The notes under the pieces are model-generated. The model saw only the letters and a program-made list of their open reading frames with translations. It had not been told where the DNA came from and did not search any database. Below are positions 1 through 29,556 of a DNA stretch of 29,556 bases, one piece after another. Positions within the stretch are counted from its first letter, which is position 1, and every line of letters starts with the position of its first letter. Source of the stretch: a virus; IMG/VR virus record IMGVR_UViG_3300033571_007625, positions 1-29,556 of that record; one strand, written 5' to 3'. The position numbers and the translations under genes are program-made.

Positions 1-87
1 CAAGAATGCTTCTTCAGTAGCAGCACCAACTGACTCGTTGTAAGAACCTGGAGCCAATCTAATTGACATAATTGTTCGGTCAAGGTC
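1..87. repeat. terminal direct repeat, copy 1 (circular contig overlap)
   Basis: These 87 bases are identical to the last 87 bases of the window (29470-29556). The capsid reading frame continues uninterrupted through the join, so the molecule is circular or circularly permuted with 29469 unique bases. An overlap this short and lying inside a gene fits an assembler k-mer overlap better than a biological terminal repeat. Confidence 0.95.
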
Positions 88-375
88 CGCCGGACACCAA
101 GACTTCTCAATTACATACTGACAAGTTCTGAGTTCTACTTCAGACATTGCGATTGTTCCGCCAGTGAATGAACATCCATTACCAGGGTAAGCGATTGTGT
201 CAATATCACCGGTCTCAAACACGGGTATCAACTCCCCAAATTTAATATTCGGGATTACTTTGTATACAGAAGCCTCAATTGTGTCCATTACAATTTTATG
301 TAATAGTAAATCTGCGTTAGCATTGAGGTAATCTGACATACCAGTAGTGTCAAAATCAAAATTAAATTTTTTCAT
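1..375 (-). CDS. major capsid protein, N-terminal part (continues at 29469)
   Basis: Reading from ATG at 375-373, 125 codons run in frame to base 1 and continue at 29469 to the stop at 28918. The joined protein has 308 residues. This part begins MKKFNFDFDTTGMSDY and contains a stretch ending IEKSWCPADLDRTIMS. Size, position directly after a protease and scaffold-like gene, and the overall look match HK97-fold major capsid proteins of Bacteroidota phages. It would form the icosahedral shell. The leader is A-rich (ACCTAAAAAA before ATG), as expected for Bacteroidota translation. The function is inferred from context and resemblance, not from a diagnostic motif. The gene is interrupted only by the cut of the circular sequence. 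Confidence 0.8.
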   Translation of the reverse strand, partial: MKKFNFDFDTTGMSDYLNANADLLLHKIVMDTIEASVYKVIPNIKFGELIPVFETGDIDTIAYPGNGCSFTGGTIAMSEVELRTCQYVIEKSWCPADLDRTIMSIRLAPGSYNESVGAATEEAFL

Positions 376-403
376 TTTTTTAGGTATTTTAGTTTTTGTT
401 TTA

Positions 404-976
404 TTATTTCTTTAAGTTTTCTTTCATCTGCTTCAACAACTCATATCTGTGGTCAGTTGAAAACATACTTGAAACTGCTTTATCCTCTTTAAGAGGTTGG
501 TAAGCCGATGAAGCCTTGAATGACTCATAGTCCTTCTTCATTTTCTTCATCTCTTCCGATAATACTTTTAATTCTTCTACGACTGGAGCCAACGCCTCTA
601 CTACGGCTTGAACTACACCTTCGGTCATAACATCTTCTACTTCAGATGGGACTTCAACGGGAACTTCGGCTGCTTCAATTACAACCTCTATTTCTCCACC
701 TTCAGATTCTCCTTCACGGATTTCTACGAGTTTACCCTCAGCATCGGTGATGAACATTCTGCCATCTAAAAGTTTATGTTCGCCTGCGCCAACAATCGTG
801 AAAGTTCCGTCATCGTTTTTTAAGGACACTACATCACCGACTTGAAAAGCGCCTTCGGTTTGATTGGAAATTACCAATCCACCTTCTAATTCTACTTCCT
901 CAAATTTGAGATATGATGAAAACTTAAAGCCAACTAATTCCGCAACTCTTTGTAAGATTTCGTTTTTGTTTTTCAT
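404..976 (-). CDS. putative scaffold / capsid assembly protein
   Basis: 190 residues, lying between the prohead protease and the major capsid gene, the usual slot for a scaffold. The N-terminal half has beta-type repeats such as VGDVVSLKNDDGTFTIVG and LLDGRMFITDAEGKLVEI. The middle is very acidic, with many Glu and Val residues at about 85-120. The C-terminal half is a predicted coiled coil (LKVLSEEMKKMKKDYESF) with a Lys-rich end. Acidic, helical proteins with a basic tail are typical of scaffolds that bind capsid subunits and are later degraded by the protease. I infer the role from composition and neighbours. A decoration protein is the alternative. Confidence 0.6.
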   Translation of the reverse strand: MKNKNEILQRVAELVGFKFSSYLKFEEVELEGGLVISNQTEGAFQVGDVVSLKNDDGTFTIVGAGEHKLLDGRMFITDAEGKLVEIREGESEGGEIEVVIEAAEVPVEVPSEVEDVMTEGVVQAVVEALAPVVEELKVLSEEMKKMKKDYESFKASSAYQPLKEDKAVSSMFSTDHRYELLKQMKENLKK

Positions 977-1026
977 ATTCTTATGAATGTTTAGTTTATG
1001 TATAAATAGTTTATTAAAATTCTAAA

Positions 1027-3426
1027 TTATTTTTCACCCAAATCTTCTAACACCATTTCCAATAATTGGAGGATGTTATAGTCTTGATAGAGTTCTTTAG
1101 CCTCTCTATGAGTCTTACAAGGGAAGAACCCATACTCTTCCATATAGTGGTAATCACTACATCCCAAAGCGACCGAAGCCTCTTGAGCCTGTTGCCAGTA
1201 TGGGTAATATGGAGCCCCGTCATAAGTGCCCATCTGAGCCATATTTTCAGAACGTATTTTACCACAGATTTTCGGTGCTGCGGTCTCACCATATTTTTCA
1301 GTCATATCCTTGATACACTCATCCCACGGATATGGTGCGAATTCAACTTTGGTTTCTAACTCATCACCATTGGGGTTTTGGTAATCTACCATACCTTTGG
1401 TGTTAACCTCCATCTTCTTAGCCTTCACGGGAACACAATTTGGGACTTCACGACCATCTACGATTTTACTTCCGTAGGGTTCGTATCCTTCCCAACAAGT
1501 CCCCTCGGGATAAGCGAAGGTTTTATTCTCCCAATAAGAATAACACACGGCAATTCTTTGTTGCTCAGTATCGTATTCATTTATGATTGTGTCTGATGAA
1601 ACACAACGATTCATAAATTCATTTTCTTCTTCACCTGGTTTAGGCTCAACAAAACTTTCATTCTTGATTTGGAAAAAGTTAAAAGGGATTTCTTGGAACG
1701 CGCCCTCTAAACTTATCCCACTGGTCTTATTACTCAATACAAACTCCTCAAACATTCTCTTGTCCTTGAAGTGGATTGTGGTCATCCAAGTCCCTGGCTC
1801 AAAAGTTCTACCAAACATTTCATAAGACTTATCTTTCTCGGGGTCATCACCAACCAACCAGTTCTCGTAGGTATAAACATCATCGGGTGAGAATATCAAA
1901 CCACTATGTTCAAGATTCACAACCCCACCTTTACCTTGTTTTGACTTAGAGAATTTCATCAACATTTTACGGATGGTCTCTCTACTCATAAACACAAAGT
2001 AGGGGGAATTGGTCTCAGCATCCCAACGATAAATCTTCTGATTAGGTTGGAATACCACAGCGGTAATATCACCCTTCATTTCATCTTTGGAGAACGCTAC
2101 GTTCATCTCGGTAGATTTTTTAATCTCTCTCTCCAAGAACGACATTACTTGGTCATAATTTGATGGGGTGAATCCCCAAGAAGCCATCATCAAGTATCCA
2201 CATCCATCCTCAAATGATTTGGATGAATCCCAATCTACCTTATGTCTTGAACCATAAGAATACATACGGGTCAACGTTTCTAAGGAATGCTCTTGTCCAC
2301 TACGAGCAAGGTCGTGTGCCCTCTGCTTTCCAACGTCAGTTCCACAAGAACCCCATCCATTTTCTTCAGCCCAATTGACAGCACTTTGAGCCGCCTCTTG
2401 AACATAGTTTGGAACTTGAACAAAGTTGTGTCTTACTTGGAACTTATCAACCACATCACCAGTCCCCTCAAAATACTCGGGGTAAACATCAACGGGACAC
2501 CATCCTTCTACACACTCACCTTCGGGAATTGGGTAGATGTCGCCAGGTTCTCCGTAATAACATAACTTGACCTTACTGATGGTCTTAGCGGTGGGTTCAG
2601 CCAACATCGCTGCGAAACGACTTTGGTATAGGAATAATCCCATATGGAATGCGATTGGTTGAGTTGAATCCTTCTTGGAGAATTCGTTTCTACCAGCACC
2701 TCTTGCGGGTGGAAACAAACTCATCTCAGAAACAAACGGACGACCCACCATCGCAACTTGTGTTCCCTTGGCTAAAGCCGGTTGAACCTTACTTGGGATT
2801 TTAGATAATACCTCCTCAAATGACTGATTTATGGCGATAGGGAAATCTACTCTCTTCCATAAATGACGACAATATTTTCCCGCTTTGTAGGTATAAAAAT
2901 CTACTTGAGAATTTATACGTGCTCTCATTACCAATTTGTAGGTGTCCCCCGCATTGGTGAGTTGTTGTGAAAGATTTTTAAGGTCAGTTAAAGAGAAAAT
3001 TCTTTGAGCCAAAATCATCTTACGACACAGAGCACGAGAGGTTTTAATCAATGGTGCTCCGTAGGTTGTATCCACAGCGTAGAAGTATCTTGTAATAACA
3101 GAACCTTCGGGGTCATCACCGAAACTCTGCTCAGATGGATTAGAAGTGATTGGAGGGACTGAAACGAACTCGTGTGGGGTAAGTTCTATCTCAGCGTTAG
3201 AAAATTCACCAGAGAGGAAAAAATCCCCATTAGGGATTGTTCCAAGATTATCCAATACACTCAGTTCTTCAGAACCAAAATCATATCCTTCAACACTACA
3301 AGTGTGGGGTTCATTGTTGTTGAATACTTCCCAAGCGATTTCTGTCGCAGGGTTTTTAACTAACGAAAGGTATTCAACACCAGACAAATCGTCATCTTCA
3401 TTGATTGTCAACTCAAAAATCTTCAT
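1027..3426 (-). CDS. XkdF-like prohead serine protease, large multidomain form
   Basis: 799 residues, much longer than a bare prohead protease. The N-terminus (GVEYLSLVKNPATEIAWE) matches the usual opening of XkdF-type proteins in Bacteroidota phages. Residues about 340-440 form a Cys/Trp-containing helical domain of the type AEENGWGSCGTDVG followed by RAHDLARSGQ and RMYSYGSRHKVD, also common in these proteins. The protease domain lies at about 450-590: a VVFQPNQKIYRWD strand, His507 in NLEHSG and Ser572 in SGISLEGAF, as expected for the S78/XkdF family His-Ser catalytic pair. The C-terminal 200 residues are Cys-rich and partly echo the earlier segment. It should cleave scaffold and capsid during head maturation. 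The extra domains may be a virion or internal protein fused to the protease. Confidence 0.75.
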   Translation of the reverse strand: MKIFELTINEDDDLSGVEYLSLVKNPATEIAWEVFNNNEPHTCSVEGYDFGSEELSVLDNLGTIPNGDFFLSGEFSNAEIELTPHEFVSVPPITSNPSEQSFGDDPEGSVITRYFYAVDTTYGAPLIKTSRALCRKMILAQRIFSLTDLKNLSQQLTNAGDTYKLVMRARINSQVDFYTYKAGKYCRHLWKRVDFPIAINQSFEEVLSKIPSKVQPALAKGTQVAMVGRPFVSEMSLFPPARGAGRNEFSKKDSTQPIAFHMGLFLYQSRFAAMLAEPTAKTISKVKLCYYGEPGDIYPIPEGECVEGWCPVDVYPEYFEGTGDVVDKFQVRHNFVQVPNYVQEAAQSAVNWAEENGWGSCGTDVGKQRAHDLARSGQEHSLETLTRMYSYGSRHKVDWDSSKSFEDGCGYLMMASWGFTPSNYDQVMSFLEREIKKSTEMNVAFSKDEMKGDITAVVFQPNQKIYRWDAETNSPYFVFMSRETIRKMLMKFSKSKQGKGGVVNLEHSGLIFSPDDVYTYENWLVGDDPEKDKSYEMFGRTFEPGTWMTTIHFKDKRMFEEFVLSNKTSGISLEGAFQEIPFNFFQIKNESFVEPKPGEEENEFMNRCVSSDTIINEYDTEQQRIAVCYSYWENKTFAYPEGTCWEGYEPYGSKIVDGREVPNCVPVKAKKMEVNTKGMVDYQNPNGDELETKVEFAPYPWDECIKDMTEKYGETAAPKICGKIRSENMAQMGTYDGAPYYPYWQQAQEASVALGCSDYHYMEEYGFFPCKTHREAKELYQDYNILQLLEMVLEDLGEK

Positions 3427-3438
3427 CTTTAATAAATA

Positions 3439-6400
3439 TTATAATCTTGCTAATGAGGTTATTTTCTGATTCAGTTTGTTTGTTGACTGAATATCATCAT
3501 ATAAAACATAAGCCTTTAATGGTTGTTTTGTATTGCTATTTTGTGAAGCAATTGCTTGAACAATTCTTGAGTCATCAATACTTAAACTACGTCCGCCAGT
3601 CGCTGTATTGATTGACGAGATTACGTCTCCGAATTGTCTTACACCCTCTTTGTTGACCACGAATTCTCCCCCCTCTAACATCGCAGGAACTCCTCCACCT
3701 TCGTGTGTTGCTCCTTGAATCAAACCACCTCGTCTACCGATGAATTGTTTTGATTGGGTGAATTGTAATTGGTCTCTAATGACAGCAACTTGAGCGATGG
3801 TCAGACCCGCAACAGCCGCAGCATATAACTGAGGAATCGGTGGGGGTGCTTTAAGTCCCAACGCTTGAACGAATGCCTGTGCTCCACTGGCTATGGTATT
3901 AGCAATTGTAAATTGGAGTTCTTGAATACGAGCCTTTTTCTCCAACTCAAATCTCTTCTGTGCGAATTCTTTTTGGACTTTGGCTTGTTCTTTTCTTTCT
4001 CTCTCTGTGGCGTTTCCAATGGTTGCCAAGGCTTGTTCCTCAGAGTAAGCAAGTTGTTCCAAATACAAGGATGTCTGTGCTGCGAAAATACCTTGAACTC
4101 TACCAAGTAAATCACTGAATATTTGTGTGAATTTTTCAACAACATTAGCCACGTTAGCAAGGGTCTTCTCAAAGTTTTCTTCAGCCTCAGTCGGGAGTTC
4201 TTTAAGTCTCTTACTGATTTCCTCAAGTAGTTTTAAGAACGGATTATCCTTTAGATTGAAATCCATTTTTAACTCATCACCTAAGGTCTGTAAATTGGTT
4301 TGTAGGGCTTGTAGTTCTTCCCTTGATTTACCATCCAATTCTTGTAATCCAAGATTGATTCCAGCAAGAATTGATTGGATTCCTTCTTCACCAAATCTCT
4401 GTAGATACTTCTGATTTTTAGTTGAGATGTCTCTAAGAATAAAGACATAATCTTCAGCGTTTTTCTTGAAGTATTCTTTAACCTTTTCGGGGTCTAAACC
4501 TTGTTGTATTTTAGTGGCATTAGTGTCAATGGTTGTAGCCGCTTTCTCAAACTCTTTTCTACCTTCTTGGATGCTCTCAACAAACTTATTGTTTCTAACA
4601 ACACCCTCAAGGATTTGGTCAGCAAGTTCTTTATACTTGAGAACAATATCTTGTTTACCTTTTAATACTTGAGCAGCGGTTTCAATTTCATCAACATTAC
4701 CGGTTTTAACAGCATCATTGTATTTTTTTGTTGCTGCTTCTAAATCTTTTCTGGCTTGAGTTAAACCTTCAGTTCCGAGTAATTGCTTTTCAATAAGATT
4801 TCTACCTTCTTCGTAGATTTGTTTTTCTGTTTTACCTTCAGCAAGTCTATTCTTAAATAACAGAGATTGTTCAGTCTCAAGTTTTCTTAATAACTCAAAA
4901 ATCTCCTTTTGTGGTTTAGCCAAGAAAGTAATAGTTTTACCCCCAATCTCTGTGAATTGAGTTTGTAATCCTACAACTCTATCTCTATATGAATTGAAAA
5001 ATTCATTCAATGAAACCTTTGTAGACTCTGGTATTGTCTCAACAAACTTTTTCAAGGTCTCATCACCATCAACAAAATCTGATAAAAATTTATCAAAACC
5101 TACCGCTTTACTCAAGTCAAGATTTGGGTCATCTAACCTCTTGACAATTTGGTCAAAAATAGTGAAGACAACACCCGTAGATTGTGCGAAATCATCGGGA
5201 CTTGGAATAGCCTTAAAGAACAAATCCTCTAAGGTCTTAGCGACTGCTTCACCTTGGGTCTGTAATGCTTCTGTCTGAGTTGAGAAGAAATCTTCTTGTT
5301 GTTGGATAATCTCTTGTTGTTTCTGAGACACCCCATCCAAGAATGTAAGTTCGGCTCCTTGAGCCTCTCCAAGTTTCTTGATTAGAATATCCAATACACC
5401 AATACGTTCCAATATCTTAGCCGTAGCCACATCAAAGGTCTTGGTGGTCTCTTTGGTCTGTTTACCAAGTTCAGACTCTGCCTTGGCTTGTTTTTCTAAT
5501 TGGTCTTGTAATGGTTTTAATGTTCCTTGTAAATTATTTAGTTCTGCTTCTTGTTTAACAATTTCAGAATTTACTGCTTTAATGGTTGGTTGGAACTCAG
5601 CCACAGCACCATAGAATTGTGCTGCGGGATTCAATCCAAACTTAAACGCATTTGTCAATCTACCGATAATGCTATTTTGGTTCTCAGCAACTCTATTGAG
5701 TGCCTCATTGGATTGAACATTTAACTCAGTTCTCTTTTTGTATAACGTATCCAACGATGCTTTAATCCCCAATAGTTTTATATTGAGTTCTAAGAATCTA
5801 TTACCATCTGCGGTAAGTTCATTGTTCTTATTTAAGAATGCGTTGAAACCAGGGTATTCTTTTTTGAGTTCTTCAATAACTGACAACTCCAAGTTTCTTG
5901 CTCTTACATTGTCTGTTAAGATTCTGTATTGAACTTGTGCGTCAGCGGTGGCTTCAATACGGGCAATATTTAACTCACCCAATAATTTCTGTTGTTCCTC
6001 TAAAACAGCATTAGCATCCTCTTCAGCCTCAGTTGAATTTCTTGACGCTTTTATGAAAATTGCCAAGGCTGCCGTCAGAGCCGTAATACCGGCAACAACA
6101 ACCAAAACGGGATTAGCAGATAGGACAGCATTGAAAGCCGCTTGGGCTATGGTTGCTGCCTTGGTGGCGATGGTGTTTAATCTCTGAGCAAGAGCCGCTC
6201 TTGTGGTGGCACTCTCCACCAATGCGGTGTTGATTGCGTTTATACCCAAGGCTACGTTTAAGACTCCAAGAGCGAAGGTCTCAGCCTTCTGTATGGCTTC
6301 CAAATCTTCACTATCAGAAATCACCAATCCGATAATACCCGACAGAACTTGGAACGAACCCACAACAACGTTTACCGCATCACCTAAGGCACGAAATCGT

Positions 6401-6627
6401 TTTTCAGCCCCCAATCCTTCTGTGGTCTTTTCAACATCATCAATCCTTGTCTTTAAGGTCTGAATATTTTTTGATGCTTGAACAAATGCTTCTGAACCGA
6501 AATCTAAGGTCTTTAATTCAGATTGGAGACGACCAAGTTCTTGTTCTAATTCAGAGAGGTTCTTAATAACCTTCTCTTCTCCACTTGATGAGATTTTTAA
6601 TTTTAATCCTATTTCTTTTGTAGCCAT
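3439..6627 (-). CDS. tail tape measure protein
   Basis: 1062 residues, the longest protein here. The N-terminal 100 residues are coiled coil (LSELEQELGRLQSELKTL). Hydrophobic, Ala-rich segments follow at about 90-200 (VVVVAGITALTAALAIFI), then long alpha-helical stretches rich in Gln, Glu and Lys. The C-terminus has the Gly-rich GGLIQGATHEGGG and LEGGEFVVNKEGVRQFG motifs that commonly end tape measure proteins of Bacteroidota siphophages. It sets tail length and is ejected with the DNA; at the usual 1.5 angstrom per residue it suggests a tail of roughly 150-160 nm. It lies between tail genes and the head module. Confidence 0.9.
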   Translation of the reverse strand: MATKEIGLKLKISSSGEEKVIKNLSELEQELGRLQSELKTLDFGSEAFVQASKNIQTLKTRIDDVEKTTEGLGAEKRFRALGDAVNVVVGSFQVLSGIIGLVISDSEDLEAIQKAETFALGVLNVALGINAINTALVESATTRAALAQRLNTIATKAATIAQAAFNAVLSANPVLVVVAGITALTAALAIFIKASRNSTEAEEDANAVLEEQQKLLGELNIARIEATADAQVQYRILTDNVRARNLELSVIEELKKEYPGFNAFLNKNNELTADGNRFLELNIKLLGIKASLDTLYKKRTELNVQSNEALNRVAENQNSIIGRLTNAFKFGLNPAAQFYGAVAEFQPTIKAVNSEIVKQEAELNNLQGTLKPLQDQLEKQAKAESELGKQTKETTKTFDVATAKILERIGVLDILIKKLGEAQGAELTFLDGVSQKQQEIIQQQEDFFSTQTEALQTQGEAVAKTLEDLFFKAIPSPDDFAQSTGVVFTIFDQIVKRLDDPNLDLSKAVGFDKFLSDFVDGDETLKKFVETIPESTKVSLNEFFNSYRDRVVGLQTQFTEIGGKTITFLAKPQKEIFELLRKLETEQSLLFKNRLAEGKTEKQIYEEGRNLIEKQLLGTEGLTQARKDLEAATKKYNDAVKTGNVDEIETAAQVLKGKQDIVLKYKELADQILEGVVRNNKFVESIQEGRKEFEKAATTIDTNATKIQQGLDPEKVKEYFKKNAEDYVFILRDISTKNQKYLQRFGEEGIQSILAGINLGLQELDGKSREELQALQTNLQTLGDELKMDFNLKDNPFLKLLEEISKRLKELPTEAEENFEKTLANVANVVEKFTQIFSDLLGRVQGIFAAQTSLYLEQLAYSEEQALATIGNATERERKEQAKVQKEFAQKRFELEKKARIQELQFTIANTIASGAQAFVQALGLKAPPPIPQLYAAAVAGLTIAQVAVIRDQLQFTQSKQFIGRRGGLIQGATHEGGGVPAMLEGGEFVVNKEGVRQFGDVISSINTATGGRSLSIDDSRIVQAIASQNSNTKQPLKAYVLYDDIQSTNKLNQKITSLARL

Positions 6628-6639
6628 AGATTGTGATGA

Positions 6640-9153
6640 TTAGCAAGTTGAGAAATTCGTGAGAATTCCATATTCTATTACTTGATAAATAGTATTTTGA
6701 CCCACGGGTTTTAGTAGTGTTCCTTCCTCAATAGGTGTCGTTGCTGTTGTATCACTGAATACAGAACAACCTGCCGATAATGTAGAACAATTGGAATACA
6801 CCAAATTTATCGTTGCCGTCTCATCACACAGAGATAATATACTTGTGGAGATAAACACGTTCTGTGATTGAGTGGATGCCGATGGTGTGGGAACTGGTGT
6901 CGGTGGTTCACTCTGCTCATAGGTTGGGGGTATTAAAGATTCGTCCACAATCTCATAAGGTAATTTGAGGAACTGACAATCCACCAAATTCACATCGGTG
7001 ATGTCAGCATCGTTCATAGAATATAACCTCCACCACGCATTTTGGAAATACACCCTATCGTTAAAATCCAAGTTGTTTATTTCCGTTGGAGTCAACTTAA
7101 ATGTCCCCTTGAATATCTTGGTGTCATTCTCATACAATGGGTCAATTCTACCAGACCAAAAATCGTGGAATACATCATTGATGGTATAACCAACATAGGT
7201 GTCATTTGGAATCTGCCAGAAATCATATTGGTTTCCGATGTTTAAGTCAGAGAACGTAGAGGTTGTATACTGATACGATGATAGGTGAGATATTGCGGGA
7301 TAGGTGCTGTGAGGAACGGATGTTGACCCACTCAAAATATAAATTGATACGGGACTTCCCGATATAGAACAATCCAACAAACCATTATAGAATCCCAATC
7401 TCAAATCAGAACCCAACATAGAGAATTGGTTTGGTAATGAGTCAGCCCCCTTATTCCAAGTATAGATGTGGGGGATTAAAATATTACTCTCACTTTGAGC
7501 GTCAAAGGTTGAGATTGGTAATGGTGCGAAAGGTATTTCAATGGTCTCCCTTTCTGTGTGGAACGCAGTGGTTGAAATGTATCTGTATGTTCCGAATTGT
7601 TGGTTTCTGTCTTGTTGATTGACTACACTGAATCGGTCAGAACTATCCTTAAATGTGATGATATATTCCTTCTTTAATTGATTGGTTGGGAATAGAGTAT
7701 AACCCTTGTCCAATGCTAATTTCTGAGACCAATTATATTCCTTACCTAATTGGAAATAGGTGTCCCACTTTTCTATGTAGAGGTTTCTATCACCACGAGG
7801 AATAATCACCAAGTTAAACATACTGACAATACCCTTAAAGAAATCCAAACAAGTGATTTCCCCTGGTAGGTTATTCTGTAATAACACGTTGTCTGATGAG
7901 GTCAGAATTGGTGATGAGTATAACTCCCAATATGCCGACAAGAAATACAACTCAGCGGTGGGGTCTCCCACTCCATCTGTTCTTGAATAATACAGAGCCA
8001 CCCTACGACCGGCAGGGATGGTTGCGTTGAGGTAAATGTCCCCATACTCTGATGGAGATGATAAGTTGAATATGGTTAGGGCTTGAATCTGATTATAGAT
8101 TGTTCCGTCATCCACATCCTTGATGGCTACGTTTAGATAGGTTGATGGTAAATAACTGAATCTAACTTGAGCCTTGAATCCAAACTTGAATTTGTATACA
8201 CCTGCCACAGCCGTGGTAAAGAAATGTCCCCTATTCTGAAACGATACAGAGGGAGAAAAGATGCTCAGTGGGTCATTGAGTTCATTACGTAAAATAAACC
8301 CCTTAAAATAAGCATTATCAAAGTTTCCATCAGCGAAGTCAATATAGGTTCTATTGTCCTCGGCTCTGAAGATGTTTTGGTTTTCTGTGGCTCCCGATGA
8401 TGAGAACGCCCCTTGTGTTTGTGTGGTCTTAGCAAGGGTAAAAATACCATTGAAATATTCACTCTCAAAGAAATCACTCTCATAGGTAAATCCCGCCTTT
8501 AGGAATATTTGGTCAATCAAATATCTTACGTTCACCCACGGAGCGAATTGTGATAGGGATAAAGGAGCCCCACTATTTGTAAATCCACTCAATGAGGTGT
8601 CAAACTGAGAATAATATTGTGCCTCATCATAACCATAGAAACCCAATGGGTAAAGTATCTTACCGGTGATTCCCGAGTAGTTCAGATATGAACCCCCACT
8701 GAATGTCCACGTGTCAACCATCGTGTCATAATTTAAGTCGTGGGTTGTTCCCGATAAATCCAAGTCAATGAGTTTTACATCACCCAATGTGGATGCGAAA
8801 TTAGGTAGGGATTGTGTCAAGAAAATCTCGTATGTTCCCCCATTGATATTGAAGGATACACTGACCATTCTACACTCACCATTAAACACATCAGCCCCTG
8901 CGTATTTTACCACCGCAGGGACAACAACTTGTTCAGAGAAATTAGCCCCGTTTACCAAATAAACGCTCTCAAAGAATTTGTTGTTTCTTGGAGTTTGGGG
9001 GATTGTAAATGTCTTGGAATAGGTGGACAATCTTGCTGTGAAATCCTCAATCTCCTCTAACGATTTGTTGATGGAGATTGCCAGTTCCTCAGTGGTGTCC
9101 AAACTATACCATACATCATCAATGTTGGATTGGAGCCATAATTCAACTAACAT
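6640..9153 (-). CDS. large tail protein, putative distal tail / tail-tip component
   Basis: 837 residues, 12 bases upstream of the tape measure gene. The first 70 residues (DFTARLSTYSKTFTIPQT, then PRNNKFFE) are a pattern I know from structural tail proteins of Bacteroidota phages. The bulk is beta-rich and aromatic, with no coiled coil or membrane segment. A Pro/Thr/Ser linker near residue 750 (PPTPVPTPSAST) leads to a short Cys-containing C-terminal domain (LCDETATINLVYSNCSTL) that ends in a terminal Cys. Position and composition suggest a distal tail, hub or tail-tip protein that helps hold receptor-binding proteins. The exact role is inferred. Confidence 0.65.
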   Translation of the reverse strand: MLVELWLQSNIDDVWYSLDTTEELAISINKSLEEIEDFTARLSTYSKTFTIPQTPRNNKFFESVYLVNGANFSEQVVVPAVVKYAGADVFNGECRMVSVSFNINGGTYEIFLTQSLPNFASTLGDVKLIDLDLSGTTHDLNYDTMVDTWTFSGGSYLNYSGITGKILYPLGFYGYDEAQYYSQFDTSLSGFTNSGAPLSLSQFAPWVNVRYLIDQIFLKAGFTYESDFFESEYFNGIFTLAKTTQTQGAFSSSGATENQNIFRAEDNRTYIDFADGNFDNAYFKGFILRNELNDPLSIFSPSVSFQNRGHFFTTAVAGVYKFKFGFKAQVRFSYLPSTYLNVAIKDVDDGTIYNQIQALTIFNLSSPSEYGDIYLNATIPAGRRVALYYSRTDGVGDPTAELYFLSAYWELYSSPILTSSDNVLLQNNLPGEITCLDFFKGIVSMFNLVIIPRGDRNLYIEKWDTYFQLGKEYNWSQKLALDKGYTLFPTNQLKKEYIITFKDSSDRFSVVNQQDRNQQFGTYRYISTTAFHTERETIEIPFAPLPISTFDAQSESNILIPHIYTWNKGADSLPNQFSMLGSDLRLGFYNGLLDCSISGSPVSIYILSGSTSVPHSTYPAISHLSSYQYTTSTFSDLNIGNQYDFWQIPNDTYVGYTINDVFHDFWSGRIDPLYENDTKIFKGTFKLTPTEINNLDFNDRVYFQNAWWRLYSMNDADITDVNLVDCQFLKLPYEIVDESLIPPTYEQSEPPTPVPTPSASTQSQNVFISTSILSLCDETATINLVYSNCSTLSAGCSVFSDTTATTPIEEGTLLKPVGQNTIYQVIEYGILTNFSTC

Positions 9154-9156
9154 ATA

Positions 9157-11430
9157 TTATTCGTGGTTTTGTCTGATGGTGTCGTAAGCCGATTTATATT
9201 CAATATTGATTTGATACTTGTTTGATTTGATTTGGTAGTTTGGTTTCACCACTTCAGTCTGTGTCAGAACGATTGGTTCTGGTGTTCCGTCATCTTGAAT
9301 CAAATAAACAGATGGTGATTGGAATAACTCCTCACTGAGCCATAACATCTCTGACTCGGGCATATAGGATGTGTATAAAACACCCGATTGTGCCACGACT
9401 TGATTCCAAACGTTTCTACGAGAGTTCCAACCATAATATGAGGTAGAGTCCCACCCTTGTGAATATAATGTAGGAGCGGACTGATAAACTTGTTTCTCAA
9501 TAGAATAACCCGTGTCTGACTTAGCCCTAAAATTGTATGAGTCCCAAGTCCCCATTTTGTTTAGGAAGTAAATCAACTGATTACCCTCGCCAGGGGAACA
9601 CTCACCATCCAAGTAAAAATAGAATGGTTCTGAGATGATAGTTGTCGTTAGACAAGTAGTTCCCGAGAAAGTTGGACAAGGGAAAGCAGAAAGAACCTCA
9701 GCCTCAGAATCAAAAATATATGGGTTGTCCAATGGAACAAATCCCCCACCACCAATCTCCAAAATCTTGTATGGAACATCTTGGTAGTTGAAGTATTGAC
9801 CCACATTGATTGTATCCCCAGTGTATGAGAAATACATCAAAGTATCATCACATAGATTTAATCCTACCAATGGAGCACCCGTTGATAAAGGAATCGGTGT
9901 GGGCGTAGGCGTTGGGGTAGGACAAGGTGTTGCTGATGGACAAGTCCCAATCGGAACAGCATCCCACAATACGGATGTTGGGAATGGGTCATTAGCACAA
10001 ATCTGAACCCCAACCAAAGGAGGAACAGCATAGGTCAGAATTGTTCCACAACAACCCGTGTAGGTGATGTTCAGAACGTATCCTACGTTTGTAGATACAC
10101 CATAGTTTACACAATCTCCCGAGAACGGAATAGGACAACTACCCAACACACTAAAGGTTGCTCCACTGATGGAATCCTCACACGCACAAATGTCAACATA
10201 ACTATCGGGTGGGATTGAATCAGATTCTGTTGAACCACTACACGAAACGTAATCAAATACAATCGGGAAATCGGGGTCTGAGTTAAAGACACGATAGGTC
10301 AAACACACACACGCATCACACTCACCCACCATAGTAAATTGTCTTGGGTTGTCATTTAAGAACCTCGTTGAGTTCTGACACGCACAATAGGAGTAGGAAG
10401 CCAAGGGGTCAATGTTGTAGGTAATCTCATTACCCAAACAATCCAAATACTCAATTACAAGTTGTGATTCTAAACTTAGGTTGGTGATGTTATACTCAAA
10501 ACAAGAACATCCATCAAACACATCAATCTCGGGGTCTGGTGGTATTGGTTGGTCTAATGTCCCCTCCAATTCAACAGAGTAATAACTTACTCCATTAGGA
10601 AAGTTGATTCCGTGTTCTGTGATGTTAGGAACACCAACACCCACGTAGATTACTTGCTCTTCAGCGAAATTAGTCGGGTTAGTCCAAAAGTGGTCATAGT
10701 ATTGACACGTTGGACGAGTTCCACAATTGGCTTCCACATTGTAGGTTCTGCCAGTAGAAATAAGATTGTTGTCTTCATCATAAAACTTAAAGATGGCTGA
10801 ATAAACTTGACGGGCTGGTAAGTCCACAGCCACATCGTAATAATTCAACGCTGCCAAGGTTGAATAATCTGTTGGTCTAATCCATCTCGTTCTTGGTGAG
10901 TTGGTCATAAAACGAGAGGTATATTGTGGGAATTGACCAGTAGAACCCGTTAGATAAAACGGATTGAAATTGTATTGTTTTCCATTGAACCATTCCTTCA
11001 CACCATTGTAGGTATAACTCACATTACTTCTAACGGCAGGGACTCCGATGTTTCCATTACCATCATAGGTTGCGATGATTCCATTGGGGGTGGTGGCATA
11101 TTCTTCACCTACCATTATTGAATAAACAATCATATTGTTTTCCAAGTATCCCCACGCTGCGGTATGTAATGAAGTGTCTCCACTACATCCTTGATTGGCT
11201 GGTTGTGATGCGGTGTAGTTTAATAGGATTGGTGATAAATCCAATTGACCCCAACCTTCTGTTGATGGGGTGATTTTTAAGGATGCTATTTGACCCTCAT
11301 TAGAGAAGACATCCACAACATAACGATACTTGTAATAAGATGGGTCGGTGGCAGCAGTTGATGAAAATTGAAATACCAGATTTCCATACACTGGTTCAAT
11401 CGTATTCGGTTGTGATAAAAATGTAATCAT
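9157..11430 (-). CDS. tail protein with tandem Cys-rich repeats, putative tail tip or receptor-binding
   Basis: 757 residues. The N-terminus (MITFLSQPNTIEPVYGNLVF) is a beta domain typical of Bacteroidota phage tail proteins. Residues about 300-490 hold three divergent tandem repeats of roughly 60-70 residues, each with paired cysteines, an IxYxxC-G strand and a CAC or ICA turn: starting CSCFEYNITN, CVCLTYRVFN and CVNYGVSTNV. A Pro/Thr linker ([16 protein letters not shown]) separates them from a distal domain with NVWNQVVAQSG and aromatic segments. The stop of the preceding gene shares a base with its ATG (TAATG), so translation is coupled. Such Cys-rich repeats fit a disulfide-stabilised, surface-exposed tail fibre. 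Host binding is inference. Confidence 0.6.
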   Translation of the reverse strand: MITFLSQPNTIEPVYGNLVFQFSSTAATDPSYYKYRYVVDVFSNEGQIASLKITPSTEGWGQLDLSPILLNYTASQPANQGCSGDTSLHTAAWGYLENNMIVYSIMVGEEYATTPNGIIATYDGNGNIGVPAVRSNVSYTYNGVKEWFNGKQYNFNPFYLTGSTGQFPQYTSRFMTNSPRTRWIRPTDYSTLAALNYYDVAVDLPARQVYSAIFKFYDEDNNLISTGRTYNVEANCGTRPTCQYYDHFWTNPTNFAEEQVIYVGVGVPNITEHGINFPNGVSYYSVELEGTLDQPIPPDPEIDVFDGCSCFEYNITNLSLESQLVIEYLDCLGNEITYNIDPLASYSYCACQNSTRFLNDNPRQFTMVGECDACVCLTYRVFNSDPDFPIVFDYVSCSGSTESDSIPPDSYVDICACEDSISGATFSVLGSCPIPFSGDCVNYGVSTNVGYVLNITYTGCCGTILTYAVPPLVGVQICANDPFPTSVLWDAVPIGTCPSATPCPTPTPTPTPIPLSTGAPLVGLNLCDDTLMYFSYTGDTINVGQYFNYQDVPYKILEIGGGGFVPLDNPYIFDSEAEVLSAFPCPTFSGTTCLTTTIISEPFYFYLDGECSPGEGNQLIYFLNKMGTWDSYNFRAKSDTGYSIEKQVYQSAPTLYSQGWDSTSYYGWNSRRNVWNQVVAQSGVLYTSYMPESEMLWLSEELFQSPSVYLIQDDGTPEPIVLTQTEVVKPNYQIKSNKYQINIEYKSAYDTIRQNHE

Positions 11431-11990
11431 TATATTTTAATTGCGATGTTAAATGTCTCTTGACCTAATAGGTTTATTTTATCAAAAATGTCTCCGAGTT
11501 TTTCTCTTAGGATTTGGTCTTGATACTCGGGTTTTTCCAATAGTTTATCCACATACTCATACACACTTTGTTGGAATTCATCTTGGAATAAATTATACCC
11601 CGCATAACCTACTTCAGTTAAAGTTGTTGCGATGGCATAGGCAATACTTTTACTCTCGGGAGATGCTATTCTTAGTTTGGTTCTAACCCAAGGTTCAAGT
11701 TTGGTTTCAACAATATACTTGCTGATGAATTTCTTACCAGGTTTTGACCCATCACCAAACACGTAATCAGCACCATAATCAGCCATTAAAAGATAAATCT
11801 CATCATCTTTGACTTCATAAGATACTGAATTGTATAGATTACCATATCTCTGATTTGATGAGAAATTATATGGACTACCTCTTTTAACCATATTACCTTT
11901 TTTGGTAAAACGAGGTCTCGGTGTTAGGATTTCCTCCTTCACCAACTTTACCATTTCAGCGCCAATATCGTTGAGTATCTGTTCTAACAT
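11430..11990 (-). CDS. putative head-tail joining / tail completion protein (HK97 gp10-like)
   Basis: 186 residues. The order N-terminal helix (LNDIGAEMVKLVKEEIL), then a basic RPRFTKKGNMVKRG segment, an SPYNFSSNQ-RYGNLYNSV stretch and a MADYGADYVFGDG strand resembles HK97 gp10-type tail completion proteins, whose core is a basic helix followed by a beta sheet carrying Tyr and Gly residues. It lies directly after the putative tail terminator and overlaps the next tail gene by one base. In siphoviruses such proteins help stabilise the neck or tail end. Assignment is by resemblance and location. Confidence 0.5.
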   Translation of the reverse strand: MLEQILNDIGAEMVKLVKEEILTPRPRFTKKGNMVKRGSPYNFSSNQRYGNLYNSVSYEVKDDEIYLLMADYGADYVFGDGSKPGKKFISKYIVETKLEPWVRTKLRIASPESKSIAYAIATTLTEVGYAGYNLFQDEFQQSVYEYVDKLLEKPEYQDQILREKLGDIFDKINLLGQETFNIAIKI

Positions 11991-11991
11991 C

Positions 11992-12456
11992 TTAGTTATA
12001 CAATGGAGGTAAACAAGCGGTCTGTATTACTTGAATGGTTATGGTCGCTTCAACACCACAAACGTCTTCCTTAAATCTATCCACGAACGGAGTAAACTGA
12101 ACGGGTTGTTGAAGAAAATATCCGTAATCTGTCAATTGATTTGTGAACCAATTGTAAAAGTCATTTAGGATTTCGTGGCACAGAGACAGACTTGATAATT
12201 GGTTTGACTGAGCCTCAACCCCCACGAATTCATTTAACAAGTCATAAATCAAAATGGTAAAGTTAAATGAGGTGTAGTCATTGTATATCTGACTTGGTTG
12301 GGGGACGATGTGTATTGCGGGATATTCAGTGATATAATCCTCCCTTGAGTAGTCCGACATATTACCCCAAGAACGTGTCTGTAATAACGGATGTTGTTGT
12401 GCGAACTGGTAAAACAGCCCTATTAGATTTTGATATGTTAAATTTGTATAACTCAT
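11992..12456 (-). CDS. putative tail terminator / tail completion protein
   Basis: 154 residues. It begins MSYTNLTYQNLIGLFYQFAQ, continues with AIHIVPQPSQIYNDYTSFNF and ends with VEATITIQVIQTACLPPLYN. The layout of an N-terminal helix, a four-strand sheet, an amphipathic helix and a closing strand is that of small tail terminator proteins. Its ATG overlaps the stop of the frameshifted chaperone product (TAATG at 12458-12454), which supports both the start and the reality of that frameshift. The next gene starts two bases after its stop. Function is inferred from position between the chaperone and the gp10-like gene. Confidence 0.5.
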   Translation of the reverse strand: MSYTNLTYQNLIGLFYQFAQQHPLLQTRSWGNMSDYSREDYITEYPAIHIVPQPSQIYNDYTSFNFTILIYDLLNEFVGVEAQSNQLSSLSLCHEILNDFYNWFTNQLTDYGYFLQQPVQFTPFVDRFKEDVCGVEATITIQVIQTACLPPLYN

Positions 12457-13222
12457 TATTGAACTGAATTTTGTTGTCGTTGTCTCTCTTTATTAGCCTT
12501 GTCCAACCTATAAGATAAATAGTTCATTACCTCCATCACATTTAGATTTAAGACTGGCTCAACACTTAGGATATTATCACTGGCACATAACATCAATGCT
12601 TGGTAATAATAATCCACGATGGATTGGATTACTTCTTTGGAGTCTCGGTTTTCTTCCCTTGCTTCTTGTTGTTCATTTTCATCTCCGTAGAGGATAGGAA
12701 ATCTTCGGTAAGTTTCTGAACGAAACTTGTTAAAAAAAAAAGCGCCGACAATACGACCGAGACGGGGAAGTCCATAAACTCCTCCATCCTATCTTGACAT
12801 TCCTTGAGGTCATACTTGATGAGTTCCCTATCATCCCCAATCTTATCATCCACACAAGGACGATACAAATGGGTTGCCAGTAAAGGTAGGTTCAAGGGTT
12901 TCTGTGAAACGAATACCTCAAAGTTTATCCACTCACCATAACTGAGTTGTGATGGTTTGATAAGTCCATATCTCTTACCATTAAACTCATAAACCAAGTT
13001 CAATTTGGATAGGTCATCATCAGCACCATATTCTGATTTTATCACCCCCGCTATGAATTTAACCTCTGCGAAGGGAGCGTCAATAATGTCCTTCTTGGGA
13101 GCACCCGTGAAGTAGTGAATCAAATCCACATCCGACATATCGGGAATCTTATCTAACTCCATATATTGTCTGATGGAGATTGGTTTTACCTCATACTCTT
13201 TTTTATCTAATACTAATTTCAT
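12456..13222 (-). CDS. tail assembly chaperone, -1 frameshift fusion product (G-T type)
   Basis: Reading frame 0 from ATG 13222 meets ten consecutive T residues on the coding strand (12741-12732). A -1 slip there moves into a frame that stays open for 91 codons and ends at TAA 12458-12456, giving about 255 residues: 164 shared with the short product plus a new C-terminus. The extension contains SKEVIQSIVDYYYQALMLC and LNLNVMEVMNYLSYRLDKA, a helical domain with no stop, filling what would otherwise be a 170-base gap. The stop overlaps the next ATG as TAATG. Two-product frameshifted chaperones upstream of the tape measure are a hallmark of siphophages (lambda G/GT). The frameshift is inferred from sequence, not measured. 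Confidence 0.7.
12629..13222 (-). CDS. tail assembly chaperone, short product (G type)
   Basis: 197 residues in frame 0. It begins MKLVLDKKEYEVKPISIRQY, is mostly alpha-helical, and ends in a Lys-rich tail (KMNNKKQGKKTETPKK). Its ATG overlaps the stop of the 45-residue upstream gene (ATGA). The N-terminal domain would coat the tape measure during tail assembly, and the longer product made by frameshifting would carry the domain that contacts tail tube subunits. Here the tape measure lies five genes further down rather than immediately next, which is somewhat unusual. Confidence 0.65.
   Translation of the reverse strand: MKLVLDKKEYEVKPISIRQYMELDKIPDMSDVDLIHYFTGAPKKDIIDAPFAEVKFIAGVIKSEYGADDDLSKLNLVYEFNGKRYGLIKPSQLSYGEWINFEVFVSQKPLNLPLLATHLYRPCVDDKIGDDRELIKYDLKECQDRMEEFMDFPVSVVLSALFFLTSFVQKLTEDFLSSTEMKMNNKKQGKKTETPKK
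12732..12741 (-). promoter_or_regulatory. T10 slippery site for -1 ribosomal frameshifting
   Basis: Ten T residues on the coding strand within codons CTT TTT TTT TTA of the chaperone gene. Tandem slippage on TTT TTT would keep P- and A-site pairing after a -1 shift, and the -1 frame then reads FNKFRSETYRRF onward without a stop to 12456. Transcriptional slippage on a T10 run is an alternative way to make the same fusion. Confidence 0.65.
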
Positions 13223-13356
13223 CCTTGTCCTCTTGATAGTTTTTTATAGAACTTACTCCCTTTGTGATTGGAGTGTTTTGTCTTGGAGTGTATCCCTGGT
13301 CTTGATACTTTAGATTTTACTCTTTTAGCCGATGTGTTCTGTGTGCTTTTCTTCAT
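13219..13356 (-). CDS. small basic phage protein of unknown function
   Basis: 45 residues, very basic, including KSKVSRPGIHSKTKHSNHKG followed by SKFYKKLSRGQG. Short proteins with this VSRPG-HSKTK-S-HKGSK-YKK-RGQG pattern recur in many phages, often near terminase or structural genes, but I know of no established function. The composition suggests nucleic acid or virion binding. The ATG at 13356 overlaps the end of the upstream gene by 32 bases, and its TGA overlaps the chaperone start (ATGA), a tight coupling that supports it being translated. It is short enough to be missed by most gene callers. Confidence 0.75.
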   Translation of the reverse strand: MKKSTQNTSAKRVKSKVSRPGIHSKTKHSNHKGSKFYKKLSRGQG

Positions 13357-13510
13357 AAAAATTGTATAGTTTTTCTATCAGTTGTGATATGGTTATTCTG
13401 TCGTCCACAGAGTTCTTTTTAATCTTCTCAAAAATATGTGGTTTCAGATAGATGATTTTGTAGTCATATTCATAGACCTTCTCATCGCTATATTTTCTCT
13501 TGAATTTCAT
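13325..13510 (-). CDS. small ribbon-helix-helix-like protein
   Basis: 61 residues. A basic N-terminus (MKFKRKYSDEK) leads to a beta-type segment YKIIYLKPHIFEKIKKN and a helix ITISQLIEKLYNFYEE. A strand followed by two helices, with a polar turn (SVDDRITIS) between them, is the layout of Arc/CopG-type DNA-binding dimers. Its ATG shares a base with the large terminase stop (TAATG), so it is co-translated in the late operon. A role in transcription control or packaging is possible. The fold call is by eye only. Confidence 0.5.
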   Translation of the reverse strand: MKFKRKYSDEKVYEYDYKIIYLKPHIFEKIKKNSVDDRITISQLIEKLYNFYEEKHTEHIG

Positions 13511-14685
13511 TATACGAATGAATATTTTGTTTTGGGTTTATACGCCATTTGGGTAATCAAATATCTACTGGCATCAAGAAGGTGGTCTCTGCCGGTAGGT
13601 TTAGATGTGATGTTGCCAGACCGGTCTTTACCCCATCTGTAGTTTTTTATTTCATCAATCAAATTGATTGAGGATTCATCAATCTGAATCTTCCATCTCT
13701 TCATTTCATTGATTCCAAATAGGACTGACCCTGCTTCTTTCTTTACGGGTATTACCTTCTTGAATCCCCTCTTTTTAAGTTCCTCCAACATACGGGGTTC
13801 TGATGAATCACAAACGATGTCAAAGTTTTTATGGACTCCACCTTCATCAAGTTTATAGGCGATGTCATCTATCAACAATCCCTTCTCGTAGAATACTTCC
13901 TTGAGGTAGATTATATTGTCGGGTTCATTGATGACCCCATACACACACGCACACTCATCTTGTGAATACCCCCAGTCCAAACCTATCCCCAAGAACTTAG
14001 AATACCTTGGGGGTTCTTTAACAACCTCCCAATTGACAAAGATGGTTTCCCTTGGTTTGATTTTCTTACCCAAAGCATACACCTCATACATCTCGGGGTC
14101 TAACTCTTTAAGACCTTCAATCGCATCAATAACCCTCTGTTCAAGAAATGGATTTTCCTTGTAGGTTGAGATGATTAGTTGTGCGTTGTGCCCCTCTTCC
14201 AAATCATACCAATACCATCCGTCTTGTGCTGTTGGATTGTAGTCAGCGATGATGAACTTGGTTGTTCTCATATTCAACTGAGTGAACGCCTCCAATGACA
14301 CTGAGGTGATTTCATTTATGAAAGTTATATCTTGCTTCATTCCGCGCAACTTGGCGGAATTATCATCGGCGCCCAAGAAACGAACCATACTACCATTACC
14401 GAATTTGTAGATGACCTCACTCTTGTTGAATTGTTCGGGATTGTAAAATCCCATCTCGTTCATCACATTGATAAAGTCAATCAAGATGGAGTTCCTAATT
14501 GAGACCAGTGTGTCCCTCACGATTGTGATGGTGGTGTTCTCGTGTTGGATTGCGTATAGGATTAGGTAGATGATTATCTGATACGATTTACCACTACGAG
14601 ATGAGCCCCTCAGACTTATCAATCTGACCTCATTAGAGACCGCCTCGTGAATTTTATGGTATAGGATGGATGCTTGTATCTCCAT
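13510..14685 (-). CDS. terL: terminase large subunit
   Basis: 391 residues from ATG 14685 (MEIQASILYHKIHEA). An open frame extends 32 codons further upstream, but that stretch holds a terminator and a promoter-like site, so the shorter start is preferred. Walker A is at residues about 27-34 (GSSRSGKS) and Walker B with the catalytic Glu at about 120-125 (ITFINE). The coupling motif region follows (TKFIIADYNPTA). The RNase H-like nuclease domain is seen as GIGLDWGYSQDECACV, FDIVCDSSEPRMLEELK and GRDHLLDASRYLI, with acidic residues that would bind metal. It matches the PBSX/phage_terminase_3 type. It pumps and cuts DNA during head filling. Confidence 0.92.
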   Translation of the reverse strand: MEIQASILYHKIHEAVSNEVRLISLRGSSRSGKSYQIIIYLILYAIQHENTTITIVRDTLVSIRNSILIDFINVMNEMGFYNPEQFNKSEVIYKFGNGSMVRFLGADDNSAKLRGMKQDITFINEITSVSLEAFTQLNMRTTKFIIADYNPTAQDGWYWYDLEEGHNAQLIISTYKENPFLEQRVIDAIEGLKELDPEMYEVYALGKKIKPRETIFVNWEVVKEPPRYSKFLGIGLDWGYSQDECACVYGVINEPDNIIYLKEVFYEKGLLIDDIAYKLDEGGVHKNFDIVCDSSEPRMLEELKKRGFKKVIPVKKEAGSVLFGINEMKRWKIQIDESSINLIDEIKNYRWGKDRSGNITSKPTGRDHLLDASRYLITQMAYKPKTKYSFV

Positions 14686-14716
14686 AAATGTTATATGACC
14701 CCAGAGTTCATATAAA

Positions 14717-14747
14717 TAAATATAGTGTTTATGGTAAAAAAGAAAAC
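14717..14747 (-). promoter_or_regulatory. possible promoter of the late operon (upstream of terL)
   Basis: The coding strand carries TATATTTA at 14724-14717, one mismatch from the Bacteroidota -7 box TAnnTTTG. At the 20-base spacing the -33 position reads GTT rather than TTG. It lies between a terminator and the terL start, so transcription must restart here or read through. The match is weaker than at the other sites listed. Confidence 0.35.
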
Positions 14748-14770
14748 CCCCCACCATTTCTGATGAGGGG
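14736..14770 (-). terminator. rho-independent terminator after the early gene cluster
   Basis: On the minus strand CCCCTCA pairs with TGGGGGG (one G-T pair) around a ten-base loop, followed by TTTTCTTTTTT. It ends the transcript of the 14797-15021 gene just before terL. Confidence 0.75.
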
Positions 14771-14796
14771 AAATCACACAATAATGAACCAAAAAT

Positions 14797-15021
14797 CTAA
14801 TCTAACTCACCTTTTAATAACATATCAATGGTCTTCTCGTTTGTCTCAACGAAGAACTCTTTGAGGTCATCAACATCCCAATCTCTAACATACTTGTCAA
14901 TCTGATTGTGTTCTTGATGATGAGTGATGGTGAAACACTCTGCCTGATGGTCTTGGATTTCCAATACTTTGATGAATCGGTAATCCCCTCGTCTATACCA
15001 TTTACCTACCTCTATATCCAT
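14797..15021 (-). CDS. hypothetical small protein
   Basis: 74 residues beginning MDIEVGKWYRRGDYRFIKVL and ending VETNEKTIDMLLKGELD. The VGKWYRRGDYRFIKVLEI segment looks like a small beta-barrel strand pair of the kind found in short phage proteins of unknown role. It lies two bases after the upstream gene stop, so the two share a transcript, and it is followed by a terminator. I do not recognise a family. Confidence 0.7.
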   Translation of the reverse strand: MDIEVGKWYRRGDYRFIKVLEIQDHQAECFTITHHQEHNQIDKYVRDWDVDDLKEFFVETNEKTIDMLLKGELD

Positions 15022-15023
15022 TG

Positions 15024-15239
15024 TTATTTCTGCTCTGCTTTTTTCTCTTCCATATACTTCTCAAAATTGTCAAAACGAGTCTTGAGTTCTTTTGAGTATC
15101 CCTCCGTTGCGAACTTTATCATAAGGTCTGTAGCAAGACAAATGTCAAGTAAGGAAGGACATACACCACACGTGTCAAAATGTTTCTGAACAAGGTGTGA
15201 TTGGTTTTGGAATACGATGATTTCTTCTTTGTTTTTCAT
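15024..15239 (-). CDS. hypothetical small protein
   Basis: 71 residues, beginning MKNKEEIIVFQNQSHLVQKH. A His and Cys pair (FDTCGVCPSLLDICLATDLM) in the middle gives a possible CxxC metal site. The C-terminus is a charged helix (FDNFEKYMEEKKAEQK). It has its own promoter (TTG-N20-TATCTTTT) and the leader ACAGATATG shared with neighbouring cassettes. No family recognised. Confidence 0.75.
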   Translation of the reverse strand: MKNKEEIIVFQNQSHLVQKHFDTCGVCPSLLDICLATDLMIKFATEGYSKELKTRFDNFEKYMEEKKAEQK

Positions 15240-15267
15240 ATCTGTTTTATGTTTTAAGTTTATATGT

Positions 15268-15298
15268 AAAAGATAGTAAATCGGTTTTATAGTGTCAA
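15268..15298 (-). promoter_or_regulatory. sigma-ABfr-type promoter for the 15239 gene
   Basis: TTG at 15298-15296, a 20-base spacer, then TATCTTTT at 15275-15268 (one mismatch from TAnnTTTG). The leader ACTTAAAACATAAAACAGAT precedes ATG 15239. It begins a few bases after the upstream terminator. Confidence 0.65.
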
Positions 15299-15310
15299 GG
15301 GGGTGAGCAT

Positions 15311-15336
15311 AAAAAAGGGGGACTTTCTGTCCCCCC
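15311..15336 (-). terminator. rho-independent terminator after the lipoprotein gene
   Basis: On the minus strand GGGGGAC-AGAAA-GTCCCCC is a perfect 7-base-pair hairpin followed by TTTTTT and then ATGCTC. It lies 12 bases after the lipoprotein stop. Confidence 0.92.
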
Positions 15337-15348
15337 CTCTTCTAAGAT

Positions 15349-15915
15349 TTAGTATCGGGATACTCTGTCGTTTAGGAGTTCAATCTCTCGGTTGAGTTTG
15401 AGTTGTTCCTCTGATTTATACTCCTCCATATCCATAGGTGCTTTAGGGTAGACGTGAACAATAAACCTACCAAGACCACGTTGTCCATACGAGTTGTTGG
15501 CGTATCCACTGACAACCCAATTCACACAGATTAGAGTGTCCTTGGGGGTTGACTTGATTTTCTCAATCTGAGTCTTTAGGGAGTCCCTACGAACCACCCA
15601 TTGGTCTCCCATCATTCTATACTCATCACCCTCTTCAATGTATGACCTAATGATACTTGGGGTGCTGAAGATTCGTGCGTCCTTGTAGGACTTGGATGCT
15701 TCCTCGTAGTAGATTTCTGCTTCTGTTCCACACGACAACATTGCCGTGGTCATTACATCCGTTAGGTAAGATGTATCTTGGATTTCAACCTTGACCAACT
15801 CAAAAGACTTGGGGTCTTTCATTTGGTTTCTGGCGAAGTCAACAACTTTGTCTTTTTCAGACTGACAAGATGCCAAGGTGATGATGGCGGTAAGGGTAAG
15901 GATGATGTGTTTCAT
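15349..15915 (-). CDS. putative phage-encoded lipoprotein
   Basis: 188 residues from ATG 15915 (MKHIILTLTAIITLASCQSE). The frame is open eight codons further upstream, but those lie in the promoter leader. The N-terminus is a lipoprotein signal peptide: basic Lys-His, a hydrophobic core and lipobox TLASC, with lipidation expected at Cys19. The mature part begins QSEKDKVVDFARNQMKDPKS, has one further conserved-looking Cys pair (LSCGTEAEIYY, TLICVNWVVSG) and a charged C-terminal helix. Bacteroidota lipoproteins reach the outer membrane. Phage lipoproteins often block superinfection, so receptor masking or exclusion is a reasonable inference. It has its own promoter and terminator, like a moron gene. 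Confidence 0.8.
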   Translation of the reverse strand: MKHIILTLTAIITLASCQSEKDKVVDFARNQMKDPKSFELVKVEIQDTSYLTDVMTTAMLSCGTEAEIYYEEASKSYKDARIFSTPSIIRSYIEEGDEYRMMGDQWVVRRDSLKTQIEKIKSTPKDTLICVNWVVSGYANNSYGQRGLGRFIVHVYPKAPMDMEEYKSEEQLKLNREIELLNDRVSRY

Positions 15916-15936
15916 ATCTGTGTTTTTAAGTTTCAA

Positions 15937-15967
15937 CAAAGGTAGTGATTGGATTTGGATTACACAA
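15937..15967 (-). promoter_or_regulatory. sigma-ABfr-type promoter for the lipoprotein gene
   Basis: TTG at 15967-15965, a 20-base spacer and a perfect TACCTTTG -7 box at 15944-15937. The leader TTGAAACTTAAAAACACAGA-T precedes ATG 15915. The -33 element overlaps the last codons of the upstream gene. Confidence 0.85.
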
Positions 15968-16550
15968 GGTTCTCTGAGAAATATTTTCTGTTGGTCTCTT
16001 TAGCCAGAAGTAGGTTCTCTTTGATGATTCTATCGGTGTGGAACGCACCAGTCCAAGGATTCCAAGAGAAGCCTTCAACATAAAGGTTTTTAACACCATA
16101 CATCTTGGCTTGATACTGAGCCTTCTTCAACTCGTTCAACACTTGTTGTTCAGACTTGGGGGTATGATAGTTCATCTTTTTCTGTAGGTGATTGGCTGAG
16201 AACACCATTACCTCACTACCGATTTCAGAAAAACCCCACCCACTATTCTTTGCTTGAAAGGGACTATCATAAAGAAAGTTGTCTTGCTTGTTCCAAATGT
16301 GGAACGGACAATCAATACCGAATCCGTGATGTTGTAGTGGGTTTGATTCTATTGGATTCCATCTACCATTGTAGTTGGTAAACAACATCCCCCATCCAAT
16401 CTCAAGACCTGCCACATCAGCCGCTCGTAGGGTTCTGTAAGCGCAGTTGTTGGTCTCGCTCACTCTTAGATTATTGCTATCAGCAGAGTGGTAAGGGTTC
16501 ACATCAAAGTAAGGAACGAAGTCATTGGAACGAAGTGTCATTAGTTTCAT
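15960..16550 (-). CDS. hypothetical protein, Trp/His/Asn-rich
   Basis: 196 residues beginning MKLMTLRSNDFVPYFDVNPY. It is rich in Trp, His and Asn in the middle (LQHHGFGIDCPFHIWNKQ and KNSGWGFSEIGSEVM) and ends with a charged helical segment (ELKKAQYQAKMYGVKN, IKENLLLAKETNRKYF). No signal peptide or membrane segment. The compact, globular look with several conserved-type aromatic patches would suit an enzyme, but I do not recognise a catalytic motif. Given that no endolysin is evident elsewhere it might be examined for a cell wall role. It has its own perfect promoter. Confidence 0.75.
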   Translation of the reverse strand: MKLMTLRSNDFVPYFDVNPYHSADSNNLRVSETNNCAYRTLRAADVAGLEIGWGMLFTNYNGRWNPIESNPLQHHGFGIDCPFHIWNKQDNFLYDSPFQAKNSGWGFSEIGSEVMVFSANHLQKKMNYHTPKSEQQVLNELKKAQYQAKMYGVKNLYVEGFSWNPWTGAFHTDRIIKENLLLAKETNRKYFSENLV

Positions 16551-16574
16551 AGTCTGTGTTTTTTAAGTGTTCAA

Positions 16575-16605
16575 CAAAGGTATGTCAAAGATTTTAATCC
16601 CACAA
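16575..16605 (-). promoter_or_regulatory. sigma-ABfr-type promoter for the 16550 gene
   Basis: TTG at 16605-16603, a 20-base spacer and perfect TACCTTTG at 16582-16575. The leader ACACTTAAAAAACACAGACT precedes ATG 16550. It starts ten bases after the upstream terminator. Confidence 0.87.
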
Positions 16606-16614
16606 GCCCGAGCA

Positions 16615-16642
16615 TAAAAAAAGGGGAAGATTTCTCTTCCCC
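16615..16642 (-). terminator. rho-independent terminator after the 16971 gene
   Basis: On the minus strand GGGGAAGA-GAAA-TCTTCCCC is a perfect 8-base-pair hairpin followed by TTTTTTT and ATGCTC, the same tail as at 15311. Confidence 0.92.
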
Positions 16643-16671
16643 CTTTCCACCTATGGAAACACAACAGAAAC

Positions 16672-16971
16672 TTACTCTGATTTGGATTCCTCATCGTGGT
16701 GATGAGGAGTGTGGGTGTAATAGTCTTCACATTTGTATTCCGCCATAATGGATGCGGCTGTCAATGCGAAGTAGGTCTTGTCGTCAGCATCGTAGTCAAT
16801 CAACTTGACCTCCTTGTCGTTGGTGTCCATATCAATGTGGTAGTGTCCGCAGTTGTGCTTGACACACCAAGATATTACACCACCTTGGTGAGATACTGGT
16901 GAACTGGTTGTGAAGGAAGAGATTTGACCAATCAAGTCAATCTCTTGGAAGGTAAGGGTCATCTGTTTCAT
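16672..16971 (-). CDS. hypothetical acidic protein with His-rich C-terminus
   Basis: 99 residues from ATG 16971 (MKQMTLTFQEIDLIGQIS). Upstream in-frame codons belong to the leader. The middle holds ISWCVKHNCGHYHIDMDTND with Cys and His residues that could bind a metal. The end is HTPHHHDEESKSE, a natural His cluster. It has its own promoter upstream and terminator downstream, forming a self-contained cassette. No family recognised. Confidence 0.75.
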   Translation of the reverse strand: MKQMTLTFQEIDLIGQISSFTTSSPVSHQGGVISWCVKHNCGHYHIDMDTNDKEVKLIDYDADDKTYFALTAASIMAEYKCEDYYTHTPHHHDEESKSE

Positions 16972-16998
16972 ATTGTCTGTTTTTTTAAGAGTGAGATA

Positions 16999-17029
16999 CA
17001 AAGGTAGTGATTAGTTTTCAGTCCACCAA
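16999..17029 (-). promoter_or_regulatory. sigma-ABfr-type promoter for the 16971 gene
   Basis: TTG at 17029-17027, a 20-base spacer and perfect TACCTTTG at 17006-16999. The leader contains TCTTAAAAAAACAGACAAT before ATG 16971. The -33 end overlaps the final codons of the upstream gene. Confidence 0.85.
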
Positions 17030-17299
17030 ACATCCATCAAGAAATTTTTGATTGGATTGGATTTCTTGTCTTCCGAGGACTTCTTCGTCAGAGAGCCAAG
17101 AACAGAACCACTCATCACCCTTATTTCTCATTACAAGGTGTTGTTTGTTGCTTGGGTCTGATTCCCACTCTCCGATGAGAAATGGAATGATGTCCACCTC
17201 CTCTTTGATGTTATACTTCTCCATCATATACTGACAGAATTCACGGATGTCTTGGGTGTTGCGGATGGGTGTGCCCTCTCCTTTGATAATCTTTCTCAT
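17018..17299 (-). CDS. hypothetical protein
   Basis: 93 residues from ATG 17299 (MRKIIKGEGTPIRNTQDI). The frame is open 45 codons further upstream, but that stretch overlaps the preceding gene and the promoter, so the shorter start is preferred. The sequence is helical and acidic, with REFCQYMMEKYNIKEEV and IPFLIGEWESDPSNKQH, and ends FLDGCLVD. A TATCTTTG box lies 26 bases upstream of the start. No family recognised. Confidence 0.7.
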   Translation of the reverse strand: MRKIIKGEGTPIRNTQDIREFCQYMMEKYNIKEEVDIIPFLIGEWESDPSNKQHLVMRNKGDEWFCSWLSDEEVLGRQEIQSNQKFLDGCLVD

Positions 17300-17321
17300 A
17301 TCTGTTTTGTTTTTAAGTGTC

Positions 17322-17795
17322 CTACAAAGATACTGCGGGTCTGACAATAATACCGCATTTCTCATAACATTTTTTCCAACCCCCTGGTCGTTTGTGTCGG
17401 AATTTGTTTTTGTTGAGGAGGTTGTCCTCATCACGGGTAATCCAACAGATGGGTGGATACATCAATAGGAGCATCCGAACATACTTGGTCTCCACTTGAT
17501 ACAACTGGTATATGAACATCATCAGAGGTTTGGTATGGTCTCCCAATACATCTGGCTTACCCTTGACAAGACCAGGGACATTCTTCTTGAGTTTAGTCCA
17601 ATCAATACCCCTCTCTTGACATATGGCATATGCCGCCTCTGAGATGGTATGTTCCTCTACTTCACTCCAATACTGAATCATTCTACGGAGTGCGTATCTA
17701 AGGACATACTTCATATCCTCGTTGTCCGTAGCCTTATAGGTTTCTATATTGGAAATGACTGCCGGTAGTATAGCGTCAATGTTATTCTCTTTCAT
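17322..17795 (-). CDS. hypothetical phage protein
   Basis: 157 residues beginning MKENNIDAILPAVISNIETY. The first half is helical. The second half has GDHTKPLMMFIYQLYQVE, then ICWITRDEDNLLNKNKFR and a C-terminal RPGGWKKCYEKCGI. The order H-x2-P, then WITxxE-x2-L, then RP and a final YExxGI resembles a family of uncharacterised phage proteins I have seen, with no function known to me. A weak -7-like box (AAAATTTG, 17818-17811) precedes it, directly after a terminator. The 3' end contains the -7 box of the next gene. Confidence 0.7.
   Translation of the reverse strand: MKENNIDAILPAVISNIETYKATDNEDMKYVLRYALRRMIQYWSEVEEHTISEAAYAICQERGIDWTKLKKNVPGLVKGKPDVLGDHTKPLMMFIYQLYQVETKYVRMLLLMYPPICWITRDEDNLLNKNKFRHKRPGGWKKCYEKCGIIVRPAVSL
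17325..17332 (-). promoter_or_regulatory. -7 box (TATCTTTG) upstream of the 17299 gene
   Basis: A perfect TAnnTTTG box followed by the cassette leader ACTTAAAAACAAAACAGAT and ATG 17299. No TTG is found at 20 bases upstream; the nearest is only 12 away, so the -33 part is missing or degenerate. It overlaps the end of the upstream coding region. Confidence 0.6.
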
Positions 17796-17824
17796 ACCAC
17801 GAATCTACAACAAATTTTTGGAAT

Positions 17825-17849
17825 AAAAAAAGGGAGTTTTACAACTCCC
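17825..17849 (-). terminator. rho-independent terminator overlapping the stop codon of the 18132 gene
   Basis: On the minus strand GGGAGTT-GTAA-AACTCCC is a perfect 7-base-pair hairpin followed by TTTTTTT. The TAA stop of the upstream gene (17841-17839) is within the hairpin loop, so ribosomes finishing that gene sit on the terminator. Confidence 0.88.
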
Positions 17850-18132
17850 CTCCGTTTTGTCTCATTTGTTGTTCTATAATCCAATTCCTCTCTTGGGTCT
17901 CCTCTGTGGGTCTAAGATGTGGATTGGTCTCCATCACCTTGTTTACACTCCTTCGGATGGTCTCGGGATTCTTGAGGTGTCCATCTTCCACCGCTTGGAA
18001 CAATCCATCCAAGTCAGTGATTCCAAGTTCCTCACATTGGAGTTTCCAAATGGCACAAACCATATACTTTTTCTCCTCACGTAGTCGGGGGTCTCTCTCC
18101 AACAATAGGTGAACCATATCCTTAGTTTTCAT
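17839..18132 (-). CDS. hypothetical phage protein
   Basis: 97 residues beginning MKTKDMVHLLLERDPRLREE. Mid-protein it reads LKNPETIRRSVNKVMETNPH, followed by LRPTEETQERNW. The pattern of an N-terminal helix, a leucine-rich linker and NPETIRR...NP-LR is common in short uncharacterised phage proteins encoded among early genes. The basic ETIRRSVNKV helix could contact nucleic acid. Its ATG overlaps the stop of the upstream gene by 11 bases, so the two share a transcript, and the terminator at its stop ends that transcript. Confidence 0.78.
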   Translation of the reverse strand: MKTKDMVHLLLERDPRLREEKKYMVCAIWKLQCEELGITDLDGLFQAVEDGHLKNPETIRRSVNKVMETNPHLRPTEETQERNWIIEQQMRQNGGEL

Positions 18133-18388
18133 TGCTCACTCCTTCCTTCTGTTCTTCAGCCACAATTTGTTTTAGGATGATGTCATACATACTACTCAAC
18201 ACATCAACGAACTCGTCAGCCTCTTGTTTGGTCATTCCTTGAAAGGAGACGTTCTCCCATCGGTCAAAGAACTTTTCCATACATTCGGTTTTGACATCAT
18301 CGTCTTCCAAGTGATGCGTTGCGTAGTCGTTCATAAGATGAGCCATCTCATCCATAATGTCCCGTAAATTTAAGTTGTCGTATCTCAT
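18122..18388 (-). CDS. hypothetical acidic helical protein
   Basis: 88 residues from ATG 18388 (MRYDNLNLRDIMDEMAHLMN). An open frame extends 42 codons upstream but runs through a perfect promoter, so it is not used. The protein is strongly acidic and helical (HHLEDDDVKTECMEKF, FVDVLSSMYDIILKQIV). It has the features of a small regulatory or anti-defence type protein, but nothing specific. It is the first gene of a two-gene transcript with 18132-17839. Confidence 0.75.
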   Translation of the reverse strand: MRYDNLNLRDIMDEMAHLMNDYATHHLEDDDVKTECMEKFFDRWENVSFQGMTKQEADEFVDVLSSMYDIILKQIVAEEQKEGVSNEN

Positions 18389-18398
18389 AGTTTTAAGT

Positions 18399-18719
18399 TT
18401 AATTGTCTGACAAAGATAAAAAGAATTTTCCAATCTTCCAACATAGTGATTGAAAAATCCCACGTTTTTTTTCTTCGTTGGGATTGATTGAGTAATAGGG
18501 GGCTGGCTCCCCAAGAGCGATTCTATCCTCTGCGATGTAGTCCTTCATCACAAAGGTATGGTTGTCTTCGTTCCATCGTTTACCATTACGGATTCTGTTG
18601 ATGTGGATTCTACTGACACCAAATTTCTTGGCAATCTCACCATCAGACATATTTGTATTTGAGAACAGACTTCTGATTTGTTCCACATCTTCCCAATTTA
18701 GTTTAGAGGCACCAATCAC
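18399..18719 (-). CDS. helix-turn-helix DNA-binding protein
   Basis: 106 residues. The start is GTG at 18719, which overlaps the stop of the preceding gene (GTGA). Residues about 7-50 read LNWEDVEQIRSLFSNT, then DGEIAKKFGVSRIHINRIRN and GKRWNED, a clear helix-turn-helix with recognition helix SRIHINRIRNGK, of the kind found in phage regulators and in the DNA-binding tails of homing endonucleases. The C-terminal half is not recognisable and ends with a hydrophobic helix (GKFFLSLSDN). It may act as an early regulator. No repressor partner or nuclease domain is visible. Confidence 0.72.
   Translation of the reverse strand: MIGASKLNWEDVEQIRSLFSNTNMSDGEIAKKFGVSRIHINRIRNGKRWNEDNHTFVMKDYIAEDRIALGEPAPYYSINPNEEKKRGIFQSLCWKIGKFFLSLSDN
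18411..18441 (-). promoter_or_regulatory. sigma-ABfr-type promoter for the 18388 gene
   Basis: TTG at 18441-18439, a 20-base spacer and perfect TATCTTTG at 18418-18411, then the leader AAACTTAAAACT before ATG 18388. It lies across the stop region of the upstream HTH gene. Confidence 0.85.
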
Positions 18720-18988
18720 TCTTCAGCCCTCCCCTCTTCTAATGTCAGACCTTTTCTTCTCTGACAATCACAATCTGATATTAGAGCGTCATACGCATAC
18801 TCTGGTTGAGTGATGGTTGTTGCCCCGTAGTGGAACGCTTCCCCACTTTCCCAAATCTCATCAAAGATTGTTTCAATACTTTCCCCTTGGTCAATTCTTT
18901 CTTGGAAGGGAGCCCAAATTTCATCCTCCAACACCACACTGATTTCTTGTGTTGCGAAGGGTCTAACATAAAATGTGATATTCTTCAT
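18716..18988 (-). CDS. hypothetical acidic protein
   Basis: 90 residues beginning MKNITFYVRPFATQEISVVL. Acidic (EDEIWAPFQERIDQGESIET), with a Cys pair near the end (SDCDCQRRKG). It is the first gene of the transcript that follows the terminator at 19040-19064, and has a TTG-N20-TATATTTA promoter. It is coupled to the HTH gene by overlapping stop and start codons. No family recognised. Confidence 0.75.
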   Translation of the reverse strand: MKNITFYVRPFATQEISVVLEDEIWAPFQERIDQGESIETIFDEIWESGEAFHYGATTITQPEYAYDALISDCDCQRRKGLTLEEGRAEE

Positions 18989-19004
18989 ACTGCCGTTTTT
19001 ACTA

Positions 19005-19035
19005 TAAATATATTAAAATCCCACAAAAGTATCAA
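19005..19035 (-). promoter_or_regulatory. promoter for the 18988-18399 transcript
   Basis: TTG at 19035-19033, a 20-base spacer, then TATATTTA at 19012-19005 (one mismatch at the last base of TAnnTTTG). It starts within the tail of the preceding terminator. Confidence 0.7.
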
Positions 19036-19039
19036 GCAT

Positions 19040-19064
19040 AAAAAAGGGGGACAAGATGTCCCCC
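19040..19064 (-). terminator. rho-independent terminator after the small terminase gene
   Basis: On the minus strand GGGGGACA-TCT-TGTCCCCC is a perfect 8-base-pair hairpin followed by TTTTTT and ATGCTTG. It separates the terS operon from the small-gene cassettes. Confidence 0.93.
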
Positions 19065-19117
19065 ACTACCTACACCTCCGCATATGAATAGGAATAAAAT
19101 AATGGCAATAAAAAGAC

Positions 19118-19537
19118 CTATTCTTCGGGTGTAGTGGCTGTATAGTTGTCGGGTAATATAATCTTTACCTCAATCTTATCAAGTCCGTTATGGTTGACAT
19201 CAATTGATTGTTTCACCTTATATTCGGGGTGTCTGTGTTTTAAGAAGAATTGTAGAAGGTTTGGGTTTTCCTTTATGGATTGTTTGAGTATCTCCTCCGC
19301 CATTTCCAATTCAATATTGAAATACTCCTCAATGGCTTTTCCAAACTCTTCATCGTATTTCTTCCAACGATAATAAGATTTATTACCACACCCACATTCT
19401 TTGGTGGATTGTTGAACCGATTTCCCTTCAGCCAGTTTGTTCAACACACACTGCTGTTTCTGCTTTGTTGTGTGTCGTTGTCTATCTTCACGGGTATGGA
19501 TATACCCTTTCTTATTTGGTAGTTTTGGCTCTTCCAT
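19118..19537 (-). CDS. terS: terminase small subunit (putative)
   Basis: 139 residues from ATG 19537 (MEEPKLPNKKGYIHTRED). An ATG six codons earlier (19555) is possible. The N-terminal half is a basic helix-turn-helix region (VLNKLAEGKSVQQSTKECG, then GNKSYYRWKKYDEEFG). A helical oligomerisation region follows (YFNIELEMAEEILKQSIKEN), then LLQFFLKHRHPEYKVKQ, which matches the leucine-x-phenylalanine-L-K-x-R-x-P-x-Y signature common near the end of phage small terminase subunits. It would recognise phage DNA and load it onto the large subunit. It is 4.4 kb away from terL rather than adjacent. The start overlaps the upstream gene by 26 bases. Confidence 0.72.
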   Translation of the reverse strand: MEEPKLPNKKGYIHTREDRQRHTTKQKQQCVLNKLAEGKSVQQSTKECGCGNKSYYRWKKYDEEFGKAIEEYFNIELEMAEEILKQSIKENPNLLQFFLKHRHPEYKVKQSIDVNHNGLDKIEVKIILPDNYTATTPEE

Positions 19538-19700
19538 ACATAACAATTCGTTCATCTGGTGTGTTTGGTCTCTCACCAAGTTTCTCAAATATAAAGTTGT
19601 CAATCAACTTAAATTCACTCAGTGCCAGTCTATTCCAACCAACAGATTGTAATCGTTTATCTACTTTCTCCAATGGACTCAATTTACAAGCGCATCCCAT
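19512..19700 (-). CDS. hypothetical small protein upstream of terS
   Basis: 62 residues beginning MGCACKLSPLEKVDKRLQS and ending ERIVMYGRAKTTK. Its ATG lies just after the stop of the preceding gene, and its 3' end overlaps the small terminase start by 26 bases. The tight packing supports it as a real gene. The N-terminal CAC pair may bind a metal or form a disulfide; there is no other recognisable motif. Confidence 0.6.
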   Translation of the reverse strand: MGCACKLSPLEKVDKRLQSVGWNRLALSEFKLIDNFIFEKLGERPNTPDERIVMYGRAKTTK

Positions 19701-19701
19701 A

Positions 19702-19989
19702 TTAGTCTTCCTTTTCTTTTAATTCTTTAATTCGTCTGTGAACTCCCCAAATGAGTTCATTTAGATAATAACACAATTCATAATTTTCTGAATCCTTGAG
19801 TTGATTTACTTGTAGTTCAATCCTACCCAATGTGTCTGAAAGTATCTTGGATAATTTTATATTGGTTAGTTCAGAAATCTCATAGCAATTAGCAATCAAC
19901 AAATCCACACCATCCTCAATCAATTTCACTCTATCTTCGGATGTGAGGTTGAATAAATCACTGCTATCAATTTCCTCCAATAGTTTCAT
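19702..19989 (-). CDS. hypothetical helical protein
   Basis: 95 residues beginning MKLLEEIDSSDLFNLTSEDR. Helical throughout, with SDTLGRIELQVNQLKDSENY and a charged C-terminus (RRIKELKEKED). No signal or membrane segment. The ATG overlaps the stop of the upstream membrane protein gene (ATGA), so they are translated together. No family recognised. Confidence 0.7.
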   Translation of the reverse strand: MKLLEEIDSSDLFNLTSEDRVKLIEDGVDLLIANCYEISELTNIKLSKILSDTLGRIELQVNQLKDSENYELCYYLNELIWGVHRRIKELKEKED

Positions 19990-20246
19990 TTCTGTAGTTC
20001 TTTTCTTAGATGAGTGAGTTCTAATGACATATTATCAATCTGTTCCTCATACTTGTCAATCTTCTCCTTGAGTTCTTTGATTTCGTTTTTGAGGTCATTG
20101 ATGGTATTAGAATATACCCCCAATAACTCTTTTACGTTCTGTATGACGATAGAATCCGTCTCGGCATTAGATTTCCTTTTACCCAAGAAAAAACCTCCTA
20201 TAGTGGTCAATGCTGAGACCAGTGCTGTTATTACTACTTCATTCAT
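19986..20246 (-). CDS. small membrane-anchored coiled-coil protein (possible holin or spanin-like)
   Basis: 86 residues. The N-terminus MNEVVITALVSALTTIGGFF is a single hydrophobic segment followed by a basic turn (LGKRKSNAE), then a long coiled coil (LKNEIKELKEKIDKYEEQI and DNMSLELTHLRKELQK). The plan is a short outside or buried N-terminus, one transmembrane helix and a cytoplasmic or periplasmic coiled coil. This is the layout of many small phage membrane proteins, including some holins and i-spanin-like proteins. As it is the only clear membrane protein in the window, it is the best lysis candidate, but this is inference. Confidence 0.6.
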   Translation of the reverse strand: MNEVVITALVSALTTIGGFFLGKRKSNAETDSIVIQNVKELLGVYSNTINDLKNEIKELKEKIDKYEEQIDNMSLELTHLRKELQK

Positions 20247-20259
20247 ATCCTAATAAATA

Positions 20260-20562
20260 TTACTTCTTCCCATATTTTTTTTCAAGGTGTTCCATATACT
20301 CTTTTTGACTTGGGAAACTATAGAATCCTAATAGGGTTAAAATCCTTACTACTTCTTGTCGTTCGTTGTCTACGGCTCGTTGATGTGATAATTTACTTCT
20401 ACACGATGAACACATCAGACAATTACCATACGCATCCACATAGTTCTTACATCCTCTGAATTTAGATTTAGGGAGCCAGTCATTACATACGGAGCATTCG
20501 TATTCCCACTCCCCTTCGTAGTTCATTTGTTTTCGTCTGATAAGTAAGTCTGGTTTCTCCAT
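20260..20562 (-). CDS. small zinc-finger protein
   Basis: 100 residues. A basic N-terminus (LLIRRKQMNYEGEWEYE) leads to a Cys cluster: CSVCNDWLPKSKFRGC, later NCLMCSSCRSKLSH. This gives CxxC, a lone Cys, and CxxCxxC, consistent with a zinc-ribbon or treble-clef type site. A helical C-terminus follows (QKEYMEHLEKKYGKK). Similar short Cys-rich proteins in Bacteroidota phages are often annotated as endonuclease-like, but no HNH residues are visible here. It is the first gene after the structured non-coding segment. Confidence 0.65.
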   Translation of the reverse strand: MEKPDLLIRRKQMNYEGEWEYECSVCNDWLPKSKFRGCKNYVDAYGNCLMCSSCRSKLSHQRAVDNERQEVVRILTLLGFYSFPSQKEYMEHLEKKYGKK

Positions 20563-20570
20563 AAAATAAA

Positions 20571-20639
20571 AAGGGGTGTGGATTTAAGATAAGAAGATAA
20601 AAATAAAAAAAAATAATGCCGTATGGGATTACCACACCC
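20571..20639 (-). other. long-range inverted repeat / second hairpin in the leader of the 20562 gene
   Basis: GGGGTGTGG (20639-20631 on the minus strand) pairs with CCACACCCC (20579-20571), a perfect 9-base-pair stem around a loop of about 51 bases that is very A/T-rich. The 3' side is followed by TTTTTATTTTATG, so it resembles a terminator placed against the start codon of the zinc-finger gene. It shares GGTGTGG/CCACAC sequence with the upstream terminator, so the two hairpins can compete. Confidence 0.6.
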
Positions 20640-20664
20640 CTCTAATATAAATATCCCTTAAATG

Positions 20665-20697
20665 AAAAAAACCACACCTAGGGACTGATGTGGTTTT
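20665..20697 (-). terminator. terminator with a loop complementary to upstream RNA
   Basis: On the minus strand AAAACCACA pairs with TGTGGTTTT (9 base pairs) around a 12-base loop and is followed by three more T residues, TTTTTTT in all. The loop holds AGTCCCTAG, the exact complement of CTAGGGACT upstream at 20936-20928. Confidence 0.7.
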
Positions 20698-20745
20698 AAT
20701 AAACTTAAAATGGGAACAGAAATGAAATAAATCAAATCTATAATA

Positions 20746-20775
20746 TAAATATATGAAACCCTATGTGCTTGTCAA
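20746..20775 (-). promoter_or_regulatory. internal promoter-like site in the non-coding segment
   Basis: TTG at 20775-20773, a 19-base spacer and TATATTTA at 20753-20746. It shares the surrounding TTTCATATATTTAT with the upstream promoter at 21012. A transcript from here would run through the 20665-20697 terminator into the zinc-finger gene. Confidence 0.55.
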
Positions 20776-21011
20776 GTAAATCAGTAAACTTGTTTTCCAA
20801 GAAGGGAAATTTCTCTTTTAGGTAAGAAAGTCAAGTCCCCCAGCCCCCATAACATTTTAGTTAGTAGAGGTAGGTGGACTCACCATCTTCAAGAGAATAA
20901 TCTCTTTTGAGGCTCACAACGCTCACAAGTCCCTAGAAAGAGCAAGTGTGATTTAAGAATCCTTCTTGTCTGGGAAGGTCAAGTTTCCAACCTTCAATCC
21001 CATCTTACTCA

Positions 21012-21042
21012 TAAATATATGAAATCAGAAAAAGAGAAACAA
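21012..21042 (-). promoter_or_regulatory. promoter-like site for the structured RNA
   Basis: TTG at 21042-21040, a 20-base spacer and TATATTTA at 21019-21012, one mismatch from TAnnTTTG. It begins just after the stop of the 63-residue gene. Confidence 0.6.
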
Positions 21043-21044
21043 GT

Positions 21045-21236
21045 CTATTTAGATTTTTTCTTTTCCTCAAAAGGCTGATTTATAGCCTTACGAATTTGTT
21101 GAACGTGGTCTTTACAGATATTATATCTGGCACTGATTGATGGAACAGATTTAACCATATTAGAATTGGCAGAACAACGACTGGCATAACCAATTAAACT
21201 TTCACCTCTACGATAGTCTGGTAAGAATTCACCCAT
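21045..21236 (-). CDS. small helix-turn-helix-like protein
   Basis: 63 residues beginning MGEFLPDYRRGESLIGYASR. Its second half, SISARYNICKDHVQQIRKA, has the spacing of a helix-turn-helix (ISARYNICKDHVQQIRKAI, compare IAKKFGVSRIHINRIRNGK in the larger HTH protein at 18399). Ends with a basic EEKKKSK. A regulator of the promoters that follow it is a natural inference. It is separated from the connector gene by an 79-base gap holding a strong hairpin, and may be read from the late transcript. Confidence 0.55.
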   Translation of the reverse strand: MGEFLPDYRRGESLIGYASRCSANSNMVKSVPSISARYNICKDHVQQIRKAINQPFEEKKKSK

Positions 21237-21271
21237 ATTACTTTGTTTTTTTGATTCTAAGAAACTTTTAT

Positions 21272-21303
21272 ACCCTCAGTGGTATACTGATATACCTTGA
21301 GGT
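21272..21303 (-). other. hairpin between the connector and HTH-like genes
   Basis: On the minus strand CCTCA-a-GGTATA-TCAG-TATACC-ac-TGAGG folds into an 11-base-pair hairpin with one small internal loop. It has no T run, so it is more likely an RNA end or stability element, or a palindromic operator, than an intrinsic terminator. Confidence 0.65.
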
Positions 21304-21315
21304 GAGATAATTGAT

Positions 21316-21882
21316 TTAATACCAACAATGGTTATTCCAAGAATATCTTGGTCTTCTGTTCAATACCAATCCACCTGCTCTCCATCTCTCATCTGGATTT
21401 GCCGGTTGAAGACCATTCATAACCACGTAGGTATAGAACGGATAGTATAGGCTCTGATTCCAATACAACCAATCTGAACATCTTTGAGAGTAGTAGGTAG
21501 CCAAGTCCTCCATTTGGTTCTTTAGAGTTCTCCAAACAGCCAAATCAACGGGACTACTAAATTCTGAATTTTCGGCTTGTAAGCCACGATTAGCATACTT
21601 AGCCAAAAGGTTATTGGTAAGGTAAACCCCCGTCCAATATAACACCACATTTTGGAAGTAATCATCCAATACAAATTTCCAATCTGCGAATTGAGGTTGA
21701 TTTATATCACCGGTGGTAATCAATCTATTCATCTCATCAAACATCCTATCACCCATAAGGTCTCTGGCTTGAATCAGATGTGCTTGGTTTAGAGCGGGTA
21801 AGATATTCCCACTCAATAATGAATAGTCAATTGGTAGATTCTCTCTAACAAAACTCTCGTCAATGTAATAAACATATGCCAT
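21316..21882 (-). CDS. head-tail connector / adaptor protein (putative)
   Basis: 188 residues beginning MAYVYYIDESFVRENLPIDY. The helical start with LNQAHLIQARDLMGDRMFDE, then DYFQNVVLYWTGVYLTN and LKNQMEDLATYYSQRCSDWL, is a pattern common to connector proteins that follow the portal in Bacteroidota phages (alpha-helical gp6-type adaptor). It ends with an aromatic, basic tail (LNRRPRYSWNNHCWY). Its ATG lies two bases after the portal stop, so the two are cotranscribed. It would form the ring between portal and tail. Confidence 0.65.
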   Translation of the reverse strand: MAYVYYIDESFVRENLPIDYSLLSGNILPALNQAHLIQARDLMGDRMFDEMNRLITTGDINQPQFADWKFVLDDYFQNVVLYWTGVYLTNNLLAKYANRGLQAENSEFSSPVDLAVWRTLKNQMEDLATYYSQRCSDWLYWNQSLYYPFYTYVVMNGLQPANPDERWRAGGLVLNRRPRYSWNNHCWY

Positions 21883-21883
21883 C

Positions 21884-23017
21884 TTATGATGCGAAATTAG
21901 GTGTAATTAGTTTATTCACAACCTTCACTGGTTGGTTGAATTTTAATGACAATACATTCTCAATTGACATATTGATTTTCTTCAATGCGGGTTTAATAAC
22001 CATCTCCATCATATGCTTGGTAGCCACAACCAATTCATCAGCATTCTGACTGAATGGATTTGACCCAAACGTCTGAATCCCAAGAAGAAGCGGTGAACTT
22101 ATCTGATTGGATGTTAGGATAGATTGAACACACATTTGTAATACCTCTGTGTAGAATGTATCGTTGGCTTGGTTGGATATTGTTTGTATCTCGGGACGCT
22201 CTTCAGCCGTATTAGAGAATGCCAACATTACCTTCTGACCAGTTTTACCTTGATAAGACCTCAATAACTCATCGTAGACGAGTTCTTTTTCCTCTGGTGT
22301 AGGGTCGCCTATCAACGACACAAATAAGTTCGGCATAAGTGATGTGGCGATATTACGTTTGTGCCAGTCAAATACCTCAGACTCCAATACCGCAGCATTG
22401 ATTCCCGCTTGGTAAGGGGTCACTGGATAGTGTCTGTTGTCAGATGGGGTGTATTGTTTCCAATAGAACAACTGACGAGCCTCACCTCTACGTGTCAAAT
22501 CCAAGTTGTGGAACTTGGTAATCTTTTTATTCTGAACGGGTAATTGCCAGTATTCAGAGTAGTAGAACCAATCCATCTCTCTGTCGTGTTCATCGTAATC
22601 TTTCTTACCAACACGAACATTTTGGAAAGGAATATGATAGATACTTTCTATCGCTGTCCCCTCACGATTGGGTATGGCTTCTAGGCAGTAGCCCCCAAAA
22701 ATCCAAAAGTCATAAAGAATCTTGTAGTATAACTCCGTAAGGGTCTCATAACGATTTACCATTGGATTTCCAAGGTTTTCAAGTTCCACTCCATCTCCAA
22801 TACTCATATTGACCTTACTATCAATACACACAGATAAAACGGGTGAACTCTCTTTGATTTGTAATAAGAATTGTGGATAATCGTTATTTATATTTCCCCA
22901 AGAAATCCAAGGTTTATTCTTTGTCTCTACCTCAACATTCTCACGCACATCAACTCTGTTGATTCTGTAATCAATGGTAAAAGACTTGAATTTTAAGTTG
23001 TCTTGTAAATTATCCAT
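21884..23017 (-). CDS. portal protein
   Basis: 377 residues. The N-terminus reads ENVEVETKNKPWISWGNIN, followed by NDYPQFLLQIKESSPVLSVC and IDSKVNMSIGDG, a typical portal opening. The stem/wing region contains YKILYDFWIFGGYCLEAIPN and IYHIPFQNVRVGK. The C-terminal half holds LRSYQGKTGQKVMLAFSNT and TSNQISSPLLLGIQTFGSN, as in SPP1-like portals. Twelve copies would form the vertex through which DNA passes. Unusually, it sits at the far end of the structural operon from the terminase. Confidence 0.85.
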   Translation of the reverse strand: MDNLQDNLKFKSFTIDYRINRVDVRENVEVETKNKPWISWGNINNDYPQFLLQIKESSPVLSVCIDSKVNMSIGDGVELENLGNPMVNRYETLTELYYKILYDFWIFGGYCLEAIPNREGTAIESIYHIPFQNVRVGKKDYDEHDREMDWFYYSEYWQLPVQNKKITKFHNLDLTRRGEARQLFYWKQYTPSDNRHYPVTPYQAGINAAVLESEVFDWHKRNIATSLMPNLFVSLIGDPTPEEKELVYDELLRSYQGKTGQKVMLAFSNTAEERPEIQTISNQANDTFYTEVLQMCVQSILTSNQISSPLLLGIQTFGSNPFSQNADELVVATKHMMEMVIKPALKKINMSIENVLSLKFNQPVKVVNKLITPNFAS

Positions 23018-23035
23018 ATTCTATAAATAGTTAAA

Positions 23036-23845
23036 TTATCTTATTGTGTGGAGAATAAATCCTGGTGTGAAATTGATTGTTGATGTTGAAGTCAAAGTCG
23101 CACTATCACTTCCAGTCCAAGTTGTTGGGAAACTTGCTAATGAATATATGTTAGTATTGATTTGGGTAGCAGAAGTCCCTGCCGTGTTAAATGCTGAAAT
23201 ATATTGTGAACCTCCATTATTTAATACAAATCCATTATTCCACATCAACATACCATTAGGAAAATAGAATGAAGGTTGAATACCAGATTGTGCGAAACGA
23301 CAAGCGGGAGTTCCACCTGCGTTAAATCTCACAATCATAAAATAAAATCCAGGACCAGTTCCACTGAAGGATAAATCACCGGATGTAAAAGCAATTGTCT
23401 TAAACCCAGTTGATGTCGCATCAACATTATAGACAGCGGTCAATCTTTGATATGGAATATATCCGTAAGTGTTGTGGTATTGTGCGTTGTAGAACGCCAC
23501 ATCAACACTTTCACCAGCCCCCAAAGTCAAGCAGTTCATAGTGAATGCTGAATATGAGTGTAAACCATTATCATAAAAGAATGTTTGTGATAAAACATTC
23601 TGAGAACCCGCTGGAGGTGTTGTGGTTGTTCCAATACCATTACCATAGTATTTGGCAACTGCTGGTCTATAAACGTTAAAAATGTTGGCTCCCTCAAATC
23701 TGTTTTCTGCGATTTGGACGCCAGTATCGTTTCCAAGACCATCTTGTAAGGCTTGAACCGATTGTGTAATACCCGTAGTGGCTGTCTCTAAGTTTAGGAC
23801 ACCGGGATAACTAATGTTGATTGGTAATGATGATAAATCTGCCAT
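23036..23845 (-). CDS. putative virion surface protein
   Basis: 269 residues beginning MADLSSLPINISYPGVLNLE. The first 60 residues include an Ala/Gln-rich segment (ITQSVQALQDGLGNDTG). The rest is beta-rich with many Gly, Thr, Phe and Tyr residues (TFFYDNGLHSYSAFTMNCL, GPGFYFMIVRFNAGGTPACR), resembling a jelly-roll or fibre-type domain. No signal peptide. Location among the lectin-like proteins and portal suggests a fibre, decoration or adhesion protein. Family not recognised. Confidence 0.6.
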   Translation of the reverse strand: MADLSSLPINISYPGVLNLETATTGITQSVQALQDGLGNDTGVQIAENRFEGANIFNVYRPAVAKYYGNGIGTTTTPPAGSQNVLSQTFFYDNGLHSYSAFTMNCLTLGAGESVDVAFYNAQYHNTYGYIPYQRLTAVYNVDATSTGFKTIAFTSGDLSFSGTGPGFYFMIVRFNAGGTPACRFAQSGIQPSFYFPNGMLMWNNGFVLNNGGSQYISAFNTAGTSATQINTNIYSLASFPTTWTGSDSATLTSTSTINFTPGFILHTIR

Positions 23846-23857
23846 CTTCTGTATTTC

Positions 23858-24073
23858 TTATTCTATAATTATCGGCTCAACCCATTCAATTAGGGGTAAG
23901 TTTTTTACCCAATCATTTTGGGGGTATATTGACCCGTTTATTTCTTCTTGGGATATTACCCAATTCGGCGGTGTATTTCCATCTTGTATTGGAGAGAAAT
24001 ACCAATCTGGTTGAACTAATTGTCCTTCCAAATCCGTCTTCTGTTGTTCTGTGAGTTTTCCTACTAAAATCAT
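23858..24073 (-). CDS. hypothetical small protein, fibre accessory type
   Basis: 71 residues beginning [19 protein letters not shown]. The middle is Trp/Pro-rich (VQPDWYFSPIQDGNTPPNWV, then ISQEEINGS) and the end acidic (NLPLIEWVEPIIIE). The ATG overlaps the stop of the large Pro/Thr-rich gene (TAATG). Short proteins of this LTEQQK...W-F-P type commonly follow tail fibre genes, where they may help assembly or end the fibre. Function inferred. Confidence 0.6.
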   Translation of the reverse strand: MILVGKLTEQQKTDLEGQLVQPDWYFSPIQDGNTPPNWVISQEEINGSIYPQNDWVKNLPLIEWVEPIIIE

Positions 24074-26619
24074 TATCTTCCGATTGCTATGTTAAAGTTA
24101 GTTATGATTGTGTTTAATGTGGATACTTCAGCATCTGTTAAATCACTACTTACTTGGAACCAGTTGTAAGGTCTGTTAGTATATCCACCAACTCCGTTGG
24201 CTTTCATTACCCACATAGCATTTGTTGTTTTACCCGCAGATACGATTGCCTCATTACCAACACTTGTTCCGTTAGAATAACCTTCAACATCACCAGCATC
24301 TTTTCTTTGTAGAACAACCATACCACTACTATTTGGGTTAGGATAACCAAATTGAATACCCGTTAAATCATCACTAATAGTTCCGTATACATTACCACTT
24401 GTTCTGATATTCAAGAATGTTCTACGAGTAGCCGTTTGAGCCCCCATATCATAATTGGTTAGAGTTCCGTTAGTATAACCACTTGAATAAACACCGAGAC
24501 CGGTATTACCAACACCATCAGTGCTTTCAATCCAACCCGTATTACCATAACCATTCACACCATTACCAACAATACCATCGGGAGTAAATGTAATACCACC
24601 ATTCCAAGTCATAGTATATTGACTTGGGGATTTAGCGTTGATTGCGGTTGATGCCGATGTTCCACCCAATAATGGGTAGAATATTTGTAGTTGATTCCAA
24701 ATACCCGAAGATTTCAATTGAGAAAATAGATTGATTGTTGCTGCTGAAGTGGCACAATCTAAAGTTCCCCCCGCAGTATCTACAGCCGCAAGGTATGCTA
24801 ATGCGTCTGAGTCTGGTGATACACCACAACCACTGAATCCACCACCTTGAGGGAATCCTCCAATTATACTCCAAACACCATAATTTCCACTTGCCATTTC
24901 ATTAGCGTAATATCCATTTGGAACTGGTATTGTTAAACCACTATCAAGATAAACTTGTTGTGATGTGTTTAGACAAGCCCAACAAGTTAAACCTGCTCCA
25001 TAACAACCACCACACGCTCCTAAATCCATTGCGTAAACATTGAAATAACATACCCCACTACAAGCCTCATTTTGAGTTGTTCCCGATGATACACTAAAGA
25101 CTAAAGGTGGTGCGGGACTTGCTGAAGGTGTATTGGTAGGAGTTTGTGTAGGAGTTTCCGTTTGTGTAGGTGTAATCGTAGGAGTTGTAGTCGGTGTTTG
25201 AGTTAAAGTGGGTGTAGGCGTAGGTGTAGGACTATACGGAGGAACTGGTTGACAATCACTCCAAGTATTGGCATTACATACCCAACAATCTGTAATCGCA
25301 GACCAAGCACAATCAAAAGTTGATGGGGTTGAACTCGGTGTAGGAGTATTGGTTGGAGTAGAACTCGGTGTTGATGCGAATGTAGATGTCGGTGTGTTTG
25401 TAGGAGTTTGGGTCGGAGTTTCCGTAGGACTAACCGATGGGGTTATAGTTGTTGTAGGAGTATTGGTAGGTGTTTGAGTAGGCGTAGGTGTAGGACTCAC
25501 ACTCTCAGTAGGGGTCTGAGTAGGGGTATTGGTTGGAGTCTCTGTCGGAGTCTGAGTTGTCGTAGGAGTTTGTGTAGGCGTTGGACTTACACTTTCCGTA
25601 GGAGTATTCGTAGGTGTGGTAGTAGGAGTTTGAGTTGCGGTATTTGATGGAGTAATAGAAGGCGTAGGAGTAGGACTCACACTCTCGGTAGGAGTATTAG
25701 TTGGTGTGATTGATGGAGTAATACTTGGGGTATTAGTCGGAGTATAAGTCGGTGTGCTCGTAATGGTTGAAGTAGGGGTATTGGTAGGAGTCTGAGTAGG
25801 ACTTGAGGTAATTGTAGGCGTTGGAGTTGAACTCGCACCAGGACTACCACTTGGACTTGGTGTAATCGTGTTTGTAGGAGTTGTGGTAGGAGTTTGAGTG
25901 GTCGTTGGGGTGTTGGTATTGGTTGGGGTAATTGAAGGTGTTAGAGACGATGTAGGAGTGTGAGTAGGTGTGGTAGTTGGAGTCTTCGTAGGGGTGATGG
26001 TAGGTGTGGAAGTCTGTGTAGGAGTTTTGGTAGGCGTAGTCGTTGCTGTCGGTGTCTTGGTTGGACTTACCGATGGAGTATTGGTTGGGGATACAGAAAT
26101 TGACGGAGTGATACTTGGGGTAATACTCGGTGTTGGTGTTATACTAGCAGTAGGACTTGGAGTAGGATTTGGAGTTGCTGATACGTTGTAATAGATTACG
26201 TTGTTGGCAACATTTGATGTATTACCAGTGTAGTATTCTTGAACATCATCCACAAAGATAAACGCCAAGGCAGAGTATAATTTCTCATATGCTAACTGAG
26301 GATTCAGATTGGTTGGAGAAATCTGCTCATAGATTCCGAGCCAATATTGGTTCTCATTATTGAGGTGTAGATTGACTGGTGTTCCCGCAGAATAGATTAA
26401 ATTCTGTGGTTGGTTTTTGTATGTGGTAAATGAGAACACATCGTATTTGGTGGCATATACAGATGGATAGGTAGATGAAATATTTTCGGGGATAAACGTA
26501 TGAACATCCCTACCTTGAGAGTTTTGTAATCTCCAAAGATACGTTGGATTGTTCAAGGTCTTGAACTCAGAAGCCAAGACAAAAAGGTTGTTCGTTGCGT
26601 TTTGTTGAATGTATAACAT
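24073..26619 (-). CDS. large Pro/Thr-rich fibre protein with C-terminal lectin-like domain
   Basis: 848 residues. Residues 1-150 are a globular N-terminal domain (LVLASEF-type start, [16 protein letters not shown]), probably the virion anchor. Residues about 150-433 are almost entirely Pro, Thr and Ser in a repeating TPT/TPS pattern; a Cys/Trp-rich island ([19 protein letters not shown]) follows, then a second short Pro/Thr run (about 462-505). Then a Cys-rich domain ([20 protein letters not shown]), and a C-terminal Gly/Asn/Thr-rich beta domain of about 250 residues that looks like a concanavalin A/LamG-type fold ([20 protein letters not shown]). It is a paralog of its upstream neighbour. 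A long flexible stalk with a carbohydrate-binding head is a sound inference for host adsorption. Confidence 0.68.
25105..25236 (-). repeat. second Pro/Thr codon repeat tract in the large fibre gene
   Basis: Short tandem degenerate ACT/CCT-type codons encoding the TPT pattern, between the Cys/Trp island and the C-terminal domains. Confidence 0.75.
25316..26169 (-). repeat. main Pro/Thr codon repeat tract in the large fibre gene
   Basis: About 850 bases of degenerate short repeats of ACTCCTAC-type sequence (minus strand), coding Pro-Thr-x-Thr-Pro-x. It stays in frame. The antisense reads as Gly/Val-rich frames, which are shadows. Such tracts can change length by slippage or recombination. Confidence 0.85.
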
Positions 26620-26620
26620 C

Positions 26621-28009
26621 TTATGCGTTCATATAATTTGTAATAATGGATTGGAAACCTGGCATATCTCCCGATGATAAACCTGCCCCGAAGAACCAAA
26701 AACCAGAAGTCCAACTGAAACTTGAGGTGGCATTACCACCATTATAGTTTAGATACATTTGACCCCCCGCAACACCGACATCAGTTCCCGTTTTGGTTTT
26801 TGCTGTTTGTATTCCGTCATTTTGGAAATAGATAGTTGTATCACTTGTAATAACTCCATCAATCGTAGCACTCTTAAATCCAAGACCGGTAAAGTCATAA
26901 CTATCAGTCAATCCAATACCTCTGTATATTCTGTGTGATGCTGAAGTGTTGTATAGTGCTGTGTTCCAAGAGTTATTATCTGTGCTCCACATCACATTTG
27001 TTCCCGATGAAGAGTTAGCCACAAAGTCAGCAACATAAGTTCCTTCACTATTTCTAACACTTGTGGTTGAAATGTTATTTACGCTTGAATTATTATTACC
27101 CAATCTCATATAGTTCTCGTTGGTAAATCTCCAACCTTCCGTAGTATGAACTGGTGGATTTACTCCCCCCGTATTGAATAATAAAGCACAAAGTGGGTTA
27201 GCGGGTGTAATCCAGTTGATAAAGGTAAATGCGGAACTACCACCACCCGTTAAATCAACCTTGAACATATACATATTACCGAGTTTAGCCCAATAGCCAG
27301 CTGCTTTTAAGTCAACAATAAGTTGGTTCTGTAATACTTGTTGTGCGTAAGATGGTGCTGTGTATCCTAACGCTGATGCTCTTGAAAGGATTGCGGTGTA
27401 TTCAGCGGTAAATGTTGTAGGTGTTGAAGTAGGCGTAGGAGTCGGAGTCTTCGTTGGAGTAATCGTCATCGTAGGTGTAGGACTTGGACTTGGAGCGGGA
27501 CAAGCCACAGCGTTTCCAATCCTACCAAATCCATTTACAAGATAAACAACATCACCAGCAGATAAGTAAGTGGATGGGGGAACTAATGTTGTTAAAGAAC
27601 TATCTTGAAATACAAATTGGTCGTAAGTAAAGAATGGTTGGTTTGAGTATAATTCTAATGTTTCAGCCGCAGCACACGCTAAAGAGGCTGTAGTTCCCGA
27701 ACCAAAGTATTCACTATAAACCACCGATGATGGTGATGGCGTAGGTGTAGGAGTTTTTGTTGTAGTAGGCGTAGGTGTAATCGTGTTGGTAGGAGTAATC
27801 GTAGGTGTTGTGGTAGGAGTTGAAGTGGGCGTAGGAGAAACCGCAGCAGGGGTTGTGCTCGGTGTCGGCGTAGGTGTCTTAGTGGGTGTGGGACTTGGAG
27901 TCGGACTCGGAACACCACCACCTAAAAATTGTGGAACTAAACCTCCATAATTGTAAACTACTTCACCTTGGAAATATGTTTGGTCAAGGGCTTTCCAAAT
28001 CTTACTCAT
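26621..28009 (-). CDS. Pro/Thr-rich fibre protein with C-terminal lectin-like domain (paralog)
   Basis: 462 residues. The N-terminus is short ([20 protein letters not shown]) and leads directly into Pro/Thr tracts at about 32-92, interrupted by a Cys domain ([19 protein letters not shown]), and a second tract at about 172-200. The C-terminal 260 residues are Gly/Ser/Thr/Asn-rich beta ([32 protein letters not shown]) and match the downstream protein's last domain in layout: a helix with LK-x-G-W, then a strand-rich LamG-like region. It lacks the long N-terminal anchor of its paralog. Likely a second adhesin or a partner of the same fibre. It overlaps the preceding small gene by 8 bases. Confidence 0.68.
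27420..27498 (-). repeat. Pro/Thr codon repeat tract in the 28009 gene, distal
   Basis: Short tract of degenerate ACTCCTACN repeats coding the [16 protein letters not shown] stretch between the Cys domain and the C-terminal domain. Confidence 0.7.
27730..27914 (-). repeat. Pro/Thr codon repeat tract in the 28009 gene, proximal
   Basis: Degenerate short repeats coding the Pro/Thr region at residues about 32-92. Same codon style as the tract in the neighbouring gene, suggesting shared origin or gene conversion. Confidence 0.75.
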
Positions 28010-28238
28010 TTAATAATCTATGTATGTATTCAATTTGTTTATCAACATCTACATCCCCCTTTTTATCGGGTGTCTCGTATCGTTGTTTCAGTATTGTTTT
28101 ACCATCTCTGAAAAACTCCACATCTATAAATATTCTATTACCCCATAAATCTAAAATTAAATCGGTCAATCTGTAGCCATCAACTTGAACATACAGATTA
28201 TCCTTTCTGATTTTGAGCGATTTGTTTACCTCCAACAT
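28002..28238 (-). CDS. hypothetical small protein
   Basis: 78 residues beginning MLEVNKSLKIRKDNLYVQVD. Mixed beta and charged (GYRLTDLILDLWGNRIFIDV), ending EYIHRLLNE. It begins directly after a strong terminator and overlaps the start of the Pro/Thr-rich gene by 8 bases, so it leads the fibre segment of the transcript. It may be a fibre attachment or assembly factor; not recognised. Confidence 0.65.
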   Translation of the reverse strand: MLEVNKSLKIRKDNLYVQVDGYRLTDLILDLWGNRIFIDVEFFRDGKTILKQRYETPDKKGDVDVDKQIEYIHRLLNE

Positions 28239-28239
28239 A

Positions 28240-28267
28240 TTAAAAAAAAGGGGGGTATTACCCCCCC
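28240..28267 (-). terminator. terminator between tail-tube and fibre genes
   Basis: On the minus strand GGGGGG-TAATA-CCCCCC is followed by TTTTTTTT and then, within four bases, the ATG at 28238. There is no room for a promoter before that ATG, so downstream genes depend on read-through or on a promoter within the preceding gene. Confidence 0.85.
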
Positions 28268-28289
28268 TTAGTTTGATTAGTGTTTTATA

Positions 28290-28883
28290 TTATTCTCTAT
28301 CTAAAGAGATGTTAGAATTAGCAGCCAACCATTGAGTCAAAGTCTCACCCGTAGCCACGTCAATTTGTGGAACTGAGATTACTTCGTTTGATGTCAATGT
28401 GATGGTATACAATTGAGAATCTCCCGGAAGACTACCAGAAGCAATTGTTGCTGATTCAATGAACATACCCGATGGAGATGCCAAGAAATACTTGCCTGTC
28501 TTCAGTTTAACTATGAAGATGCTCGCTGTATTTTGGACAATTTGCTGGTACAAATTAGTCGCTCCTTGATTTAGCCCGGGAATGGTGAAAATTAGTTGGG
28601 TATTGTATGTAAATCCAAGTGATTCCAAGTTGATACTTGTAGCCTCGTTCAACGCCGCAGATGAATTTCTAACGATGTCAATCTTCTTGAATTCTGCGCC
28701 AGTTGTTGATGCCGTCATACCAATAACCTCACCCGTTCCAGAGTAAGCGATACTCTCTAAAGAACAAGTTGTTCCCGAGCCTGGTGTCAACACGTATAGA
28801 CTATCAAGACCCGGTATATTGTTCACGCAGGACTGGAGCTCCAACCCATTTGTGATACAGCAGTTATATGTAGATGAACTCAT
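28290..28883 (-). CDS. putative major tail tube / virion structural protein
   Basis: 197 residues. The start MSSSTYNCCITNGLELQSCV, with three clustered Cys, and later GKYFLASPSGMFIESATIAS and GDSQLYTITLTSNEVISV match a family of Bacteroidota phage structural proteins with a beta-sandwich end, several of which are called tail tube or tail structural proteins. It lies directly downstream of the major capsid gene, in the high-expression part of the late transcript, before the terminator at 28240. No other tail tube candidate is obvious. A decoration or second capsid protein is the alternative. Confidence 0.55.
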   Translation of the reverse strand: MSSSTYNCCITNGLELQSCVNNIPGLDSLYVLTPGSGTTCSLESIAYSGTGEVIGMTASTTGAEFKKIDIVRNSSAALNEATSINLESLGFTYNTQLIFTIPGLNQGATNLYQQIVQNTASIFIVKLKTGKYFLASPSGMFIESATIASGSLPGDSQLYTITLTSNEVISVPQIDVATGETLTQWLAANSNISLDRE

Positions 28884-28917
28884 AATTTTTCTATATTAAA
28901 TTTTAGAGGTTTATTGA

Positions 28918-29556
28918 TTAGGATGCGTATACAACTTGAGAACCGAAACTTACAGCCGCACCGAGTTTCATCGCCAATTTCATACGAGTCTGTTGGAAGT
29001 CATTTGACCACCAAGAAATCGGTGAAGTAATATCCGATAAAAGGTCAGTTCCTAATAAAAGGTTTTCCGGATTAGTTAGAACCATTTTACCCGCAGAAAT
29101 TTCACAAGAAATAGCGATAGTATTCGTGAATGGAATCTGAATAGCCATCTGACCATTTTGTAAAGTTACTGGGTTAAAATTGAATAAGTTCTGGTCTCTC
29201 AATGCTAATTGTAGCGCTTGAAAATCAGAGTGGTTCAATGCCATAATCGTTGGAACAACTTTTAATGGGTCTGGAAGATTCAATAGGTAGGTGTTTGTAG
29301 TTGAAATAGCGTTTGATGGAGTAAGGGCAGTATAGCCGATATTCACAACAGAACCACTCAACGCAGCACTTTCTAACTGCTCAATAACACCCGAACATCC
29401 CTCAACTGCTTGAGTTGAATTCCAGAATCTTCTTGATGCGTAAACGTTAGCCTTTTTAGAGATGTCAGACAAGAATGCTTCTTCAGTAGCAGCACCAACT
29501 GACTCGTTGTAAGAACCTGGAGCCAATCTAATTGACATAATTGTTCGGTCAAGGTC
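28918..29556 (-). CDS. major capsid protein, C-terminal part (starts at 375 across the junction)
   Basis: This is the 3' part of the capsid gene. Codons from 29469 down to 28918 encode residues 126-308, and bases 29470-29556 repeat the codons at 87-1. An internal ATG at 29538 (MSIRLAPGSYNES) would look like a start in the linear sequence, but the frame is open upstream through the join to ATG 375, so it is internal. The protein ends GAAVSFGSQVVYAS. The next gene downstream on this strand begins 35 bases later at 28883. Capsid identity rests on position, length and resemblance to Bacteroidota phage capsid proteins. Confidence 0.8.
   Translation of the reverse strand, partial: DLDRTIMSIRLAPGSYNESVGAATEEAFLSDISKKANVYASRRFWNSTQAVEGCSGVIEQLESAALSGSVVNIGYTALTPSNAISTTNTYLLNLPDPLKVVPTIMALNHSDFQALQLALRDQNLFNFNPVTLQNGQMAIQIPFTNTIAISCEISAGKMVLTNPENLLLGTDLLSDITSPISWWSNDFQQTRMKLAMKLGAAVSFGSQVVYAS
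29470..29556. repeat. terminal direct repeat, copy 2 (circular contig overlap)
   Basis: Exact copy of positions 1-87. It should be counted once when the circle is closed. Confidence 0.95.

Follow-up and report, generated by a model that had tools for sequence, protein, structure and literature searches.

ROOL (Rumen-Originating, Ornate, Large) RNAs are phage-borne and highly structured, with pseudoknots and a conserved kissing loop, and the linker between their structured 5′ and 3′ parts shows no sequence conservation (PMC12286853). GOLLD RNAs are also phage-borne, and their variable linker can carry other genes, namely tRNAs (PMC12286853). OLE RNA is ornate and dimeric and contains a kissing loop (PMC12286853), and the HK022 put RNA is a cis-acting antiterminator (PMC9378689). 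Long-range loop-loop contacts supported by evolution are known for few phage RNAs. The predicted RNA described here is architecturally reminiscent of ROOL and GOLLD and a member of neither.

The locus lies in a stretch of 29,556 bases (the window), the IMG/VR record of a water-borne virus whose packed genes run on the minus strand. A recoded genetic code was considered and rejected, as the genes have uninterrupted reading frames under the standard code. Phages of Bacteroides and Parabacteroides, and of Flavobacterium too, are among the matches listed for the terminase, and the portal protein of one RNA-bearing relative (L030) matches Nonlabens phages only, which points to Bacteroidota as the probable host of both the window phage and its RNA-bearing relatives. 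No ORF of at least 40 aa starts within 20640–21040 on the minus strand, in agreement with the earlier note on this DNA, which had described a gene-free segment in a packed genome.

This segment is predicted to specify a structured minus-strand RNA of ~340 nt, from about 21010 to 20660 (Table 1). The minus strand folds more stably than expected from shuffles (z = −4.0), and exceeds the plus strand in this respect (z = −1.8). A TTG is found 20 nt upstream of the promoter-like TATATTTAT box, at 21040–21042, and transcription would start just after the box. The earlier note had placed a promoter at one end of the segment. A box of this kind occupies the corresponding site ahead of the RNA in nearly all copies, but the number of TATATTTAT-like boxes in the window (four exact matches, with 14 of 15 near matches on the gene strand) is not above chance, and the best sigma-70-like match (11/12) lies not at the RNA 5′ end but inside the region, at 20775–20748 on the minus strand. 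The box within the linker is retained in L002 and L026 and could yield a short RNA bearing the kissing hairpin alone.

Table 1. Features of the window around the predicted RNA, in minus-strand order, and kissing pairs of the window and its relatives
Feature	Position	Strand	Sequence	Remark
Portal gene	23017–21884	minus		
188-aa gene, then 63-aa gene, then gene-free region		minus		downstream of portal gene
Promoter-like box	21011–21019	minus	TATATTTAT	directly before predicted RNA 5′ end
P0, 5′ hairpin	20974–20995	minus	GAAGGT..ACCTTC	stem covaries (AAGGT/ACCTT, AGGGT/ACCCT); loop contains AAACTTG (20986–20980)
P1, 5′ strand	20961–20968	minus	CAAGAAGG	pairs with 20798–20805
P3 hairpin	20914–20951	minus	UCACA..GCUC-loop-GAGC..UGUGA	98–100% of cells paired
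Kissing strand 1	20928–20936	minus	CTAGGGACT	9-mer in P3 loop
P4 hairpin	20891–20907	minus	AAGAGA..TCTCTT	retained despite sequence changes in relatives
P5 arm	20821–20884	minus	GGTGAGTC (20884–20877)	with GACTT/ACC around 20840–20821
P1, 3′ strand	20798–20805	minus	CCTTCTTG	pairs with 20961–20968
Pseudoknot strand, 3′ of core	20786–20792	minus	CAAGTTT	exact 7-nt pair with P0 loop AAACTTG
Variable linker	20698–20785	minus		core to kissing terminator
Second promoter-like box	20745–20753	minus	TATATTTAT	within linker; predicted
Terminator hairpin	20668–20697	minus	AAAACCACATCAGTCCCTAGGTGTGGTTTT + T-run	bears kissing loop; terminator scan
Kissing strand 2	20678–20686	minus	AGTCCCTAG	loop 9-mer
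100-aa gene	20562–20260	minus		paired CxxC motifs; after gene-free region
Small, terminase and tail-like genes				beyond 100-aa gene
Terminase large subunit	14781–13510			
Kissing pair, window			CUAGGGACU/AGUCCCUAG	
Kissing pair, L026			UCUAGGGA/UCCCUAGA	
Kissing pair, L035			GGGACUUGU/ACAAGUCCC	
Kissing pair, L036			AGGGACUUG/CAAGUCCCU	
Kissing pair, L011			AGGACUUGU/ACAAGUCCU	
Kissing pair, L004 and L006			ACGGACUUA/UAAGUCCGU	
Kissing pair, L003, L005, L007 and L021			AUGGACUUA/UAAGUCCGU	one G-U
Kissing pair, L017 and L018			UCGGGACUUA/UAAGUCCCGA	
Kissing pair, L075 and L081			GGGACUUA/UAAGUCCC	
Kissing pair, L083				10 nt, shifted register, in terminator loop

Related copies were found at more than 12 distinct phage loci in varied gene contexts, once inverted relative to the portal gene (L011). 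Searching with the portal retrieved 25 loci, and two of these, L002 and L026, can be aligned over the RNA region; a scan with the 18-mer TCTAGGGACTTGTGAGCG detected this core in phages whose surrounding genes differ (L028–L030), further patterns gave L032–L036, and a model built from ten copies (R1) gave L011 together with weak matches in L004 and L006. Another pattern, combined with GGACTT repeats, yielded L017/L018, L074, L075, L081, L083, L098, L121 and L129. The diverged copies in L003–L007 occupy the same site as in the window, between homologues of the 63-aa and 100-aa genes. On the distant lineage as a whole (L003–L007, L017, L083, L098, L121) R1 scores at most 9–19 bits, and its kinship is suggested by the identical location in L003–L007, by motifs and apical arms in common, and by the kissing pair. 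Common to the copies are the TATATTTAT box, the 5′ hairpin, P3 and usually a downstream hairpin with a loop complementary to that of P3, a hairpin that is often the terminator. Cultured phages gave only short chance matches at the nucleotide level, and Nonlabens phage P12024S, whose portal is the closest to that of L030 among cultured phages, gave no clear match in the 10.4 kb searched. Eighteen pattern-scan matches in bacterial genomes were judged by their context to be due to chance. The contigs of L028, L029, L034 and L035 stop within or near the RNA, where the conserved sequence possibly breaks assembly. Rfam cmscan of the window and six relatives gave no match at gathering thresholds, and only unrelated weak matches were obtained at E ≤ 5 for the window region and L030; the earlier note likewise had not recognised a known family.

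The helices of the predicted core are supported by covariation in both lineages. In the first lineage, P1, P3 and P4 show two-sided changes at eight pairs (covariation 0.188 vs. 0.086 ± 0.013 when shuffled), and P0, P1 and the pseudoknot together score 0.216 (shuffled, 0.083 ± 0.025); in the distant lineage, 13 of the 14 pairs of P3 and P5 change on both sides (0.587 vs. 0.194 ± 0.038). P1 covaries at its inner end, and in L011 a G-C pair of P1 becomes A-U. Compensatory changes occur at five pairs of P3 in the first lineage, and in the distant lineage all six P3 pairs covary and seven of eight P5 pairs show compensatory changes. For P4, 70% of cells are paired on the automatic alignment; alignments A4, A5 and A6 were excised by hand. 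Of 16 copies, most have a negative fold z-score on the sense strand (not so L032, with z = −0.1), and in several of these fold stability shows no strand specificity.

The P0 loop forms a predicted pseudoknot with the strand 3′ of the core, as AAACUUG/CAAGUUU in the window and as UAACUUG/CAAGUUA or UACUUG/CAAGUA in relatives. In the L029/L030/L033 lineage the pair is replaced by GCCGACU/AGUCGGC, that of L030 being read from the sequence. The pseudoknot is supported in the window lineage and in this one.

The P3 loop has the consensus nnGGGACUUr across the copies. GGGACUU is present twice in the core, in this loop and in P5 (GGGGACTT at 20840–20833 in the window), and both copies are altered together in L006. 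The motif may be complementary to a conserved stretch of 16S rRNA; a 7-mer match of this kind is not significant. Most first-lineage copies also contain the A-rich AAAAGA twice, each complementary to one and the same UCUUUU. The variable apical arm of P5 is of two types, CUAG-rich and G-rich, the latter found in the window; they are swapped between the window and L002, and also between L004 and L006. At 20842–20876 the exchange with L002 is between phages that are otherwise 97–99% identical, which suggests recombination or modular swapping.

The window terminator consists of an 11-pair hairpin and a T-run, and its 9-mer comprises the 8-nt loop and one stem nucleotide. The complement in the P3 loop is exact and 241 nt away (written on the plus strand, the two 9-mers are CTAGGGACT at 20678–20686 and AGTCCCTAG at 20928–20936). 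A 9-nt complement to the terminator loop within the upstream 303 nt arises in 114 of 5000 dinucleotide shuffles (2.3%, p ~0.02), so the window match by itself is suggestive and the homologues decide. The kissing terminator is conserved in L002, and also in L026 with both stem and loop altered. Among the relatives the two loops change in concert (GGGACUUG/CAAGUCCC, CGGACUUA/UAAGUCCG, AGGACUUGU/ACAAGUCCU, UCGGGACUUA/UAAGUCCCGA). A downstream hairpin loop complementary to the P3 loop GGACUU region over 7–10 nt is present in the window and 11 relatives (L026, L003, L004, L006, L011, L017, L035, L036, L075, L081 and L083); in L098 and L121 the pairing is weaker, and only with G-U. In the kissing pair 88.9% of cells are paired (shuffled, 80.5 ± 1.6; slid versions, 16–47%). 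Covariation over 12 rows is 0.232, against 0.079 ± 0.025 for shuffles, none of which scored as high; because partners were sought by complementarity, mostly through an AAGTCC seed, the six central pairs arise partly by construction, and the evidence for the predicted contact is the change at flanking pairs and the recurrence of hairpin loops. One position shows GC in eight rows, CG in two, AU in one and UG in one; another shows AU in seven, GC in three and GU in one. Compared with random segments of the same phage, such a match is rare in most cases (fraction 0 to 0.054; 0.14 in L003). In this comparison a cut-off on loop length shut out the 24-nt loop of L011, which was therefore counted as a non-match; its partner was found by a wider search.

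Not every copy has a recognizable partner. L030, L074 and L129 contain the P3 loop, and a downstream partner was sought and not found; five further copies (L029, L032, L033, L034, L071) are truncated by contig ends before the partner region. In L075, L081 and L121 the partner is preceded by a second promoter-like box, seems to form part of the following gene's leader, and perhaps belongs to another transcript. The earlier note had described a terminator at the other end, an exact complement of its loop about 240 bases upstream and several further hairpins, and had proposed a loop-loop interaction; the observations are confirmed and the proposed interaction is supported, and the alignment that it had suggested as a check on compensatory 9-mer changes gave the covarying loops reported above. 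It had contained neither the 5′ pseudoknot nor the second GGGACUU copy, the wide distribution or the variable small-gene slot.

Our judgement leans slightly towards a new, self-contained family of phage non-coding RNA, with a window copy of about 340 nt. Comparison among the copies shows the conservation, helices, pseudoknot and kissing pair of this predicted RNA, and we hold the structure with high confidence; its stand-alone role is more tentative. Starting from its own promoter, the RNA would form a 5′ core of P0, P1, P3, P4 and P5, closed by the pseudoknot between the P0 loop and the sequence just 3′ of the core. The P3 loop would then kiss the loop of the 3′ hairpin, which in the window is also the terminator, so that the 3′ end doubles back onto the core and the intervening linker is left free to vary and, in some phages, to hold small genes. 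Transcription is presumed, as is formation of the contact in cis; the joining of two molecules is equally possible. We infer that the RNA acts as an independent folded particle and does not serve to switch a downstream gene. Each stand-alone copy closes with a terminator of its own, and the next gene in L011 and L035 is convergent, so downstream-gene control cannot be the common role, and these convergent genes argue for a stand-alone RNA. Most likely it would be expressed in the course of infection and play a structural or trans-acting part, as proposed for ROOL and GOLLD, while copies directly followed by ORFs could be leaders instead. Self-assembly through kissing loops into an RNA-only particle, with the linker or small genes as cargo, seems unlikely; the paired GGGACUU copies and the self-complementary CUAG arms would suit intermolecular contacts, and such a particle, if real, would be a third type of RNA assembly in phages, smaller than those of ROOL and GOLLD.

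The linker may be no more than a short spacer or may reach several hundred nt, and complementarity is retained with core-partner spacings of up to ~800 nt. L002 (57 aa), L075, L081 and L083 have small ORFs in the interval from core to 3′ partner, which is consistent with an mRNA whose ends are joined: an optional cassette of small genes would lie between the 5′ core and the 3′ kissing terminator, and the joining would protect the mRNA or control how it is translated. However, the slot is without a gene in the window, L026, L006, L011, L035 and L036, so the RNA is kept without cargo, and we consider this alternative unlikely as well. Given this range of linkers, the small genes are optional and the RNA is the constant part. 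The ORF of L002 (4079–4252) has no counterpart in the window and resembles, by eye, small ORFs that follow the RNA in L030 and L032. Small genes after the RNA in L017 (7349–7543), L071, L083 (5064–5336) and L121 look by eye like short DNA-binding regulators, and those tested gave nothing above Pfam cut-offs. A gene adjoining the RNA in L030 (9081–9623), L032 (3086–3607) and L033 (2961–3476) has, by eye, a nucleotidyltransferase-like GSL..DMD motif, with no Pfam match for the one tested. A second structured element, comprising a promoter-like box and the stem AGGGGTGTGG/CCACACCCCT, precedes the 100-aa gene of the window (20572–20655, minus strand); its loop TAATCCCAT is an 8-nt complement of ATGGGATT at 21003–20996, near the RNA 5′ end, and a similar leader is present in L003, L006, L026, L075 and L081.

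A promoter-proximal leader that acts on RNA polymerase in cis, in the manner of HK022 put, and carries transcription into the following genes is slightly less probable still. The core begins directly after a promoter-like box, and no terminator lies near the core in L030, L074 and L129, where genes come next; against this, many copies are closed by a terminator of their own, and read-through in L011 and L035 would produce only RNA antisense to the convergent gene. Pairing in trans, in which the core RNA would kiss a second short transcript (from the 20745–20753 box or the leader of the next gene) and one would regulate the other, is improbable. Such a box separates core and kissing hairpin in the window, L002 and L026, and the partner lies in a next-gene leader in three relatives, but L035, L036 and L006 have no box between core and partner.

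Equally doubtful is the switch put forward in the earlier note, in which a local partner of GGACT would compete with the kissing contact, and that contact would stabilise or break the terminator. The kissing loop is indeed the terminator loop in the window, L002, L026 and L083. The local AGTCC (20877–20881) is, however, AGTCA in L002, the nearest relative, so the data do not support an alternation between local and distant pairing. A general effect on the terminator likewise found no support: in most other lineages (L003, L004, L006, L011, L017, L035, L036 and L098 among the copies) the kissing hairpin is separate and ahead of the terminator, and the gene past it is convergent in L011 and L035. 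Finally, an ordinary terminator whose 9-nt complement upstream arose by chance, as found in the small fraction of shuffles given above, is largely refuted by the coordinated changes across lineages and the matching loops in 12 copies, and is highly improbable.

The folded, stand-alone RNA that we favour resembles ROOL in being phage-borne and structured, with pseudoknots, a kissing loop and an unconserved linker, but at ~340 nt it is about half the size of ROOL (659 nt), and it has no Rfam match even at relaxed E-values. It shares with GOLLD a phage-borne nature and a gene-bearing variable linker; GOLLD often exceeds 800 nt; the slot of the window family carries small protein genes, and the RNA again has no Rfam match. 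ROOL and GOLLD are often found near tRNA islands in phages, whereas a scan of the window alone gave no tRNA genes. Both ROOL and GOLLD form homo-oligomeric RNA cages. From OLE it is set apart by the lack of an Rfam match. HK022 put is, similarly, a folded phage RNA acting near its promoter, and the window RNA follows a promoter-like box; put RNA is much shorter, and stand-alone copies of the window family, unlike put, end at their own terminators, before a convergent gene. The modest length of the window RNA suits it to probing and structural studies, and its natural variants already hold compensatory changes. It could thus serve to test whether phage RNAs with kissing loops of the ROOL and GOLLD type form a wider class, and what their purpose is.
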